Part shown: piece after piece, positions 1 to 64,000 of the stretch
Layout: the number at the start of each line of letters is the position of its first letter
How positions within the stretch are numbered: position 1 is the stretch's first letter
Origin: Hyphomicrobiales bacterium
GTDB taxonomy: Bacteria > Pseudomonadota > Alphaproteobacteria > Rhizobiales > Rhizobiaceae
Assembly (NCBI GenBank): GCA_900467685.1
Contig: UBQX01000004.1
Location: 62,001-126,000, forward strand
Direction of reading: 5' to 3'
Length of the DNA: 64,000 nucleotides
The notes under the pieces: model-generated
Databases searched by the model: none
Seen by the model: the letters and a program-made list of their open reading frames with translations, nothing else
Told to the model about the DNA's origin: nothing
Translations under genes and position numbers: made by a program

Positions 1-74
1 GTGACCTGAGACCCGTAATGCGCGATGGCATCTCGGATGACAGCAATGTGCGGCTGTGTGTTCGATTCAGTCAT
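1..74 (-). CDS. Cro/YdaS-like phage regulator, 5' part only
   Basis: The minus strand has an ATG at 74-72 followed by 24 open codons that run off the window edge. The translation begins MTESNTQPHIAVIRDAIAHY and continues GSQV. The pattern of a short helix followed by Ala-Ile-x-x-Tyr/Phe-Gly-Ser-Gln is typical of the first helix of Cro/YdaS-type phage regulators. It diverges from the CI-like repressor gene, and the intervening 83 bases hold three operator-like repeats, one directly abutting this start codon. A -35-like TTGACC on the minus strand (109-104) with a 17-base spacer and a weak -10 at 86-81 would start transcription at or near the ATG, suggesting a leaderless message. The assignment rests on few residues plus context. 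Confidence 0.55.
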   Translation of the reverse strand, partial: MTESNTQPHIAVIRDAIAHYGSQV

Positions 75-146
75 ACTAGCAAACTAGTGAATGATCGAAA
101 ACCGGTCAACTAGTTTCCTTGTATGCGTCCCTACAAGCGAACTGGT
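75..146. promoter_or_regulatory. Left operator cluster between cro-like gene and repressor
   Basis: Three related 14-base elements lie here. At 75-88 is ACTAGCAAACTAGT, near-palindromic. At 109-122 is ACTAGTTTCCTTGT. At 133-146 is ACAAGCGAACTGGT, which on the minus strand matches the second at 11 of 14 positions. Start-to-start spacings are 34 and 24 bases. A TAAAAT -10-like hexamer at 146-151 overlaps the third element, and its predicted start falls at the repressor ATG (158), so the repressor message may be leaderless. The elements probably bind the CI-like and Cro-like proteins; this is inference from position and repetition. Confidence 0.7.
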
Positions 147-157
147 AAAATGCGGGT

Positions 158-757
158 ATGAGCAGATTGGGCGACAACATCAAACGGATGCGGCAGCAAC
201 AGGGCCTCAGCCAGGTTCAGCTGGCCTCGAAGGCCGGCCTCAGCCAGCAGCTGATTTCGCAGTTGGAGCGCGGCGTCAACACATCGACGACGGAGCTTCC
301 GGCAATCGCCAGCGCGCTTGAATGCGCGGTGTTCGATCTCGACGAATCATATCTGCCGGATGTGGGTGGCGTGCCCTTGGCCGTCGTTCCGCTGGTGGCC
401 TGGGTCTCGGCCGGCGCGCTGTTATCACCCGATATCACCGATGAAATGCTCGGGCAGGTCCGGGTGGCGGATCTGCCGGCGGGAGATTGGATTGCTCTGC
501 GCGTGGAGGGCGACTCCATGGATCAGATTTCGCCACCCAAAAGTATCATCCTTGTCGACCGGAAACGGCGGGCTCTTGTGCCGAACGCCTGCTACGTGAT
601 CGAGGACGGTGACGGCAACGCAACGTACAAGCGCTATCGCCCGAATCCTGACCGCTTCGAGCCGGTCTCGTCGAACAAGGAACTATCGGCGATCTTCCCG
701 GATAACACGCCGCGCGTCGTAGGTCGTGTCATGCGGACGTTTCTCGACCTCTTTTAA
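158..757 (+). CDS. CI/LexA-type prophage repressor (XRE HTH plus S24 peptidase)
   Basis: This is a 199-residue repressor. Residues 5-60 form an XRE helix-turn-helix (SRLGDNIKRMR, then LSQQLISQLERG). Residues about 75-190 form an S24 self-cleaving peptidase domain. The Ala85-Gly86 pair (VSAG) is the probable cleavage site, Ser120 in EGDSM the nucleophile and Lys158 in TYKRY the general base. That is the layout of repressors that cleave themselves when RecA is activated by DNA damage, so SOS induction is likely. The gene is flanked on both sides by copies of one operator-like repeat. It shares orientation with the downstream early-type gene array but is separated from it by an operator-covered promoter region. 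No clear ribosome-binding site is present, which fits a leaderless message. Confidence 0.93.
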   Translation: MSRLGDNIKRMRQQQGLSQVQLASKAGLSQQLISQLERGVNTSTTELPAIASALECAVFDLDESYLPDVGGVPLAVVPLVAWVSAGALLSPDITDEMLGQVRVADLPAGDWIALRVEGDSMDQISPPKSIILVDRKRRALVPNACYVIEDGDGNATYKRYRPNPDRFEPVSSNKELSAIFPDNTPRVVGRVMRTFLDLF

Positions 758-809
758 CGCCTTGTATTTGCACGAGTGATTCTCCTGAGCGATCGCCTTT
801 TCATAAAAT

Positions 810-847
810 ACTAGTTTCCTTGTTGACGCGGTCACTAGTTTGCTAGT
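810..847 (+). promoter_or_regulatory. Right operator pair and promoter for the prophage gene array
   Basis: At 810-823 is ACTAGTTTCCTTGT, identical to the element at 109-122. At 834-847 is ACTAGTTTGCTAGT, the reverse complement of the element at 75-88. They are 24 bases apart start to start, the same spacing as the inner pair on the left. Between and across them lie a -35-like TTGACG (823-828) and a -10-like TAGTAT (844-849, a short 15-base spacer). The layout suggests a repressible promoter for the genes from 897 onward. The repeats are seen directly; the promoter role is inferred. Confidence 0.7.
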
Positions 848-896
848 ATTTTGCGACGACTGGTTGTTTTGACCATTTCGTTGCGAGGTACCTCCC

Positions 897-1022
897 ATGA
901 AATTCGGCTTTTGCGCCCTGCTGCTCGCCTTGCTTGCAAGCGTGTTCGGCAACGGCGATGCATCATCGGCCTGCGCCGAGCGCTTCAGCGCCGATACTTG
1001 CTTCCTCACGGAAAATCGGTGA
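897..1022 (+). CDS. Small putative exported peptide (41 aa)
   Basis: This short open frame has a GAGG ribosome-binding site near 884-887. It encodes a basic start (MKFG), a hydrophobic run of Leu and Ala (residues 6-17) and a short Cys-containing tail with four Cys in total. It resembles a secretion signal followed by a roughly 20-residue mature peptide, or a very small membrane protein. It is the first gene after the operator-controlled promoter region and is followed nine bases later by a Cys-rich protein gene. I do not recognise the family. Position, ribosome-binding site and start codon support it as real. Confidence 0.55.
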   Translation: MKFGFCALLLALLASVFGNGDASSACAERFSADTCFLTENR

Positions 1023-1030
1023 GGCGCGCC

Positions 1031-1327
1031 ATGAAGCTCTTCATTTGCCCGGCGTGCGGTGACCCGCTTCGTTCCAATCTTCTGTGGCCGCAGTGCAGTT
1101 TTTGCAGCGTGCCGGCGCAGTCGGTCGAAGATCGCGATGTTCTGACGGAGCAGGAGCCGGAAGATTTCACGCCGATCGATGCCAAGCTCGGGTTCGAGGA
1201 AGGCTCTGTCTTGCTCTGGCAGCGGGAAGGCCGCGCGCGTTTCCCGCGCCAGAACGACACGATAGACCGTCTTCTTGTCGAGAACCGCCACGAGCAGCTG
1301 ATGCGTCTTTATGGGGCGTCGGCATGA
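1031..1327 (+). CDS. Small zinc-ribbon-like prophage protein (98 aa)
   Basis: The N-terminus carries CPAC (residues 6-9) and a second CSFC pair about 18 residues later, a spacing typical of a treble-clef or zinc-ribbon knuckle. The rest is acidic then basic with no further recognised domain. The stop overlaps the start of the GcrA-like gene by ATGA, so the two are probably translationally coupled. The ATG at 1031 was chosen because the Cys pairs start immediately after it; longer in-frame readings upstream overlap the preceding small gene. Function unknown; DNA or RNA binding is possible but unsupported. Confidence 0.65.
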   Translation: MKLFICPACGDPLRSNLLWPQCSFCSVPAQSVEDRDVLTEQEPEDFTPIDAKLGFEEGSVLLWQREGRARFPRQNDTIDRLLVENRHEQLMRLYGASA

Positions 1328-1827
1328 GTGAGTGGTGGAACGAGGAACGCGTTGGGCAGCTGCAGAAGCTCTGGGCTGATGGAAAATCAGCGACGGACAT
1401 TTCACGCCATTTTCGTGGCGAGGTTTCGCGCAGCGCCGTGATCGGGAAAGTCCATCGTCTGCGTCTCGCAGATCGGCCCACCGTCAGCAAGCACACGCCG
1501 AAAACCAGACCGGTGTTCAACCGGCCGCGCCTCGTCGAGAAACAGAAGCCTGTCACGCCGCCGAAGCCTAAGCCGGAATTGCCTGTCTTCGAGAAGGGTG
1601 ACCGGCTCGACATGTCTCGATATCGGCTGCCTGACTGCGAGCCGATCCCCTTCACCGTGGCATTGGAGCGCGGTGGTCGCTGCAAGTGGATCTTGCAGGA
1701 TATGGATGAAAAAGCGGGGCCGGAGACGTTGTGCTGTGGCGCAGCGACCGAGCGCGGTGGTGAGGTCTGGAAACCGTTCTGTGCGGCGCATGCGCAGCTT
1801 GCTTACACGACAGCACCGGTGCGCTGA
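1324..1827 (+). CDS. Phage-encoded GcrA-family cell cycle regulator
   Basis: This 167-residue protein has full GcrA architecture. The N-terminal domain (residues 3-45) has WNEERVGQLQKLWADGKSAT followed by RSAVIGKVHRLRL, the signature DNA-binding segment. A Pro/Lys-rich linker follows, then a C-terminal Cys module (RCKWIL, a CCGA pair, and C-A-A-H near the end) like the sigma70-contacting region of chromosomal GcrA. GcrA proteins act with RNA polymerase sigma70 at promoters carrying GANTC sites methylated by CcrM. It is coupled by ATGA overlap to the small zinc protein upstream and touches the methyltransferase-like gene downstream. A prophage copy could redirect host transcription, which is inference. 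The family call is firm. Confidence 0.88.
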   Translation: MSEWWNEERVGQLQKLWADGKSATDISRHFRGEVSRSAVIGKVHRLRLADRPTVSKHTPKTRPVFNRPRLVEKQKPVTPPKPKPELPVFEKGDRLDMSRYRLPDCEPIPFTVALERGGRCKWILQDMDEKAGPETLCCGAATERGGEVWKPFCAAHAQLAYTTAPVR

Positions 1828-2480
1828 TGGGGAAGCGTTCCAATTTCGCGCGCAAGCCGCAGGACAAATATTACACGCCGCTCGAGGCGGCTTTGCCCAT
1901 TAAGCCATATCTCGCCGGCATTGCGAATTTCGCTGAACCTTGCCTTGGCGATGGGCGCCTGGTCGCGTGGCTGCATTTCATGGGGCTGGAATGCGCCCAT
2001 GCGGGCGACATCGATATGGGCCGCGATGCCCTGACCGATCCGGCACTCGACGAGGTGCGCTTCGACGCCATCATTTCGAACCCGCCATACAAGTGGCCGC
2101 TGCTGCAGCTGTTGATCCGGCGCTTCATGCGGATTGCCCCGACATGGCTGCTCCTGGAAGCCGACTTCCAGCACAACCTGCGCTTCAACGAATTCCAACC
2201 GCATTGCTCGGACGTCGTGCCGATCGGTCGCGTGAAATGGGAACCCGGCAGCGAGAACGAAGGAAAGACGAACTACGCCTGGTACCGCTTCCACATCCAG
2301 CACACGCGCGGGCCCATCACACACCCGCGGCAGAAGATCGACAAGAAGGCAATCCGCCAGTCGGCTTTCGCCCAGCAATTCGACATCACCAACGCCGCAG
2401 CCGCGGCAAACCCCGAGAAAGGAAAAGACCATGCTTGCTCGCAATCCCCAGCCGAATGCCCCGCAGAAGAGGCTGCCTAA
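1827..2480 (+). CDS. Phage N6-adenine DNA methyltransferase-like protein
   Basis: This 217-residue protein has an EPCLGDGR segment (residues 37-44) matching the SAM-binding motif I and a SNPPYKW segment (84-90) containing the NPPY catalytic motif of N6-adenine methyltransferases. The N-terminal DKYYTP is also common in phage adenine methyltransferases. It is small, without an evident target-recognition domain, so it may be a compact phage type or be degenerate. Its ATG overlaps the last base of the GcrA-like gene's stop, and its 3' end overlaps the next gene by 50 bases. Target sequence cannot be read from the protein. No restriction enzyme is next to it. Confidence 0.72.
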   Translation: MGKRSNFARKPQDKYYTPLEAALPIKPYLAGIANFAEPCLGDGRLVAWLHFMGLECAHAGDIDMGRDALTDPALDEVRFDAIISNPPYKWPLLQLLIRRFMRIAPTWLLLEADFQHNLRFNEFQPHCSDVVPIGRVKWEPGSENEGKTNYAWYRFHIQHTRGPITHPRQKIDKKAIRQSAFAQQFDITNAAAAANPEKGKDHACSQSPAECPAEEAA

Positions 2481-2850
2481 GCCGGTAGATGTTGAGGTCG
2501 GCAACCGCATTCGCCTGCGCCGCCAGCTGCTCCGGATGAGCCAGGAGAAGCTGGGCGAAGGTCTCGGCATCACGTTCCAGCAGATCCAGAAATACGAGAA
2601 GGGCACGAACCGCGTTGGCGCATCCCGTCTGCACGCAATCGCAAAGATCCTCAACGTGCCGCCCTCCTATTTCTTCGGCGATACTGAGGCGGCGGAGCAG
2701 GACAAGGAAGCCGTCAGCCTCCTCGGCACGCGTGACGCATTCGAAATGGCCCGTGCCTACGAACGCATCACGGACCCGCACGTTCGCAAGTCTCTCCTCA
2801 CCATGGTCAAGGTCGCCGCCGGCATCGTGCCGGACGCGGACGCGGCCTGA
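2431..2850 (+). CDS. XRE-family transcriptional regulator
   Basis: A 139-residue protein with an XRE helix-turn-helix at about residues 20-80 (GNRIRLRRQLLRMSQEKLGE, then ITFQQIQKYEKGTNRVGASR). The C-terminal tail contains a short helical segment around an AYERITDP motif. This is the common single-domain alphaproteobacterial form found both on chromosomes and in phages. It starts inside the 3' end of the methyltransferase-like gene. It is probably an accessory prophage regulator; its operator is not identifiable here. Confidence 0.88.
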   Translation: MLARNPQPNAPQKRLPKPVDVEVGNRIRLRRQLLRMSQEKLGEGLGITFQQIQKYEKGTNRVGASRLHAIAKILNVPPSYFFGDTEAAEQDKEAVSLLGTRDAFEMARAYERITDPHVRKSLLTMVKVAAGIVPDADAA

Positions 2851-2881
2851 TTTCACCCTAACCCGAACAGAAAGAACCGAC

Positions 2882-3766
2882 ATGCGCAAGTTCATGCTTC
2901 CGGCCTTGGCCGCAACACTCCTCCTCTTCACCGGCAACGCGTTTGCTGCTGAAATCCGCCTCTGCACCGGCAGTGCGACCGGCGTTTATTATGCCGCCGG
3001 GGAAAGCATCAAGGCCTTCGCCGGCCAGTCCGTCCCGATCCGCAATGTCGAGACCGACGGCACGATCGACAATCTGGAGCGCGTGCTCGATCTCGCGCCG
3101 ACCGACCCGAAGGCCTGCGATGCGATGATCGGACAGCCTGACGGCCCGGTCTATATTGCCCGGCAGTCGCCCGCCAAGGTGAAGAAGCTGCGCAAGATCG
3201 TCGATCTGCACACCGAATACCTGCATGTCCTCTGCAACAAGGCCAGCGGCGTCGATGACCTGACGGACCTTGCCGGGAACACGAAATACACGCTCGACGT
3301 CGGCGTGGCCGGCTCAGGCGCGTGGCTGATCTGGCAGAACATCATCGCCGAGGATTCGAGCTACGCGAATGTGCCGCCGAAGAACGAGGGCGGCATGCTG
3401 GCGCTGTCGTCGGTCGCCGCCGGGGATACGACTTGCATGCTGGCGCCGTCCGGCCTGCGCACCGGCATCGTCCTGGAAGCGGACAATACGTTTGGCGACA
3501 AGGTCACACTGGCGGCAGCCGACGATAATGACTTCGTCAAGGCGACCGACGCCAAGGGCGAGAAGGTCTATTCGTTCGCCGATATCCCGAAGCGCACCTA
3601 TGGCAAGTCCCTGCAGACCGGTTTTTTCGGCGGCGCGGTGAAAACCATCACCTGGAACGCCGGCGTCTACGTCAACACCGACCGCGTTGACCCGGCCATC
3701 CTGCCGAAGCTGATCCGCGAGGTGTCTCGCGCCGCGCTGCAGATCAAGGCGGAATATTCGAAATGA
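2882..3766 (+). CDS. TAXI-type TRAP solute-binding protein, prophage-borne
   Basis: A 294-residue exported protein. Residues 1-23 form a classic signal peptide ending AFAA. The mature N-terminus reads RLCTGSATGVYYAAGE, close to the TAXI (TRAP-associated extracytoplasmic immunogenic) family start, and later segments (GVAGSGAW, a Cys at the centre of DTTCMLAPSG) fit a two-lobed periplasmic binding protein. TRAP membrane subunits (DctQ/DctM type) are not nearby. Instead a 59-residue membrane peptide gene follows with ATGA overlap. A binding protein with no transporter inside a phage array is unusual; it may work with a host transporter, act at the envelope, or be a lysogenic-conversion gene. Start chosen at the ATG before the signal peptide. 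Confidence 0.78.
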   Translation: MRKFMLPALAATLLLFTGNAFAAEIRLCTGSATGVYYAAGESIKAFAGQSVPIRNVETDGTIDNLERVLDLAPTDPKACDAMIGQPDGPVYIARQSPAKVKKLRKIVDLHTEYLHVLCNKASGVDDLTDLAGNTKYTLDVGVAGSGAWLIWQNIIAEDSSYANVPPKNEGGMLALSSVAAGDTTCMLAPSGLRTGIVLEADNTFGDKVTLAAADDNDFVKATDAKGEKVYSFADIPKRTYGKSLQTGFFGGAVKTITWNAGVYVNTDRVDPAILPKLIREVSRAALQIKAEYSK

Positions 3767-3942
3767 TCGCCCGCCTGAAAGCATGGGCCAGAGACCGGGC
3801 GCAGTCCGGTCTCGTCACCGCAGGCGCAGCAACCGTGCTCCTGCAATTCTTCGTCGGCACCATTTTCGACCTTCTGATCGGCTTCGTTCAGATCGCCCTC
3901 GTGGTCGCCGCCTTTCGGATCGGCAGCGCGCTCAAGCGCTGA
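3763..3942 (+). CDS. Small membrane protein (59 aa)
   Basis: The ATG overlaps the stop of the TAXI-like gene by ATGA. The product has a basic amphipathic N-terminus (residues 1-12) followed by a long hydrophobic stretch (about 18-53) able to form one long or two short membrane helices, and ends in LKR. No known family recognised. Coupling to a periplasmic binding protein suggests the two act together at the inner membrane. It is too small to be a TRAP DctQ subunit. Confidence 0.6.
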   Translation: MIARLKAWARDRAQSGLVTAGAATVLLQFFVGTIFDLLIGFVQIALVVAAFRIGSALKR

Positions 3943-4000
3943 CCGGCTCCGGCCTCCGCCCGGCATACGGGCGGAAGTCTGAACCGGTAGGAGATAGACC

Positions 4001-4180
4001 ATGTTCGGATACCTTGGATTGTTCATGCTGCAGGCGAGCACCTTGCTCACTGCATGGCGGTTTTACGTCTGGGCGAGACGCGAGGAAGCACGGGCCGACG
4101 AGCTCGAGGCGCGCCTTCTCGCGCTTCCGACCAACCCTTTTCATGTTCATGCAGAGGTGGGAGGCGACGATGCCGAATAA
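4001..4180 (+). CDS. Small membrane-anchored protein (59 aa)
   Basis: An ATG at 4001 follows a GGTAGGAGAT ribosome-binding site. The first 20 residues are hydrophobic (MFGYLGLFMLQASTLLTAWR), followed by a charged helical segment rich in Arg, Glu and Ala and a short acidic tail. One N-terminal membrane helix with a cytoplasmic helix is likely. Its end overlaps the next gene by 11 bases. Family not recognised. Confidence 0.55.
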   Translation: MFGYLGLFMLQASTLLTAWRFYVWARREEARADELEARLLALPTNPFHVHAEVGGDDAE

Positions 4181-4460
4181 CTATGGCTACGCCGATTACG
4201 CTGCCCGCCTGGATGCAGAGACGGCTTGCCCGTGCTGCGGCGCCGATCGCAACATCACATGGGGTCTCGACCCGGCCGCCGACAGCGGGCGCGAGGACAT
4301 GATGATCGCTGCCTACGACTGCGGGGCGACGTTTCAGTCGACGGCGCGTGGCATCGCCGCGGGCGACCCGTGCCCGGCCTCGGCAAACGTCGCCGCCCAG
4401 ATGCTGACCTACGAAGCGCAAATGAACGCGCGTGATGCGGCCAAGGGGAGGGCAGCATGA
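4170..4460 (+). CDS. Small Cys-containing phage protein (96 aa)
   Basis: The product has a CPCC pair at residues 20-23, a single Cys near residue 50 (AYDCGATF) and another near 71, suggesting metal binding. The start ATG lies inside the end of the previous membrane-peptide gene and its stop overlaps the start of the next gene by ATGA. Similar short Cys-knuckle proteins recur at 1031, 8248 and 8956 in this element. Function unknown. Confidence 0.62.
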   Translation: MPNNYGYADYAARLDAETACPCCGADRNITWGLDPAADSGREDMMIAAYDCGATFQSTARGIAAGDPCPASANVAAQMLTYEAQMNARDAAKGRAA

Positions 4461-5485
4461 GACCCCCCATATCTATCCGCATCCATGATTCCCATCTCGG
4501 CATCTGGCAAGATGACGCCCAGGACAAAACGTTTCGGGCAGAGGTCTATGCTGAATTAATCCGTCAGATGCGCAGCCGAAACTGGTCCATTCGACGAGAT
4601 CCACGAATTCATCAGCATTATCGGTGCTTGAGCTCAAACAATCGCCTCGGCGCGCGAGGAAATCTCCGCTGCCAGATTGAGCTATCTGGCAGAACTGTGA
4701 AAGTTGAGTTCTGGTCGACAACTGCAAAGCAGGACAACCGTAACGGACGTCGATACGATTTCGACAAGCTGGCGCGGATGCACAAGCTCGATCAGTTGAG
4801 AGTTCGGTTGGAGTTTGACCGGATCGTGTCTTGGCTCAGAACGCTGGCGAGCGTGACGATCACGCATTCTGAAGACAGAACCCTCTCGCCCATGCAGCGT
4901 ATCGAACGCGATTATGCCAAAAGCTGGCATAAGGACAAAGCGCTTGGCCGCCCGACGCCACAATACGATTCTAACCGAGAGTCGAAGAACAGATCATTGC
5001 TCGAACAGGGGCAGACTGTCTGGTTTGCGGATGCGAAAGGCCGGATCATTCGCGGCAAAGCCTTCTACAATATCAACAATATGTGGTGGGTGATCGCTGG
5101 CGGAAAGCTGCACAACAAATCGAGCAGGGAGCTTTATACCGTCCAGCCCGACAATCTTCGGGTGAAGCGCAACGAGCGCGAAGCGAGGAAGCGTCTTGAA
5201 CGCGAATTGGCGGTGGCGATCGAGCGCATGGATTTTCTCCGCGCCAACCGTCTCAAATCCATCATCTTTGGTAATGACCCTATTTTCATGATCTGGGCGG
5301 AAGATCACACCGCCTATTATTGCTCGCAGTATGCCGGCTACACGACCGACCGGATTCAGGCCGGAAAATATACCCGCGCCGAAGCGGAGGCGGAATGTAG
5401 GCGCGCGCCTGACAAACTGGAAATGGTTTGCCCAGACGGCAGCCATGTTCGGTTCAAGGATCACCGTGGCGAGGTGGCAGCATGA
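4457..5485 (+). CDS. Hypothetical prophage protein (342 aa)
   Basis: This is one of the longest genes of the array and it is not assigned to a family. The protein is basic and aromatic-rich, without signal peptide or membrane segments. Residues about 225-270 form a charged Arg/Glu/Lys-rich helical region likely to be a coiled coil, and the C-terminal 60 residues contain two Cys and many Tyr. It is coupled by ATGA overlap both to the preceding Cys protein and to the ADP-ribosyltransferase-like gene that follows. Its codon use is less GC-biased than the neighbours, consistent with separate acquisition. Confidence 0.6.
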   Translation: MRPPISIRIHDSHLGIWQDDAQDKTFRAEVYAELIRQMRSRNWSIRRDPRIHQHYRCLSSNNRLGARGNLRCQIELSGRTVKVEFWSTTAKQDNRNGRRYDFDKLARMHKLDQLRVRLEFDRIVSWLRTLASVTITHSEDRTLSPMQRIERDYAKSWHKDKALGRPTPQYDSNRESKNRSLLEQGQTVWFADAKGRIIRGKAFYNINNMWWVIAGGKLHNKSSRELYTVQPDNLRVKRNEREARKRLERELAVAIERMDFLRANRLKSIIFGNDPIFMIWAEDHTAYYCSQYAGYTTDRIQAGKYTRAEAEAECRRAPDKLEMVCPDGSHVRFKDHRGEVAA

Positions 5486-5889
5486 GCGACTATCGCGATA
5501 TCCTCGCCCGAGACCTGCCATCGTCGAAGAACATCACCGGCTTCTTTCATGGCGGATTCGGCGGCTTGCAGGTCGGCCAGTTCGTTTTGCCGCCGGCAAA
5601 GACGCGCGCTGCGACGACGGCTTCCTACACCATCGCCCGCGGCATCTGCGACCCCAAGCGCGTCTACGTGACCACCGATCTCGGCGCGGCGCTGGTCTAT
5701 GCCTGCATGCATCCTTCCGGAAGCGGCAAGATCTACGAGGTTGAACCGCTCGGCGGCCTCGAGACAGACCCCGACGCCAAGATCGAAGGTCTTTCCTATT
5801 CCTGCAACGCGGCACGCGTGCTGCGCGTGATCCGGCTGCGCGGCAAGACGATCAAGAGCGTCCAGAAAGCTATGAGGGCAACGCTATGA
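5482..5889 (+). CDS. Arr-like (rifampin ADP-ribosyltransferase-type) protein
   Basis: A 135-residue protein whose length and motif order match the Arr fold. Residues 21-25 are FFHGG (Arr: YHGT with the NAD-binding His). Residues 61-75 are VYVTTDLGAALVYAC (Arr: VYLTATLDAAIWGAE, containing the conserved Tyr). Residues 83-98 are KIYEVEPLGGLETDPD (Arr: RIYIVEPTGPFEDDPN, containing the catalytic Asp). A candidate triad is His23, Tyr62 and Asp96 or Asp98. Arr enzymes transfer ADP-ribose from NAD+ to rifampin; this divergent prophage copy could modify a host protein, a nucleic acid or a drug instead. It is coupled by ATGA to both neighbours. Fold call moderately strong, substrate unknown. Confidence 0.68.
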   Translation: MSDYRDILARDLPSSKNITGFFHGGFGGLQVGQFVLPPAKTRAATTASYTIARGICDPKRVYVTTDLGAALVYACMHPSGSGKIYEVEPLGGLETDPDAKIEGLSYSCNAARVLRVIRLRGKTIKSVQKAMRATL

Positions 5890-6485
5890 CAACGGCAACG
5901 GAAATTGAAGCGCTGCGCCAAAGCACCATTCGTCGAGCGATCGGTCCAACTATCCTGCTCGGGTCTGGCTCCTATTTCGACTTCCACGATCCAGAAGGAA
6001 GCGAAATCACCATCGAAGATATTGCTTACGGCCTTGCCTATGAAGGGCGATGCGCTGGTCAATGCTTCAGCCGCATCCTGCAGCGCCGTGTTTTCTACTC
6101 CGTGGCCGAACACTGCGTTCGAATGAGCTTTGCAGTTTCGGAGGAGTTCGCTCTGCAAGCACTTATGCACGAGGTTGGCGAAGCGGTGTGTGGAGATATG
6201 ACGGCGCCGCTGAAGTCGTTGAATCCCGATTACAAGGCAATCGAAAAGCGGTGCGAAGCCGCGATTCTTTCTAAATTCGGTGTGGTGATGACGAACCCGC
6301 TCGAAATCAAGAGAGCGGACGTCCGCATGTTGGCGACAGAGCGCCGCGATCTTCTTCCTTGGAGGGGAGAGCAATGGTCGAACAACGACCAGATGCAGGC
6401 CTATGATTTTGAGATCGTGCCATGGGAACCTGATTTTGCTGCGCAGTCCTTTCTGCTTCGCTATGGAGTTCTGACCAATGGCTGA
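5886..6485 (+). CDS. HD-domain phosphohydrolase, YfbR-like, with HD to HE change
   Basis: A 199-residue protein with the order of a phage or YfbR-type HD hydrolase: YSVAEHCVRMS (His76), then ALMHEVGEAVCGDMTAPLK (His95-Glu96), then a downstream RADVRML segment (Asp144) that would supply the last metal ligand. Family members normally have His-Asp at the second motif, so Glu96 is a conservative but notable substitution that may alter metal choice. Enzymes of this type usually dephosphorylate deoxynucleotides or related nucleotides and occur in phage nucleotide-metabolism modules. ATGA overlap with the Arr-like gene and an 8-base overlap with the next gene indicate one transcript. Confidence 0.75.
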   Translation: MTTATEIEALRQSTIRRAIGPTILLGSGSYFDFHDPEGSEITIEDIAYGLAYEGRCAGQCFSRILQRRVFYSVAEHCVRMSFAVSEEFALQALMHEVGEAVCGDMTAPLKSLNPDYKAIEKRCEAAILSKFGVVMTNPLEIKRADVRMLATERRDLLPWRGEQWSNNDQMQAYDFEIVPWEPDFAAQSFLLRYGVLTNG

Positions 6486-7449
6486 ACGCACCAACATTGC
6501 GTGGTGCGATGCCACGGTGAATTTCTGGTGGGGCTGCACCAAGGTCTCCCCCGGTTGCGACAACTGCTATGCGGAAGAGTGGAACGCCTTCCGGGGCAAC
6601 GGCATGTGGGGGCCCGGCGCGCCGCGGCGCGAGATCATGGGCGCGCCGGCGCTGATGGCAAAGCTGCAGCGGCAGGCGGCGGCATTCCGCGCGGAACACG
6701 GTCGGCCGATGCTGGTGTTCTGCCAGTCCATGTCCGACACCTTCGACAATGAGGTCGACGATGCCTGGCGCGAGCGCATGTGGGCGGCGATCGAGGCCGC
6801 GCCGGATCTGCGCATCATGATGCTGACCAAGCGCGGCGTGAACGTGCCGAAAATGGTTCCGGCATCATGGCGCGAGAAATGGCCGGCACATGTCGGCCTG
6901 ATGCAGAGCATCTGCACCCAGCGCGAGGCCAACCGCGAGATTGTCCGCCTGCTGGAGATGAAGCGCGATTTTGAAATTCCGTGGTGCGGTGTTTCCATGG
7001 AACCGCTGCTGGAGATGGTGGACATTCGCACACTGCGGATTTCCGGAAACCTTCACCTCGATGCGGCCACGGGTCAGATCATCGCTCTGCGGCGCAATCA
7101 GCCCGCGCGGCAAGCAGCCGATGTGCTTACCCACCTCGATTTCGTGATTGTCGGCGGCGAGAGCGGCAAGAATGCTCGTCCTATGCACCCCGCATGGGAG
7201 GAGCGCATTCGCCGGCAGCTGCAGGGCACCGGCGTGGCCTATTTCTTCAAGCAATGGGGCCACTTCGTCCCGGATTACGAATTCACCGGCCTCGGCGATT
7301 TCGAGGCCGTCACCATCGAGCGCGATAACAACCCCTTCGCCATGGTCAAGCTCGACCGCGTCACCATGCTCAAGGTCGGCAAGGACAAGTCCGGCGATCG
7401 GATACGCGGCGAGCGCTATCAGGCATATCCGGAGGCTCTCCTGAAATGA
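6478..7449 (+). CDS. Phage Gp37/Gp68 family protein (DUF5131)
   Basis: A 323-residue protein carrying the hallmark Cys cluster WGCTKVSPGCDNCYAE (residues about 19-34), then a MSDTFD segment, a MLTKR segment and a VGGESGKNARPM segment. These are the conserved blocks of the Gp37/Gp68 (DUF5131) family found in many phages and mobile elements. Its three-Cys N-terminus resembles radical-SAM-type iron-sulfur sites, but no activity is established for this copy. It overlaps the HD hydrolase gene by 8 bases and the next small gene by ATGA. Family call is firm; function is open. Confidence 0.88.
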   Translation: MAERTNIAWCDATVNFWWGCTKVSPGCDNCYAEEWNAFRGNGMWGPGAPRREIMGAPALMAKLQRQAAAFRAEHGRPMLVFCQSMSDTFDNEVDDAWRERMWAAIEAAPDLRIMMLTKRGVNVPKMVPASWREKWPAHVGLMQSICTQREANREIVRLLEMKRDFEIPWCGVSMEPLLEMVDIRTLRISGNLHLDAATGQIIALRRNQPARQAADVLTHLDFVIVGGESGKNARPMHPAWEERIRRQLQGTGVAYFFKQWGHFVPDYEFTGLGDFEAVTIERDNNPFAMVKLDRVTMLKVGKDKSGDRIRGERYQAYPEALLK

Positions 7450-7649
7450 CTGATACCCCCAACGCCCCCACCGAACCAGACGTCGTCGGCGAGCTCATCA
7501 AGCTCGGCCGCAAGCTGTCCGATGCCGTCGAGTATGACGTCAACGGCATGAACGGGAAGGGCGGCAACGGCGGCCTGGTGTCGAACGAGACGATCAAGGC
7601 CAACGGCAATTTCGTCCGCCTGTTGAACAAGATCGGAGCATCACAATGA
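7446..7649 (+). CDS. Small hypothetical phage protein (67 aa)
   Basis: Short acidic-basic protein coupled by ATGA to the DUF5131 gene and by ATGA to the next gene. It has a helical N-terminal half and a Gly/Asn-rich middle (GMNGKGGNGG). No family recognised. The overlaps at both ends support it as a translated gene. Confidence 0.55.
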   Translation: MTDTPNAPTEPDVVGELIKLGRKLSDAVEYDVNGMNGKGGNGGLVSNETIKANGNFVRLLNKIGASQ

Positions 7650-8251
7650 GCGAAGAGAACATCACCCGCATGTCAATCGCTGAGATCAACGCCAAGATAG
7701 CCGCCGGCGGCGATCGTACCGATTGGACGCGCGTCGATGCCCTGACCGACGAACAGATCGAAGCGGCCATGCGTGACGATCCGGATTGGAAGGATCACAT
7801 TGACGAGGATTGGTCGGGTGCGCAGTTGGTCATTCCGCAGAACATAGTTGAAGGGATGCCCAAGGAGGAGTTGCTGAAGCTTTGCTACGAACTCCAGAAA
7901 TCGGTGGTCCATTTCGAAAAACGCATGAATGAGATCGCGGCAGAGCGAAATACTCTCTGGAACGAACTCAAGGCCACCTCGGATCTAGTAGAGCAGGCGA
8001 GAAGCATCCAGATCAAGCCGATCGACTGGAAAACCGATGGCCGCTCCATGTGGGAGGATGCGGATTTCCCCCGCTACGATCTCTATCGAACCGGCTCGGG
8101 CGGATACTGGCTCGCCTACGCAGATCGCACTATTCGCTACTCCCCGAACGAAAGGGACTTCCCGAGCGAAGACGCTGCGAAGGCTGCTGCACAAGCGCAC
8201 AAAGAAAAGCGGATACGTGCCGAAATAGCTTTCGAAGGCGGTGCAGCATGA
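7646..8251 (+). CDS. Hypothetical prophage protein with central coiled coil (201 aa)
   Basis: Acidic, mostly helical protein. Residues about 70-115 (from EELLKLCYELQKSVVHFEKR onward) form a probable coiled coil. The C-terminal third contains a YDLYRTGSGGYWLAYADRTI segment like a small beta-rich domain, ending in an Ala/Lys helix. Starts and ends with ATGA overlaps in the array. Family and function not recognised; no membrane or export signal. Confidence 0.6.
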   Translation: MSEENITRMSIAEINAKIAAGGDRTDWTRVDALTDEQIEAAMRDDPDWKDHIDEDWSGAQLVIPQNIVEGMPKEELLKLCYELQKSVVHFEKRMNEIAAERNTLWNELKATSDLVEQARSIQIKPIDWKTDGRSMWEDADFPRYDLYRTGSGGYWLAYADRTIRYSPNERDFPSEDAAKAAAQAHKEKRIRAEIAFEGGAA

Positions 8252-8535
8252 CCAGCGCCAAACCCTGCACCCATCTCAACTTCGCCGCGAACGTCAACGT
8301 GGCGCGCCTTGAAGACTCCGGCCGGTTCATGGCCGAGGTCACCATCCACTGCACAGATTGCGGCGAAAAGTTTCAATTTATCGGCCTTGAGCCTGGCTTG
8401 AACCTCAACGGTGCTGCGGTCAGCGTCGACGGGCTCGAGGCCAATCTCGCCATCGCGCCGAATTCGCAGGCGATGTCCCCGCTGCAGAAGATGAGGGCCG
8501 GGATCTTGTACAACCCGGTGAGGACAGCCCCATGA
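8248..8535 (+). CDS. Small Cys/His phage protein (95 aa)
   Basis: N-terminal CTHLNF (Cys7, His9) and a later CTDCGEKF pair (around residues 34-37) give a Cys-x-His plus Cys-x-x-Cys arrangement suited to one zinc ion. The central strand pattern resembles a compact beta-rich zinc domain. ATGA-type coupling to the preceding gene and a 4-base overlap with the following gene. Rhizobial phage genomes commonly carry such proteins; function unknown. Confidence 0.65.
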   Translation: MTSAKPCTHLNFAANVNVARLEDSGRFMAEVTIHCTDCGEKFQFIGLEPGLNLNGAAVSVDGLEANLAIAPNSQAMSPLQKMRAGILYNPVRTAP

Positions 8536-8750
8536 GGATCATCGAGAAGCGCCGCGACTATTTCCGAGGAACGCACAAGGGTGCGGAAATCGAGATCGAG
8601 CGGGATCCGTGCCCAGGAGATCCAGAGCGGAAATTCTATATCCGCGTTCGCTGGAAAGATGGGGGGCTGCTTTATGACGGATGGACGCCAGAAGGCATCG
8701 GTACCATGGCCCAGGCGAAACGCGATGCAATTAAGGGAGCATGCCTATGA
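8532..8750 (+). CDS. Small hypothetical phage protein (72 aa)
   Basis: The product is basic and appears to be a small beta-strand domain (YFRGTHKGAEIEIERD, then KFYIRVRWKDGG) with a short C-terminal helix. No signal or membrane segment. It overlaps the previous gene by ATGA and the next small gene by ATGA. Not recognised. Confidence 0.55.
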   Translation: MRIIEKRRDYFRGTHKGAEIEIERDPCPGDPERKFYIRVRWKDGGLLYDGWTPEGIGTMAQAKRDAIKGACL

Positions 8751-8959
8751 ACGTTCGGAAGAACTGGCATCTCGACCTTCGCGACGTGGACGAACACACA
8801 GCTGCAAAAACCGCGTTCCCGAACGCGCTGCGATGGCGTTTTTGGATAGGCTTCATGTGGGGCGTTCTTTTCATGACAGCCATGAATATCGGCGACCTGC
8901 ATATCTGCGTTGGGGAGTGCGACAAGCGCGGGTTTTCGATCATGGATATGCTGGAATGA
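8747..8959 (+). CDS. Small single-span membrane protein (70 aa)
   Basis: The start at 8747 was chosen because it gives the ATGA overlap seen throughout this array; an ATG six bases upstream (8741) is an alternative. One hydrophobic segment at about residues 28-46 (RFWIGFMWGVLFMTAM) follows a charged N-terminus, and a short tail has two Cys. Probably an inner-membrane peptide. Function unknown. Confidence 0.5.
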   Translation: MNVRKNWHLDLRDVDEHTAAKTAFPNALRWRFWIGFMWGVLFMTAMNIGDLHICVGECDKRGFSIMDMLE

Positions 8960-9297
8960 CCGCCGCCCGCATCCCCTGCATCAACCCGGCATGCCGTCGC
9001 ACCGCCAGCAGTGAGCGATTGGGAGATTGCCGCTACATCGTCTGCCAGAAGTGCTGGAAGGTTCTTCCGGTCGCGACCCGCAAGCGTTTCCGTAAACTAC
9101 ACGCAGTCAGCCGGCGTCTTGACCGCCTCCATGCCAAACCAAAGTTCTGTGAGGGCAGAGGTGCACAATGGAGTCGGATCGACAGGCTCTATAATGCCGC
9201 ATGGGCGCGCATGGACGATTACCTCGCGGGCTTCTTTTCCGGCGAAAGCGGGCCTGATGGCCTCGAAGATTTTATGAAGGAGAACGGCATTGCCTGA
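8956..9297 (+). CDS. Zinc-finger-like phage protein (113 aa)
   Basis: The N-terminal 40 residues contain C-I-N-P-A-C (Cys8 and Cys13) and later CQKC (residues 30-33), a four-Cys zinc-ribbon pattern. The rest is strongly basic and helical (Arg/Lys-rich, with WSRIDRLYNAAWARMDDYL near the end), suggesting nucleic-acid binding. Coupled by ATGA overlap to the upstream membrane peptide gene; the next gene overlaps its 3' end by 8 bases if the TTG start at 9290 is used. Family not recognised. Confidence 0.62.
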   Translation: MTAARIPCINPACRRTASSERLGDCRYIVCQKCWKVLPVATRKRFRKLHAVSRRLDRLHAKPKFCEGRGAQWSRIDRLYNAAWARMDDYLAGFFSGESGPDGLEDFMKENGIA

Positions 9298-9994
9298 TAT
9301 GCGCGCACTGCTGAAATTGGCCTGCGATCTTCTTTCCGAAAACCGTGATGAAATCGCCGCGTCCTATCTGGTCGATGACAAACTCGTCTTCCGTGATCCC
9401 GTCGACGAAGCGGCGCGTGACCGTATCGAGGAGATCGACGAGTTCATCGCCAATGCAAAGGAAGCGCTGGTACCATCCGATCGGTCGGAAATCACCGAAG
9501 ACTGGCTCAAGGCCGTCGGCTTCAAGTGGCACGAGTTCGAGCGTCAGAGCGCGAAGCACTGGCTTCTTTGGTGCGGCGACACCGGCGGACGGACCGTCGC
9601 AATGGAAGATATCGGCGTCGAAGTCGCGCCGGCATGGTGGGCCGGCGGAGACGGCAGCCCGGTTGGGGATGTCGGCAAGTGGTATGTCTGGCTGCGCTGC
9701 GACGTGGCGGGCCGCTACAGCCGTTTCCTCCACGTTCGCCACATGCATCTGCAATCGGAATTGATCGCTCTCGTCGAGGCCTGCACCGGTCAGCGCTGGG
9801 ACAGCAACAACCACATTTTCGGATCGGTGCGCACTCCGGAGACTGCGGCGCGGATTCACGCCGAGAATGAGCGCATGGATATTCGCTTCCTTCGTGATGG
9901 CCACCGATGGCGGCCGAGCGAAACCGATCCGGCACGCGGGCGCCCGCTGATCGAGCACATGGAAAAGGCAATCGAAACAGGAAAGGCGAAGTGA
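9290..9994 (+). CDS. Hypothetical prophage protein (234 aa)
   Basis: Two starts are possible: TTG at 9290, which overlaps the upstream stop region, or ATG at 9299 just after it, giving MRALLKLACDLL. The N-terminal 55 residues are an acidic helical segment. The middle (residues about 85-160) is rich in Trp (LLWCGDTGGRT, WYVWLRCDVAGRY) and looks like a beta-rich fold. The C-terminus is charged. It overlaps the next gene by one base. No family recognised. Confidence 0.58.
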   Translation: MPDMRALLKLACDLLSENRDEIAASYLVDDKLVFRDPVDEAARDRIEEIDEFIANAKEALVPSDRSEITEDWLKAVGFKWHEFERQSAKHWLLWCGDTGGRTVAMEDIGVEVAPAWWAGGDGSPVGDVGKWYVWLRCDVAGRYSRFLHVRHMHLQSELIALVEACTGQRWDSNNHIFGSVRTPETAARIHAENERMDIRFLRDGHRWRPSETDPARGRPLIEHMEKAIETGKAK

Positions 9995-10332
9995 TGAGCG
10001 CATTTTCGGACGAATGGACACTCGAATTGTCGCTGACCAGCAGACGAGGTGAATGCTACAGGAAGTGTATCGACCTCGATCAGAAGGCGATATTTTCAGG
10101 AATGACACCTCGGCTGCGTGAGGAAATCTCGCTTTATGCAGAAGTCGGTGCGAGCCCAATCGGTATAGACGTCATGGTCGACTTGATGAAGAAGAGAGAA
10201 TTTCGCCGCGACCTTCTTGAGGCGGCCGCGCGCCAACTGGCTGGGCAGATGGCTGACTTCATGCAGGATATCGAAGGATGGCATGGTGTAGAGCGCGCCG
10301 AGAAGACGATCAGGGCAATGAAAGATGTCTAA
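9994..10332 (+). CDS. Hypothetical prophage protein (112 aa)
   Basis: Starts with ATG at the final base of the preceding stop. Largely helical with a charged surface and one Cys pair (GECYRKCIDLD). The C-terminal motif AEKTIRAMKDV is shared in form with the AATIRAMKDD end of the next gene's product, suggesting these short proteins derive from related phage gene ends. Function unknown. Confidence 0.55.
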   Translation: MSAFSDEWTLELSLTSRRGECYRKCIDLDQKAIFSGMTPRLREEISLYAEVGASPIGIDVMVDLMKKREFRRDLLEAAARQLAGQMADFMQDIEGWHGVERAEKTIRAMKDV

Positions 10333-10636
10333 GCGCCTCCGCAACACGCATCCGGCCGTTTGCGCGGCCGGCGTAGCACTTACTGACGCGAATGTGCCTC
10401 CGGATGTGCAGGAGCTTCTGCTTATCGGCAGTTTTTACGGTGACCGGCAGATCGCGCCTGGCGCTCTGGCCAGCGCCGTGACGTCCGCGCGTTCCGAAAC
10501 CCTCGAAGAGGTTGCGCGCTGGCACGACGCCCGGGCCGACTTCTATCTCTCGCGCCGCTGGACGAAGAAGGCGGCGATGCACCAGATTTCGGCGGCAACT
10601 ATCAGAGCGATGAAAGATGACCCGTCTGTCGGCTAA
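10325..10636 (+). CDS. Hypothetical prophage protein (103 aa)
   Basis: Helical, mildly basic protein. The segment DARADFYLSRRWTKKAAMHQ near the C-terminus is followed by a TIRAMKDD ending like that of the preceding protein. The 5' end overlaps the upstream gene by 8 bases and the 3' end overlaps the next gene by 20. No signal peptide, membrane segment or known motif. Confidence 0.55.
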   Translation: MSKRLRNTHPAVCAAGVALTDANVPPDVQELLLIGSFYGDRQIAPGALASAVTSARSETLEEVARWHDARADFYLSRRWTKKAAMHQISAATIRAMKDDPSVG

Positions 10637-10844
10637 AGATCGACTTGAGCGCGGCGACGTCCTGCACATGCAGATCCGCGACGGACGGCGCGAATGGTGG
10701 TTCGAGTGCCCATACCAGCAGGTGAAGGATCGGGACGTCTGGGATTTCCGCCTGCAGCGGCGACTGGTAGAGTGTGGCGATAGCCTTTTCGGCATGCGGA
10801 ACAATTCGCAGTCATGGATGCTGGCGAAGGAAGCCGTTCAGTGA
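10617..10844 (+). CDS. Small hypothetical phage protein (75 aa)
   Basis: Starts with ATG inside the end of the preceding gene. Product is basic with a Trp/Phe-rich centre (REWWFECPYQQVKDRDVWDF) and two Cys. It is the last gene of the tightly overlapping array; a 39-base gap follows. Not recognised. Confidence 0.5.
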   Translation: MTRLSAKDRLERGDVLHMQIRDGRREWWFECPYQQVKDRDVWDFRLQRRLVECGDSLFGMRNNSQSWMLAKEAVQ

Positions 10845-10883
10845 AATGTAGGCGGTTCCTCAATCGCCGATTAGGATGGTGAA

Positions 10884-11078
10884 TTGGTAAACAATCGTGA
10901 AAAAGTGGACGCATTGAAAGAGGCAGAGACCGCTATCTCTGATCTTCTGCAGTCTGATTCTCCCGGCGAGTATAATCAGGGCATCCTAGATGCGCTGAAA
11001 CTAATTGCTGAAATTATCGAGAAAGAATCTTCCGCGGACCCTGCAGAAGTTCCGCCGCCGCCGGCGCGTCTTTCATAA
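10884..11078 (+). CDS. Possible small protein at end of array (64 aa)
   Basis: Open frame from a TTG start with no strong ribosome-binding site. The product is acidic and helical (VDALKEAETAISDLLQSD, then a LKLIAEIIEKE segment) with a Pro-rich tail. The Pro-rich tail is read from DNA that is also the 3' end of the integrase gene on the other strand (65-base overlap). The helical portion before that overlap looks like real coding sequence; the tail may be read-through into antisense. Confidence 0.42.
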   Translation: MVNNREKVDALKEAETAISDLLQSDSPGEYNQGILDALKLIAEIIEKESSADPAEVPPPPARLS

Positions 11079-12270
11079 TCAGGTCAGCCCAGATTTGCGC
11101 GAGCTCGGCGCGCCGGGCCATGTGCTCGGCCCGGTTATACGCGCTCTCCACCTTGTCTTTCGGCGTATGCGCCAACATGCGGTCAATGACGGCACGATCG
11201 GCCGGGAACCGCTCGTTCATGATCGTCGAGAAGGTCGAGCGGAAGCCATGGGGCACATGCTTGTGGTGATAGCCGGCCCGGTTCAGCATATACCCCATGG
11301 CATTCTCGCTCATGGGCTTGTGCGAGTGACGCCCGTTCGGAAACAGGAAAGGGCCTCGGCCGGTCAGTGAGCGTAGCGCCCTCAATGTCTCAGTCGCCTG
11401 CGTTGAAAGGTGCACCACATGATCGCGCTTCTCGTCGCTTTTCAGATCCTTCCGCATCTTCATGCGCGCGGCCGGAATGACCCATTCCGTTTGACCTTCG
11501 TCGATACCGTCAAGTTCAAGCCATGGCGTCGTGGCGATAGTGCCAGGGCGGACGGCTGTGAGCGCCGTGAAGCGCAGCGCCAGCTTTGTGACCGGGTGGC
11601 CAGGCGTGGCCTCTACAGCGCGCAGCATCTTGCGGGCCTCGTCAAGGTCGGTGATTGCCGGCTGCCGGCCTTTCACCAGGGGGGCCATCGCCCCGGCGAT
11701 CATGGAGGCCGGATCTGTCGTCGCGCGACCCGAGGCGATCGCATAGACGAACACCGCTGAAATTCGTTGCCGCACGCGGCGCGCGGTCTCGATTGATCCT
11801 CGGCTTTCGATCATCCGGACAACGGCCAAAACCTGCGGCGCATCGATCTGCCCCGGCAGCATTTCGCCGATGATCGGAAACACCTCGTCCTCAAGCGAAT
11901 CGAGAACGTCCTTGGCGTGGCGCTCGACCCATTGCGGCTTCTGCAGCGCGTGCCATTCCCGCGCAATATCCGCAAAGGTCTCACCCTCCTTGCGGCGACC
12001 GATGACCTTCTCCACTTTCTTGATCGCCGCCGGGTCTTTCCCGTCGCGCAGGTGTTTCTTGGCGATGTCGCGCTCGGCACGCGCGTCCGCAAGCGACATG
12101 TCCGGATAATGCCCCAGCGTCAGCAGCTTCTCGCGGCCAGCGAAGCGATAGCGCCAGCGCCATATCTTAGATCCGGCCGGTGTGATATGAAGATGGAGCC
12201 CGCCGGCGTCCGTCAGCTTTATAGGCTTGTCGCCTGGCTTCGTTTTTCTGATCTGTGTGTCGGTCAGCAC
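11014..12270 (-). CDS. int: P4-type tyrosine integrase
   Basis: A 418-residue site-specific recombinase that would integrate and excise the element at tRNA-Ser. Residues 1-90 form the N-terminal arm-binding domain (DUF4102 type: LTDAGGLHLHITPAGSKIWR, then LGHYPDMSLADAR). Residues 95-195 form the core-binding SAM-like domain. Residues about 205-400 are catalytic, with Arg241 (TAVRPG), His341-x-x-Arg344 (HGFRS), His368 (MLAH) and nucleophile Tyr378 (AYNR); a Lys near 271 is in position for the beta-hairpin lysine. All expected residues are present, so it is probably active. Its start faces the tRNA, with TACCCGC repeats in between. Confidence 0.95.
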   Translation of the reverse strand: MLTDTQIRKTKPGDKPIKLTDAGGLHLHITPAGSKIWRWRYRFAGREKLLTLGHYPDMSLADARAERDIAKKHLRDGKDPAAIKKVEKVIGRRKEGETFADIAREWHALQKPQWVERHAKDVLDSLEDEVFPIIGEMLPGQIDAPQVLAVVRMIESRGSIETARRVRQRISAVFVYAIASGRATTDPASMIAGAMAPLVKGRQPAITDLDEARKMLRAVEATPGHPVTKLALRFTALTAVRPGTIATTPWLELDGIDEGQTEWVIPAARMKMRKDLKSDEKRDHVVHLSTQATETLRALRSLTGRGPFLFPNGRHSHKPMSENAMGYMLNRAGYHHKHVPHGFRSTFSTIMNERFPADRAVIDRMLAHTPKDKVESAYNRAEHMARRAELAQIWADLIMKDAPAAAELLQGPRKILSR

Positions 12271-12283
12271 GTTGCGTTCTCGA

Positions 12284-12323
12284 TACCCGCTTTTTGTTGA
12301 GCGATACCCGCAGATGTACCCGC
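12284..12323. repeat. Three TACCCGC repeats, possible integrase arm sites
   Basis: TACCCGC occurs at 12284-12290, 12305-12311 and 12317-12323. The first two are within GCGATACCCGC-like contexts and the first and third are followed by a run of T. They lie between the integrase start and the tRNA 3' end, where arm-type binding sites for a P4-type integrase would be expected. Binding is inferred only from position and repetition. Confidence 0.5.
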
Positions 12324-12436
12324 TTTTGCGTGGCCTTGGGTGACATTCGTTGGCAATCTATGTCACAAGAGAGACAGCAAAAATCCCTGAAAATCAAGGT
12401 CTGTGGCAAAGGGAGGCATGCTTTGACAATAGTGGC

Positions 12437-12526
12437 TGGCGGACAGAGAGGGATTCGAACCCTCGGTACGCTTTCACGTACACACGCGTTCCAGGCGTGC
12501 GCCTTAAACCACTCGGCCACCTGTCC
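12437..12526 (-). tRNA. tRNA-Ser (anticodon GGA)
   Basis: The minus strand reads GGACAGGTGGCCGAG at the 5' end and a TTCGAATC T-loop near the 3' end, with CCA encoded at 12439-12437. The acceptor stem GGACAGG pairs with UCUGUCC with one G-U pair. A long variable arm is present (GTACGTGAAAGCGTAC). The anticodon GGA is at 12492-12490. These are standard class II serine tRNA features. The 3' half faces the integrase and is the probable attachment site of the prophage. Confidence 0.96.
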
Positions 12527-12966
12527 TTGCCTTGTTCCGCCGTGGTTTGGTTCGGCGGATGCAGGGAGATTGCCTAAGCGGTAATTCCCTTGGTCTTGCG
12601 CCGTCGACAATACTGTCATCGGCAGGCCGGGCGGATATATACCGATAGAATCGAAAGGATCAACTGCTTTCTTCCGAAAAAGTTGTGGCTGTGTGACAGT
12701 CGGGGCCGATGGGCGAAACTGTGCGACGGTGATGTAGCAGAACCATTGCGAAGAAAGGCCCCACGGGCGGAGAGGCGGCGGTCACGCCTGAAATGACGAA
12801 GACGTGATGTGGTAGCCATTGTTGTTGCGGCCCCGGCTTTCTATTTATGGGACAAGTCGATAAGGTGGACCGACTTGAGCGCGTGGCCGGGAGGAGATTC
12901 AACCGGTTTTGGGGGCGCTTGGGCGGGTTGAGACGTCAATAGCCATTGTGAATGAGATAGAAGGTC
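12527..12966. other. Intergenic region upstream of tRNA-Ser and the membrane protein gene
   Basis: About 440 bases with no supportable gene. It must hold the tRNA-Ser promoter (reading leftward) and the promoter of the gene at 12967. A short inverted repeat, TCCGCCG at 12536-12542 and CGGCGGA at 12553-12559, lies just beyond the tRNA 5' end. Open frames here lack ribosome-binding sites and coding character. Confidence 0.5.
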
Positions 12967-13284
12967 ATGCGCTTCCTGCTGCGCTTGTTCAGCGTGTTCT
13001 TTCTGGCCGCGGCCGTGGTCGCCGGCACTGCGGATACGATCCAGTCGTTCGCCGCCGATACGCCGGTCATGACGCCGGGTCTGACGGTGGTGGAGTTCGT
13101 GGCGCCAAAGGCCCTTGAAAAGGCGGAAGCCTATGTCGGAGGCATGCCCGACGGCGCTCGGCTGCAGGACATGTTGCTGAGCCTGTTCGACCAGCCGGCT
13201 TTCGCGCTGTTCCTCGGGCTGGCGCTGATCTTCTGGATACTCGGCTACAAGCGCAAGAAGCCGGCCGGACGCTTCGCGGCCTGA
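12967..13284 (+). CDS. Hypothetical membrane protein (105 aa)
   Basis: The product has a hydrophobic N-terminal segment (residues 4-22), a soluble region of about 50 residues, and a second membrane helix (residues about 76-95, FALFLGLALIFWILGY) followed by a basic RKK tail. This two-helix topology with an external middle loop is a recurring small rhizobial envelope protein. An AGAAGG ribosome-binding site precedes the ATG. First host-type gene after the prophage. Function unknown. Confidence 0.75.
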   Translation: MRFLLRLFSVFFLAAAVVAGTADTIQSFAADTPVMTPGLTVVEFVAPKALEKAEAYVGGMPDGARLQDMLLSLFDQPAFALFLGLALIFWILGYKRKKPAGRFAA

Positions 13285-13369
13285 GACGCTTGAGATGACA
13301 CCTTGTCGCGTCTCTCATTCCACCTTCGTGAGAAGGTGAGTCCCGTTCCCTCGTGTAAAGGAGATGACC

Positions 13370-14020
13370 ATGTTCCTGACCGATCTGATGAACAAGAAAA
13401 CCGTCATGCCCGATCCGGCGCGTGCGCTGCCCGGCCGGCCGGAGCCGATCCCCACCTCGGAAACCCATTTCGTCAACGGACGCCCGCTGGCCGGTCCCTA
13501 TCCGGATGGCATGAAGCGCATCCTGCTCGGCATGGGCTGCTTCTGGGGCGCGGAACGCCACTTCTGGAAGATCCCCGGCGTCTGGGTGACGGCGGCCGGC
13601 TATGCCGGCGGTTTCACGCCCAACCCGACCTACCAGGAAACGGTCACGGGCCTGACGGGCCATGCCGAAGTCGTGCTGGTGGTCTACGATCCGAATGTCG
13701 TGAGCCTCAACGCCCTGCTGAAGTCCTTCTTCGAGGCCCATGATCCCACCCAGGGCATGCGCCAGGGCAATGATGTCGGGACGACCTATCGCTCTTCCAT
13801 CTACACCTATGACGATGCCGACCTGAAGGCGGCCTTTGCCGCGCGTGATGCGTTCCAGACGGCGCTGAAGGATGCCGGGGTACGCGCGGAGATCACCACC
13901 GAGATCGCGCCTGCAGGCGAACTCTATCTGGCCGAGGACTATCACCAGCAGTATCTGGCGAAGAACCCGGGCGGTTATTGCGGCCTGCGTGGCACCGGCG
14001 TAACCTGCGCTATTGATTGA
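13370..14020 (+). CDS. msrA: Peptide methionine sulfoxide reductase MsrA
   Basis: A 216-residue enzyme that reduces methionine-S-sulfoxide in proteins, a repair step after oxidative damage. The catalytic motif [11 protein letters not shown] lies around residues 56-66, followed by [21 protein letters not shown] and the HDPTQ block, all diagnostic of MsrA. The start at 13370 sits six bases after AAAGGAG (13357-13363); an ATG at 13364 would directly abut that site and is less likely. The approximately 45-residue N-terminal extension before the catalytic domain is typical of the rhizobial long form. Followed by a strong terminator. Confidence 0.96.
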
Positions 14021-14040
14021 GGGTTTGCTAATCTGAACAG

Positions 14041-14088
14041 GGGTACGGAGGCGCCATCCCGGTGGCCGCAACCGTACCCAATTTTTTT
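14041..14088 (+). terminator. Rho-independent terminator after msrA
   Basis: GGGTACGG at 14041-14048 pairs with CCGTACCC at 14072-14079, with inner complementarity (GGCGCCA with TGGCC), and is followed by a seven-base T run ending at 14088. It sits 20 bases after the msrA stop and separates it from the nucleoside transport operon. Confidence 0.88.
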
Positions 14089-14239
14089 GACCGCTTGAGA
14101 AATTTTTGATGAATTTTGTTTTTCGGCATGCAAGGATGCCGCGAGCATGGTCCTTCTAGAGGGGAGGCCGGCGTTCCGCGGCCTTGCAGTGGAAGGGCAG
14201 CGGAAAGACCCGAAACATCAGAAAACAGGGCTTTCAAAA

Positions 14240-15232
14240 ATGAAGAAATTCGTTCTCAGTCTTCTGGCCACGGCGGCCATGGCCGCTCCCGTGCTGGCCG
14301 CAGACGCCAAGCCGGCCATCATCTACGACCTCGGCGGCAAGTTCGACAAGTCGTTCAACGAAGCGGCCTTCCATGGCGCTGAGAAGTTCACCAAGGAAAC
14401 CGGAACCAAGTTCCGCGAATTCGAAATCTCCAACGACGCCCAGCGCGAGCAGGCGCTTCGCAAGTTCGCCAAGGATGGCGACAACCCGATCGTGACCGCC
14501 GGCTTCAGCTGGACGGAAGCCATCACCAAGGTCGCTGCTGAATTCCCGAAGACGCAGTTCGTCGTCATCGACACCGTCGTGAAGGCACCGAACGTCAAGT
14601 CGATCGTCTTCAAGGAACAGGAAGGCTCCTACCTCGCAGGCGTCATGGCTGCCATGGCTGCCAAGTCCGGCACGGTCGGCTTCGTCGGCGGCATGGACAT
14701 CCCGCTCATCCACCGCTTCGCCTGCGGCTATGCCGGCGGCGTGAAGTCGGTCAAGGCTGACGCCAAGGTTCTGCAGGCCTACACGGGCTCCGACCCGTCG
14801 GCATGGAACGACCCGGTCAAGGGTGGCGAAATCACCAAGTCTCAGATCTCGCAGGGCGCTGACGTGGTTTACCACGCTGCCGGCGGTACGGGCGTGGGCG
14901 TTCTCCAGGCCGCTGCAGACGCCGGCAAGCTCGGCATCGGCGTCGACTCGAACCAGAACGGCCTGCAGCCGGGCAAGGTTCTGACCTCGATGATGAAGCG
15001 CGTGGACGTCGCCGTCTACAACTCCTTCATGGATGGCAAGAAGGGTGAGTTCAAGGCTGGCGTCGACGTGCTCGGCCTGAAGGAAAAGGGCGTTGATGTC
15101 GCCATGGACGACAACAACAAGAAGCTCGTGACCCCGGAAATGGAAGCCGCCGTCAAGAAGGCCCGCGAAGACATCGAATCCGGCAAAGTCCAGGTTCATG
15201 ACTACATGACGGACGAAAAGTGCCCCTATTGA
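14240..15232 (+). CDS. BMP-family nucleoside ABC transporter substrate-binding protein
   Basis: A 330-residue exported protein. Residues 1-20 are a signal peptide ending VLA-AD. The mature part has the BMP/PnrA family pattern: IIYDLGGKFDKSFNEAAFHG near the start, GFSWTEAI, FKEQEGSYLAGVMAA, GGMDIPLIHRF, VYHAAGGTGVGV and GVDSNQNG. PnrA-type members bind purine and pyrimidine nucleosides, and the neighbouring ABC ATPase, permeases and catabolic enzymes support nucleosides as the ligand. A hairpin terminator follows the stop, so the binding protein can be made in excess over the membrane complex encoded after slyX. Confidence 0.93.
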   Translation: MKKFVLSLLATAAMAAPVLAADAKPAIIYDLGGKFDKSFNEAAFHGAEKFTKETGTKFREFEISNDAQREQALRKFAKDGDNPIVTAGFSWTEAITKVAAEFPKTQFVVIDTVVKAPNVKSIVFKEQEGSYLAGVMAAMAAKSGTVGFVGGMDIPLIHRFACGYAGGVKSVKADAKVLQAYTGSDPSAWNDPVKGGEITKSQISQGADVVYHAAGGTGVGVLQAAADAGKLGIGVDSNQNGLQPGKVLTSMMKRVDVAVYNSFMDGKKGEFKAGVDVLGLKEKGVDVAMDDNNKKLVTPEMEAAVKKAREDIESGKVQVHDYMTDEKCPY

Positions 15233-15248
15233 TCATTTGATGACATCG

Positions 15249-15284
15249 AGGCCGTTCCCGGTTCAGCCGGGGACGGCCTTTTTT
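15249..15284 (+). terminator. Terminator or attenuator after the binding-protein gene
   Basis: AGGCCGTTCCCGG at 15249-15261 pairs with CCGGGGACGGCCTT at 15267-15280, leaving a five-base loop and a six-base T run. It lies directly after the BMP-family gene and before the convergent slyX gene, so any message continuing to the ABC ATPase must read through it or start anew. Confidence 0.88.
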
Positions 15285-15377
15285 GCCGGATAAAAAAAGC
15301 AAGACGGCAGGGGGAATCGGGCCTATCGCCCGGCATTGGCCACGCAATGGCAGCCGATCGTTCGGCGGGGTTGCGCC

Positions 15378-15587
15378 TCAGAAATGGGGCGGGCGGCTGA
15401 CCGGATGGGCCTCGATGGATGCCTCTTCCAGCGCCATGAAGCGCTCGGTCAGGCGGTCCAACTTCACCTGCATGGCATTGATGATCTTCCACTGGCGGGC
15501 GACTTCCCCGGACAGTTCCTCGATCGTTCTTGCCTGATGCGCCGCGTGTTCTTCCAGTCGGGCGATGCGGTCTTCTGTCTGGCTCAT
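15378..15587 (-). CDS. slyX: SlyX family protein
   Basis: A 69-residue coiled-coil protein. Residues 2-52 (MSQTEDRIARLEEHAAHQAR, then ELSGEVARQWKIINAM) give a continuous heptad pattern and the end contains the conserved aromatic SRPPHF, characteristic of SlyX. The molecular role of SlyX is not established. It is on the opposite strand, interrupting the otherwise co-oriented nucleoside transport genes. Confidence 0.9.
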   Translation of the reverse strand: MSQTEDRIARLEEHAAHQARTIEELSGEVARQWKIINAMQVKLDRLTERFMALEEASIEAHPVSRPPHF

Positions 15588-15701
15588 CTTTGTGGTTCTC
15601 CAGTGTACCCGGAACGGTCACGGGCTTTACAAGCGGCAATTTGCCAGTCAACGTTGACAGCAATGCCCTTGCGGCCGGTCATCATCTGAAAACGGTTTGA
15701 C

Positions 15702-17237
15702 ATGAGCGATTTCGCGATAGAACTCAAGGGCATCGACAAGCGTTTCGGCGCTGTTCATGCCAACAAGAATATCAATCTCCAGGTCGCCAAGGGGACCATC
15801 CACGGCATTATCGGCGAAAATGGCGCCGGCAAGTCGACGTTGATGTCCATCCTCTACGGCTTTTATCAGGCCGACAGCGGCGAGATTTTCATTTCCGGCC
15901 AGAAGGCCAATATCAAGGATTCCAAGGCCGCGATCTCGGCCGGGATCGGCATGGTCCACCAGCATTTCATGCTCGTCGAGAATTTCTCCGTGCTGGAAAA
16001 CATCATGCTGGGCGCGGAAGAAAGCGCGATCCTGACGAAGGGCATCACCAAGGCGCGCGCGGAGCTGAAGCGGCTGGAAGAACAGTACGAGATGGAAGTC
16101 GATCCCGACGCCATCATCGAGGAGCTTCCCGTCGGCGTGCAGCAGCGCGTCGAAATCCTGAAAGCCATCTATCGCAAGGCCGATATCCTCATCCTCGACG
16201 AGCCGACGGGCGTGCTGACGCCGGCCGAGGCCGACCATCTTTTCCGCATCCTCGCCCAGCTCAAGGAGCAGGGGAAGACGGTCATCCTCATCACCCACAA
16301 GCTGCGCGAGATCATGGCGATCACCGACGAGGTCTCCGTCATGCGCCGCGGCGAAATGGTTGCCACCCGCAAGACATCGGAAACGAGCGTCGAGGAACTT
16401 GCCGAACTCATGGTCGGCCGCCGCGTTCTCCTGCATGTCGAGAAGGGCGAGGCCAATCCGGGTGAGGTCAAGCTTTCAGTCCGCAACCTCACCGTCCGCG
16501 ACAGCCGCGGCGTGACCATGGTCGACAACGTCTCCTTCGATGTCCGCGCCGGCGAAATCGTCGGTATCGCAGGCGTTGCAGGCAACGGCCAGTCCGAACT
16601 TCTGGAAGCCATTGCCGGCATGCGCTCGGCCACGAGCGGCACGGTGACGCTCAGCGGCCAGCCGGTGGACGTGACCGGTCCCGGCGACCCGGCCGCCATG
16701 CGCCGTCGCGGTCTCGCCCATGTGCCGGAAGATCGCCATCACACCGGTCTCGTACTGAAGTTCGAGGAAGCCGAGAACGCGATGCTCGGCTATCATGGCG
16801 ACAGGAAATTCGGCCAATCCTTCCTTCTCGATGTCGAGGCGATCCGCAAGGACGCGATGGAAAAGATCGAGCAATACGACATCCGCCCGCCGAACCCGCG
16901 TCTCAAGACCGCCAATTTCTCCGGTGGCAACCAGCAGAAGATCGTGCTGGCGCGCGAGATGGAACGGAACCCGGACGTGCTGATCATCGGTCAGCCGACG
17001 CGCGGCGTCGACGTCGGCGCCATCGAGTTCATTCACAAGCGCATCATCGAGATGCGCGATCAGGGCAAGGCGATCCTGCTTGTTTCCGTCGAGCTCGATG
17101 AAATCCGCTCGCTCTCCGACCGTATCATCGTCATGTTTGCCGGCCGCATTGCCGGCGAGCGCAATCCGGATGCCTCCGAAGGCGAACTCGGCCTGTTGAT
17201 GGCCGGCGTGGAACAGAAGCTGGAGGCTGCGCAATGA
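15702..17237 (+). CDS. Nucleoside ABC transporter, dual-domain ATP-binding protein
   Basis: A 511-residue ATPase with two nucleotide-binding halves, as in ribose- and nucleoside-type importers. The first half has Walker A GENGAGKST, a degenerate signature LPVGVQQRVEIL and Walker B LILDEPT. The second half has a degenerate Walker A (GVAGNGQSE), signature FSGGNQQK and a Walker B with Glu replaced by Gln (LIIGQPTRGVD), the usual asymmetry of this subclass. It energises uptake with the two permeases that follow; its stop overlaps the first permease start by ATGA. Confidence 0.93.
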   Translation: MSDFAIELKGIDKRFGAVHANKNINLQVAKGTIHGIIGENGAGKSTLMSILYGFYQADSGEIFISGQKANIKDSKAAISAGIGMVHQHFMLVENFSVLENIMLGAEESAILTKGITKARAELKRLEEQYEMEVDPDAIIEELPVGVQQRVEILKAIYRKADILILDEPTGVLTPAEADHLFRILAQLKEQGKTVILITHKLREIMAITDEVSVMRRGEMVATRKTSETSVEELAELMVGRRVLLHVEKGEANPGEVKLSVRNLTVRDSRGVTMVDNVSFDVRAGEIVGIAGVAGNGQSELLEAIAGMRSATSGTVTLSGQPVDVTGPGDPAAMRRRGLAHVPEDRHHTGLVLKFEEAENAMLGYHGDRKFGQSFLLDVEAIRKDAMEKIEQYDIRPPNPRLKTANFSGGNQQKIVLAREMERNPDVLIIGQPTRGVDVGAIEFIHKRIIEMRDQGKAILLVSVELDEIRSLSDRIIVMFAGRIAGERNPDASEGELGLLMAGVEQKLEAAQ

Positions 17238-18361
17238 GCACCCCTTTCGCAAAACTGCCGGGCTGGGTGGAATATGCCCTGATCCCGCTCGTTAACCTCG
17301 CCGTCGCCTTCCTGGTGGCCGGGATCGTCGTGGTCTTCGTGGGCGAGAACCCGCTGGAAGCCGCGCGCATCATGATCACCGGTGCCTTCGGTTCGGGCGA
17401 AGGCATCGGCTTCACGCTTTATTACGCGACCTATTTCATCCTCACCGGCCTTTCGGTCGCCGTCGCCTTCCATGCCGGCCTCTTCAATATCGGTGCGGAA
17501 GGTCAGGCCTATGTGGGCGGCATCGGTGTGGCCGCAGCCTGTCTCACCTTCGACAGCACCATGCCGTGGTATCTCGTCTTCGTGCTGGCAAGCCTCGGTT
17601 CGATGCTCTTCGGTGCGCTCTGGGCGCTGATCCCCGCCTGGCTCCAGGCCTATCGCGGCAGCCACATCGTGATCACCACGATCATGTTCAACTACATTGC
17701 ATCGAACCTGATGCTCTACATGCTGCTCAACGTCTTCAAGCCGCTCGGCCAGATGGCGGCGCAGTCGCGCACCTTTGAGGCGGGCGGGCAATTGCCCAAG
17801 CTGGACTGGCTGCTGTCGATCTTCGGGCTCGATATCGGCGGCGCGCCCTTCAACTTCTCCTTCCTCGTGGCACTGGTCGCGGCCTTCGTCGTCTGGGTGC
17901 TGATCTGGCGCACGCGGCTGGGCTATGAAATGCGCACCATGGGCTTCCAGCCGCATGCGGCCCGCTTTGCCGGCATGAAGAGCAAGCGCATCGTCGTCAT
18001 CGCCATGCTGATTTCCGGCGCGCTCGCGGGCCTTATGGCGCTGAACCCGATCATGGGCGATCAGTATCGCATCCAGCAGGATTTCGTCACCGGCGCCGGC
18101 TTCGTCGGCATCGCCGTTGCGCTGATGGGCCGCTCGCACCCGGTTGGCATCGTACTCGCCGCCATTCTCTTCGGCATGCTCTATCAGGGCGGCGCGGAGC
18201 TTTCCTTCGACATGCCGGAAATCACCCGCGACATGATCGTCGTCATCCAGGGTCTCGTCATCCTGTTTGCCGGCGCGCTCGAGCATATGTTCCGTCCCGC
18301 CATCACCGCGTTCTTCGCGCGGGCAGGCAAATCGCGCAGCGAAGCGGCAGCAGGGGTCTGA
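17234..18361 (+). CDS. Nucleoside ABC transporter permease 1
   Basis: A 375-residue membrane protein with about ten hydrophobic segments and the conserved block EGQAYVGGIGVAAA and ITTIMFNYIAS of the BPD_transp_2 family (relatives of YufP/NupP). It forms half of the translocation pore with the permease at 18365. Overlaps the ATPase gene by four bases and ends four bases before the next start, so translation is coupled across all three. Confidence 0.93.
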   Translation: MSTPFAKLPGWVEYALIPLVNLAVAFLVAGIVVVFVGENPLEAARIMITGAFGSGEGIGFTLYYATYFILTGLSVAVAFHAGLFNIGAEGQAYVGGIGVAAACLTFDSTMPWYLVFVLASLGSMLFGALWALIPAWLQAYRGSHIVITTIMFNYIASNLMLYMLLNVFKPLGQMAAQSRTFEAGGQLPKLDWLLSIFGLDIGGAPFNFSFLVALVAAFVVWVLIWRTRLGYEMRTMGFQPHAARFAGMKSKRIVVIAMLISGALAGLMALNPIMGDQYRIQQDFVTGAGFVGIAVALMGRSHPVGIVLAAILFGMLYQGGAELSFDMPEITRDMIVVIQGLVILFAGALEHMFRPAITAFFARAGKSRSEAAAGV

Positions 18362-18364
18362 ACC

Positions 18365-19333
18365 ATGGATACCAACACGATCGTCGTCCTTCTTCAGTCC
18401 ACCATCCGCGTCTCCGTGCCGCTGATCCTGACAGCGCTCGCCGGGCTCTATGCCGAGCGCTCCGGCGTGGTCGATATCGGCCTTGAGGGCAAGATGCTGG
18501 CTGCCGCCTTTGCGGGCGCTGCGACCGCTGCCGTCACCGGCTCGGCCATCACCGGCATCGGCGCCGCCATGCTGGTCTCCGTCGCCTTCTCGCTAGTCCA
18601 CGGCTATGCCTCGATCAGCCAGCGCGGCGATCAGATCGTCTCCGGCACCGCGATCAACTTCATCGCCGCCGGCGCAACGGTCATTCTCGGCCAGGCCTGG
18701 TTCGCACAAGGCGGCCGCACGCCGGCGCTTTCCGCCGATGCGCGGCTCTCGACCTACAAGCTGCCGGGTGCGGATGCCGTGCGCGACGTGCCGGTTCTCG
18801 GACCGATCTATTCGGACCTTCTGTCCGGCCATTATTTGTTGACCTATTTCGCTTTCGCGATGGTGCCGATCACCTGGTGGGTGCTTTACCGCACGCGCTT
18901 TGGTCTGCGTCTGCGCGCGGTGGGTGAAAATCCGGGTGCGGTCGACACGGCGGGCATCTCGGTCGTGCGCATGCGCTACCTCGCCGTCATCTGCGGCGGG
19001 ATGCTCTGCGGTCTCGCCGGGGCCTATCTCTCCATGGCGCTGGCCAACGGTTTCGTGAAGAACATGTCGGCCGGCCGCGGCTTCATCGCGCTGGCAGCCC
19101 TCGTCTTCGCCAACTGGAAGCCGAAGAACATCCTGATCACCTGCCTCCTGTTCGGCTTCCTCGATGCGCTGTCGATCTATAGCCAGAACGCGGACCTGCC
19201 GATCATGGGCAGCATTCCCGATCAGGCGATCCAGGCGCTGCCCTATGTCCTGACCGTGATCCTGCTTGCGGGCTTCATCGGCAAGGCCTCGCCGCCCAAG
19301 GCCTCGGGCGTGCCCTATGTAAAGGAGCGCTAA
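18365..19333 (+). CDS. Nucleoside ABC transporter permease 2
   Basis: A 322-residue BPD_transp_2-family permease with eight to ten membrane segments. The family motif LEGKMLAAAFAGA is near residues 40-52 and a second conserved block, GRGFIALAALVFANWKPK, is near residue 240. It pairs with the preceding permease and is the relative of YufQ/NupQ. The cytidine deaminase gene follows two bases after its stop region, so transport and the first catabolic step are in one operon. Confidence 0.93.
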   Translation: MDTNTIVVLLQSTIRVSVPLILTALAGLYAERSGVVDIGLEGKMLAAAFAGAATAAVTGSAITGIGAAMLVSVAFSLVHGYASISQRGDQIVSGTAINFIAAGATVILGQAWFAQGGRTPALSADARLSTYKLPGADAVRDVPVLGPIYSDLLSGHYLLTYFAFAMVPITWWVLYRTRFGLRLRAVGENPGAVDTAGISVVRMRYLAVICGGMLCGLAGAYLSMALANGFVKNMSAGRGFIALAALVFANWKPKNILITCLLFGFLDALSIYSQNADLPIMGSIPDQAIQALPYVLTVILLAGFIGKASPPKASGVPYVKER

Positions 19334-19334
19334 G

Positions 19335-19727
19335 ATGTCGGCAGACCTCTACGAAGCCGCGAGAAAGGCCATGGCGCTCTGCCACGCGCCCTATTCGAAA
19401 TTCCCTGTCGGTGCGGCGATCCGCGCCGAGGACGGAAAGATCTATGCCGGCGCCAATATCGAAAACCTGGCCTTCCCGGAAGGCTGGTGCGCCGAGACGA
19501 CCGCCATCAGCCATATGGTCATGGGCGGGGCGAAACAAATCGTCGAAATCGCCGTTATTGCCGAGAAGCTGGCGCTCTGCCCGCCGTGCGGCGGCTGCCG
19601 CCAGCGCATCAAGGAATTTGCGAGCGTGAATACGCTGATCTATCTCTGCGACGAGGCGGGCGTGAAGAAGACGATGACGATGAACGAACTGCTGCCGCAC
19701 AGTTTCGAAACCGAGGTGATCGGATGA
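19335..19727 (+). CDS. cdd: Cytidine deaminase
   Basis: A 130-residue homotetramer-type cytidine deaminase converting cytidine and deoxycytidine to uridine and deoxyuridine. Zinc-site motifs are complete: C-A-E-T near residue 53-56 (catalytic Glu) and PPCGGCRQ near residue 87-94. The N-terminal APYSKFPVGAAI is the usual start of the fold. It is located between transporter and phosphorylase genes, so imported cytidine is channelled to the uridine pool. Its stop overlaps the next start by ATGA. Confidence 0.96.
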   Translation: MSADLYEAARKAMALCHAPYSKFPVGAAIRAEDGKIYAGANIENLAFPEGWCAETTAISHMVMGGAKQIVEIAVIAEKLALCPPCGGCRQRIKEFASVNTLIYLCDEAGVKKTMTMNELLPHSFETEVIG

Positions 19728-20524
19728 GGGAGACGATCGACCTTCTGGTCTCGAAGCTCGACGGCCTGCTGCCCCGCCACGGCATCGTGCTCGGCTCCGG
19801 TCTCGGCTCTCTGGTCGAGGCGGTCGATGTCGTCACTCGCATTCCCTATTCGGAACTCGATGCCTTCCCCGTCAGCGCCGTTTCCGGCCATGCCGGCGAA
19901 CTGGTCGCCGGCAAGCTCAATGGCGTGCCGGTCATCATGCTCTCGGGCCGCGTGCATTATTATGAAAAGGGCGATGCCGCTGCCATGCGCCGGCCGCTCG
20001 AAGTGCTGCACGGCATTGGTGTCACGCATCTGATCCTCACCAATTCGGCCGGCTCGTTACGCGAAGACATGCCGCCGGGCTCGGTGATGCGCATTTCGGA
20101 TCACATCAATTTCACCGGCCGCAACCCGCTGATCGGCGAGGAGACGGACGCCCGTTTCGTCGGTCTGACCAATGCCTATGACACCGACATGGCGGCCGAC
20201 ATGGAGCGCGCGGCGATGAAGACCGGGGTGCCGCTCAAGAACGGCGTCTACATGTGGTTCTCCGGTCCGAGCTTCGAAACGCCGGCGGAAATCCGCATGG
20301 CCCGCACCATGGGCGCGGATGCAGTCGGCATGTCGACCGTGCCGGAAGTCATTCTCGCCCGCTTCCTCGGGATGAAGGTGGCGGCCGCCTCCGTCATCAC
20401 CAATTACGCCGCCGGCATGACCGGCAATGAACTGTCGCATCATGAAACCAAGGACATGGCTCCAGTGGGCGGCGCCCGTCTGGCCACGATCCTGAAGGAT
20501 ATGATTGCGGGTGGAGAACACTGA
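19724..20524 (+). CDS. punA: Purine nucleoside phosphorylase (trimeric type)
   Basis: A 266-residue enzyme that splits purine (deoxy)nucleosides with phosphate to base and (deoxy)ribose-1-phosphate. The phosphate-binding GSGLGSL (residues about 24-30), the SGHAGELV block, SGRVHYYE, TNSAGSL, the FSGPSFETPAEIR block and MSTVPE are all in family order. The missing hexameric DeoD signature and the length support the trimeric class. It starts inside the cdd stop and is followed one base later by deoC. Confidence 0.94.
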   Translation: MRETIDLLVSKLDGLLPRHGIVLGSGLGSLVEAVDVVTRIPYSELDAFPVSAVSGHAGELVAGKLNGVPVIMLSGRVHYYEKGDAAAMRRPLEVLHGIGVTHLILTNSAGSLREDMPPGSVMRISDHINFTGRNPLIGEETDARFVGLTNAYDTDMAADMERAAMKTGVPLKNGVYMWFSGPSFETPAEIRMARTMGADAVGMSTVPEVILARFLGMKVAAASVITNYAAGMTGNELSHHETKDMAPVGGARLATILKDMIAGGEH

Positions 20525-20525
20525 C

Positions 20526-21299
20526 ATGACATCGACAGACCCCAAGGCCGTGGCAGCTCGCGCGCTCGCCTGCCTCGACCTCACCAATCTCAACGACGAC
20601 TGCACGCCCGCCGCCATCGAAAAGCTCTGCGCCGACGCGCAGACGAAATTCGGCAACACGGCCGCCATCTGCATCTGGCCACGCTTCGTCGCGCAGGCAC
20701 GCGGAATTCTGGGTGCCGGCAGCCCGATCAAGATCGCCACCGTCGTCAATTTCCCTTCCGGCGAACTTCCGCTGGAAACCGTGATTGCCGAGACCGAACA
20801 GGCGATTGCAGACGGAGCGGACGAGATCGATCTCGTCATCCCCTACAAGGAATTCATGATCGGCCAGAAGGCGTCGGCCCGGCTGATGATTGCCGCCATC
20901 CGCGAACGCTGCAAGGCCCCGGTGAAGCTCAAGACCATCCTTGAAACCGGCAATCTGGACGACGATGCCCTCATCCGCGAGGCCTCGGCGATTGCGCTGA
21001 AGGAAGGCGCCGATTTCATCAAGACCTCCACCGGCAAGGTCCGCGTCAACGCGACGCCGGAAGCTGCGCGCATCATGCTGGAAGAAATCAAGGCCTCGGG
21101 CAAACCGGCCGGCTTCAAGCCCGCCGGCGGCGTGCGCACGGTCGCCGATGCCGCGATCTATCTTGGCCTTGCCGATGAGATCATGGGCGCTGGCTGGGCA
21201 GGCCCGCAAACCTTCCGCTTCGGCGCCTCCGGCCTGCTGGGCGATATCCTCGCGACGCTCGGCGACACACCGGCCAAGCCCAACACCGCAGCCTATTGA
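20526..21299 (+). CDS. deoC: Deoxyribose-phosphate aldolase
   Basis: A 257-residue class I aldolase cleaving 2-deoxyribose-5-phosphate to acetaldehyde and glyceraldehyde-3-phosphate. The Schiff-base lysine is in FIKTSTGK, a second essential lysine in GFKPAGGVRT, and KLKTILETG and EIDLVIPYKEF complete the family pattern. Takes the product of deoB (encoded at 25012) downstream of the phosphorylases. Co-transcribed with punA and deoA by spacing. Confidence 0.96.
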   Translation: MTSTDPKAVAARALACLDLTNLNDDCTPAAIEKLCADAQTKFGNTAAICIWPRFVAQARGILGAGSPIKIATVVNFPSGELPLETVIAETEQAIADGADEIDLVIPYKEFMIGQKASARLMIAAIRERCKAPVKLKTILETGNLDDDALIREASAIALKEGADFIKTSTGKVRVNATPEAARIMLEEIKASGKPAGFKPAGGVRTVADAAIYLGLADEIMGAGWAGPQTFRFGASGLLGDILATLGDTPAKPNTAAY

Positions 21300-21308
21300 G
21301 GCGCGCCG

Positions 21309-22622
21309 GTGCTACCGCAGGAGACCATCCGAGCCAAGCGCAATGGCGAGACCCTGACGGCTGAGGAGATCGCGCGCTTCGTTGAGGGCTTCACGGCGGG
21401 CACCATTTCCGAAGGGCAGGTCGCGGCCTTCGCCATGGCGGTCTGGTTCAAGGGCATGCGCCGCGAGGAGACCGTGGCGCTGACGCTCGCGATGCGCGAC
21501 AGCGGCGATGTGCTCGACTGGTCCGACATCGGCCGTCCCATTGCCGACAAGCACTCCACGGGTGGCGTCGGCGATAATGTCTCGCTGATGCTCGCCCCCA
21601 TCGTTGCCTCGCTCGGCCTCGCCGTGCCTATGATTTCCGGCCGTGGCCTCGGCCACACGGGCGGTACGTTGGACAAGCTGGAATCCATCGCCGGCTACAA
21701 CATCATGCCGGACGAGGCGTTGTTCCGCAAAACCGTGCGCGAGACGGGATGCGCCATCATCGGCCAGACCGGCGATCTCGCCCCCGCCGACAAGCGGCTC
21801 TATGCGATCCGTGACGTGACCGCGACGGTCGACAGCGTCCCGCTGATTACTGCCTCCATTCTTTCCAAAAAGCTTGCCGCCGGGCTGGAAACGCTGGTGC
21901 TCGACGTCAAGGTCGGTAGCGGCGCCTTCATGACCGATCTGAAAGAGGCCCGCACACTTGCTCGTTCGCTCGTCGAAGTGGCGAACGGAGCAGGGGTGAA
22001 GACCTCGGCGCTGATCACCGACATGAACGAGCCGCTGGCCGATTGCGCTGGCAACGCGCTGGAAGTGATTCATGCACTCGATTTCCTGAAAGGGCTGAAG
22101 CGCGGCAGCCGAAGCGAAGCGGTTACGTTGGCGCTGGCGGCTGAAATGCTGCTCTCCGCCGGCCTGGTGTCAAGCGCGGACGAAGGGCTGGCGAGGGCGC
22201 AGGAGGCGATAGCCTCGGGCAGGGCGCTGGAAACGTTTGGCCACATGATTGCGAGCCTCGGCGGCCCCGCAGATTTTGTCGAGCGTCCCTGGAATCATAT
22301 GCCGAAGGCCAAGGTCGAGCTCGTGGTGGAAGCGCCGCAGGCCGGGATGCTCATCGCCTGCAAGGCCCGTGACGTCGGCATGGCCGTGATCGGGCTTGGC
22401 GGTGGACGCATCCTGCCGACCGATGCTGTCGATCATTCCGTCGGGTTTACGGAATTTCTGCCGCTCGGAACACGGGTGGAAAAGGGCGAGATCATCGCTC
22501 GCATTCATGCGCAAGACGAGGCATCTGCACAGAGGGCGCGGGCCGAACTACTGGCCAGTTTCACGATCGGCGAGGGCGTCGATGGTTCGCGCCCTGCCAT
22601 CGTCGAGACGATCAGTTCTTGA
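21309..22622 (+). CDS. deoA: Thymidine phosphorylase
   Basis: A 437-residue enzyme splitting thymidine and deoxyuridine to base and deoxyribose-1-phosphate. The signature SGRGLGHTGGTLDKLE lies around residues 113-128, with ADKHSTGGVGD (phosphate site) before it and DVKVGSGAFM after it. The start is GTG at 21309, nine bases after the deoC stop. Its last 11 bases overlap the end of the convergent aspartic protease gene. Final gene of the plus-strand salvage operon. Confidence 0.96.
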   Translation: MLPQETIRAKRNGETLTAEEIARFVEGFTAGTISEGQVAAFAMAVWFKGMRREETVALTLAMRDSGDVLDWSDIGRPIADKHSTGGVGDNVSLMLAPIVASLGLAVPMISGRGLGHTGGTLDKLESIAGYNIMPDEALFRKTVRETGCAIIGQTGDLAPADKRLYAIRDVTATVDSVPLITASILSKKLAAGLETLVLDVKVGSGAFMTDLKEARTLARSLVEVANGAGVKTSALITDMNEPLADCAGNALEVIHALDFLKGLKRGSRSEAVTLALAAEMLLSAGLVSSADEGLARAQEAIASGRALETFGHMIASLGGPADFVERPWNHMPKAKVELVVEAPQAGMLIACKARDVGMAVIGLGGGRILPTDAVDHSVGFTEFLPLGTRVEKGEIIARIHAQDEASAQRARAELLASFTIGEGVDGSRPAIVETISS

Positions 22623-23142
22623 GATAAAGCACGCCGTCCTGCACCTTGTAGGACTTGAGCTTGCTCATGAAGCTCATGCCGACCAGCATGCCGGAAAGCG
22701 ACTTGTCCTTCAGCACATAGGCATCGACATTGCGGACCCGCACCGAACCGACTTCCAGGCGATCGAGCGTGACATGGGCTGCCTGCGTCGTGCCGTTGGC
22801 GGTGGTGACGGCGTAGCGGTAGTCGAGGCTGGAGCCGCTGATGCCGATGCGCTTTGCGGTTTGTTCGTTGATGGCGACGAAGGTTGCGCCGGTATCGACA
22901 AGCCCGTCGACGTCGCGTCCGTTGACCCGGAAGCTGGCGTTGAAATGCCCGCCCGCGCCGGCCTTGATGGCCTCTTCGCCGGGGGCTGCGACAGAAACGG
23001 GCGTGGTCGCTGCGGTCGTTGCCTGCATGTCCACACCCGGCGCCTGTGCCGTGGCGACCGTGGCTTCAATTGTCTTGTGCGCGTGACCAAAATAGACGGC
23101 AGTCATCGCTGCCGCAGCTGCTACGAACAGAAAGCGGTTCAT
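22612..23142 (-). CDS. Retropepsin-like aspartic protease, membrane anchored
   Basis: A 176-residue TIGR02281-type clan AA aspartic protease. Residues 1-20 are a membrane anchor or signal. A low-complexity Ala/Thr/Val linker follows, then the catalytic domain with LVDTGATFVAI (catalytic Asp near residue 82) and the flap region, ending with GMLVGMSFMSKLKSYKV. A single DTG means it must dimerise to form an active site, as retroviral proteases do. Such proteins are widespread in alphaproteobacteria; the physiological substrate is not evident. Confidence 0.88.
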   Translation of the reverse strand: MNRFLFVAAAAAMTAVYFGHAHKTIEATVATAQAPGVDMQATTAATTPVSVAAPGEEAIKAGAGGHFNASFRVNGRDVDGLVDTGATFVAINEQTAKRIGISGSSLDYRYAVTTANGTTQAAHVTLDRLEVGSVRVRNVDAYVLKDKSLSGMLVGMSFMSKLKSYKVQDGVLYLKN

Positions 23143-23226
23143 TATCTTTTATCCCTGTTTTGCGCGACAGCTTCCTTGTCCGCCTTCGCAATGGGACCAC
23201 TATTCCTGACAGAAGTTATGAAATTC

Positions 23227-23268
23227 AAAAAATGGCCCGCCGGTACCGGGTACAGGCGGGCCATTTTG
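23227..23268 (-). terminator. Terminator after upp
   Basis: On the minus strand AAAATGGCCCGCC pairs with GGCGGGCCATTTT (arms at 23267-23255 and 23241-23229, perfect over 13 bases) and ends in a six-base T run. It lies between the upp stop and the protease gene start. The plus-strand reading also ends in TTTT, so it could serve in both directions. Confidence 0.88.
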
Positions 23269-23325
23269 GATTGGCTGGTTAATACCGTGTGAAATGCGGC
23301 AAAAATCTGGCTTTTGCGCGGCGGC

Positions 23326-23955
23326 TCACTTCGTCCCATACATGCGGTCGCCGGCATCCCCGAGGCCCGGCATGATGTAGCCGAGTTCGTTGAGATGATC
23401 GTCGATGGCGGCGGTGAAGACCGGGACGTCCGGATGCGCTTCCGTGAAGTTCTTGATGCCTTCAGGCGCTGCCAGCAGGCAAAGGAAGCGGATATTGTTC
23501 GCGCCGCGCTCCTTCAGCTTGTCGACGGCTGCAATCGAGGAATTGCCGGTGGCGAGCATCGGGTCCACGACGATGACGAGGCGGGCGTCGAGATCGCCGG
23601 GGGCCTTGAAGTAATATTCAACCGGCTGCAGCGTCTCGTGGTCGCGATAGACGCCGATATGCGAGACGCGGGCGGCGGGCACCAGTTCCAGCATGCCTTC
23701 GAGCAAGCCGTTGCCGGCGCGCAGGATCGAGGCGAAGACCAGCTTCTTCCCTTCGAGCAGCGGCGCGTCCATCTCCATCAGCGGCGTTTCGATCCGCTCG
23801 GTGGTCAGCTCCAGATCGCGGGTCACTTCATAGCAGAGCAGCGTCGAGATTTCCCGAAGCAGCCGGCGGAAGCTGGCCGTCGAGGTTTCCTTCTTGCGCA
23901 TGATCGTCAGCTTGTGCTGCACGAGGGGATGGGAAATAACCGTGACGCCGTTCAT
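23326..23955 (-). CDS. upp: Uracil phosphoribosyltransferase
   Basis: A 209-residue salvage enzyme making UMP from uracil and PRPP. The PRPP-binding loop [11 protein letters not shown] lies near residues 131-141, and the uracil-binding C-terminal segment [18 protein letters not shown] is canonical. It recycles the uracil released by deoA and by cytidine breakdown. Divergently placed from the deo operon but with its own strong terminator downstream. Confidence 0.97.
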
Positions 23956-24046
23956 CTTTGCCTTCCAGTCAATACTTATTCCAGAATAGTCTTATCGTAA
24001 TGTCCGCCCCCCGCAAGCTGAACGCGCGTGCCGGGGCGCTTAATCC

Positions 24047-25012
24047 TCAAATCATTGCAAGGAGACGCGCGCGTGTGGCCTCATCGACAAAGGCGGCCTC
24101 AAGCGCAGTGCGTGTCATCGCATTCAGGTCGGCGTCGCTGAAGCCCATCCGCGACTTCGCAACCTCGTATTCCCGTGCGAGCGATGTGTGGAAGAAGGGC
24201 GGATCGTCCGAGTTCAGCGTCACCTTCACGCCCATGTCGAAGAAGGTTTTCAGCGGATGGCTCTCGAAATCCGGGAAGACCTTGAGTGCGATGTTCGACC
24301 CCGGGCAGACCTCCAGGACAATTCCCAGGTCGGCAATGCGACGCACGAGGTCCATGTCCTCGATGGCGCGCACGCCATGGCCGATCCGAGCGGGCCGCAC
24401 GAGGTCGATCGCATCGCGCACGCTTTCCGCTCCCGCCAGCTCGCCGGCATGGATGGTGATGCCCAGACCTGCCTCGCGGGCGATGTCGAAGGCGCGGGTG
24501 AAGTCGGCGACCTTGCCGAAGCGCTCCTCGCCGGCCATGTTGAAGCCGGTGATCAGCGGGTCAGGCCGCTCTGCCGCGAGTTTCGCGGCGGCTTCGACGC
24601 GCTCGGCCCCCAGATGGCGAACGCCGATGACGACCATGCGGCTTTCGATGCCGCATCTCTCCTTGGCCCGCTTCATGCCTTCGGAAATGCCGGCAATATA
24701 GGCGCGTGCGCTCAAGCCCGCCGACACGCCGTGATCGGGCGAGACGAAGAGTTCGCCATAGACGGCACCGGCAGCGGAAATCTCCAGCAGGTAGGTTTCT
24801 GCCAGAAGCGCGAAATCCTCTTCCGTCTTGAACAGCGAGGCGGCCGCGTCGTAGCAGCCCAGAAAGGTCGTGAAATCGTGCCAGACATAGGCGCCCTCGC
24901 GAATGAAGGGCGACATGTCGGCTCCGTATTTCGCGGCCTGCGACAGCACGAGTGAAACCGGCGCGCCGGCTTCCAGATGCAGGTGCAGTTCGGCTTTCTT
25001 CAGCATCGACAT
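24047..25012 (-). CDS. add: Adenosine deaminase
   Basis: A 321-residue enzyme converting adenosine and deoxyadenosine to (deoxy)inosine, the substrate for the purine nucleoside phosphorylase. Metal ligands are in ELHLHLE near the N-terminus, the catalytic Glu in ITIHAGE, a His in RIGHGV and the Asp pair in NSDDPPFF. The ATG at 25012 overlaps the stop of deoB (TGATG); a GTG one codon earlier is an alternative. Co-transcribed with deoB. Confidence 0.94.
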
Positions 25013-26232
25013 CACAGGAAGCTCCGTCCGTGGCGGCCGGGTTCGATCCCGAGATGCGCCGCGATGGTTTCGCCGATATCCGCATAGGTCGGCAGCACGC
25101 CGAGCTCGCGGGTCTTGATGCCAGGACCATAGGCCAGAACCGGCACGCGTTCGCGCGTATGGTCCGAGCCGCGCCAGGTCGGATCGCAGCCATGATCGGC
25201 GGTGATGACCACCATGTCGCCGCGCTGGAGCTTGCGGTTGATCTCGGGCAGGCGCCGGTCGAACTCCTCCAGCGCCGCGGCATAGCCGGCGACATCGCGG
25301 CGATGGCCATAGAGCATGTCGAAATCGACGAAATTGGTGAAGACAAGATCGCCATCGCCGGCCTCGTCCATCGCTTCCAGCGTCGCATCGAACAGCGCCA
25401 TGTTGCCGCTCGCCTTCCAGAGCTGCGAAACGCCCTGATGCGCGAATATATCGGCGATCTTGCCGATGGCGTGCACCTTGCGGCCCGAATTCTTCAACCG
25501 GTCGAGCAGCGTGGGTTCCGGAGGCAGGACGGAATAGTCGCGCCGGTTGCCGGTGCGCTCGAAGGTCTCGGCACTTTCGCCGACGAAGGGGCGCGCGATG
25601 ACGCGGCCGATATTGTAGTCGTCCACCAGCTTGCGAACGATCTCGCAGAGAGCCAGAAGCCGGTCTAGGCCGAAATGCGTCTCATGCGCAGCGATCTGGA
25701 AGACGGAGTCCGAGGAGGTGTAGCAGATCGGCTTCCCGGTGCGGATATGCTCCTCGCCATATTGCCGGATGATATCCGTGCCGGAGGCATGGCAATTGCC
25801 GAGAATGCCCGGAATGTCGGCCGCCTTGCAGATGCGGTTGACCAGCTTCTCCGGAAAGGCTTCGCCCTCCGCCGGGAAATAGCCCCAGTCGAACATGACC
25901 GGCGTTCCGGCAATTTCCCAGTGACCGGAGGGCGTGTCCTTGCCGCGGGAGATCTCACTGGCTGCGCCCCTGATCCCGTAGGTCTTTTCCGGCACCGGCA
26001 TTCCCGCAGGAAACTGGCCGGTGGCCGCCTTCGCCGCATGCAGCAGCCCGAAGACGGAGAGATTGGGCAGTTCCAGCGGCCCGTCGCGCAGCCCCTTGCG
26101 GTCGGCGCAGCCATGCGCGCAGAACTCCGCGATGTGGCCAAGCGTGTTGGCGCCGAGATCGCCATAGATCTCCGCATCCGGCGCGCCGCCGATACCGAAG
26201 GAGTCGAGAACAAACAGAAATGCGCGAGCCAT
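25012..26232 (-). CDS. deoB: Phosphopentomutase
   Basis: A 406-residue metalloenzyme interconverting (deoxy)ribose-1-phosphate and (deoxy)ribose-5-phosphate, linking deoA/punA products to deoC and central metabolism. Alkaline-phosphatase superfamily metal sites are seen in [12 protein letters not shown] (N-terminal), [13 protein letters not shown] (middle), [14 protein letters not shown] and [11 protein letters not shown] (C-terminal). ATG at 26232 was chosen because homologues start [11 protein letters not shown]; a GTG at 26238 is possible. Overlaps add. Confidence 0.96.
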
Positions 26233-26344
26233 GGTCACCAGACGTCCAGAGCAGTGTCAGACAGTCGTTTTGACCCGGAATTGCGCATAAATAAAGGGCA
26301 GGGCGACAATCGATGCGCGTCTGTTCACCGGAAATGCGCGGAGG

Positions 26345-26938
26345 TCAGCAATCCGAGCAGCTAATGTTGTTGCCGACGCGCTGACGATAATAGAAGTCCT
26401 TCTTGATGGTGAAGCTCTTCGTCTGTGTTCCGCTCATGCCCGGCAGGTAGAGCAGAAGCGAATAGGGCAGGCTGAGTTCCGATCGAACGACAAAGGAGTT
26501 CGCAATCGCCAGATCCGAGGGAATGGTGGCGACCGTGCCTGTGCCATAGGGCGTGCCGCCTGTCGACTGCCACGACCATGCAATCCTGGCAACCGAGGCG
26601 CCATCAATGGTGATGCCGCTCAGTTTGAGCGTCACGCCATTCGAAGAATAGGGTGCGATGGTTGCCTTGGCGACATTCGTCATGGTCGCAAGAAACGCCT
26701 TGTCCACCGACGTCCTTTGCGTGACGAGGTCGGCAATATCGGAGGAGGCATGGGTCGTCTTGCGCGTAATGCTGATGGCGACCGTGATTTCGAAGGACAT
26801 CAAATATATGATGAGCAGGATCGGCACGATCAGCGCGAATTCGACCGCGCCCACGCCATCCTTCTCGCGTGCAAGGCGAGAGCTTGCGGCAAAGCCCGCC
26901 AGCTTTCTCAGTCTCGCTATGAAGGCCACGGCGCTCAC
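26345..26938 (-). CDS. TadE-like minor pilin (Tad system)
   Basis: A 197-residue protein with a charged N-terminus, then GVGAVEFALIVPILLIIYLM at about residues 28-47, the TadE-type prepilin-like segment with Glu at the fifth position after Gly. The rest is a soluble periplasmic domain ending in two Cys (SCSDC). The start is a GTG overlapping the stop of the upstream TadE-like gene. It probably forms a minor pilin pair with it, processed by CpaA. Confidence 0.85.
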   Translation of the reverse strand: MSAVAFIARLRKLAGFAASSRLAREKDGVGAVEFALIVPILLIIYLMSFEITVAISITRKTTHASSDIADLVTQRTSVDKAFLATMTNVAKATIAPYSSNGVTLKLSGITIDGASVARIAWSWQSTGGTPYGTGTVATIPSDLAIANSFVVRSELSLPYSLLLYLPGMSGTQTKSFTIKKDFYYRQRVGNNISCSDC

Positions 26939-27546
26939 GGGTAATTCTCGTTCTGGAAGGCGCTGGTCGCGACGATGAGGAATTGTCCCTTGGTCGAGCC
27001 TTCCTGCTGGATATTCGAAATGTAAGGGCGCACCAGATCCGTGGTGATGGGCCAGCGATAGTAGGCGCGGAACATGTTGATCTTGCCTGCACCGCCCGGA
27101 GAGTAGTTCATCTTGGTGGTGTCGAGATCCTTCGTCTTGCCGCCATTCGTTGCGACCAGGGGGATATTCGTCGGAATGTCGGCGAAGCTCGTGACCTGTT
27201 CAAGGTCGATCCAGAGCTTGTTCGGTGTCGCTGCCTCGGTATTGGAACAGGTGATCATCACCGAGATCTGCTTGCAGAATTCCTGCCGGAACTGCGTCCG
27301 GGTCATGTCCGTCGTGCGCCCGAGGTTGAACGTGATCTGTCCCGTGCGGACGCGCCGCGCCATCGTGTCGACGGCGTTGGAGACAAGCTGCTCTCCGGTG
27401 AAGGCGATGAAGGTTTCAAATGTCGCGAAGACGATCATCATGAAAGGGATAGCAAGAATGGCAAATTCGATCGCCGTCGCACCCTCGCTCGACTTGAAAA
27501 GCCGGCGCAGTCGCGAAGCCCGATCTGCCTTTCCTTCTGAGGTCAA
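26935..27546 (-). CDS. TadE-like minor pilin (Tad system)
   Basis: A 203-residue protein with EGATAIEFAILAIPFMMIVF at about residues 20-39, the TadE pseudopilin processing segment, followed by a periplasmic domain with a Cys pair. The start appears to be TTG at 27546 after a GGGAG site. It is the first of two overlapping minor pilin genes on the minus strand, next to and opposite the pilA-cpa operon. Confidence 0.84.
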   Translation of the reverse strand: MTSEGKADRASRLRRLFKSSEGATAIEFAILAIPFMMIVFATFETFIAFTGEQLVSNAVDTMARRVRTGQITFNLGRTTDMTRTQFRQEFCKQISVMITCSNTEAATPNKLWIDLEQVTSFADIPTNIPLVATNGGKTKDLDTTKMNYSPGGAGKINMFRAYYRWPITTDLVRPYISNIQQEGSTKGQFLIVATSAFQNENYP

Positions 27547-27657
27547 GTGCCCACTCCCAACTTCGGCTGACCAGACGATCGGACTTCGGTCCGCTGAGGC
27601 ATTCCATTGAACGCGCCGATCGTCTCCTGTTTCACACGTCTGATCGCGAGGCCTTTG

Positions 27658-28116
27658 TTACTGTGCCATGGATGTGGTGGGCGCAGCCGCAGCCGAGTTC
27701 GCGGCATTGCCGCTCGGCGACGAGTTCTTCTCGCAATTCGGGGTGCAGGAATAGACGCTGCGTTCCGTCTGCCGGAAAACGCGAACCGAATTTCCTTCGT
27801 CGATCGAAACCAGCACGCGCTCGTCGAGGATTGCATTGCCGGTCGAATCGAGCAGGACCAGATTGGTCGTGCCGAAACTGCGACCGGTGAGCACGATCGT
27901 CTTGGAATCAGCCACTGTGGCGTCCGCGACGTCTGAGTTCCCGATGATGACCTTGGCGACGGCGCGATCAAGTTTCAATACGCGCGCATGATTCATGAAG
28001 ACTCGAATGAGGTCGTCGTTCTTGTCCGATGCGGCCGTGGCACCCGCGGACAACAGGAGCGCAAAGGCACCCGTGACGAGCATCTTCATCTTGAGCGAGG
28101 AATTGAGAGCAGGCAT
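27658..28116 (-). CDS. CpaC N-terminal-domain-like pilus assembly protein
   Basis: A 152-residue exported protein. Residues about 9-28 form a signal peptide. The mature part (residues 35-110) matches the pilus-assembly N-terminal domain of CpaC/RcpA secretins: LDRAVAKVIIGNSDVADATV, then KTIVLTGRSFGTTNLVLLD. The secretin domain itself is absent and the tail is Ser/Ala-rich with a Cys pair. It resembles a stand-alone copy of the domain seen at the start of cpaC (30528). Possibly a secretin accessory or an evolutionary fragment. Confidence 0.82.
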   Translation of the reverse strand: MPALNSSLKMKMLVTGAFALLLSAGATAASDKNDDLIRVFMNHARVLKLDRAVAKVIIGNSDVADATVADSKTIVLTGRSFGTTNLVLLDSTGNAILDERVLVSIDEGNSVRVFRQTERSVYSCTPNCEKNSSPSGNAANSAAAAPTTSMAQ

Positions 28117-28554
28117 GGTTATATCCCGATGGATTTTGAGACACTGTCGTCTGCAAATGTAAAATTCGCGTTAAGCATGACAGACTATGTTCCAGCGCCG
28201 GCTTTCCCCTATTGCTATCGGAGCGCCCCTGTCAGAAGCCCTGCCCGAACGATCCGGCCTGTCGAGACATGCGAATTGTCAGCATTCCGTTTAATCAGTA
28301 TCTCTCAATCAACCGTCAATATACACCTTGGTCTGAAGGGTTCTTGACGCGAACCAGGGCGATTAACGCAGAAAATTGTTTGAATTCAATTTGTAGACTA
28401 TTTACCAGTTCCGGGTCAAAATTGGATTAACCTGTCGTTAAGCATACGCGTTAAGTCGATTTCAAGGAAGCCGGGATAGTCTCATCGCATCCGATCAACG
28501 GGAACGGTTGGCGGTACTGCCGAAATTTTAAAAGATGTGACTCAGGAGACCCAA
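28117..28554. other. AT-rich intergenic region upstream of pilA
   Basis: This 438-base gap separates the divergent CpaC-N-like gene and pilA and must contain both promoters. It is richer in A and T than the surroundings and contains several TTAA half-sites, including the CtrA-like box at 28427-28441. A ribosome-binding site for pilA, CAGGAG, is at 28543-28548. No open frame with coding character was found. Confidence 0.6.
28427..28441 (+). promoter_or_regulatory. CtrA-like binding site upstream of pilA
   Basis: TTAA at 28427-28430 and TTAA at 28438-28441 are separated by exactly seven bases (CCTGTCG), the consensus TTAA-N7-TTAA of the cell-cycle regulator CtrA. It is 114 bases before the pilA ATG. 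pilA is a known CtrA target in Caulobacter; extension to this organism is inference from the motif. Confidence 0.5.
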
Positions 28555-28728
28555 ATGACCAAGCTTCTTACCCGTCTTATGAAAGACGAATCTGGCGCCA
28601 CCGCCATCGAATACGGTCTGATCGCTGCCCTCATCGGCGTTGCAATCATCACCGGCGCACGCTCGCTCGGCACGGCTCTGAACAACAAGTTCAGCACCAT
28701 TGCAACGACGGTCAACAACACGAACTGA
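28555..28728 (+). CDS. pilA: Flp/PilA-type major pilin
   Basis: A 57-residue prepilin, the structural subunit of the Flp/Tad pilus. The leader ends at Gly-Ala in DESGATAIEYGLIAALIGVA; the Glu-Tyr pair at mature positions 5 and 6 is the Flp signature recognised by the CpaA peptidase. The hydrophobic helix then runs to about residue 40 and a polar tail follows. ATG at 28555 lies six bases after CAGGAG. A strong terminator follows, so pilA can be made in large excess over the assembly genes. Confidence 0.95.
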   Translation: MTKLLTRLMKDESGATAIEYGLIAALIGVAIITGARSLGTALNNKFSTIATTVNNTN

Positions 28729-28755
28729 TCGGTTCGTGTTCATAAGTTCGATTTC

Positions 28756-28796
28756 AAACCTGCCTTCGGCCGCCGAAGGCAGGTTTGTATATTTTT
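28756..28796 (+). terminator. Strong terminator after pilA
   Basis: AAACCTGCCTTCGGC at 28756-28770 and GCCGAAGGCAGGTTT at 28772-28786 are perfect complements with a tiny loop, followed by the T-rich GTATATTTTT. Typical of a highly expressed single-gene pilin transcript. Confidence 0.92.
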
Positions 28797-28985
28797 AAGT
28801 GGTTTGAGGCAAAGTGGCGTCGGTCGCGTACGATCCCGGCTCGGGAACGGCGTGAGACTGAATGAACGCAATGCCTTAACGTGATTCCGCCGCTGATACG
28901 GCTGAACTGCGCCAGAGGCCCGGCTATGCCAGGATGTCTTCTCGGGGCATTCGCGAAAGCCGGACCACCAGGAAACCGCCAGGCC

Positions 28986-29498
28986 ATGATCCAAGCAGCC
29001 ATACTTGTCATCTTTCCGCTCTGCATGGCGGTTGCGGCTTTTTCCGACCTTTTCACGATGACGATCCCGAACCGCGTTTCGGTGATCCTTCTGGCTTCCT
29101 TTCTCATCGTGGCGCCTCTCGCGGGCATGAGCCTTGTCCAGATCGGCTGGCATCTTCTCGCCGGCCTTTGCGTTTTTTCTGTTGTCTTCGTGCTCTTCGC
29201 GACGAACACGATGGGCGGCGGCGATGCCAAGGTGTTGACCGCCAGCGCCATCTGGTTCGGCTTCAATGACAGCCAGATCGTCTATATGGGTAATGTGGCC
29301 GTCTTCGGCGGCGCGCTGACCATCCTGATCCTTCTGATCCGCAGCCAGCGAAACCTCATCGCGGCCATGGGCCTTCCCGTTCCGCGGACATTTCTGCAGG
29401 AAAAGAAGATCCCCTATGGCATTGCCATCGGCATCGGAGGCTTTGTCGCCTATCCGGCATCGCCGCTCATGGAAATGGTGCTTCACAACACTTTCTGA
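28986..29498 (+). CDS. cpaA: Prepilin peptidase CpaA
   Basis: A 170-residue membrane aspartyl protease of the A24 family that cleaves PilA and TadE-type leaders. The first catalytic Asp is in FSDLFTMTIPNR near the N-terminus and the second in GGGDAKVL near residue 80, the GxGDxK motif. About five membrane helices; the N-methyltransferase domain of larger PilD enzymes is absent, as usual in Tad systems. Start at ATG 28986, the methionine of MIQAAILVIFPL. Confidence 0.94.
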   Translation: MIQAAILVIFPLCMAVAAFSDLFTMTIPNRVSVILLASFLIVAPLAGMSLVQIGWHLLAGLCVFSVVFVLFATNTMGGGDAKVLTASAIWFGFNDSQIVYMGNVAVFGGALTILILLIRSQRNLIAAMGLPVPRTFLQEKKIPYGIAIGIGGFVAYPASPLMEMVLHNTF

Positions 29499-29711
29499 GC
29501 CAAGAGGTTGATGCTGCGGGAAACTCCCCGCCCTTCATCTCCGTGCCTCCCGGCTCTGCCTTTCGGCGGGGTTCGTGTACCTTTGGACAACGTGGCCGGC
29601 CGGGAGAAGGTTTAGATTGCTTTAACCTTACCCTTAAGAATTTCATTAACCATAATTACACCAATTCCTGATCAATTGAGGTCACTTCGTTGGATTCTCC
29701 AGGAATTGATC

Positions 29712-30509
29712 ATGAAACCAGCACGTCTGATTATTTTGTCCGTTGCCGCTGTTGCGGCCGGTCTTGCCGGTTACCTGGCGCTCAACATGGGGGGGCAGCA
29801 GGTCGTCGAGATTCAGGCTGCGCAACCAAAGATGGTCAAGGAAGCGACTGTCGATGTGCTGGTGGCAAAGGCCAACCTGTCCACGGGCTCGAGGCTGAAT
29901 GCCGACAGCATGGCCTGGATCGCCTGGCCTGAAACGGCGGTCGCGCCCGGCTTCATCACCAAGAAGAACCGCGAAAGCGCGATGGCCGATCTCAACGGCG
30001 CCATTGTCCGGCTGCCGATGTTTGCCAACGAGCCGGTTCGCCTTGAAAAGATCGTCGATGCCAGCAACCGTACGATGTCGTCCATCCTGCCGGCCGGCAA
30101 GCGGGCAATTGCGACGGAAATCAGCGTCTCGACCAGCGCCGGCGGCTTCATCCTGCCGAACGACCGGGTTGACGTGATCATGGTTCGCAAAGGCACGCAG
30201 CAAACGTCGTTCCAGACGGAGACGATCCTCAGCAACATCCGCGTTCTGGCAATCGACCAGCAGCTCCAGCAGGGACCGGACGGCAAGCAGACGGCAGTCG
30301 GTTCGACGGCCACGCTCGAGCTTACCCCGGATCAGGCACGCGTCATCGCGGTCGCGCAGCAGATCGCCGACCGCCTGACGCTCGCGCTTCGCTCGGTCGC
30401 GGATTCGGCCGAGCCCGATACGTCCGCATCCGAGCGGCTCCTGGGCAATGGCGACGGTTCGCCGGGCGTCCAGATCATCAAGTCCGGCACTATCTCGACC
30501 AGCCAGTAA
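29712..30509 (+). CDS. cpaB: Flp pilus assembly protein CpaB
   Basis: A 265-residue periplasmic protein with one N-terminal membrane anchor (residues 5-25) and a SAF domain: VDVLVAKANLSTGSRLNADS near residues 45-65 and AGGFILPNDRVDVIMV around 145-160. CpaB is a periplasmic partner of the CpaC secretin. The ATG at 29712 sits after AGGAATTGATC. It begins the main assembly operon cpaB-F, tadB, tadC. Confidence 0.95.
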   Translation: MKPARLIILSVAAVAAGLAGYLALNMGGQQVVEIQAAQPKMVKEATVDVLVAKANLSTGSRLNADSMAWIAWPETAVAPGFITKKNRESAMADLNGAIVRLPMFANEPVRLEKIVDASNRTMSSILPAGKRAIATEISVSTSAGGFILPNDRVDVIMVRKGTQQTSFQTETILSNIRVLAIDQQLQQGPDGKQTAVGSTATLELTPDQARVIAVAQQIADRLTLALRSVADSAEPDTSASERLLGNGDGSPGVQIIKSGTISTSQ

Positions 30510-30527
30510 GAAGAGCGGGAGCATACA

Positions 30528-32111
30528 GTGAGACCTATCATGCAAGACATCCGCAAGACCACGATTGGCGGGCTGTGCTTCACTCTCGCGGTGACCGGAA
30601 TCCTTCCGATCCCGCTGGCCGGCGAAAACGGAATGGCGGCCTTTGCGGCCAGCGAATCCATGATCACGATTGCCCAGGCGGGCCCCGGCGTGAAGAAGAC
30701 GCTGAAGCTCGGCCTGAACAAGGCGCTTGTGGTCGAGCTTCCGGCCGACGCACACGACATTCTTGTTGCCGACCCGTCGCTTGCCGACGCCGTCACGCGC
30801 ACCTCGCGCCGTCTCTATCTCTTTGGCAAGGCTGTGGGCCAGACGAACGTCTTCGTCTTCGGCGCCGATGGCAAGGAACTCGTTAGCCTGGACATCCAGG
30901 TCGAGCGCGATATCTCGCAGCTCGAAACGAACCTTCGCCGCTTCCTGCCGGATTCCGACATCAAGGTCGAAATCATCTCCGACAACATCGTACTCACCGG
31001 CTCGGTCCGCACACCCCAGGATGCAGCCCAGGCCTCCAAGCTCGCCGAAATCTTCGTCAAGGGCGGTGAAGCCACGACGCGTAACCAGACAGCGTCCGGC
31101 TCCGGCTCGGCCTCCAGCGTCGCGATCTTTGCGGAAGACCGCCAACAATCACAGATCGTAAACCTGCTGACCATCCAGGGCGAGGACCAGGTCACGCTCA
31201 AGGTGACGGTTGCTGAGGTTAGCCGCCAGGTCATCAAGCAGCTCGGCATCAGCGGTTCGATCGGTGGAAGCAACGGCGGTATGTCGTATCTCAACCCGTC
31301 GAACCTCGGCGCCTCGCTTGGACAGATCGCCAATGCGGCTGTCAGCGGCTCGCTTGGTGGGGGTGTCAGCCTCGCTGCCTACATGAATGCGATGGAGCAG
31401 GCTGGTGTGATGCGCACCCTCGCCGAGCCGAGCCTCACCGCGATCTCGGGCGAAGTCGCCAAGTTCTATGTCGGTGGTTCGTTCAACATGGCCACGACGC
31501 AGAACATCACGGCTCCGCAGCAGAGCGTCACCGCAGCAGGTGTTGTCGTGACCTCACCGGGTTCGGTCGACCGCACGGCGGAAGCCACGCAGTATGGCAT
31601 TTCGCTGAACTTCCTTCCCGTTGTACTGTCTGCGGGGCGGATCAGCCTGAAAATGGAAACGGAAGTGTCGGAGCCGACTTACGAAGGCAACTATTCGACG
31701 CGCGGTGCCAGCAACGTCCCCGGCATCACCCATCTAGGCATTCGCCGTCGCCAGGCATCCACCACGGTCGAACTGCCGTCCGGCGGCTCGATCATGATCG
31801 CAGGCCTCGTCAGTGACGACGTGCGCCAGGCCTTCAGCGGCAACCCCGCGCTCGCCAAGATCCCGATCCTCGGCACCATGTTCCGCTCGAAGGACTTCCA
31901 GCGCAACGAGACCGAACTCGTCATCATCGCAACGCCTTATCTCGTACGACCGGTCGCGCCCGACAAGCTCTCGCGTCCCGACGACAACTTCATTCCGGAA
32001 AATGATGCTGCGACCTTCTTCCTGAACAGCGTCAACAAGGTCTACGGCAAGAAGGTCGATCCGGCCTCCGGCCAGCGCTACCACGGCAATGTCGGGTTCA
32101 TCTACAAGTGA
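30528..32111 (+). CDS. cpaC: Outer-membrane secretin CpaC/RcpA
   Basis: A 527-residue secretin forming the outer-membrane channel for the Tad pilus. After a signal segment, residues about 45-135 carry the pilus-assembly N-terminal domain (KALVVELPADAHDILVADPS), then a BON-like domain (QLETNLRRFLPDSDIKVEII), then the type II/III secretin domain with EPSLTAISGE and VELPSGGSIMIAGL. GTG at 30528 has a properly spaced GAGCGGGA; an ATG at 30540 is too far from it. Confidence 0.95.
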   Translation: MRPIMQDIRKTTIGGLCFTLAVTGILPIPLAGENGMAAFAASESMITIAQAGPGVKKTLKLGLNKALVVELPADAHDILVADPSLADAVTRTSRRLYLFGKAVGQTNVFVFGADGKELVSLDIQVERDISQLETNLRRFLPDSDIKVEIISDNIVLTGSVRTPQDAAQASKLAEIFVKGGEATTRNQTASGSGSASSVAIFAEDRQQSQIVNLLTIQGEDQVTLKVTVAEVSRQVIKQLGISGSIGGSNGGMSYLNPSNLGASLGQIANAAVSGSLGGGVSLAAYMNAMEQAGVMRTLAEPSLTAISGEVAKFYVGGSFNMATTQNITAPQQSVTAAGVVVTSPGSVDRTAEATQYGISLNFLPVVLSAGRISLKMETEVSEPTYEGNYSTRGASNVPGITHLGIRRRQASTTVELPSGGSIMIAGLVSDDVRQAFSGNPALAKIPILGTMFRSKDFQRNETELVIIATPYLVRPVAPDKLSRPDDNFIPENDAATFFLNSVNKVYGKKVDPASGQRYHGNVGFIYK

Positions 32112-32122
32112 GGAGCGGGACG

Positions 32123-32869
32123 ATGGACCAGTTGAACGAAGAACGCCTCCACAAGATCAAAAGGGAAGCTCTGGTGATGCCTGCGCTGAGAACTCTGACA
32201 TTCGTCGCGCTTGCGGCCTCGACGGTGGCGCTTGCCGGCTGCGGTAATCTGCGCCCGGACAGCGACCTCAAGACATCGTCCATCGAGAACGACTATCGCG
32301 TTCGACACCCCATCAAGATGGCGGAAGCGGAGCACTCGATCGACATCCCGGTCGCCACCGGCGACGTGAAGCTGGGCCGCGGGATCGAGGACACGATCAG
32401 GGGCTTCGGCCAGAATTACAAGAACAACTCGTCTGGCGTGATCCAGATCGCGATCCCGTCGGGCTCCGTCAATTCGCGCGCCGCTCGGGCCATTGTGCCG
32501 CAGGTGCGCAGCCAGCTGGCCAAGGAGGGCGTCGACCAGCGGCGCATGATCGTGACCAGCTACCAGGCCGAACCCGGCGTGTCCGCGCCGATCAAGATCA
32601 GCTTCGTTGCGCTCACCGCCATGACCGACCAGTGCGGGCAATGGCCGGAAGACCTGATGGAAAATTCCTTCGGCAACAAGAACTGGTACAATTTCGGCTG
32701 CTCCAACCAGAACAATCTGGCCGCCCAGGTCGCCAATCCGAAGGACCTTTTCGACCCGCGGGCATCGACCCCCATCGATGCGCAGCGGCGCGCCAACGTG
32801 ATCGACACCTATCGTCAAACGGGCTCTGACCTTGGCAAGGACACGAGCATCACCATCCCGACCCAATGA
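32123..32869 (+). CDS. cpaD: Pilus assembly lipoprotein CpaD
   Basis: A 248-residue CpaD-family protein with the family terminal region (QCGQWPEDL, NFGCSNQNNLAAQVANPKDL). The lipobox LAGC implies lipid attachment at the Cys, so it is an outer-membrane-directed lipoprotein aiding the CpaC secretin. ATG 32123 follows AGGAG by seven bases and gives a 39-residue leader; an internal ATG at 32177 (MPALRTLTFVAL) gives a standard 21-residue leader and is a serious alternative. Twelve bases follow the cpaC stop. Confidence 0.92.
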   Translation: MDQLNEERLHKIKREALVMPALRTLTFVALAASTVALAGCGNLRPDSDLKTSSIENDYRVRHPIKMAEAEHSIDIPVATGDVKLGRGIEDTIRGFGQNYKNNSSGVIQIAIPSGSVNSRAARAIVPQVRSQLAKEGVDQRRMIVTSYQAEPGVSAPIKISFVALTAMTDQCGQWPEDLMENSFGNKNWYNFGCSNQNNLAAQVANPKDLFDPRASTPIDAQRRANVIDTYRQTGSDLGKDTSITIPTQ

Positions 32870-32903
32870 ACGAGTGTGATCGGTTACCGGAGAGACAGGA
32901 CCC

Positions 32904-34205
32904 ATGAGTACAGTTGAATACGGAATCGAGCCCGTCGCGATCGACGAACAGCTTGAGGAGCGCGCCAACGAGAGCGTCGAGATCGACCAGATCCGGCCGT
33001 TGCCGCGTATCTCGATCCATGCCTTCTGCGAAAGCGACGACGCGCTGCGCCTGATGGAGCGCTGCAGCCGCGACCGCCGCATGGCAAAGGTCACCTTCAA
33101 GATCAACCACGGCAGCATTGCTGCGGCGGCGAGCATGTTTGCATCCGCTGCGACGCCGAACCTGATCATCCTCGAGACGGCGCTCGGTGCTGAGCGTCTG
33201 TTCGAGGAACTGGGTCCGCTTGCAGAGGTCTGCGATCCGTCGACAAAGGTGATCATCATCGGTCGCCAGAACGACATCGGCCTCTATCGCGAACTGATGC
33301 GCAACGGCATTTCCGAATATCTTGTCTATCCGGTGGGCCTGCCCGACCTCCTCTCTTCCGTTGCCTCGATCTTCGTGGATCCAGAGGCTGAACCGCTCGG
33401 CCGCAGCATTGCCTTCATCGGTGCCAAGGGCGGCGTCGGCTCCTCGACCATCGCTCACAACGCGGCTTTCGGTATCTCGAGCCTGTTTGCTACCGAAACC
33501 ATCCTCGCCGATCTCGATCTTCCGTTCGGCACGGCCAACATCAATTTCGACCAGGACCCTGCGATGGGCATGGCGGAAGCCGTCTATTCGCCTGACCGCC
33601 TGGACGAAATTTTCCTCGATCGTCTGCTGGCTAAATGCACGGACAATCTGTCGCTGCTGGCCGCACCCTCCATGCTCGACCGCGCCTACGACTTCGGCCG
33701 GGACTCGTTCCAGCACGTTGTCGAAGTGCTGGCGCGTTCGGCCCCTGTCACGGTCCTCGACGTGCCGCATGCGTGGAACGACTGGACCCGCATGCTGCTG
33801 TCCGGCGTCGACGAAGTGGTCATTACGGCCGTGCCGGATCTCGCCAATCTTCGCAACGCCAAGAACATGTTCGACGCGCTGAAGAAGCTGCGTCCGAACG
33901 ACAAGCTTCCCCATCTGGTCCTCAACCAGGCCGGTATGCCGAAGCGGGCCGAGATTTCGCCCTCCGACTTCGCCGATCCGCTCGGCGTGCAGCCGATCGC
34001 GGTCATCCCCTTCGAGGTCCAGCTTTTCGGCAATGCGGCCAACAGCGGACGCATGATCGCCGAAATCGACCCCAAGGCACCGGTTTCCGAGACGTTCTCG
34101 CAGATCGCCCATGTCGTCACGGGCCGCACGACGGTCAAGCGCCAGAAGGGCAACAGCCTCACCAAGATGCTGGCGCTGCTCAACCGCTCCAAAAGCAAAG
34201 CATGA
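32904..34205 (+). CDS. cpaE: Pilus localisation ATPase CpaE/TadZ
   Basis: A 433-residue protein. Residues 30-150 look like a receiver-type pseudo-domain (RISIHAFCESDD, then EYLVYPVGLPDLL). Residues about 165-400 are a MinD/ParA-like ATPase with deviant Walker A FIGAKGGVGSSTIAHN, DLDLPFGTANINF and VLDVPHAWNDWT. TadZ/CpaE localises the pilus machine in the cell. In line with the cpa operon order. Confidence 0.95.
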   Translation: MSTVEYGIEPVAIDEQLEERANESVEIDQIRPLPRISIHAFCESDDALRLMERCSRDRRMAKVTFKINHGSIAAAASMFASAATPNLIILETALGAERLFEELGPLAEVCDPSTKVIIIGRQNDIGLYRELMRNGISEYLVYPVGLPDLLSSVASIFVDPEAEPLGRSIAFIGAKGGVGSSTIAHNAAFGISSLFATETILADLDLPFGTANINFDQDPAMGMAEAVYSPDRLDEIFLDRLLAKCTDNLSLLAAPSMLDRAYDFGRDSFQHVVEVLARSAPVTVLDVPHAWNDWTRMLLSGVDEVVITAVPDLANLRNAKNMFDALKKLRPNDKLPHLVLNQAGMPKRAEISPSDFADPLGVQPIAVIPFEVQLFGNAANSGRMIAEIDPKAPVSETFSQIAHVVTGRTTVKRQKGNSLTKMLALLNRSKSKA

Positions 34206-34224
34206 AAAAGACTGGATCTGATTG

Positions 34225-35748
34225 ATGTTCGGCAAAAAGGGAAATGACGGTTTCGGAAAATCCGGCTTCTCGGGAGGCTCGGCTCCTTCCGCGCCGAAGA
34301 CCTATGCACCGGCCGCCCCTGCCGCGCCAGAGCAGCAGGTGATGGTTGCCGCGCCGGAGCCGGCGATGAAGGCTCCGGAACCCCAGCCGGCGCCCATGCG
34401 CGCGGCTGCAACGCCGCCACCGCTGGCGCCCGAACCCGTGCGCCGCCGCACCACCCGCAATTCCGAATATTACGACACCAAGAGCCAGGTCTTTTCCGCG
34501 CTGATCGACACGATCGACCTGTCGCAGCTGGCCAAGCTCGACAACGAGAGCGCGCGCGAGGAAATCCGCGATATCGTCAACGATATCATCACGATCAAGA
34601 ACTTCGCGATGTCGATTGCCGAGCAGGAAGAACTGCTCGAGGATATCTGCAACGACGTTCTGGGTTTCGGCCCGCTCGAGCCGCTTCTGGCGCGCGACGA
34701 TATCGCCGACATCATGGTCAATGGTGCCGGCCAGACCTTCATCGAAGTCGACGGCAAGGTGCAGGAGAGCGATATCCGCTTCCGCGACAACGGTCAGCTT
34801 CTCTCCGTCTGCCAGCGCATCGTGAGCCAGGTCGGCCGCCGCGTCGATGAATCAAGCCCGATCTGCGACGCCCGTCTTCCCGATGGTTCGCGCGTCAACG
34901 TTATTGCCCCGCCGCTCGCCATCGACGGCCCGGCTCTCACCATTCGTAAGTTCAAGAAGGACAAGCTGACACTCGACCAGCTCGTGCGTTTCGGCTCGAT
35001 CACGCCCGAAGGTGCGCAGGTGCTGCAGATCATCGGCCGCGTTCGGTGCAATATCGTCGTCTCCGGAGGTACCGGTTCGGGCAAGACGACGCTTCTGAAC
35101 TGCCTCACGCGTTACATCGATACGCATGAGCGCATCATCACCTGCGAAGACTCGGCCGAACTTCAGCTGCAGCAGCCACATGTGGTGCGTCTTGAAACCC
35201 GTCCGCCGAACATCGAAGGCGAGGGCGAGATCACCATGCGTGACCTCGTCAAGAACTGCCTGCGTATGCGCCCTGAACGCATCATCGTCGGCGAAGTGCG
35301 CGGACCGGAAGTCTTCGACCTTCTGCAGGCGATGAACACCGGCCACGACGGCTCGATGGGCACCATCCACTCCAACAGCCCGCGCGAATGCCTCAACCGT
35401 ATCGAATCCATGATCGCCATGGGCGGCTTCACGCTGCCGGCCAAGACGGTGCGCGAAATCGTCGCCGGTTCGGTCGACATCATCATCCAGGCCACGCGTC
35501 TGCGCGACGGCTCGCGCCGCATCACCCACATTACGGAAGTGGTCGGCATGGAAGGTGACGTCATCGTGACCCAGGACCTCGTCCGCTACGAGATCGAGGG
35601 CGAAGATGCCAATGGCCGCATCATCGGTCGCCACCGTTCAACCGGCATCGGTCGCCCGAATTTCTGGGACCGCGCCCGCTACTATGGCGAGGAAAAGCGT
35701 CTGGCGGCAGCTCTCGATGCGATGGAAGACAAGGCGGGCGCCGCCTGA
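34225..35748 (+). CDS. cpaF: Pilus secretion ATPase CpaF/TadA
   Basis: A 507-residue hexameric ATPase that powers Tad pilus assembly. A Pro/Ala-rich N-terminal tail (residues 15-75) precedes the GspE/VirB11-type core with Walker A VVSGGTGSGKTTLLN, the Asp box ITCEDSAELQL, the Walker B MRPERIIVGEVRGPE and a His box GHDGSMGTIHSNSPRE. Start at ATG 34225; a TTG one codon before is less likely. Nineteen bases follow the cpaE stop. Confidence 0.96.
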   Translation: MFGKKGNDGFGKSGFSGGSAPSAPKTYAPAAPAAPEQQVMVAAPEPAMKAPEPQPAPMRAAATPPPLAPEPVRRRTTRNSEYYDTKSQVFSALIDTIDLSQLAKLDNESAREEIRDIVNDIITIKNFAMSIAEQEELLEDICNDVLGFGPLEPLLARDDIADIMVNGAGQTFIEVDGKVQESDIRFRDNGQLLSVCQRIVSQVGRRVDESSPICDARLPDGSRVNVIAPPLAIDGPALTIRKFKKDKLTLDQLVRFGSITPEGAQVLQIIGRVRCNIVVSGGTGSGKTTLLNCLTRYIDTHERIITCEDSAELQLQQPHVVRLETRPPNIEGEGEITMRDLVKNCLRMRPERIIVGEVRGPEVFDLLQAMNTGHDGSMGTIHSNSPRECLNRIESMIAMGGFTLPAKTVREIVAGSVDIIIQATRLRDGSRRITHITEVVGMEGDVIVTQDLVRYEIEGEDANGRIIGRHRSTGIGRPNFWDRARYYGEEKRLAAALDAMEDKAGAA

Positions 35749-35807
35749 GTGCCGGGCGGCGACGCATATGAAAGCAAGATGAAGAGTGACAACCCGGAGC
35801 GCGCGTA

Positions 35808-36863
35808 ATGTTCGGTTTTGATCCCATGGTTCTGGCGATCGTCGGCCTCGCCGCCATTGCGGCGGCGGCCGTGGCTTATGGCGTGCTCTTCTCCGAAATC
35901 GAAAACCAGCAGAAGACCACCAACCGCTACAAGAAGGTCAAGGCCGCCGAGACCGATACCGTCAAGGTCAAGGCCGCCCGCGACCGCATGGCCGAGGCCA
36001 CGAAGCGCCGTAAATCCATCCAGGATTCGCTGAGCGAACTGGAGAAGAAGCAGGAGCAGAGCAAGAAGGCGGAAACACCGACCCTCAAGGTTCGTCTGCA
36101 GCAGGCCGGCCTGTCGGCCACGGAATCGCAGTTCTACATCGCCAGCGCGGCGCTGGCTGCAGGAACCCTGCTGGTCGGCTTCATCCTCACGGCCGACATG
36201 TCCGGCGCGCCCGCCTTCGATTTTCTGCCCTTCTCCAGCGCCCAGCTCGGTGTCTTTGCACTCGCCTTCGCCATGGGCCTCGGCTTGCCGCGCTTCATCC
36301 TCGGCTTTCTGTTCAAACGGCGCATGAAGAGGTTCCTGAACGAGTTCCCCAACTCGCTCGATATCATGGTGCGTTCGATCAAGTCCGGTCTGCCGCTCAA
36401 CGACGCCGTGCGTCTCATCGCCATGGAAGGCCAGGAGCCGGTCAAGAGCGAATTCCGCCGCGTCGTCGAGGCGCAGCAGATGGGCATGTCGATCGCCGAT
36501 GCCTGCGCGCGCATCAGCGCGACCATTCCTCTCCAGGAGGTCAAGTTCTTCGCGATCGTCATCGGCATTCAGGCCCAGGCGGGTGGCAACCTGTCCGAGG
36601 CGCTGGGCAATCTTAGCCGCGTTCTCCGCGACCGCAAGAAAATGCTCGGCAAGGTGCAGGCGCTGTCCATGGAAGCCAAGGCCTCCGCCGCCATCATCGG
36701 TGCGCTGCCGTTCATCGTCGCCACGCTCGTCTCGATCACCTCGCCGGACTACATCAAGCCCCTCTTCACCGACCCGCGCGGGCACCTCATCCTGCTCGCC
36801 TCCGGGGTCTGGATGTCGATCGGCGTGCTGGTCATGCGCAAGATGATCAATTTCGATATCTAA
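35808..36863 (+). CDS. tadB: Pilus inner-membrane platform protein TadB
   Basis: A 351-residue GspF-domain protein. An N-terminal membrane segment (residues 6-27) and a charged coiled region (about 40-90) precede hydrophobic segments and the GspF core (LPLNDAVRLIAMEGQEPVKS, then EALGNLSRVLRDRKKM). Two membrane segments close the protein. TadB and TadC form the membrane platform over which CpaF turns. Confidence 0.94.
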   Translation: MFGFDPMVLAIVGLAAIAAAAVAYGVLFSEIENQQKTTNRYKKVKAAETDTVKVKAARDRMAEATKRRKSIQDSLSELEKKQEQSKKAETPTLKVRLQQAGLSATESQFYIASAALAAGTLLVGFILTADMSGAPAFDFLPFSSAQLGVFALAFAMGLGLPRFILGFLFKRRMKRFLNEFPNSLDIMVRSIKSGLPLNDAVRLIAMEGQEPVKSEFRRVVEAQQMGMSIADACARISATIPLQEVKFFAIVIGIQAQAGGNLSEALGNLSRVLRDRKKMLGKVQALSMEAKASAAIIGALPFIVATLVSITSPDYIKPLFTDPRGHLILLASGVWMSIGVLVMRKMINFDI

Positions 36864-36955
36864 CTTTCTCCTGAAGCAGGACCGGCCGACCCCTCGAGCG
36901 ATGTCCGGAACTGCTTGAACCGACGGGCGCAGGATCCGCCACAAGGACGATCAGA

Positions 36956-37969
36956 ATGCTTTACGATCTCGCCTCGACAGTGACCAATCCGGGCTTCATC
37001 TTTGCGGTGCTGCTCGGCCTCGCGGTCTTCGGCACGCTCTATGTGGTTGCCGAACCCTATTTCGAGCGCGGCGACCTGCAGAAGCGCATGAAGTCGGTGG
37101 CGACCGAGCGCGAACAGTTGCGTGCCCGCGAACGCGCACGCATGAATGATGCCATCCAATCCAGGGCAAGCCTGCGCGGCAAGGACAACAAGAACGTCCG
37201 CAACATCGTCGAACGGCTCAACCTGCGAAAGGCGCTGGTTGACGACGCGACGATCAACAAGCTGCGCGCCGCCGGTTATCGGTCGCAGAACGCTCTCAAC
37301 ACCTATCTCTTCGCGCGCCTCATCCTGCCCTTCGTCTTCGCCGTTGCCGGCGCGATCTGGATTTTCGTCCTCGACAACCTGACGGATCAGGCGCTGACGA
37401 TGCGGCTTCTCGCCAATCTCGTCTTTGCCTATGCGGGCTTCTACGCACCCATCCTGTTCATCAGCAACAAGATGGGCAAGCGCCAGTCGTCAATTCGAAA
37501 GGCATGGCCCGATGCGCTCGATCTTCTGCTGATCTGCGTGGAATCCGGTGTTTCCGTCGAAGCATCCATGCGCCGCGTGGCGGACGAAATCGGTGCGCAA
37601 TCGCCGGAACTGGCCGAGGAAATCGTGCTGACGACCGCTGAACTCTCCTATCTTCAGGATCGACGCAGCGCATATGAAAACCTTGCCAACCGCACCCAGC
37701 TCGATGCGGTCAAGTCGACCACGCAGGCGCTCATCCAGGCCGAACGCTACGGTACGCCCGTGGCCCAGGCGCTGCGGACGCTGGCACAGGAAAGCCGCGA
37801 CACGCGCATGAACGAGGCCGAGAAAAAGGCCGCCGCCCTGCCGCCGAAGCTGACCGTGCCGATGATCCTGTTCTTCCTGCCGGTTCTGATCGCCGTCATC
37901 CTCGGCCCCGCCGGCATCCGCGTCAGCGATCAGATGAGCGGCACGCAGCAGGAGCAGACGACGCACTGA
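36956..37969 (+). CDS. tadC: Pilus inner-membrane platform protein TadC
   Basis: A 337-residue GspF-domain protein, the usual partner of TadB. A membrane helix near residues 12-30, a charged segment, two further helices (about 115-175), then the core DLLLICVESGVSVEASMRRV and LAQESRDTRMNEAEKKAAAL, and a C-terminal helix. A rho-independent terminator 35 bases downstream ends the operon. Confidence 0.94.
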   Translation: MLYDLASTVTNPGFIFAVLLGLAVFGTLYVVAEPYFERGDLQKRMKSVATEREQLRARERARMNDAIQSRASLRGKDNKNVRNIVERLNLRKALVDDATINKLRAAGYRSQNALNTYLFARLILPFVFAVAGAIWIFVLDNLTDQALTMRLLANLVFAYAGFYAPILFISNKMGKRQSSIRKAWPDALDLLLICVESGVSVEASMRRVADEIGAQSPELAEEIVLTTAELSYLQDRRSAYENLANRTQLDAVKSTTQALIQAERYGTPVAQALRTLAQESRDTRMNEAEKKAAALPPKLTVPMILFFLPVLIAVILGPAGIRVSDQMSGTQQEQTTH

Positions 37970-38003
37970 TCGCGTCGCGAACCCATCCAAACGAGCAACA
38001 AGA

Positions 38004-38033
38004 AAGGCGCTCCGGAAACCGGAACGCCTTTTT
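38004..38033 (+). terminator. Terminator after tadC
   Basis: AAGGCGCTCCGG at 38004-38015 pairs with CCGGAACGCCTT at 38019-38030 with a three-base loop and one mismatch region, then a five-base T run. It lies between the convergent tadC and tadD genes. The minus-strand reading has an A-rich start, so it may also help end tadD transcription. Confidence 0.85.
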
Positions 38034-38088
38034 CAGTCTTGGGAGAGCCTAGGGAGATGGGGCAGCGGGACGGGTTTCCGGCCGGGGC

Positions 38089-38901
38089 TCAACCCTGATC
38101 CTTCAGCGCCTTCCAGGTCGGCTGCTGGCTCATCATGGAGCGCAGATACTTGACGTTGGCCTCGGCCTGGTTGGGCGAAAGCTCCTGTCGGGCGATCTTC
38201 TCGGCTTCGGGATAGCGGCCCTGAAGGCCCACGACGAGCGCGAGATTCTGGCGCACCGAACTGTCGGCGCCGGGCTGCGCCACCGCCTGCCTCAGATAGG
38301 TTTCCGCCGATTTCAGGTCCCTGGTCAGAACATAGGACATGCCGAGGTTTGACAGGACGGACGGGTCGTTCGGCTTCAGGTCGAGAGCTTCGCGATAGCG
38401 CATGCGCGCCTCGGTGGAGCGGCCGAGCTGGTCGAGGATCGCACCCTGCGCCGATTTCAGGCGCCAGTCCGGCAGGTCCGGGCGCTCCGCGCGCGAGATT
38501 GTTTCCAGCGCTGCATCAAGCTGGCCGGCTGCGGCCTGTGCCTTGCCATAGGCGGCCAGAACTTCGGTGTCGCGGGGATGGCGAATGACGACCTGCTGCA
38601 TCACGGCCAGCGCCTGGTCGTTCTTGCCGGTCATGCGCAGGAGATTGGCGTAGTTCAGGCCCGCATTCCGGTCGTCCGGGTTCTTTGCGTAGGCGTCACC
38701 GATCCTGCTCGCGGCAGCATTCAGTTCGGGCGCGGTCATCTCTGTGACCGGCTTCGACAGACCGGTGGGGATCGATCCGGTCTTGATGTTGTCGGTCGAG
38801 CTCGATGTCGTGCAGGATTGCAGCGTCAGCACCGCCGCAAACAGACAGGCGCCCGCCAGCAACCTGCTGCTGTGGATCCGGAAGAGGGTGGATGTGGTCA
38901 T
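38089..38901 (-). CDS. tadD: TadD-like TPR lipoprotein
   Basis: A 270-residue protein. The N-terminal leader ends in a lipobox (LTLQSC, Cys30). Residues about 60-235 contain several TPR repeats (GLNYANLLRMTGKNDQALAV, SNLGMSYVLTRDLKSAETYL and others). Tad loci encode such a pilotin-type TPR lipoprotein that helps the secretin. It converges on tadC, so it is in the locus but transcribed separately. Confidence 0.88.
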   Translation of the reverse strand: MTTSTLFRIHSSRLLAGACLFAAVLTLQSCTTSSSTDNIKTGSIPTGLSKPVTEMTAPELNAAASRIGDAYAKNPDDRNAGLNYANLLRMTGKNDQALAVMQQVVIRHPRDTEVLAAYGKAQAAAGQLDAALETISRAERPDLPDWRLKSAQGAILDQLGRSTEARMRYREALDLKPNDPSVLSNLGMSYVLTRDLKSAETYLRQAVAQPGADSSVRQNLALVVGLQGRYPEAEKIARQELSPNQAEANVKYLRSMMSQQPTWKALKDQG

Positions 38902-39214
38902 GGCGATGCCCCGAGATTCTGGTCTTTTTGCACCGGCCTGAGGGCATACTGAAAACTGCGGCGCAACCTTGACACCAGCAATAGTCTGTTAACCCTAACA
39001 GAGCGTTAACGACTCTGATTCCCAGGCGCTGAAGCGGGACCCCGAAGGTTGCGGATGGCCGGTTCGGTCGGGACAGGGTACACGCAGGTGGGGCAATTCC
39101 GAAAGATGGGCGGCGCGGGACCGCCGGGGATTGTGAGAGAAACTTGAAAGAAGCATCCGGGCGATCCGCGGTCGCCGGGAATTGCTCTGCGCATTGGGAA
39201 AGACACAGATAAAC
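38902..39214. other. Intergenic region between tadD and the aminopeptidase gene
   Basis: 313 bases between divergent genes, so two promoters are expected. A short inverted repeat CTGTTAACCCTAACAG lies near 38986-39001, and a TTAAC follows at 39006-39010. No coding character, RNA gene or longer repeat seen. The small open frames here lack ribosome-binding sites. Confidence 0.5.
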
Positions 39215-40606
39215 ATGGCCCCCTTTCAGTTCATCAAGCGTCACAGCCCCTATAACAGCAAGCTCGGCAAGACGCTGCCGGTCTTCGCGGTGACGCCGGC
39301 GCATATCGAAATCGGGGCCATCGAGGCGACGGCGCTCGAATGGGCGCGCAAGTCGGGCTTCAAGGCCGATACCGGTTCCGTTCTGCTCGTTCCGTCAGCC
39401 GATGGCGCGCTTGGCGGCGCACTGTTCGGCCTCGGCAAGAACCCGGCGGGAACCCCTTTCATGACCGGTCATCTGGCGCGCGCGCTTCCCGAGGGCGAAT
39501 GGCATGTCGAGACGGCTCCGTTGACGGCCAATCGTATCGCGCTCGGCTTCGGCCTCGGCAGCTACCGCTTCGAAACCTACCTGAAGCCGAAACCGCAGGG
39601 CGCAACGCTGCTCATCCCGAAGGACGCAAACGCGACCGACATCAAGCGCCAGATCGCCGGCGTGTTTCTGGCCCGCGACCTCATCAATACGCCGACGAAC
39701 GACATGGGCCCCGATGCGCTGGAAAAGGTGTTCCGCGATCTTGCCGGACACTATGAGGCGAAGGTCTCGGTCATTTCCGGCGACGACCTCTTGAAGAAGA
39801 ATTTCCCGCTGATCCATGCCGTCGGACGCGCGGCCGCCGAAGCGCCGCGCCTGCTCGAAATGCGTTGGGGCGAGGCGGGTGCGCCCAAGGTCACGCTGGT
39901 GGGCAAGGGCGTCACCTTCGACACCGGCGGTCTCGACATCAAGCCCTCCTCCTCCATGCTTCTGATGAAGAAGGACATGGGCGGTGCCGCCAATGTGCTC
40001 GGCCTGGCGCTGATGATCATGGATGCGCATCTCAAGGTCGACCTGCGCGTCCTCGTGCCCGTCGTCGAAAACTCCATCGCCGGCAATGCCTTCCGCCCGG
40101 GTGACATCTACCGCAGCCGCAAGGGACTGACGGTGCAGATCGACAACACGGACGCCGAAGGTCGACTCATCCTGGCCGACGCGCTGGCCTACGCGGACGA
40201 GGAGAAGCCCGATCTGTTGATCGACATGGCGACGCTGACAGGCGCAGCCCGTGTTGCGCTCGGTCCCGATCTGCCGCCCTTCTTCACCGACGATGAAGAT
40301 CTGGCGCATGAACTGGCCGACTCCGCGCTCGAATGCGACGATCCGCTCTGGCGCCTGCCGCTCTATGCCGGCTACGAGGCTGATCTGAAGACCAAGATCG
40401 CCGATCTGACGAACGCGCCCTCCGGCGGCATGGCGGGCGCCATCACGGCAGCGCTCTTCCTCAAGCGCTTCGTGACGCAGACCGAAAGCTGGGCGCATTT
40501 CGATATCTTCGGCTGGTCGCCCAAGGATCGCCCGCACGCGCCGCTGGGCGGCGAGGCTCAAGGCATCCGCGCGATCTATCATCACATCCGCAAGCGGGTG
40601 AAGTAA
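39215..40606 (+). CDS. Leucyl aminopeptidase family protein (M17)
   Basis: A 463-residue cytosolic metallo-aminopeptidase that trims N-terminal residues from peptides. The M17 metal and catalytic blocks are in place: VGKGVTFDTGGLDIKPS near residue 230, MKKDMGGAANVLG after it and NTDAEGRLILADAL near 320. It is shorter than classic PepA (about 500) and of the PepB-like class common in alphaproteobacteria. ATG 39215 chosen; a TTG upstream lacks a ribosome-binding site. Confidence 0.94.
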   Translation: MAPFQFIKRHSPYNSKLGKTLPVFAVTPAHIEIGAIEATALEWARKSGFKADTGSVLLVPSADGALGGALFGLGKNPAGTPFMTGHLARALPEGEWHVETAPLTANRIALGFGLGSYRFETYLKPKPQGATLLIPKDANATDIKRQIAGVFLARDLINTPTNDMGPDALEKVFRDLAGHYEAKVSVISGDDLLKKNFPLIHAVGRAAAEAPRLLEMRWGEAGAPKVTLVGKGVTFDTGGLDIKPSSSMLLMKKDMGGAANVLGLALMIMDAHLKVDLRVLVPVVENSIAGNAFRPGDIYRSRKGLTVQIDNTDAEGRLILADALAYADEEKPDLLIDMATLTGAARVALGPDLPPFFTDDEDLAHELADSALECDDPLWRLPLYAGYEADLKTKIADLTNAPSGGMAGAITAALFLKRFVTQTESWAHFDIFGWSPKDRPHAPLGGEAQGIRAIYHHIRKRVK

Positions 40607-40674
40607 GCGCTATTCCGGGAAAGTGCTGCGCGGTTCCCCTCCGGAATAGCGGCACTAGAAGCGAACGATCGGGC

Positions 40675-41289
40675 TCAATTCTGCTCTATGGCGCGACCGG
40701 TGGATGCCGGTCCGCTGACGCTGGCATCATCCTGACGACCGCGCGTCATGCGGCCGAGAATGTCTTCGCGCCAGACGTGCTTGTGCACGAAGACCATGAG
40801 GACATGCCCGACAACCAGCGCCAGCAGCACCCACCCGGCCGGGCCATGCAGAAGATGCGCAGGCTCCATGAGTGCTTCGTCACGCGTTCCCGGCTGGAAA
40901 ATCGGGAAGCCAAAGACGGCAAAGCCGCGACCACCGCCATAGGCACGCAGCAGAGCCACGGCCGGCACGAAGATCATCAGCGCGTAGAGCGCAACATGAC
41001 CGCCGAGCGCCGCAAGCCCGACCAGGCCATGACCGTGGGGCGGGCGGGTGCGCAGGTTCAGAACGCCCCAGATGGCGCGTAGAACCACGAGGACCAGGAG
41101 TGTGAAGCCGAGCGTATAATGCAAGCCCCAGACGGTCCTTGCGAGCGGCAGTTCGCGATCGATGAAATGGAGGATCGCCGACAGGAACTGTACGGCGAAG
41201 AGGGCAGCCATCAGCCAGTGCAGGGTGCGGCTGACGAGCCCATAACCCTGAGGGCGGTCCCAGATGGAAGCAGTTGTCTGACGGGACAT
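40675..41289 (-). CDS. Cytochrome b561 family protein
   Basis: A 204-residue membrane protein with four hydrophobic helices and the His ligands expected for two b-haems (LHWLMAALF, LHYTLGFTL, HLLHGPAGW, VGHVLMVFVHKHVW). It would carry electrons across the inner membrane from quinol or another donor; the acceptor is not evident. ATG at 41289 has an AGGAG site eight bases upstream on the minus strand. Not linked to its neighbours in function. Confidence 0.9.
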   Translation of the reverse strand: MSRQTTASIWDRPQGYGLVSRTLHWLMAALFAVQFLSAILHFIDRELPLARTVWGLHYTLGFTLLVLVVLRAIWGVLNLRTRPPHGHGLVGLAALGGHVALYALMIFVPAVALLRAYGGGRGFAVFGFPIFQPGTRDEALMEPAHLLHGPAGWVLLALVVGHVLMVFVHKHVWREDILGRMTRGRQDDASVSGPASTGRAIEQN

Positions 41290-41497
41290 GGAAACTCCTG
41301 AATTCGTGAAGCTTTCTGCGGGCAAACAGTCAGACCCGAAGGAAGCGGGGTTCCCCTCCCGAAGGCGATCTGTGATGTTGCATTGCGGAAAACTTGTGGC
41401 GTGCGCGGGCTCGGTTTGGAAACAGACCGTGCTCCCTTGCAAACCGTCGGCGTTACCGCCACAATGATACGGAGCCGAAACATTCGCGGAGCCGCTC

Positions 41498-41848
41498 TTG
41501 TCGCTTGAATTGACGCCCTCGCAGGCCCTTGGGCTGTGGCATGCCGTGTCCCTTTCGCAGGTGCGCTCTGAAGCGCATGACCTGACGCTTCGGCAGATGG
41601 CGATCCTGTTGCAGATCTACCTCGTGCCGCCGCCGCATACCGTGCGGGGGCTGGCCGCGACCCTGAACGTCACCAAGCCTGTCATCACCCGCGCGCTGGA
41701 TACAATGGGAGCCATGGGTCTCGTTGATCGCGTGCGCGACGACAAGGACCGGCGCAATGTCATCATCAAGCGCACGGTGGCCGGCGCCCTCTATCTCGAA
41801 AAGCTCGGCGATGTCGTCATCGCCGAAGCTCGGGAGCTACCCTATTGA
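41498..41848 (+). CDS. MarR-family transcriptional regulator
   Basis: A 116-residue protein, short for MarR, with the winged-helix block from residue 25 (LTLRQMAILLQIYLV) through HTVRGLAATLNVTKPVITRA and DKDRRNVIIKRT. The start is TTG at 41498, preceded by GGAG (41488-41491); an in-frame stop upstream excludes longer forms. Its end overlaps the TTG of the NlpC/P60 gene by four bases, so they form one translational unit. Target genes unknown. Confidence 0.88.
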   Translation: MSLELTPSQALGLWHAVSLSQVRSEAHDLTLRQMAILLQIYLVPPPHTVRGLAATLNVTKPVITRALDTMGAMGLVDRVRDDKDRRNVIIKRTVAGALYLEKLGDVVIAEARELPY

Positions 41849-42708
41849 CTGGAAATCCCGTGACTCTCGACAGACGGCTCAACGCCTACCGGCCAGACCT
41901 TGCCGATGCCCGGCTGGCAGGCCGCGTCGAGGCTTCGCATTTCGTGGAAGGGGAGGGCGGCACGGTGGCAGTGCCTGTCGCCGACCTTCGCCCACGTCCC
42001 GATCTGGCGGCCGGGATCGACACACAGCTCCTTTTCGGCGAGCCCTTGCGCGTCTTCGAGCGCCGGGATGGTTGGGCATGGGTGCAGGCTGAAACCGATG
42101 GATATGTCGGCTATATGGCCGCAGCCGAGCTTGCCTCCCCGGCGCATCAGGTGACGTTCTGGGTCACTCAACCGCGAACCTTCGTCTACCCCGAGCCGGA
42201 TATGAAGCGCCCGCGCGGGCAAGCCTTGTCGATGGGCAGTCGCATCAATGTTGTCGGCGAAGCGGAGACGAGGGGAACGCGCTATCTGACGCTTGCCGAC
42301 GGAGGCTCGGTGATCGCCGCCCATTGCGGGTCGATTGGTGCCAGCACGGGTGACGACTATGTTGCCATCGCCGCTCGGCTTCTGGAAACGCCCTATCTCT
42401 GGGGCGGCAAATCCGCCTTCGGCATCGACTGCTCTGGTCTCGTGCAGCTCTCCATGATGATGGCCGGCAAGACCGCCCCACGCGACAGCGATATGCAGGC
42501 CGCAGGCCTGGGTGAGAAAATCGGCTTTGACGAACTGCGCCGGGGCGACCTCGTCTTCTGGAAGGGCCATGTCGCCATCATGGAAGATAAGGCGACGATG
42601 ATCCATGCCAATGGCCACACGATGAGCGTCGCCCGCGAGGGGCTGAAGGCGGCTGTCGAACGGATCGGCTATCTCTACGGCGCGCCGACGATCTGCCGGC
42701 GGCCGTGA
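41845..42708 (+). CDS. NlpC/P60 cell-wall peptidase with SH3 domains
   Basis: A 287-residue C40-family peptidase. Residues about 40-160 form bacterial SH3 domains (LLFGEPLRVFERRDGWAWVQ). The catalytic domain is C-terminal: FGIDCSGLVQ (nucleophile Cys near residue 196), GHVAIM and HANGHTM supplying His residues. Such enzymes cut the peptide stems of murein. No signal peptide is evident. TTG start overlaps the MarR stop, suggesting the regulator and hydrolase are co-expressed. Confidence 0.9.
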   Translation: MTGNPVTLDRRLNAYRPDLADARLAGRVEASHFVEGEGGTVAVPVADLRPRPDLAAGIDTQLLFGEPLRVFERRDGWAWVQAETDGYVGYMAAAELASPAHQVTFWVTQPRTFVYPEPDMKRPRGQALSMGSRINVVGEAETRGTRYLTLADGGSVIAAHCGSIGASTGDDYVAIAARLLETPYLWGGKSAFGIDCSGLVQLSMMMAGKTAPRDSDMQAAGLGEKIGFDELRRGDLVFWKGHVAIMEDKATMIHANGHTMSVAREGLKAAVERIGYLYGAPTICRRP

Positions 42709-42715
42709 ACGGAAA

Positions 42716-43672
42716 TCAATACCCCAGCGCTCGGTCCACGACATGCTCGAGCGGCAGGCCCGCCTCATGCCGTGCAATCTGCGCCTCGACATGCCGCATC
42801 AGCGCCACGACATCCGAGGCTGCTGCCGCATGTGGCGTCACGATCAAATTCGGCTCCGCCCAAAGCGGGCTTTCAGCCGATAGAGGCTCCGTCTCGAACA
42901 CATCGAGCGACGCGCCGCCGAGGACGCCGTCATGCAAAGCCGCCAGGATATCCGCCTCAACCTGGCTGCCGCCACGCCCGGCATTCAGGAAAACCGGTTT
43001 GCCGAGCGCGCCGCCCTGCCTGAGCTTTGCAAACAGCGCCTTGTTGTAGATCCCCCTCGTTTCCGCCGTCAGGGGTAAAAGACCGACGAGAATATCGGTC
43101 TGCGCAAGGAAGTCGTCGAGCCCGTCGCCGTCGAAGGTCTGCATGCCCTCGATGGCTTTCGCGCTGCGCGACCAGCCGACGACATGAAACCCCATGACCT
43201 TCAGCTTGCGCGCCGCATCCTGCCCCAGCACGCCAAGCCCCATGACGCCGACGGTCACGTCGCGCGCTTCCGGCTGTGGCAGTTCTTCCCAATGGCGCGT
43301 TGCCTGTGCACGGGCATAGGCCGGCATCTGGCGCAGATGCGTGAGGCATTGCAGAACCACCCATTCGCTCATCCGGTCCGTCAGGCTGCGGTCGACGAAA
43401 CGCACCAGCGGCACCTGCTCCGGCAGACCGCCGACGCGGAGGATATGATCGACGCCCGCGCCACCCGAAAAGATCACTTTCACATCTTTCGCGCGGTCGA
43501 ACAGTTTCGGATCCTGCTTCCAGACGAGGGCATAATCGATGCCGGAAAGATCGCGTCCCGCATTCGACGGCTCCGTCATGTTGATGACCTCGCGGCCCGG
43601 AAAGGCGCCGGAAAGTGCCTTCGCCACCGCATCCGGCGGGAATTTCAGATCGACGATGATGGGGCTTTTCAT
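42716..43672 (-). CDS. D-2-hydroxyacid dehydrogenase (GhrA-like)
   Basis: A 318-residue NAD(P)-dependent reductase of glyoxylate and hydroxypyruvate type. The nucleotide-binding GVMGLGVLGQDAARKL lies around residues 145-160, with NAGRGGSQVEADIL near 235 and catalytic His in TPHAAAASD near 285. ATG 43672 was chosen (MKSPIIVDL); a GTG at 43684 overlapping the upstream ABC gene stop as GTGA is possible. Last gene of the yej operon. Confidence 0.9.
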   Translation of the reverse strand: MKSPIIVDLKFPPDAVAKALSGAFPGREVINMTEPSNAGRDLSGIDYALVWKQDPKLFDRAKDVKVIFSGGAGVDHILRVGGLPEQVPLVRFVDRSLTDRMSEWVVLQCLTHLRQMPAYARAQATRHWEELPQPEARDVTVGVMGLGVLGQDAARKLKVMGFHVVGWSRSAKAIEGMQTFDGDGLDDFLAQTDILVGLLPLTAETRGIYNKALFAKLRQGGALGKPVFLNAGRGGSQVEADILAALHDGVLGGASLDVFETEPLSAESPLWAEPNLIVTPHAAAASDVVALMRHVEAQIARHEAGLPLEHVVDRALGY

Positions 43673-43680
43673 GGATAAAC

Positions 43681-45309
43681 TCACTGTCCGATCGCTTCGG
43701 TGCGGATCGCTTTCAGGTCGAAGGCGGCGGCCATCAGCGCCTTCGTGTAGTCTTCTTCCGGTGCGCCGATGACCTTCTCGGCAGGACCCTGCTCGACTAC
43801 CTTGCCGGCGCGCATGACGATGATGTCATTGGCGAGCGCGCGGACGACCTTCAGGTCATGGCTGATGAAGAGATAGGCGAGGTTGTGATCCTTCTGCAGC
43901 TTCCGCAGAAGCTCGACGACCTGCGCCTGCACGCTCATGTCCAGCGCCGAGGTCGGCTCGTCCAGCATCACGAAGCGGGGCTTGAGGATCATGGCGCGGG
44001 CAATGGCGATGCGCTGCCTCTGGCCGCCTGAAAACTCGTGTGGATAGCGCCAGCGCGTCGCGGCATCCAGCCCGACCTCCTCCAGAACTTCCGCTACGCG
44101 CCGGTCGCGCTCCTCGAAGGAGAGACCCGGCTCGTGGATCGCGAGGCCTTCGGCGACGATATCGGCGATGTTCATGCGCGGCGAGAGCGAGCCGTAAGGG
44201 TCCTGGAAGACGACCTGCATGCGATTGCGCAAGGGCTTCATCGCCTTGAACGAATAGGCGGCAATATCCTGTCCCACGAAGCTGATCCGCCCCTTGGACG
44301 AGATGAGCCGCGTCAGCGCGAGCCCGAGCGTGGTCTTGCCGGAGCCGGATTCGCCGACGACGCCGAGCGTCTGTCCGGCGCGGAGCGTGACGTTGATCCC
44401 ATCGACCGCCTTCACATGATCCGTCACCTTGCGCAGGAAACCTGTCTTGATCGGGAACCAGACGCGGACGTCCTCGGCCTCCATGACGATCGGCTGGCTG
44501 AGATCCGCCTGCGGCGGTCTGCCCTTGGGCTCTGCGGCGAGCAGGTGTTTAGTATAGTCGTGCTGCGGGTTGGCGAAGATGTCTGACGTCGGCCCGGCCT
44601 CGACGATCTCGCCATGACGCATGACGCAGACCTTGTCGGCAAACCGCCGCACGATGCCGAGATCGTGGGTGATGAACAGCATGGCCATGCCATGGTCGTG
44701 CTTAAGCTTGGCCAGCAGTTCGAGGATCTGCGCCTGCACGGTCACATCAAGCGCCGTCGTCGGCTCGTCGGCAATCAGGATATCCGGCCGGTTGGCGAGT
44801 GCCATCGCGATCATCACGCGCTGCCGCTGCCCGCCGGAAAGCTCGTGCGGAAAGGCCTTCAGCCGCTTTTCCGGCTCGCGGATGCCGACCTGAGTGAGAA
44901 GCTCCAGCGTGCGGGCGCGCGCCTTGTCGCCGCGTATGCCCTGATGCAGTTCCAGGATCTCGCCGATCTGCCGCTCGATCGAATGCAGCGGATTGAGCGA
45001 GGTCATCGGCTCCTGGAAGATCATGGTGATGTCGTTGCCGCGCACGGCGCGCAGCTCCGCATCGCTCGCCTTCATCAGATCCCGCCCCTTGAAGACGATC
45101 TCGCCGGACGGATGGCTTGCCGCCGGATAGGGCAGCAGCTTCAGCACCGAATTCGCGGTCACCGACTTGCCGGAACCGGACTCGCCCACGAGCGCCACGA
45201 CCTCTCCGGAATGAATGTCGAAGGACACACCCTTGACGGCGAGCGACGTCACCCCGCCCTGGTGAAAGGCGACTTGCAGATTGCGGACGGAGAGGAGGGG
45301 ATCAGTCAT
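43681..45309 (-). CDS. yejF: Peptide ABC transporter dual ATPase (YejF)
   Basis: A 542-residue protein with two complete nucleotide-binding domains. The first has Walker [11 protein letters not shown], signature [15 protein letters not shown] and Walker [13 protein letters not shown]; the second has [26 protein letters not shown] and [12 protein letters not shown] peptide-uptake C-terminal region follows each. It powers the YejB-YejE permease for peptides supplied by YejA. Operon order A, B, E, F is as in other proteobacteria. Confidence 0.95.
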
Positions 45310-45348
45310 TCGAATTTCCCCAGTCGTGGTTTGAGCATACTCCCATCC

Positions 45349-46500
45349 TCACACCGCCTTGCGCGGATCGAACGCGTCGCGCACCGCTTCGCCGATGAAG
45401 ATCAGCAGTGACAGCACGAGCGACATGGTGATGAAGGCCATGATACCGAGCCAGGGAGCCTGGAGGTTGTTCTTGCCCTGCGCGATCATTTCACCAAGCG
45501 ACGGCGAGCCGGGCGGCATGCCGAAGCCGAGAAAGTCGAGCGAGGTGAGCGTCGAGATCGAGCCGGAGAGGATGAAGGGCAGGAAGGTCAGCGTCGCCAC
45601 CATCGCGTTCGGCAGAAGATGGCGGAACATGATCGTGCCGTTGCCGACCCCGAGCGCGCGGGCGGCGCGGACATATTCGAAATTGCGCGCGCGCAGGAAC
45701 TCCGCGCGCACCACGCCGACAAAGGCGGTCCAGGAGAAGAGCAGCATGATGCCGAGCAGCACGAAGAAGCCCGGGGGCAGGATCGCGGCGATGATGAGCA
45801 GAATGTAGAGCACCGGCATGGACGACCAGATTTCGATGAAGCGCTGCATCAAGAGATCCGTCCAGCCGCCGAAATAGCCCTGTATCGCGCCCGCCGTCAC
45901 GCCGATGATGGCCGAAGCGATGGTCAGCGCCAGCCCGAAGAGAACCGAAATGCGGAACCCATAGATCAGCCGCGAAAGCACGTCGCGCGCCTGATCGTCG
46001 GTGCCGAGCCAGTTCATGTTGCCGATAATGCAGCCGGGGTCGTTGACGCCTTGCGGATAGGCCGAGCAGCGCTCCTGCTTGTCCATCAGCCAGAAGGGGG
46101 CGGTCGGCGCGGAATGCGGCACATAGGAATTGACCGAATTGTAGGAATAGCGGATCGGAGGCCAGATCATCCAGCCGTTCGCGTTGATCTCGCTCGAAAT
46201 ATCGGTCGACTTGTAGTCAGTCGTCGCCAGGAACCCGCCGAACTTCTCTTCCGGATAGTTCACCAGAACGGGAAACAGGATCTCGCCCTTGTAGGAGACG
46301 ATCAGCGGTTTGTCGTTGGCGATCAACTCAGCCCCGAGGCTCAAGACGAAGATCACCATGAAGATCCAGAACGACCAGTAGCCGCGCCGGTTGGCCTTGA
46401 AATTTTGCCAGCGGCGCGTGTTGGCGGGCGAAAGAAACGGCCGCTTCGGCGGTGCGGCGACGATTGTCACGGTTGCGGGCGTGTCGACCATATCAGACAT
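45349..46500 (-). CDS. yejE: Peptide ABC transporter permease (YejE)
   Basis: A 383-residue permease with a long periplasmic loop after the first helix (residues about 60-180), and the BPD_transp_1 EAA motif region [20 protein letters not shown]. Five to six membrane helices. ATG 46500 has AAGAGGG as ribosome-binding site and overlaps the YejB stop by eight bases; a TTG four codons earlier is less likely. Confidence 0.93.
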
Positions 46501-47587
46501 CCCTCTTTTCAAAGTCGATGCGCGGATCGACCCAGGTATAGAGAAGGTCGGAAATGAGCCCGACGACGAGGCCGATCAGCGAGAAGATGAAGAGTGTCGC
46601 AAAAACGATCGGATAGTCGCGTTTCACGATGGCGAAATAGCCGAGCCGCCCCAGCCCATCGAGAGAGAAGATGTTCTCGATCAGCAGCGAGCCGGTGAAG
46701 AAGGCCGAGATGAAGGCGCCCGGAAAACCGGCAATGATAATCAGCATCGCGTTGCGGAAGACATGGCGGTAAAGCACCTGTCGGTCGGTCAGCCCCTTGG
46801 CGCGGGCCGTCACCACATATTGCTTGCGGATCTCGTCGATGAAGGAATTCTTCGTCAGCAAAGTGGTCGTCGCGAAAGCCGATAGAGACAATGCTATGAG
46901 CGGCAGCGTCAGGTGCCAGAAATAGTCGCCAATCTTCTGATACCAGGTGAGGTCTGCGAAATTGTCGGAGACGAGGCCGCGCAAGGGGAACCAGTCGTAG
47001 AACGATCCGCCCGCAAACAGCACGATCAACAGGATGCCGAAGAGAAAGCTTGGCACGGCATAGCCGATAATGATGACGCCGGAGGTCCAGACGTCGAAGG
47101 CGGAGCCGTCCGAGATCGCCTTCTTGATGCCGAGCGGGATGGAAATGAGATAGGAGAAGATCAGGATCCAGACGCCCAGTGAGGCAGAGACCGGCAGGCG
47201 ATCCTTGATCAGCGTCAGCACCTTCTCGTTGGAAAAGAAGCTCTCGCCGAAGTCGAAGCGGATATAGTCCCACATCATCTTGCCGAAGCGTTCGAGCGGC
47301 GGCTTGTCGAAGCCAAACTGCTTCTCGAGCCGCTTGACGAGGTCCGGGTCGAGCCCCTGCGCGCCGCGATATTTGGAATCGAGATCGGCGCCAGCCATGT
47401 TCTGGCCGCCAAGATCGCCGCCGCCGGAGAGCCGGTCTTCGGCCCCCTTTCCCTGGCCCGTCAGATCGGCAATCGCCTGCTCCACCGGTCCGCCGGGCGC
47501 AAACTGCACGACGGCAAAGGAAATCGCCATGATGCCGACAATGGTCGGAATGATCAGGAGGAGGCGGCGTAGGATATAGGCGCCCAT
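46493..47587 (-). CDS. yejB: Peptide ABC transporter permease (YejB)
   Basis: A 364-residue permease starting [20 protein letters not shown], the usual DppB-like opening. The large first periplasmic loop (residues about 35-110, Gly/Asp-rich) is characteristic of YejB, and the EAA region reads [20 protein letters not shown]. Six membrane helices. Together with YejE it forms the peptide pore. Confidence 0.94.
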
Positions 47588-47686
47588 TCTATCGGCGATC
47601 TCCGTGCGTCAGATATGTTTCAGACAGGCGGCCGCTCGAATCGCGGCCTTTGCAGTTGGACGCCGAATAGGGCGAAACGCAAGACA

Positions 47687-49549
47687 CTATTGCTTGGACG
47701 CCTGCGTGGACCACCATATCGTCGGGAAACCGCTGCTATAGGTCGGCAGCTCCTTGGGATGCGCCATCCTGTTCCAGTAGGCGAATTTCTCCTCGCCCGA
47801 ATAGAAGAGCGGCACGACATAGTGATTGGCGAGCAGAACGCGATCCATCGCATGGATCGCTGCCACCTGCTCGTCGCGGTCCTTGGCGCTTGTGATCATG
47901 TCAATGAGCTGGTCGACCGCCGGATCGGCGATGCCGGCATAGTTCTGCGAGCCGGGCGTGTTGGCGGATTCTGAGCCCCAATAGCCGCGCTGTTCATTGC
48001 CGGGGTTCATGGACTCGCCCCAGACATTCCAGATCATGTCATAGTCGAAGCTGCGGACACGGTTGATATATTGCGAGGTATCGACCGTGCGAAGCGTCGC
48101 GGTGATCCCGATCTTGGCAAGGCTGTTGACGAAGGGCTGGATGGAGCGCACCAGCGACGGGCTGCTCAGCAGGATTTCGAAACTGAAAGGCTGGCCGGTC
48201 TTGGCATTGACCATCTTGTTGCCCTTCAGATCATAGCCCGCGGCCTTGAACAGGGCGATGGCCTTCTTGAGATTGTCGCGCACCTTCTGCGGATCGCCAT
48301 TGACCGGATTGGCATAGGGCGTGGTGAAGACGTCGGCCGGAACCTTGTCCTTCAGCCCGTTGAGGATTTCCAGTTCCTTGCCCTGCGGCAGGCCGGAGGA
48401 GGCAAGCTCTGTCCCCCAGAAGAAGCTGTCGACGCGCTTCAGCCCGCCATAGGCGAGGTTCTTGTTCATGTCTTCGAAGTCGAAGGCATAGTTCAGCGCA
48501 TCGCGCACGCGCGCATCCTTGAACATATCACGGCGCATGTTGGGCACCAGCGCCTGCATGATGCCGGTTGCGCGGAAACGGTTCGGCAGCGCCTCTCGAA
48601 TGATGCGACCGTCCTTCACCGCCTCGAAATCGTAGCGCGTCGCCCAGCGGCTGGCGCTCTTTTCCTGATAGAAATCGATGTCGCCGGCCTTGAAGGCCTG
48701 GAACTCGGCTTCCGGATCGTTGAAGTAAACGTAGGTCACCGTGCCGAAATTGTTGGTGCCGATATTGGCCGGCAGGTTCGCACCCCAGTAATCCTTCCGC
48801 AGTTCATAGCGGATCGTCGAGCCCGGCTGCATGGAAGCGACCTTGTAAGGGCCGGAGCCCATCGGCAGTTCCAGCGTGCTCTTGGAAATATCGCGCTGAT
48901 TGCCGTTGGCATCCTTGCCCTGCCACCAATGCTTGGGAAGAATGGAAAGCTGGCCGACGATTTCCGGAAGTTCGCGGTTGCCCTTCTGGTCGAAGGTGAA
49001 GGTCACTTCGCGCTCGCCGGTCTTCTCGGCGGATTTGACGTGACGATAGTAGTTGGCAAGGCGCACGCTATTGGCCTTGGCACTCTCGAAACTGAAGATC
49101 ACGTCGTCCGGCGTCACCGGCTCGCCATCGGCCCATTTTGCCTCCGGTCGCAGCTTGAAACTGACGGAGGAATAGTCGTCCGGATAGGAGATCGCTTCCG
49201 CCAGCAGACCGTAGGACGTCATGATCTCGTCCATGGAGGGCGTCAGCAGCGTCTCGTAGATGCGCTCCATGCCATCGGCCGGCGCGCCCTTGTCGATGAG
49301 CGGATTGAAACTGTCGAACGTGCCTTCGTTGGAGAGCCGCAACTCGCCACCCTTCGGCGCATCCACGTTCACATAGTCGAAATGCTTGAAATCAGGCCCG
49401 TATTTCGGCGTTCCAAACAGCGTCAGCGCGTTCCGCCAGACTTTTTCGGGCGCCTTGTCCTGGGCTTGAACGGCTGGAGGTGAAAACGCCGCGATGGCCA
49501 GCAGGCCGGCAAGGCCGAGGATTGCGCGCTTCAAACCGCCATTGAACAT
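47687..49549 (-). CDS. yejA: Peptide-binding protein (YejA-type)
   Basis: A 620-residue extracytoplasmic SBP_bac_5 protein. The signal peptide ends around VQAQD (residue 30). Family blocks include RLSNEGTFDSFNPLIDKG, WADGEPVTPDDVIFSFE and GSGPYKV. It delivers peptides to YejBE; in rhizobia and Brucella this importer is reported to help resist antimicrobial peptides. A gap of 99 bases separates it from yejB, so it may be transcribed at a higher level. Confidence 0.94.
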   Translation of the reverse strand: MFNGGLKRAILGLAGLLAIAAFSPPAVQAQDKAPEKVWRNALTLFGTPKYGPDFKHFDYVNVDAPKGGELRLSNEGTFDSFNPLIDKGAPADGMERIYETLLTPSMDEIMTSYGLLAEAISYPDDYSSVSFKLRPEAKWADGEPVTPDDVIFSFESAKANSVRLANYYRHVKSAEKTGEREVTFTFDQKGNRELPEIVGQLSILPKHWWQGKDANGNQRDISKSTLELPMGSGPYKVASMQPGSTIRYELRKDYWGANLPANIGTNNFGTVTYVYFNDPEAEFQAFKAGDIDFYQEKSASRWATRYDFEAVKDGRIIREALPNRFRATGIMQALVPNMRRDMFKDARVRDALNYAFDFEDMNKNLAYGGLKRVDSFFWGTELASSGLPQGKELEILNGLKDKVPADVFTTPYANPVNGDPQKVRDNLKKAIALFKAAGYDLKGNKMVNAKTGQPFSFEILLSSPSLVRSIQPFVNSLAKIGITATLRTVDTSQYINRVRSFDYDMIWNVWGESMNPGNEQRGYWGSESANTPGSQNYAGIADPAVDQLIDMITSAKDRDEQVAAIHAMDRVLLANHYVVPLFYSGEEKFAYWNRMAHPKELPTYSSGFPTIWWSTQASKQ

Positions 49550-49743
49550 TCAAACGTCTCCCTGAATCGTCTTGACCGGCAAACATAGAGGAAATCAGGT
49601 CAAAATATAGGCCTGCAGCGATTTGCGGCGCGACGGTTTGGCGCAAGGGGATTCATCTAATGCTGGAATGTCGGTAGAATTGCCGCAAATCAATTTCAGG
49701 ATCAGGCTCCGTCTCTTCTGGAAATCGCTGCAGGACCTTGTGC

Positions 49744-50880
49744 ATGAATCTATTCCGAACCGTCGCCCTCCTTGCCGCCACGCTTGCCACGGTCGCCACT
49801 GATGCGGCGCTTGCCAGCGACAACCGCCCGGCCAAGGCGACATTCGGCGCGATGACGCTCGGCTCTTCGCAGGAGTCCCAGCCGATCGGGTTCTACGCCA
49901 AGGGCTGCCAGGCAGGTGCAATGCAACTGCCGTATGACGGGCCGAACTGGCAGGTCATGCGGCTGGAGCGCAACCGCCGCTGGGGTCAGCCGCAGATGAT
50001 TTCCTTTATCCAGCAGCTTTCGCGTGACGCCGCCGCCAGGGACGGCTGGCCGGGTCTTCTGATCGGCGATATCTCGCAGCCCCGCGGCGGGCCGATGGTC
50101 AACGGCCATGCCTCGCATCAGATCGGGCTCGACGCCGATATCTGGCTGTCGCCCATGCCGCGCCAGCGCCTGACGGGCCAGCAGCGTGAACAGCTTTCCT
50201 CGATCACCATGCTGAAGAAGGGCGAATATCTCACCATCGACAATCGCAACTGGACCGAGGGCCAGGCCCGGCTGATCATGCGTGCGGCCAGCTATCCGCA
50301 GGTGCAGCGCGTTTTCGTCAATCCGGCGATCAAGAAAAAGCTCTGCGAAACCTGGCGCGGCGACCGCACCTTCATGGGCAAGGTCCGCCCCATCGGCGGC
50401 CACGACTCCCATTTCCACGTCCGGCTCTATTGCCCGGCCGGCGTGCCAAACTGCAAGGCGCAGCCCGAAATTCAGCCCGGCGATGGGTGCGGCAAGGATC
50501 TGGACGCGTGGTTCGCACCGCGTCCGGCCAGGAAGCCGACCTCGCCGATCAAGCCGCCGCCGAAGCCGCGCATCATGACGGTGGGCGATCTGCCGCCGGC
50601 CTGCCAGTCAGTGCTCTCCGCCTCGTCCAGGCGCGGCGATGACAATATGGGCATGCCCTACGCACCGCTCGCCTCGGCCGATTCCAGCGTCGGCACGCCG
50701 ATTACGATGCTCGCCGCCTATCAGGAAAAGATGACCGCCCCGGCGGCCATGGCAACCGCCGCCATGCCATCGGAGCCTGCGGCTGTTGCCACTGCGGCGG
50801 AGCCGCAAAATCCTGCTGCGGCTGGCTGGATTGCGCTTCCGGACAAAGTGCCGGTGCCGCGCGTGCGGCCCGTCTATTGA
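49744..50880 (+). CDS. mepA: Penicillin-insensitive murein endopeptidase MepA
   Basis: A 378-residue exported LAS-type metallopeptidase that cuts D-Ala-meso-diaminopimelate crosslinks in murein. Signal peptide residues 1-24 (ATDAALAS). Zinc-binding motifs are SHQIGLDADIWL near residues 122-133 and GHDSHFHVRL near 220-229. The C-terminal 100 residues are a Pro/Ala-rich tail ending PVPRVRPVY, not needed for catalysis in the family. ATG 49744 chosen over an upstream TTG. Confidence 0.94.
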   Translation: MNLFRTVALLAATLATVATDAALASDNRPAKATFGAMTLGSSQESQPIGFYAKGCQAGAMQLPYDGPNWQVMRLERNRRWGQPQMISFIQQLSRDAAARDGWPGLLIGDISQPRGGPMVNGHASHQIGLDADIWLSPMPRQRLTGQQREQLSSITMLKKGEYLTIDNRNWTEGQARLIMRAASYPQVQRVFVNPAIKKKLCETWRGDRTFMGKVRPIGGHDSHFHVRLYCPAGVPNCKAQPEIQPGDGCGKDLDAWFAPRPARKPTSPIKPPPKPRIMTVGDLPPACQSVLSASSRRGDDNMGMPYAPLASADSSVGTPITMLAAYQEKMTAPAAMATAAMPSEPAAVATAAEPQNPAAAGWIALPDKVPVPRVRPVY

Positions 50881-50968
50881 AGCCTTCGAAGAGAGGTCGG
50901 GGCTTTTCAAGCGGTGCGGGTTCCTGTAAGGCCTAAACCGATTTAATCCGTATCCTGCAGGAGTTTCC

Positions 50969-51343
50969 ATGGCGGACGACCGGGCGATTGCACTCATTGC
51001 GCATGACCAGAAGAAGGCCGAAATGGCTGATTTCGCCGCGCGCCACGCAGAAATCCTGAAAACCCATCGGCTGGTGGCGACGGGCACGACCGGCGGCCGT
51101 ATTCTCGAGGTCTGCCCCGATCTCAACCTGACGCGCCTGAAGAGCGGCCCGCTCGGCGGCGACCAGCAGATTGGCGCTCTCATCGCAACCGGTGAAATTT
51201 CGGTGCTGATTTTCTTCACCGATCCTTTGACGCCTTTGCCGCATGATGTAGATGTCAAGGCATTGACGCGGCTTGCGACCGTTTACGACGTTCCCATGGC
51301 GCTGAACCGCGCCACTGCCGAACTGCTGATCGATAAAATCTGA
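50969..51343 (+). CDS. mgsA: Methylglyoxal synthase
   Basis: A 124-residue enzyme converting dihydroxyacetone phosphate to methylglyoxal and phosphate, an overflow bypass of lower glycolysis. [13 protein letters not shown] at the start, ATGTTGGRI (phosphate site), [12 protein letters not shown] and [14 protein letters not shown] (catalytic Asp) are all present. CAGGAG lies nine bases before the ATG. Adjacent to glk, so sugar entry and overflow are encoded together. Confidence 0.96.
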
Positions 51344-51351
51344 CCTGCCTG

Positions 51352-52404
51352 ATGGCGCAGACGAGACTTGAAGACATGGCCCGACCGCACGACCACGACG
51401 CCTCCCTGCCTTTTCCGATCCTTATCGGCGATATCGGCGGCACGAACGCACGTTTCGCGCTTCTGGTCGACGCCTATGCGCAGCCGCATTTCTTTCCGAA
51501 CGTGCACACGGCCGACTTTCCGACAATGAATGAGGCCATACAGGCCAGCGTTCTCGACAAGACATCCGTTCAGCCGCGCTCGGCGATCCTCGCCATTGCG
51601 GGCCCTATCCAGGGCGACGAAATTCCGCTGACCAACTGCCCCTGGGTGGTAAAGCCCAAGGAGATGATCTCCGATCTTGGCTTCAGCGATGTTCTGGTGA
51701 TCAACGATTTCGAGGCTCAGGCGCTTGCCATTGCCTCGCTCGGTGAGAATGATCGCGAACAGATCGGCGGCGGCGCAAGCCTCCCGTCCGCCTCGCGCGC
51801 GGTTCTCGGGCCGGGCACTGGCCTCGGCGTTGCCGGGCTGGTTCATGCGCCGAATTCGTGGATTCCGGTTCCGGGCGAGGGCGGCCATATCGATGTCGGC
51901 CCGCGCAGCGACCGCGATTACCAGCTCTTCCCGCATTACGAGCCGATCGAGGGACGTATCTCCGCCGAACAGCTGCTCTGCGGCCGCGGTCTGCTGAACA
52001 TCTATCACGCAGTCTGCAAGGTCGATGGCATCGAGCCGACCTTGAAGACCCCGGCCGATGTATCCACCGCAGCCCTTTCCGCCACGCCGGACCGGGCAGC
52101 CGCCGAAACGCTGGAGCTCTTCTCGACCTATCTCGGCCGCGTCGCAGGCGACGTTGCGCTGATCTTCATGGCCAAGGGCGGCGTGTTCCTCGCCGGCGGT
52201 ATCTCGCAGAAGATCATCCCGGCGCTGAAAGCCCCAGCCTTCCGTGCAGGCTTTGAGGACAAGGCCCCGCACAGCGCCGTGATGCGCCAGATCCCGACCT
52301 ATGTCGTGACGCACCCGCAGGCGGCCCTTTCGGGTCTTGCCGATTATGCCCGAGCGCCGGGCCGGTTCGGGCTCGCGTCCGAAGGCCGCCATTGGCGCGG
52401 CTGA
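51352..52404 (+). CDS. glk: Glucokinase
   Basis: A 350-residue ATP-dependent kinase making glucose-6-phosphate. Blocks in order: [14 protein letters not shown] (phosphate 1) near residue 24, [31 protein letters not shown], and [15 protein letters not shown] (adenosine). The N-terminal extension before IGDIGG is about 20 residues. Eight bases after mgsA, hence an operon pair. Confidence 0.95.
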
Positions 52405-52478
52405 TGCGCTTTTTGTTGACTGGCCAACCGCAGCTTCGCTGGTTATAGAACAGGAAACGATCAAGGGACTAACGTATC

Positions 52479-53306
52479 ATGGATGATGGAATGGATATGC
52501 GGCTGGTGGTTGTCGGTGCGGCGGGTCGCATGGGACAGACGCTGGTCAAAGCCATTCACGCCATGCCGGGCGTTACGGTTTCCGGCGCCATCGAACGCCC
52601 CGGCTCCTTCGCGCTCGGCAAGGACATCGGCGAGATTGCCGGCCTCGGGCATCTGGGTGTCCCGGTCACCGACGATCCGCTGAAGGCCTTCGTGGCCGCA
52701 GACGGCGTCATCGACTTCACCACGCCCGCCGCGACCTGCGATTTCGCCGAACTCACCGCGCAGGCGCGCATCGTCCATGTCATCGGCACGACGGGTCTCT
52801 CGGAAGAGGACGAGAAGAAGATCGCCGCCGCCGCCCGCCATGCTCGCATCGTCAAGTCCGGCAATATGAGCCTCGGTGTCAACCTGCTCGGCGTTCTGGT
52901 GCGTCAGGCGGCGAAGGCGCTGGACGCTGCCGGCTGGGACATCGAAGTTCTCGAAATGCACCACAAGCACAAGGTCGATGCGCCCTCGGGTACCGCCTAT
53001 CTGCTCGGCCGCGAGGCCGCCAAGGGCAGGGGCGTGGACCTGAAGGACAAGGCCGTGAAGGTGCGCGACGGCATCACCGGGCCGCGCGAAGAAGGCACGA
53101 TCGGCTTTGCGACCGTCCGCGGCGGCGGGGTCATCGGCGACCATTCGGTGATGTTTGCCAGCGACAACGAGATGATCACGCTGTCGCATCGCGCCACCGA
53201 CCGCTCGCTTTTTGCCTCCGGCGCGCTGAAATCGGCGCTCTGGGCGCGCGACAAGAAGCCCGGCCTTTATTCGACGCTCGACGTGCTCGGGCTGTCCGCT
53301 GACTGA
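52479..53306 (+). CDS. dapB: 4-hydroxy-tetrahydrodipicolinate reductase
   Basis: A 275-residue enzyme of lysine and diaminopimelate synthesis. The NAD(P)-binding [10 protein letters not shown] is near residues 10-19, [10 protein letters not shown] is mid-protein and the catalytic segment is [15 protein letters not shown]. Start ATG 52479; ATGs at 52491 and 52497 are alternatives just before the Rossmann strand. A hairpin with a weak T run follows the stop. Confidence 0.95.
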
Positions 53307-53315
53307 TTTTTTAAA

Positions 53316-53342
53316 CGGCTCGCTTTCGCGGGCCGATCTTTT
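53316..53342 (+). terminator. Probable weak terminator between dapB and gpmA
   Basis: CGGCTCGC at 53316-53323 pairs with GCGGGCCG at 53328-53335 (one G-U pair) around a four-base loop, then ATCTTTT. The short T run suggests partial termination, so gpmA may be read through from dapB. Confidence 0.6.
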
Positions 53343-53357
53343 GTGAGGAAGACGACG

Positions 53358-53993
53358 ATGAGTGGAACGCTTGTACTGGTCCGTCACGGCCAGAGCGAAT
53401 GGAACCTGAAGAACCTGTTCACCGGCTGGCGCGACCCGGACCTGACCGAACTCGGCGTTCAGGAAGCCACCGCCGGCGCCAAGGCGCTCGCCGATTACGG
53501 CATCAAGTTCGACATCGCCTTCACCTCGGACCTCACCCGCGCGCAGAAGACCTGCAAGATCATCCTCGATGGCGTCGGCCAGCCGAACCTTGAAACGATC
53601 CGCAACCAGGCGCTGAATGAACGCGACTATGGCGACCTCTCCGGCCTCAACAAGGACGACGCCCGCGCCAAGTGGGGCGAAGAACAGGTCCATATCTGGC
53701 GCCGCTCCTATGACGTTCCGCCGCCGGGCGGCGAAAGCCTGAAGGACACCGGCGCCCGCGTCTGGCCCTATTACATGACCGAAATCCTCCCCCGCGTCCT
53801 GCGCGGCGAAAAGGTTCTGGTCGCCGCCCACGGCAACTCGCTGCGCTCCCTCCTCATGGTCCTCGACCGCCTCGACACCACCAAGATCCTCGGCGTCAAC
53901 CTCGCGACAGGCGTGCCCATGGTTTACAAGCTGAACGCGGACTCGACGGTGGCTTCGAAGGAAGTGCTGGGCGATATGTCCGGGGCGCATTGA
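53358..53993 (+). CDS. gpmA: 2,3-bisphosphoglycerate-dependent phosphoglycerate mutase
   Basis: A 211-residue glycolytic enzyme interconverting 3- and 2-phosphoglycerate. VRHGQSEWN carries the phospho-His near the N-terminus, [16 protein letters not shown] the substrate loop, and [13 protein letters not shown] the second His. The length is the short alphaproteobacterial form (E. coli has about 250). ATG 53358 follows GAGGAAG. Confidence 0.95.
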
Positions 53994-54045
53994 GGAAATC
54001 TCACGCTGCCGGGACATCGTTGGGCGTGCCCGCGTGCCATATATG

Positions 54046-54075
54046 AATGTCAAGCGTCACGTGACGCTTGACATT
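54046..54075. promoter_or_regulatory. 30-bp perfect palindrome before the HigBA genes
   Basis: AATGTCAAGCGTCAC (54046-54060) is followed immediately by its exact reverse complement GTGACGCTTGACATT (54061-54075). The right arm contains a consensus -35 hexamer TTGACA (54068-54073). A weak -10 GATCTT (54091-54096, 17-base spacer) would put the start of transcription at the higB ATG (54104), where no ribosome-binding site is seen. Probably the HigA autoregulatory operator. Confidence 0.78.
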
Positions 54076-54103
54076 TTCTCCGCGTTGATCGATCTTCCTC
54101 GTC

Positions 54104-54394
54104 ATGGAGATCGACAGCATACGCCATAAGGAGCTGCGGCGTTTCTTTGAGACCGGTAGGTCCAAAGGCTTGATGGGCGATGTCGAGCGTTTGCGTAGGA
54201 TGTTGGCTTTCATCGACGCAGCGAAAGATTTGGAAGAACTGGCGATCCCACCCAACTATGGCTTGCATCCCCTTATGGGAGATCGGGCCGGAACGTGGTC
54301 GATGACCGTGACGCGAAATTGGCGGCTGACCTTTCGCCTCAACGAACGCGGTGCGATCATTGACATGGACCTGGAGGACTATCATGGCACTTAA
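54104..54394 (+). CDS. higB: HigB-type toxin (RelE/ParE superfamily)
   Basis: A 96-residue toxin of type II HigBA systems, ribosome-dependent mRNA interferases. Family features: HKELRRFFETGRSKGL near the N-terminus, RLRRMLAFIDAA in the helical part and HPLMGDRAGTWSMTVTRNWR, then LTFR and the acidic DMDLEDYHG end. It overlaps the antitoxin gene by 11 bases. Sits between two housekeeping genes, as such modules often do. Confidence 0.92.
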   Translation: MEIDSIRHKELRRFFETGRSKGLMGDVERLRRMLAFIDAAKDLEELAIPPNYGLHPLMGDRAGTWSMTVTRNWRLTFRLNERGAIIDMDLEDYHGT

Positions 54395-54686
54395 GATGCA
54401 CAGTTCGCTCGCAATCAATGTCGGTGAATGGCTGAAGTCGGAAGTGGTTGAGCCGGCGGGCCTTTCCGTCACTGCGCTTGCCGATCATTTCGGCGTATCG
54501 CGACAGGCATTGAGCACGTTGTTGAATGGTAACGCCAAGCTGTCAGCCGACATGGCGATACGCTTTGAAAAAGCGTTCGGCCTGAAGGCAGAAACGCTTT
54601 TGAAGATGCAGGCGACGCATGATCTTGCTGAAGCGAGGCTGCATGAAGGCGAGATCGACGTAAAGCCCCTGTCAAAGGCTGCTTGA
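54384..54686 (+). CDS. higA: HigA-type antitoxin (XRE HTH)
   Basis: A 100-residue addiction-module antidote. The helix-turn-helix covers about residues 20-65 (GLSVTALADHFGVSRQALST, then LSADMAIRFEKAFG). The protein would neutralise HigB and repress the pair through the palindrome upstream. ATG 54384 overlaps the end of higB, the toxin-first order typical of hig loci. Confidence 0.93.
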   Translation: MALKMHSSLAINVGEWLKSEVVEPAGLSVTALADHFGVSRQALSTLLNGNAKLSADMAIRFEKAFGLKAETLLKMQATHDLAEARLHEGEIDVKPLSKAA

Positions 54687-54703
54687 CTGAAAAGGGCAAG
54701 CCC

Positions 54704-55585
54704 TCACCCCTTCCCCGCCTCCCAGCCCAGCATCGCCCGCTTGCGCGTCAGCCCCCAATGATACCCCGTCAGCGCCCCGGATTTTCCCAGCGCCCGATGG
54801 CACGGCACCACAAACGAGATCGGGTTTGCCCCCACCGCGGCCCCCACCGCACGGCTTGCGGTCGGCTGGCCGATATTGCCGGCGATGGAGGAATAGGTGA
54901 CGGCGCGGCCCATGGGGATTTTCAGGAGTTGTTCCCAGACGCGGATCTGGAAGTCCGTGCCGATGAGGACGACGCGCAGCGGCTCTTCCTGCCGCCAGCG
55001 CTTGGCGTCGAAGATGCGTGCGGCATAGGGCGCGGTCGCGGCGCTGTCCTCGACGTAGCGCGCATTGGGCCAGCGTCGCGCCATGTCTTCGAAGGCCTCC
55101 CGCTCGCCGCCCTCGTCGGAAAAGGCAAGGCCGGATAGCCCGCGCGGCGTCACCATGACCAGTGCGATGCCGAAAGGCGAGGGGTGAAAGCCGTAGCGTA
55201 TTTCGAGCCCTGCGCCCTTGGCCTTCCATTCGCCCGGCGACATGGCCTCATGCGTCACGAAGAGATCGTGCAGCCGGCTCGGGCCGGAAAGTCCGACCTC
55301 CAGCGAGGTATCGAGCAACGGCAGACCCTCACGACCGAGCAGCCGCTTGGCATGATCCAGAGTCACGGCCTGCAGAAACGCCTTGGGCGACAAGCCCGCC
55401 CAGCGGGTGAAGGTCTTTTGCAACTGCGTCGGCGACTGGCCGAGTTCGCCGGCGATGGTCTCCAGCGAGGGCTGCGCCTGATAGCCGTCAGTGAGCAGTT
55501 CGATCACGCGGCAGACCGTGTCGTAATCGGAATCCTCCGGCGTGATGTCGCGGGCAAGGCCGGTGTCGAATTGGGCGAGTGTCAT
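54704..55585 (-). CDS. AraC-HTH/O6-methylguanine methyltransferase fusion (Ada-like)
   Basis: A 293-residue protein. Residues about 20-110 are an AraC-type helix-turn-helix (LETIAGELGQSPTQLQKTFT), residues about 195-290 the methyltransferase with the acceptor Cys in ISFVVPCHRALG. The Ada N-terminal zinc domain (methylphosphotriester acceptor, four Cys) is missing, so the regulatory switch of E. coli Ada is not possible in the same form. Repairs O6-alkylguanine in a suicide reaction. Confidence 0.9.
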   Translation of the reverse strand: MTLAQFDTGLARDITPEDSDYDTVCRVIELLTDGYQAQPSLETIAGELGQSPTQLQKTFTRWAGLSPKAFLQAVTLDHAKRLLGREGLPLLDTSLEVGLSGPSRLHDLFVTHEAMSPGEWKAKGAGLEIRYGFHPSPFGIALVMVTPRGLSGLAFSDEGGEREAFEDMARRWPNARYVEDSAATAPYAARIFDAKRWRQEEPLRVVLIGTDFQIRVWEQLLKIPMGRAVTYSSIAGNIGQPTASRAVGAAVGANPISFVVPCHRALGKSGALTGYHWGLTRKRAMLGWEAGKG

Positions 55586-55672
55586 GGCGGTTCTCCTTGC
55601 CCTATCGATATCGCCGTTCGGGAAGGCTCTCCACCCGTTTCTTGCCCGAGGAGGCCGTTCATGGCCGGAAGG

Positions 55673-56185
55673 TCAAATCCGCCGTTTGACCGTGGCCAGT
55701 GCCTGGGTGAGGTCGCTCGCCAATTGCTCGCGCGCTTCCGGATAGAGGAAATCTCCGAGCGGCGTTTCCCGGCCCTGTCCGGCAACGCGCATCGAAGTGA
55801 TGCCGATCTCGGGATGCCGGGCGATTTTCAGCTTCGCCCAGAACGGATTGTAGCGCGCCTCCCGCACCAGCCCGTTGGGCTCGATCCGGCGGATGGTGAG
55901 GTCGAGGCGGGAAAGGCGGATCTGCTCTCGGGCGCGCGCCGCGCGATAGTTCAGCCAGAATGCGCCGTAGAGAAGGACGAAATCGAGGCCGAAGAAGAGC
56001 ATGATCGGCCAAGCGCCGACCGTCATGAAGAAGAGCACATGCACGAGGCTCAATGCGCCGGTAATGGCAAAGAGGATGCGGAAGCCTTTGCGGCCCAATG
56101 AGCGATGCGGAACCAGCTCGGTTTCGTAAACCGGGCGCTCGCTCAAGCCCTCTTTCAGGCTCATCGTGCCGTTGCCATCGCTCAT
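55673..56185 (-). CDS. DUF2244 family membrane protein
   Basis: A 170-residue protein with two membrane helices at about residues 35-80 (FRILFAITGALSLVHVLFFM and the following hydrophobic run) flanked by soluble ends, ending in a helix EAREQLASDLTQALATVKRR. This is the layout of DUF2244, widespread in alphaproteobacteria and without assigned function. Divergent from nth by about 22 bases, so their promoters overlap. Confidence 0.85.
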   Translation of the reverse strand: MSDGNGTMSLKEGLSERPVYETELVPHRSLGRKGFRILFAITGALSLVHVLFFMTVGAWPIMLFFGLDFVLLYGAFWLNYRAARAREQIRLSRLDLTIRRIEPNGLVREARYNPFWAKLKIARHPEIGITSMRVAGQGRETPLGDFLYPEAREQLASDLTQALATVKRRI

Positions 56186-56207
56186 GGCGCCAGATTATAG
56201 GGGAAGC

Positions 56208-56969
56208 ATGAAAAACGGAAAGAAAAATTCGCAATCGTCAAGCCGGACAAAGGGTCGCGCCAAACGGGTGAAGACGGCCTATACGCAGGATGAACTGCGC
56301 GAAATCTTCCGTCGCTTCCATGTCCAGCGGCCGGAGCCGAAGGGCGAGCTGGAACATGTGAACCCGTTCACGCTGGTCGTCGCCGTCGCGCTCTCCGCGC
56401 AGGCGACGGATGCCGGTGTCAACAAGGCAACGCGGGCGCTCTTCGCGGTCGCCGATACGCCGCAGAAGATGCTCGATCTCGGCGAGGAGAAGGTTCGCGA
56501 TTACATCAAGACCATCGGGCTCTATCGCAACAAGGCGAAGAACGTCATTGCGCTGTCGCAGAAGCTCATCGACGATTTCGGCGGCGAGGTTCCGAAGACG
56601 CGGGAAGAGTTGATCACGCTGCCGGGCGTGGGCCGCAAGACGGCCAATGTTGTCATGTCCATGGCCTTCGGCATCCCGACCATGGCCGTCGACACCCATG
56701 TCTTCCGCATTGCCAATCGGCTTGGGTTGGCGCCCGGCAAGACGCCCGACGAGGTCGAGGAAAACCTGCTCAGTGTCATTCCAGACGAGTATCTCTTCCA
56801 CGCCCATCACTGGCTGATCCTGCACGGGCGCTATACCTGCAAGGCCCGCAAGCCCGAATGTCAGGCCTGCGTCATTGCCGATATCTGCAAGTCGGCGGAA
56901 AAGACCAATGCGGTACCGGCGGAGCTGAAGGAACTGCCGCCGCAATTTTCCGACGAGCAGGTTATCTGA
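56208..56969 (+). CDS. nth: Endonuclease III
   Basis: A 253-residue DNA glycosylase and AP lyase removing oxidised pyrimidines. Catalytic HhH segment LPGVGRKTANVV with its Lys, the Asp in VDTHVFR and the [4Fe-4S] pattern C-x6-C-x2-C-x5-C (from CKARKPECQACVIADIC) are all present. A 25-residue basic N-terminal extension precedes the core. Its last 8 bases overlap the convergent CysZ/EI24 gene. Confidence 0.96.
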   Translation: MKNGKKNSQSSSRTKGRAKRVKTAYTQDELREIFRRFHVQRPEPKGELEHVNPFTLVVAVALSAQATDAGVNKATRALFAVADTPQKMLDLGEEKVRDYIKTIGLYRNKAKNVIALSQKLIDDFGGEVPKTREELITLPGVGRKTANVVMSMAFGIPTMAVDTHVFRIANRLGLAPGKTPDEVEENLLSVIPDEYLFHAHHWLILHGRYTCKARKPECQACVIADICKSAEKTNAVPAELKELPPQFSDEQVI

Positions 56970-57672
56970 AGGCTGGATCGCGCGCCGAAAGCATCTTGTG
57001 CAGATGCACCATCAGCCCGGCCGCAAACAGCGGCGTCAGCAGGTTGAGGATCGGGATGGCGAGGAAGAGCGCGATCGCAAATCCGCCGAGCAGCACGGTC
57101 TGCCAGTGTTTCGAGCGGAAATCCCGCGCCGCCTGTGGCGAGCGGAAGCGCATGGCGGCAAACTCGAAGAATTCGCGCCCCAGCAGATAGCCGTTGACGA
57201 GGAAGAAGGCGATGAGGTTCACGCCGGGGATCAGCAGCAGGAACAGCGCGAAGATATTGCCGACGATCACGATGCCGAGGAAGCGCACCGCCGAAACCAG
57301 CGATTCACCGAGCGGCATGGCGACGCCGGGCGCATCGTTCGGATAATCGCGCTTCTCGACCACTTCCGCGACATCATCGAGGAAGAAACCCGCGATCACG
57401 GCCGTGACGGGCGAAATCAGCAGCGCGAGTCCCAGCGCCAGTCCTATGCTTGCAAGAATGCCGAAGATGAAGCCGAACCAGCCGGCCCAGTCGGGAATGC
57501 CCGGCAGCAACTGGTCAATCCAGGGCAAGGCCAGCCAGATGAAGAGGTTCCGGAGCAGGATCCACAACACGGCGAGCGCCAGCAGCGTCAGCCCCAGCAC
57601 CTTCCAGAACACGCCGCGCGTCTCCTGCGCAAAGAGATTTGCCAGCGCCAGCCGCGCAGCGTCCATCACCAT
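56962..57672 (-). CDS. EI24/CysZ-family membrane protein
   Basis: A 236-residue inner-membrane protein with about four strong hydrophobic helices (LGLTLLALAVLWILLRNLFI, then LALGLALLISPVTAVIAGFF and others) and the family pattern of EI24/CysZ proteins, sulfate permeases in E. coli. The rhizobial role is not shown by context. ATG 57672 has GGAG seven bases upstream. Confidence 0.86.
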   Translation of the reverse strand: MVMDAARLALANLFAQETRGVFWKVLGLTLLALAVLWILLRNLFIWLALPWIDQLLPGIPDWAGWFGFIFGILASIGLALGLALLISPVTAVIAGFFLDDVAEVVEKRDYPNDAPGVAMPLGESLVSAVRFLGIVIVGNIFALFLLLIPGVNLIAFFLVNGYLLGREFFEFAAMRFRSPQAARDFRSKHWQTVLLGGFAIALFLAIPILNLLTPLFAAGLMVHLHKMLSARDPAFR

Positions 57673-57755
57673 GTCCGTCTCCACGCCGAGAAATTCGGCT
57701 GACGTGATGTAGGTGCTGATCCCGCGATCGCCAAGTGCTGCAGTGCAGCAAAGAC

Positions 57756-58574
57756 TTAGTATTTGGCAGGCGAGGGATCGCGCTTGGCGATTTCGTAGTC
57801 CTCGTTATGCACCTGCAGGCCATGTTCCGTCGTCACGACGATGCCATAGGCGGCGGGTTCATCGACCGACAGTGACGCATCCGGCATGTCGAAGGGCATG
57901 GGCTGCTGGTGCACCGGGCTCTTCAAGATGGAATACGGAATGCCGCGATGCGAGCCGTTGATGGTCCGGTGGACATGGCCGGCGAAGATGTGACGCACGT
58001 TTCCATGCGCCTCGACGAGATCGTAGAAGTCGCCTTCGTTGATCAGCTTGATCAGGTCCATGCCGGTAAAGCCGGTCTTGTGCGGCGGATGGTGCAGGAA
58101 GATCAGCACCGGCTTGCCGGCTTCCTTCGCTGACTTCAGTTCGGCCTCCAGCCAGCGCATGCGCTTGTTGCAGAGAAAGCCGGCATGGGTGATCGGATAG
58201 TCGTAGGGCGGCGCGAAGAGGGAATCGAGGATGAGCGCGCGGCAATCGGCAAAGTCCAGCGCGCGCTGCACGAAGCCGTTCTCATCCGTCACGGTCTCGG
58301 TGAACACCGAGAGGAAATTCTCGCGGCTGTCATGGTTGCCGACAGCCAGATAAAGCGGCGGCGTCAGCCGGTCGAGCAGCGTCTTGAGGCGCTGATACGA
58401 GACGACATCGCCATGATGCACGAGGTCGCCCGTGACGATCACGCCATCCGCGTCCGGGTGATAGGCGTTGACATGTTCGATGCCAGTCTCAAGCCGCTTG
58501 AAAGGGTCGAGGCCGATAATGGTATTGCCCTCCGGCACCATGTGAAGGTCGGTGAAAACAATCAGTTTCGTCAT
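57756..58574 (-). CDS. Calcineurin-like phosphodiesterase
   Basis: A 272-residue metallophosphoesterase with all five metal motifs: FTDLHMV near the N-terminus, VTGDLVHHG, AVGNHDS, LHHPPH and FAGHVHR. Length and motif spacing fit class III cyclic nucleotide or glycerophosphodiester phosphodiesterases (CpdA/GpdQ type). Start ATG 58574 gives MTKLIVFTDLH, with the first metal ligand at residues 9-11. Substrate not determinable from sequence. Confidence 0.92.
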   Translation of the reverse strand: MTKLIVFTDLHMVPEGNTIIGLDPFKRLETGIEHVNAYHPDADGVIVTGDLVHHGDVVSYQRLKTLLDRLTPPLYLAVGNHDSRENFLSVFTETVTDENGFVQRALDFADCRALILDSLFAPPYDYPITHAGFLCNKRMRWLEAELKSAKEAGKPVLIFLHHPPHKTGFTGMDLIKLINEGDFYDLVEAHGNVRHIFAGHVHRTINGSHRGIPYSILKSPVHQQPMPFDMPDASLSVDEPAAYGIVVTTEHGLQVHNEDYEIAKRDPSPAKY

Positions 58575-58781
58575 GGAAATGCACTCATTCGCGATGTTGC
58601 GGCTGGACGGTGACCGGCCGGCGGGGATGGCCGAGAATGTTGCCGCCCGCGGCCGCTTCGTCAAGCCGCCCAATGGACTTCTGTTACCAAAGAAACAGCG
58701 ACGACGCGCCGACCCTGCCAGACTTGCGGCAAATGCCGGTATCTCTATTCTGGAGCCCGGGGATCAAGAGGGGCGAGCACC

Positions 58782-59477
58782 ATGTCATTCGAATTTCGGG
58801 CGGAAAGACGCGATCTGTCCCGGCGCGCCTTTGTCGGCGGGTTGGCCGGTGTCGTGGTGGTCGGCGTCGTCGGTCCGGCGGTGGGAGATGTGGCGCTGGG
58901 CAAGGTTCTGTCGATCGACGGCGAACTGACCCGCAACTCTCCAGCGCGGAGCGAAACACTTCAAGTCGGGGCCAGCCTGATGGAAAGCGACCTGCTGGCG
59001 ACCGGCCGCGAAAGCTTTGCAAAGCTGAAGCTTGGCGCCGATACCGATATTCTTCTCGGTCCGGAAACGCAGCTCCTCATCGACCGTTATCTGGCCGGGC
59101 AGGGCGGAGAGTTGCAACTGATCTCCGGGCAAATGCTTTTCGACCGCCCGGAAGGGCTGCCCAAGATCGATCTCGGCGTGAAGACGACCTTCGGCATGAT
59201 CGGTGTGCGCGGAACGAAGTTCTTTGCAGGGCCGTTGAAAGGCATCTTCTCGGTCTATGTCGAGCATGGCCGGATCGACGTTTCCAATGCCGGTGTCTCG
59301 CGCCGTGTTACAGCGGGCGAAGGCCTCGACATTCCGCCCCCCAAGGGCGGCTTCCGCTCGTTGGGGGATCCTGCCAAGGATGCAGCCGCCATGGCGCGTC
59401 TTGCCATACCGAGCCTGCCTTCGCGCTGGTCCCAATCCAGGATCCGGGACGCCTTCGCAGCCGTCGGCCTGCGTTAA
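58782..59477 (+). CDS. FecR-domain protein with Tat signal
   Basis: A 231-residue exported protein. A twin-arginine signal is at residues 14-40 (LSRRAFVGGLAGVVVVGVVG). The body is a FecR domain (residues about 50-200: VGASLMESDLLATGRESFAK, GMIGVRGTKFF, RRVTAGEGLDI). No sigma factor or TonB receptor lies nearby, so it is an orphan rather than a classic iron-signalling partner. It precedes the chemotaxis operon without evident linkage. Confidence 0.87.
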   Translation: MSFEFRAERRDLSRRAFVGGLAGVVVVGVVGPAVGDVALGKVLSIDGELTRNSPARSETLQVGASLMESDLLATGRESFAKLKLGADTDILLGPETQLLIDRYLAGQGGELQLISGQMLFDRPEGLPKIDLGVKTTFGMIGVRGTKFFAGPLKGIFSVYVEHGRIDVSNAGVSRRVTAGEGLDIPPPKGGFRSLGDPAKDAAAMARLAIPSLPSRWSQSRIRDAFAAVGLR

Positions 59478-59889
59478 CCTCGGTAAATTTCTGACTACTA
59501 GTTCTAGCGAGGCCCCAGCACCTCTTTCCCCAATTTCGGAGTTTCCCCGGCCAAATTAACCTTCAGGCAAGGAATTAACCATAAAGATTAAGACGGGCCG
59601 GAGTGGGACAACTGTTTGGGTCGAACAAGGGGGGTAACCTTGTCGACCGCTAGCCTGAAAATTCGATTGCACGCGTCAAGCGTTGAACTCGGACAGACGG
59701 GTGGATGGGGGTCCCAGGCATGATGCTTTTCCGCTGCGCCGGGAACAGTCCGGCATGTGATTGGGGTTGATTGACAGTTTGTTGTGCCGGCAGCCGGACG
59801 CGAGGATTTGAATTCGCGGTCGATCGGTTGAAGGTCAGGGTCTTTCGGGACAGTGACGGTCAGTAGCCTTGCCTGGTGTTCAGTGGGAC
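59478..59889 (+). other. Intergenic region upstream of the chemotaxis operon
   Basis: 412 bases before the chemoreceptor start. TTAACC repeats at about 59561 and 59576 and a TTAAG at about 59587 form a cluster, a possible site for a cell-cycle or flagellar regulator, but spacings do not match a full CtrA box. No coding character or RNA structure was found. The promoter of the che operon must be here. Confidence 0.45.
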
Positions 59890-61512
59890 GTGATTTTGGA
59901 AAACGGGGCTCAAAACGATCGGTCGCAGCGGCAGCAGGCAGGCAGCCTGTTCGAGCGCCTGCGTTTTGCCGGTCTCGAGGCCGAGCAGACCGACTTCCTC
60001 CGCAAGAACCGCGACAATCTTCTTCCCGAGATCGAAAAAGGTCTCAAGGCGCTGTTCGAGCGCTACCAGTCCTCGCCCGAAGCTTCCGCACAATTCGAAA
60101 GCGACCGCCAGATCGACCGGCTTCACAGCCTGATGTCGTCGCACTGGGCCGTCCTGTCCGATGCCCGTTTCGACAGTCTCTATGCCGAGCGCGTCAAGGT
60201 TCTCTCCGATGCCGAAGGCCGCATGGGGCTTGATCCGCGCTGGCACATCGCCGGCCACTCGGTCGTTCTGGAACATCTGATCGCCGGCGCACTCGCCGCA
60301 CGCTGGCCGAAGAGCTGGTTCGGCCGCAAGCAGGCCAACGCCAAGGAGGCCGAGGCGCTCGTCAAGTCCATCGTCCGCCTCGTCATGGTCGACCTGGAAA
60401 TTGCCGTCTCGCTGCGCTTCAACGAGCTGCGCCTGGGACACAAGCAGGCGCTCAAGGAACAGCGCGAGGAAATCGAGACCTCGACCGTTGCCCTCTTTGC
60501 CGACACCGTGGAGGCGCTCGCCAACAAGGATTTCACCGTTCGCCTCAGCGCCGACGTGCCGGAGAACTACGCGGACCTGACACAGCGCTTCAACGAGGCG
60601 CTTGACCGTCTGCGCGATGAGATCGACGCGACCAATGCCCGCAATCGCCAGGGATACGAGCTGGCCGAAAATGTGACCTCCCTGTCGAAGCAGGCCGCAG
60701 AAGTTGCCGCGGACTGTGCGCGCCGTATCGATCTCGGCGTGACGGGTCTGAAGGATCTGACCGAAGGCGTCAGCCGCAATGCCGAACGTTCAGTCGCAGC
60801 CGAGAGACATGTCGGCGAGACCCGCGTCGCCGTGGAGCGCAGCGGCGAGATCGTCGGCGAGGCGATTGCCGCAATGGCCGATATCGAAGCGTCTGCCGAA
60901 AAGATCGGCGAAATCATCGGCGTCATCGACGACATCGCCTTCCAGACCAATCTTCTGGCGCTCAACGCCGGTATTGAAGCCGCGCGCGCCGGCGATTCCG
61001 GGAGAGGCTTCGCAGTCGTCGCCCAGGAAGTTCGCGCGCTTGCGCAGCGCTCGGCGGATGCCGCCCGCCAGATCAAGACGCTTGTCAGCGAAACCAAGTC
61101 GCAGGTCGATTCAGGCGTGCAGATGGTGGGCCGCACGCAGACCGCGATCGGCGACATTGTTCGCCAGGTCCAGGACATCAGCGCCGCCGTGACCGGCATT
61201 GCGCGGGACTCTGGCGAACATGCCCGCGGCCTCGATCATTCGATGTCGGCCTTCTCCGAGATCCGCCGCGAAGCCTCGCGTGGAGCGGAAATCGCGCTCT
61301 CCTCGCGCGCCAAGTCCGACGATCTTCATACCGTCATTCTCGAGCTTGGTGACACCATCCGCTCGTTCCGCGTCGCATCGCGTGAGCCGGAGCGGCGCGC
61401 GCCCGCGCAGCCGAAGCGATCGCCGGCAATCGATCTCGGCAGCCGCGAAGATGATGACCGTGCCTACCTGCCGCAGCCGTCCTACCTGGCTGGTCTGGGG
61501 GGTGGACGATGA
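59890..61512 (+). CDS. icpA: Cytoplasmic globin-like chemoreceptor (IcpA-type)
   Basis: A soluble chemoreceptor of about 540 residues, first gene of the che operon as in Sinorhizobium. Residues about 20-170 resemble the protoglobin (globin-coupled sensor) domain: [20 protein letters not shown] and [16 protein letters not shown]. Where haem-binding relatives carry the proximal His, this protein reads DAEGRMGL (Glu109). Residues about 200-500 are the methyl-accepting signalling domain with the tip [19 protein letters not shown]. No membrane segment. Start uncertain: GTG 59890 or TTG 59869. Confidence 0.92.
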
Positions 61513-61584
61513 CCGACACCGTAACGCGGTCCGGGCTCCGGACCGAGGCAACCAACATTTTGTTGCGCAATGAAGGACAACCGA

Positions 61585-61872
61585 ATGGCTAGCAAGAAAC
61601 CGGCCGGCGCGAAAAGTCTGAACCTCGCCCCGGTCCTCGACCTCAACGAGGCCACGGCGCTGCATGGCAAGCTCATGGCGCTGCGCGGCAGCGACCTGGT
61701 GATCGACGCGTCCGGTGTGGAACGCGTCGGCGCTCAATGCGTCCAGGTTCTCTGGGCTGCAAAGAAGAACTGGGACGAAGACAAGTTGACTTTCAAATTC
61801 TCGAAAGTCTCGGACACTTTCAGTAAGACGATGCAATTGATTGGCATCAATATCGAGCCCCTGCTGGCATAG
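61585..61872 (+). CDS. cheS: STAS-domain chemotaxis protein CheS
   Basis: A 95-residue STAS-like protein (SLNLAPVLDLNEATALHGKL, then DLVIDASGVERVGAQCVQVL). In Sinorhizobium CheS binds CheA and speeds removal of phosphate from CheY1. The Ser normally phosphorylated in anti-sigma antagonists is absent (VGAQC replaces the usual DSSG). ATG 61585 follows AAGGA by seven bases; an earlier ATG at 61570 contains that site. Operon position is as in rhizobia. Confidence 0.9.
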   Translation: MASKKPAGAKSLNLAPVLDLNEATALHGKLMALRGSDLVIDASGVERVGAQCVQVLWAAKKNWDEDKLTFKFSKVSDTFSKTMQLIGINIEPLLA

Positions 61873-61885
61873 GAGACTACCTGAA

Positions 61886-62251
61886 ATGAAAAAGAAAGTT
61901 CTTACGGTTGATGATTCCAGGACGATCCGGAACATGCTTCTCGTGACGCTGAACAACGCCGGGTTCGAAACGATCCAGGCCGAGGACGGCATCGAAGGGC
62001 TCGAAGTCCTTGAAGGCTGCAATCCGGACGTGATCGTCACGGACATCAACATGCCGCGCCTCGATGGCTTCGGCTTCATCGAAGGCGTGCGCAAGAACGA
62101 CAAGTTCCGCGCGATTCCGATCCTGGTCCTCACGACCGAAAGTGACGCGGAAAAGAAGAACCGCGCCCGCCAGGCCGGCGCCACCGGCTGGATCGTAAAA
62201 CCGTTCGACCCGACCAAGCTGATTGATGCAATTGAGCGCGTAACGGCCTAA
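61886..62251 (+). CDS. cheY1: Chemotaxis response regulator CheY1
   Basis: A 121-residue single-domain receiver. Acidic pocket VDDSRT (two Asp), phospho-accepting Asp in VIVTDINMPRLDG, Thr/Lys partners in LVLTTES and IVKPFDP. In rhizobia CheY1 acts as a phosphate sink for CheY2. AGGAG lies a few bases before the ATG. Located between cheS and cheA. Confidence 0.95.
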   Translation: MKKKVLTVDDSRTIRNMLLVTLNNAGFETIQAEDGIEGLEVLEGCNPDVIVTDINMPRLDGFGFIEGVRKNDKFRAIPILVLTTESDAEKKNRARQAGATGWIVKPFDPTKLIDAIERVTA

Positions 62252-62272
62252 CCGCCTACCCGGGATACTCCA

Positions 62273-64000
62273 ATGGATATGAACGAAATCAAAGAGATCT
62301 TTTTCCAGGAGTGCGAGGAGCAGCTCGCCGAACTGGAATCGGGTCTTCTTAAGATGAATGACGGCGACCGCGATCCGGAAACAGTCAACGCTGTTTTCCG
62401 CGCCGTTCACTCGATCAAGGGCGGTGCCGGTGCATTCGGTCTCGATGACCTGGTGGCCTTCGCGCACGTCTTCGAGACCACGCTCGATTGCGTTCGATCC
62501 AACAAGCTTGATCCCGGGCCGGAAGTGCTGAAAACGATGCTGAAGTCGGCAGACGTGCTCGCCGACCTGACGGCAGCGTCCCGCGACGGTGGAACGGTGG
62601 ATCCCTCGCGGACCAGCGTTCTGGTGAAGGAGCTTGAAGCTTTGGCAAACGGTCAGGTGCCAGCCCCGACCGCCGAAGTTGCAGCCCCCGTCGCCCCGCC
62701 GGCGCCCAAGCCTGCTCCCGCGCCGGCAAAGCCCGCTGCCGCCGCAAATCCGACCGACGAAAGCGGCTTCCAGCCGGTCCCGTTCTCCTTCGACGATTTC
62801 GGTGGCGAAGAGGCGGAAGCGCCTGCGATGGAAATCCCCGTATGCGACGTGGTGTTCAAGCCGCGTCCGGAGCTCTATTCCAAGGGCAACGAAGCGACGC
62901 TCCTGCTGCGCGACCTGTCGCGCATCGGCGAGATGAGCATCTATTGCGATATGGACGCCCTGCCGCCGCTCGATCAGATGGACCCGGAAGGCGCCTATTT
63001 CTTCTGGAAGATCTCGATCCGCACCGAAAAGGGTGAAGAAGGCGTCCGCTCGGTCTTCGAATTTGCCGAGTGGGATTGCGACCTCGAGGTCAAGGTCCAT
63101 GAAGTCGCCTCGGAGGACAGTGACGAAGAAGAGCTGCCGATGCAGCCCGTTCCGTTCGACCTGTCCGCTCTCGACGATGCCGAGGAAGACCACGATCACC
63201 ATGACCAGCATGCCGACGACCACCATGAGGAGGTTGCCGCAGCAATCGAGGCTGCGAAGATCGCTACCTCCGTCGTGAACATCGCAGCCCAGCAGGCCGC
63301 ACCTGTCGCACAGGCAGCTGCCGCCAAGCCTGCGGCTGCTGCTGCCGCTGCCGGCAATGCTGACTCCTCCGGCTCGGGCGGTGCGAACCCGACGATCCGC
63401 GTCGATCTCGACCGCGTCGATCGCCTGATCAACCTCGTCGGCGAGCTCGTCATCAACCAGGCGATGCTCTCGCAGAGCGTCATCGCCAACGAGACCTCCG
63501 GCACCGGCACGATCAACACCGGTCTGGAAGAGCTTCAGCAGCTCACTCGCGAAATCCAGGACAGCGTGATGGCCATCCGCGCGCAGCCTGTGAAGCCGGT
63601 CTTCCAGCGCATGTCGCGTATCGTTCGCGAAGTGGCCGACATGGTCGGCAAGTCGGTCCGTCTCGTCACCGAAGGTGAAAACACCGAAGTGGACAAGACC
63701 GTCATCGACAAGCTCGCCGAGCCGCTGACGCACATGATCCGCAACGCCGTCGACCACGGCCTGGAAATGCCGGAAAAGCGCGCAGCGCTCGGCAAGAACC
63801 CGGAGGGCACGGTCAAGCTCTCGGCCAAGCATCGTTCGGGCCGCATCGTTATCGAACTCTCCGACGACGGTGCCGGCATCAACCGCGAGAAGGTTCGCCA
63901 GAAGGCGATCGACAACGACCTCATCACGTCTGAAACCAACCTTTCGGACGAAGAGATCGACAACCTGATCTTCCATCCGGGTTTCTCCACCGCAGACAAG
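62273..64000 (+). CDS. cheA: Chemotaxis histidine kinase CheA (3' end outside window)
   Basis: 576 codons are open to the window edge. P1 domain (Hpt) with phospho-His46 in AVHSIKGGAGAFGL; an Ala/Pro-rich linker (about residues 125-165); a P2-like region; a His/Asp-rich stretch EEDHDHHDQHADDHHEE (residues 304-320); dimerisation domain; and the start of the ATPase domain with N box HMIRNAVDHGLE and G1 box DDGAGIN. The CheW-like P5 domain lies beyond the window. Phosphorylates CheY1/CheY2 under receptor control. Confidence 0.96.
   Translation, partial: MDMNEIKEIFFQECEEQLAELESGLLKMNDGDRDPETVNAVFRAVHSIKGGAGAFGLDDLVAFAHVFETTLDCVRSNKLDPGPEVLKTMLKSADVLADLTAASRDGGTVDPSRTSVLVKELEALANGQVPAPTAEVAAPVAPPAPKPAPAPAKPAAAANPTDESGFQPVPFSFDDFGGEEAEAPAMEIPVCDVVFKPRPELYSKGNEATLLLRDLSRIGEMSIYCDMDALPPLDQMDPEGAYFFWKISIRTEKGEEGVRSVFEFAEWDCDLEVKVHEVASEDSDEEELPMQPVPFDLSALDDAEEDHDHHDQHADDHHEEVAAAIEAAKIATSVVNIAAQQAAPVAQAAAAKPAAAAAAAGNADSSGSGGANPTIRVDLDRVDRLINLVGELVINQAMLSQSVIANETSGTGTINTGLEELQQLTREIQDSVMAIRAQPVKPVFQRMSRIVREVADMVGKSVRLVTEGENTEVDKTVIDKLAEPLTHMIRNAVDHGLEMPEKRAALGKNPEGTVKLSAKHRSGRIVIELSDDGAGINREKVRQKAIDNDLITSETNLSDEEIDNLIFHPGFSTADK

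What the first reader, a model, noticed from the sequence alone, without database searches (positions are those of the whole stretch)
5482..5889. Arr-like ADP-ribosyltransferase inside a prophage accessory array
The motif order and size match rifampin ADP-ribosyltransferases, with a candidate His23-Tyr62-Asp96/98 triad. Location in a coupled phage array next to an HD hydrolase and a DUF5131 protein suggests modification of a host target (for example RNA polymerase, tRNA or a nucleotide) rather than an antibiotic, or a lysogen trait conferring resistance.
Basis: partly seen in the sequence, partly recalled or inferred. Interest (0 to 1): 0.7.

Follow-up and report, generated by a model that had tools for sequence, protein, structure and literature searches.

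The report
Phage Arr-like ADP-ribosyltransferase gene
A prophage gene encodes a small enzyme with the fold of rifampin-inactivating ADP-ribosyltransferases but from a separate phage family, and in a few distant phages a related enzyme is built into the middle of a second, radical-SAM-like protein, which hints that its real target may not be an antibiotic.

Summary
Window 5482-5889 (+) is a 135-aa gene in six overlapping ORFs of a prophage at tRNA-Ser. The Arr resemblance is real but distant: Pfam Arr-ms 25.1 bits (cut-off 25); the only PDB fold matches below 1e-3 are two Arr structures. H23-Y62-D96 align with Arr H19-Y49-D84 and stand in 60, 57 and 59 of 60 aligned rows. It is not a rifampin-Arr equivalog (23.2 bits against 130) and lies far from Arr in a tree. 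The phage family is in print: Iyer 2022 puts phage PBC5's protein in the rifampin-ART family.

New here: in six viral contigs (four distinct sequences) an ART of this family sits inside a DUF5131 protein at one loop. That protein's best PDB folds are spore photoproduct lyase, a radical-SAM DNA-repair enzyme, though weak by E-value. In the window DUF5131 is one gene away. Best reading: an active phage ART partnered with DUF5131 on a nucleobase-like target; the target is inferred. Against: 0 of 50 non-nested DUF5131 contigs held the ART, and nested ARTs form one clade apart from the window's.

The parts
5482..5889 (+). Arr-like ADP-ribosyltransferase gene, 135 aa (P0001), phrog_17296
5548..5550 (+). 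codon of H23, aligned with Arr H19; H in 60 of 60 rows of A3
5665..5667 (+). codon of Y62, aligned with Arr Y49; Y in 57 of 60 rows of A3
5767..5769 (+). codon of D96, aligned with Arr D84; D in 59 of 60 rows of A3
4457..5485 (+). phrog_7674 protein of unknown function, 4-nt overlap with the ART gene; next to the ART in phage PBC5 too (there downstream)
5886..6485 (+). HD-type 5' deoxynucleotidase-like protein, phrog_318, 4-nt overlap with the ART gene
6478..7449 (+). DUF5131 protein (C-x6-C-x2-C-Y-A); family into which the ART is nested in other phages
7446..7649 (+). 67-aa ORF, overlaps DUF5131 by 4 nt, no Pfam or PHROG family
7646..8251 (+). 201-aa ORF, last of the overlapping run, no PHROG family
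11014..12270 (-). tyrosine integrase of the element
12437..12451 (.). 15-bp att-like core at the 3' end of tRNA-Ser; further copies at contig positions 32020 and 42823

Best explanation
The gene encodes a catalytically intact mono-ADP-ribosyltransferase of the Arr fold, using NAD+ and the triad H23-Y62-D96, in a phage family separate from rifampin Arr. It is made from a coupled phage operon together with a DUF5131 protein, a radical-SAM-like protein whose best solved fold matches are spore photoproduct lyase. In some phages an ART of this family and DUF5131 are one polypeptide, so I infer that they act on the same substrate or in successive steps, and that the ADP-ribose acceptor is a nucleobase-like group (phage or host nucleic acid, or a nucleotide) rather than rifamycin, probably as counter-defence or host takeover. 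Shown here: gene, fold, triad conservation, separation from Arr, nested architecture. Inferred: activity (about 0.85), non-rifamycin target (about 0.7), partnership with DUF5131 in the window (about 0.45), nucleic-acid or nucleotide acceptor (about 0.4).
For: Fold. Triad. Not a rifampin Arr: NCBIfam rifampin_ARR 23.2 bits vs 130; Arr branch 3.79, 100/100, in a 33-row tree; HGG in 29 of 29 family rows against HGT in 3 of 3 Arr rows, and 9 instead of 15 residues between D96 and S105 in the 6 family rows printed; in a draw of 289 class genomes PF12120 found two high-scoring Arr besides the window's gene, the family profile A4 only the window's gene. Nesting: L048, L051, L058, L071 carry the ART inside one DUF5131 frame; L072 encodes the same protein as L071; the L059 contig aligns across the insert, residues 3-397, as L090 (frame not read). 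The nested ARTs in the tree keep H, Y, D in 4 of 4 rows; A6 (3 nested ARTs plus L046, L057) against the window family gives hhalign 8.4e-30. L048 vs L051: 6 of 106 aa differ in the ART, 39 of 175 and 46 of 92 in the DUF5131 parts; 23 of 100 same-residue ART codons differ. Nested model pLDDT 91.8, pTM 0.89; ranks 1-3 and 5-7 of its PDB matches are spore photoproduct lyase, probability 0.96-1.00. Genes near nested ones: C5-cytosine MTase (L048, L071), MT-A70 and ThyX (L058), ASCH (L048, L051). As separate genes: window, and 6 of 48 records with DUF5131 within 1.5 kb on the same strand. Window ART and DUF5131 share a GC3 of 0.79 and 0.80, against 0.63 and 0.59 for the upstream and HD genes.
Against: DUF5131 is in only 11 of 48 ART records, many of them fragments; none of 50 non-nested DUF5131 contigs has the ART (50 of 69 given, no positive control in that call). 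Nested ARTs form one clade apart from the window's, so the fusion may be a single event that says little about the window gene. Three other DUF5131 proteins read carry other inserts at the same loop: the loop may just tolerate insertions. In the second pair compared, L058 vs L051, the ART is no more constrained than the N-terminal DUF5131 part (36 of 106 against 62 of 173; C part 48 of 90), and in the first pair fewer silent differences in the ART would also fit a recent exchange. ASCH passes the Pfam cut-off in 3 of 50 records. No PDB match of the nested model is below 1e-3 (best 3.3e-3) and its 50 listed matches hold no Arr; Pfam Radical_SAM is below cut-off (15.5 vs 29.5 in L071). No activity or target data.
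Confidence: 0.45

Rival explanations
1. It is a lysogeny-borne antibiotic-resistance enzyme that ADP-ribosylates rifamycin-like compounds made by soil competitors (the printed prediction for the PBC5 homologue).
For: Same fold and triad as Arr; Iyer et al. 2022 (PMC9503650, section 3.7.4 part 1) gives this as the straightforward view for PBC5 and actinophages.
Against: NCBIfam rifampin-Arr cut-off missed by about 107 bits; the Arr stretch KFPGN is absent and the segment L29-V61 is 8-13 residues longer in the 6 family rows printed; nested DUF5131 fusions and the long overlapping ORF run do not suggest a resistance moron.
Confidence: 0.2
2. It ADP-ribosylates a host protein such as RNA polymerase during infection, in the manner of T4 Alt/ModA.
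For: RecT in the ART locus L006, with exonuclease- and integrase-like neighbours in other loci (named from recall), points to an early region; Iyer 2022 calls macromolecule modification the largest group of DNA viral domains in this network.
Against: The Arr-type fold is known for a small-molecule acceptor (recalled); no protein-targeting ART family was matched, and in the fold search only cholera-toxin A chains at E 0.1 or worse; nothing beside the gene points to transcription.
Confidence: 0.15
3. It modifies or destroys a soluble nucleotide or NAD-derived immune messenger of the host (counter-defence on a small molecule).
For: Iyer 2022 raises action on diffusible immune compounds for this family; the coupled HD protein belongs to a dNMP-phosphatase family.
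Against: No direct support; I did not search the other loci for the HD family.
Confidence: 0.15
4. It is a toxin, superinfection-exclusion or defence ART of the lysogen.
For: Small single-domain ART with intact triad in a prophage; the neighbour DUF5131 matches two PADLOC candidate-defence models, PDC-M41B 1.2e-35 and PDC-M30B 1.4e-35.
Against: PADLOC gives no match for the ART; no antitoxin-type gene adjoins it among the proteins scanned (HTH genes at 158 and 2431 match antitoxin-type models below cut-off and are not adjacent).
Confidence: 0.08

Closest known systems
Rifampin ADP-ribosyltransferase Arr (Pfam PF12120; PDB 2hw2, 9iaf)
   Same: fold, H-Y-D positions, size, order of motifs
   Different: distant sequence (tree branch 3.79), HGG not HGT, shorter loop after D96, longer segment before Y62, NCBIfam equivalog cut-off not met
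Phage ARTs of the 'rifampin ART family' in Iyer et al. 2022 (PBC5, Microbacterium and Gordonia phages)
   Same: the PBC5 homologue (60.4% identical over query residues 37-132) was already placed there in print
   Different: the main text holds no DUF5131, radical, gp68, ASCH or nested (term searches); supplements not read
Spore photoproduct lyase (radical SAM DNA-repair enzyme; function recalled)
   Same: best solved fold matches of the nested DUF5131 protein; N-terminal Cys cluster
   Different: weak E-values; C-x6-C-x2-C in most DUF5131 proteins read, C-x3-C-x2-C in L071/L072; activity of DUF5131 unknown
Tpt1/KptA RNA 2'-phosphotransferase
   Same: listed among fold matches of the nested model, ranks 14-17 and 26
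   Different: E 0.24-0.46, not significant

Membership tests
Arr-ms, Pfam PF12120 | score at or above the curated Pfam cut-off (25 bits) | tested here: met
   25.1 bits, by a hair; a relative, L038, has 32 bits; the nested proteins were not reported for it at E 0.01 or 0.1 (L071)
Arr-ms, Pfam PF12120 | Arr fold | tested here: met
   Foldseek 2hw2 3.5e-6, probability 1.00, TM 0.53
NAD(+)--rifampin ADP-ribosyltransferase (NF033144 equivalog) | score at or above 130 bits | tested here: not met
   23.2 bits
NAD(+)--rifampin ADP-ribosyltransferase (NF033144 equivalog) | catalytic H-Y-D (H19, Y49, D84; role recalled) | tested here: met
   alignment with 2hw2 and three Arr rows
NAD(+)--rifampin ADP-ribosyltransferase (NF033144 equivalog) | ADP-ribosylation of rifamycins | not testable with these tools
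   needs an enzyme assay
phrog_17296 | significant match over nearly the whole profile | tested here: met
   2e-34, profile 4-119 of 125
DUF5131 with nested ART | ART inside the DUF5131 frame | tested here: not met
   in the window they are separate genes with the HD gene between
Radical SAM (for DUF5131) | Pfam Radical_SAM cut-off 29.5 bits | tested here: not met
   15.5 bits in L071; not reported for L048, L051, L058 at E 0.01 or for the window's DUF5131 at E 0.1
Radical SAM (for DUF5131) | radical-SAM-like fold with N-terminal Cys cluster | tested here: inconclusive
   spore photoproduct lyase best, E 3.3e-3, probability 0.96-1.00; C20, C27, C30 invariant in the 8 rows of A5

The most novel reading that the evidence does not exclude
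DUF5131 plus this ART is a two-step nucleic-acid hypermodification (or base-tagging) machine: radical chemistry on a base, in some phages next to a cytosine-C5 or adenine methyltransferase, followed by attachment of ADP-ribose, which shields phage DNA or marks host nucleic acid. The window encodes it as two genes, and the nested phages as one protein.
Probability: 0.12. Interest if true: 0.9.

Novelty: new variant of a known kind. Interest (0 to 1): 0.5.

Why it matters
Phage relatives of Arr have been read as antibiotic-resistance enzymes. Their distance from Arr, and fusion of the same domain to a protein that resembles a radical-SAM DNA-repair enzyme in fold, give the orphan families DUF5131 and phrog_17296 a shared, testable function. 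If the acceptor is a nucleobase, this would be a new class of phage nucleic-acid modification and would change how such genes are annotated as resistance genes.

Tried and rejected
Rejected: the gene as a rifampin-Arr equivalog; a general DUF5131-ART partnership in phages (0 of 50 non-nested DUF5131 contigs); ASCH as a constant partner (3 of 50 by Pfam). A phrog_874 cluster (family tested for 2 members) lies on the same strand, median 15 nt before the ART match, in 12 of 62 regions (mechanical ORFs, near-copies kept); it looks ASCH-like, but Pfam gives no match and hhalign supports 24 columns only, E 3.1e-6, probability 88. phrog_7674: 4 of 50, one weak. PADLOC: none for the ART. Single-protein PDB sequence searches were weak. 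Paper searches without any paper: 'DUF5131' (56), radical SAM + ADP-ribosyltransferase domain + phage (127), 'Arr-like' + bacteriophage + ADP-ribosyltransferase (35). Others: 'gp37gp68', one listing (101); further listings in 34, 78, 98, 99, 102, 140.

Rows dropped: these ART loci were left out for the 50-record limit, as copies or as whole genomes: L008-L014, L024, L029, L030, L036, L041, L055, L059, also L072; L071 and L080 were added in 81 and 82. From the clustering: L014 and L008-L011. One search took 50 of 69. The three Arr rows (L011, L084, L085) were called Arr from sequence and, for L084 and L085, PF12120, not by NCBIfam. On re-reading I raised the defence/toxin rival from 0.05 to 0.08 because of the PADLOC matches of DUF5131.

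Full report
The gene. Window 5482-5889 (+) is an ATG-to-TGA frame of 135 aa. It overlaps the gene before it (4457-5485, phrog_7674) and after it (5886-6485, HD-type, phrog_318) by 4 nt each; DUF5131 (6478-7449) and two more ORFs follow with overlaps of 8, 4 and 4 nt. By layout this is one coupled operon; transcription was not tested.

The element. A repressor-like gene (158-757) and a tyrosine integrase (11014-12270, -) lie on either side. The tRNA-Ser at 12437-12526 ends in a 15-bp word that recurs at contig positions 42823 and 32020 and nowhere else, on either strand, in the 101 kb examined. I read this as two elements in tandem at one tRNA: the ART element, about 31.6 kb (window -19177 to 12451), and a 10.8-kb element to its left with its own integrase and a protease-head protein. 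The ART element also has matches to a major head protein, an endolysin, a helicase and, in three of its proteins, phage DNA-methyltransferase families (two, one at 1827-2480). I did not annotate it fully and cannot say whether it is complete. The genome's name is not told; a same-family genome, G340, has a contig of the same length (1301628) as the Sinorhizobium meliloti 4H41 contig of L012, so I infer a member of the Rhizobiaceae.

Is it Arr? Pfam Arr-ms scores 25.1 bits against a cut-off of 25. One sequence alone finds PDB Arr only at 0.027; the 60-row profile A3 finds it at 6.9e-5 and aligns H23, Y62 and D96 with H19, Y49 and D84 (that these are Arr's catalytic residues is recalled, the paper was not held). 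AlphaFold gave pLDDT 79.9 and pTM 0.77, and Foldseek against PDB gave two matches below 1e-3 of 306, both Arr, TM 0.53; cholera-toxin A chains follow at E 0.1 or worse. In viral predicted structures 9 of 569 matches are below 1e-3, one of them named rifampin ADP-ribosyl transferase. The fold claim stands. Membership in rifampin Arr does not: NCBIfam 23.2 of 130 bits; three Arr rows stand off by a branch of 3.79 with 100/100 support in a 33-row tree without outgroup; G25 and G28, fixed in 29 of 29 family rows, are T and D in 3 of 3 Arr rows; in the rows printed, 9 rather than 15 residues separate D96 and S105, and 31-35 rather than 22-23 run from L29 to V61.

Relatives. Scans gave 54 viral loci and two in genome contigs. 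In the 60 rows of A3, the window's included and near-copies kept, H23 stands in 60, Y62 in 57, D96 in 59, D98 in 56. Five of 394 genomes of the family match: the own one, L008 (62%), L009 (43%), a weak L010, and L011, which reads as a true Arr. In a draw of 289 class genomes PF12120 rang in three, the own one and two high-scoring Arr, the profile A4 only in the own one (the listing shows at most 16 candidates scored per genome). The named phage homologue is PBC5 orf74, annotated unknown. Iyer et al. 2022 (PMC9503650; abstract, section 3.7.4 part 1 and term passages seen) already place the PBC5 protein in the rifampin ART family and predict action on rifamycin-like antibiotics or immune compounds. 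The family is therefore not new.

The new observation. Searching 48 of the ART records for DUF5131 gave 11 hits. In three of them the hit spans the ART: L048, L051 and L058 each encode one protein of 391-410 aa that begins and ends as DUF5131 and holds the ART between 'EP[LM]LGPVDL' and 'W-V-[IV]-x-GGE'. A further scan added L071 and L072, which encode one and the same 334-aa protein with C-x3-C-x2-C, DUF5131 at 3.7e-38, the ART at the corresponding place, and a C5-cytosine methyltransferase frame directly behind. The L059 contig aligns across the insert as well (L090; frame not read). That makes six contigs and four distinct sequences. The nested ARTs form one clade (98/91) and keep the triad in 4 of 4 rows. 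Between L048 and L051 the ART differs at 6 of 106 residues, the DUF5131 parts at 39 of 175 and 46 of 92; between L058 and L051 at 36 of 106, 62 of 173 and 48 of 90, so stronger constraint on the ART shows in one pair only. The nested protein is modelled with pLDDT 91.8 and pTM 0.89. Spore photoproduct lyase takes ranks 1-3 and 5-7 of its PDB matches (probability 0.96-1.00, best E 3.3e-3, none below 1e-3), followed by a radical-SAM dehydratase; Tpt1/KptA appear at ranks 14-17 with E 0.24-0.30, and no Arr is among the 50 listed.

Separate genes. In the other eight of the 11 records DUF5131 lies on the same strand within 1.5 kb of the ART in six (PBC5, L005, L020, L021, L031, L032) and on the opposite strand 3-5 kb away in two (L006, L007) (positions). 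In the window the two genes are separated by the HD gene only, and ART and DUF5131 share a high GC3 (0.79, 0.80) that the HD gene (0.59) and the upstream gene (0.63) lack.

Limits of the link. None of 50 non-nested DUF5131 contigs, of 69 found with a nested query, carries the ART; the tool warns that an empty answer without a known positive shows nothing. Three other DUF5131 proteins, of two phages and a plasmid, have other inserts at the same loop, judged by eye, so the loop may be permissive. I had no set of matched phages to test enrichment. DUF5131 also matches two PADLOC candidate-defence models, so its role could be defence rather than modification.

Mechanism. Shown: fold, triad, operon layout, distance from Arr, nested architecture. 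Inferred: NAD+-dependent transfer of ADP-ribose; cooperation with DUF5131; a nucleobase-like acceptor, because the partner resembles a DNA-repair radical-SAM enzyme and nested genes sit near DNA methyltransferases (L048, L058, L071), ThyX (L058) and ASCH (L048, L051). RNA polymerase as target has no specific support. Rifamycin remains possible at about 0.2.

Verdict. A real, conserved, probably active phage ART; a new member of a family already in print, made more interesting by a nested fusion with DUF5131 that I did not find in the texts I could search.

Noticed in passing
contig C28:32020-42823 (L082:7020-17837), left of the window: A 10.8-kb element with its own integrase and a protease-major-head protein lies in tandem with the ART element, sharing the 15-bp tRNA-Ser core; it could be a satellite-type element.
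   Followed up: partly
window 5886-6485: The HD-type protein reads LMHEVGEAV where phage 5'-nucleotidases usually have HD (usual motif recalled), so a metal ligand may be changed.
   Followed up: no
L064:3998-5287, L065:2908-4101, L066:3007-4110, window 6478-7449: DUF5131 proteins carry inserts of different length and sequence at the loop where other phages carry the ART.
   Followed up: partly
window 6478-7449: The DUF5131 protein matches two PADLOC candidate-defence models, PDC-M41B and PDC-M30B, at about 1e-35.
   Followed up: no
L064:3998-6660; L071:551-3003; L048:5416-8809: DUF5131 genes are followed by a DNA cytosine methyltransferase gene: directly in L064 and L071, after one more gene in L048.
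   Followed up: partly
L048:6652-7206: An acetyltransferase-like protein that resembles the phage Mom-like group (recalled; Pfam gives no family over its cut-off) sits between the nested gene and a cytosine methyltransferase.
   Followed up: no
L010:1495-1821: A divergent HGG-type ART-like frame lies directly behind a long ORF (4-1494) in a same-family genome; no clear ATG start.
   Followed up: no
L006:1128-1994: A protein beside DUF5131 that looks like the three-Cys-motif partner TcmP (name recalled; Pfam finds nothing over cut-off).
   Followed up: no
L082:18104-18940: A transposase-like ORF (type recalled, not tested) lies just inside the left att-like repeat of the ART element.
   Followed up: no
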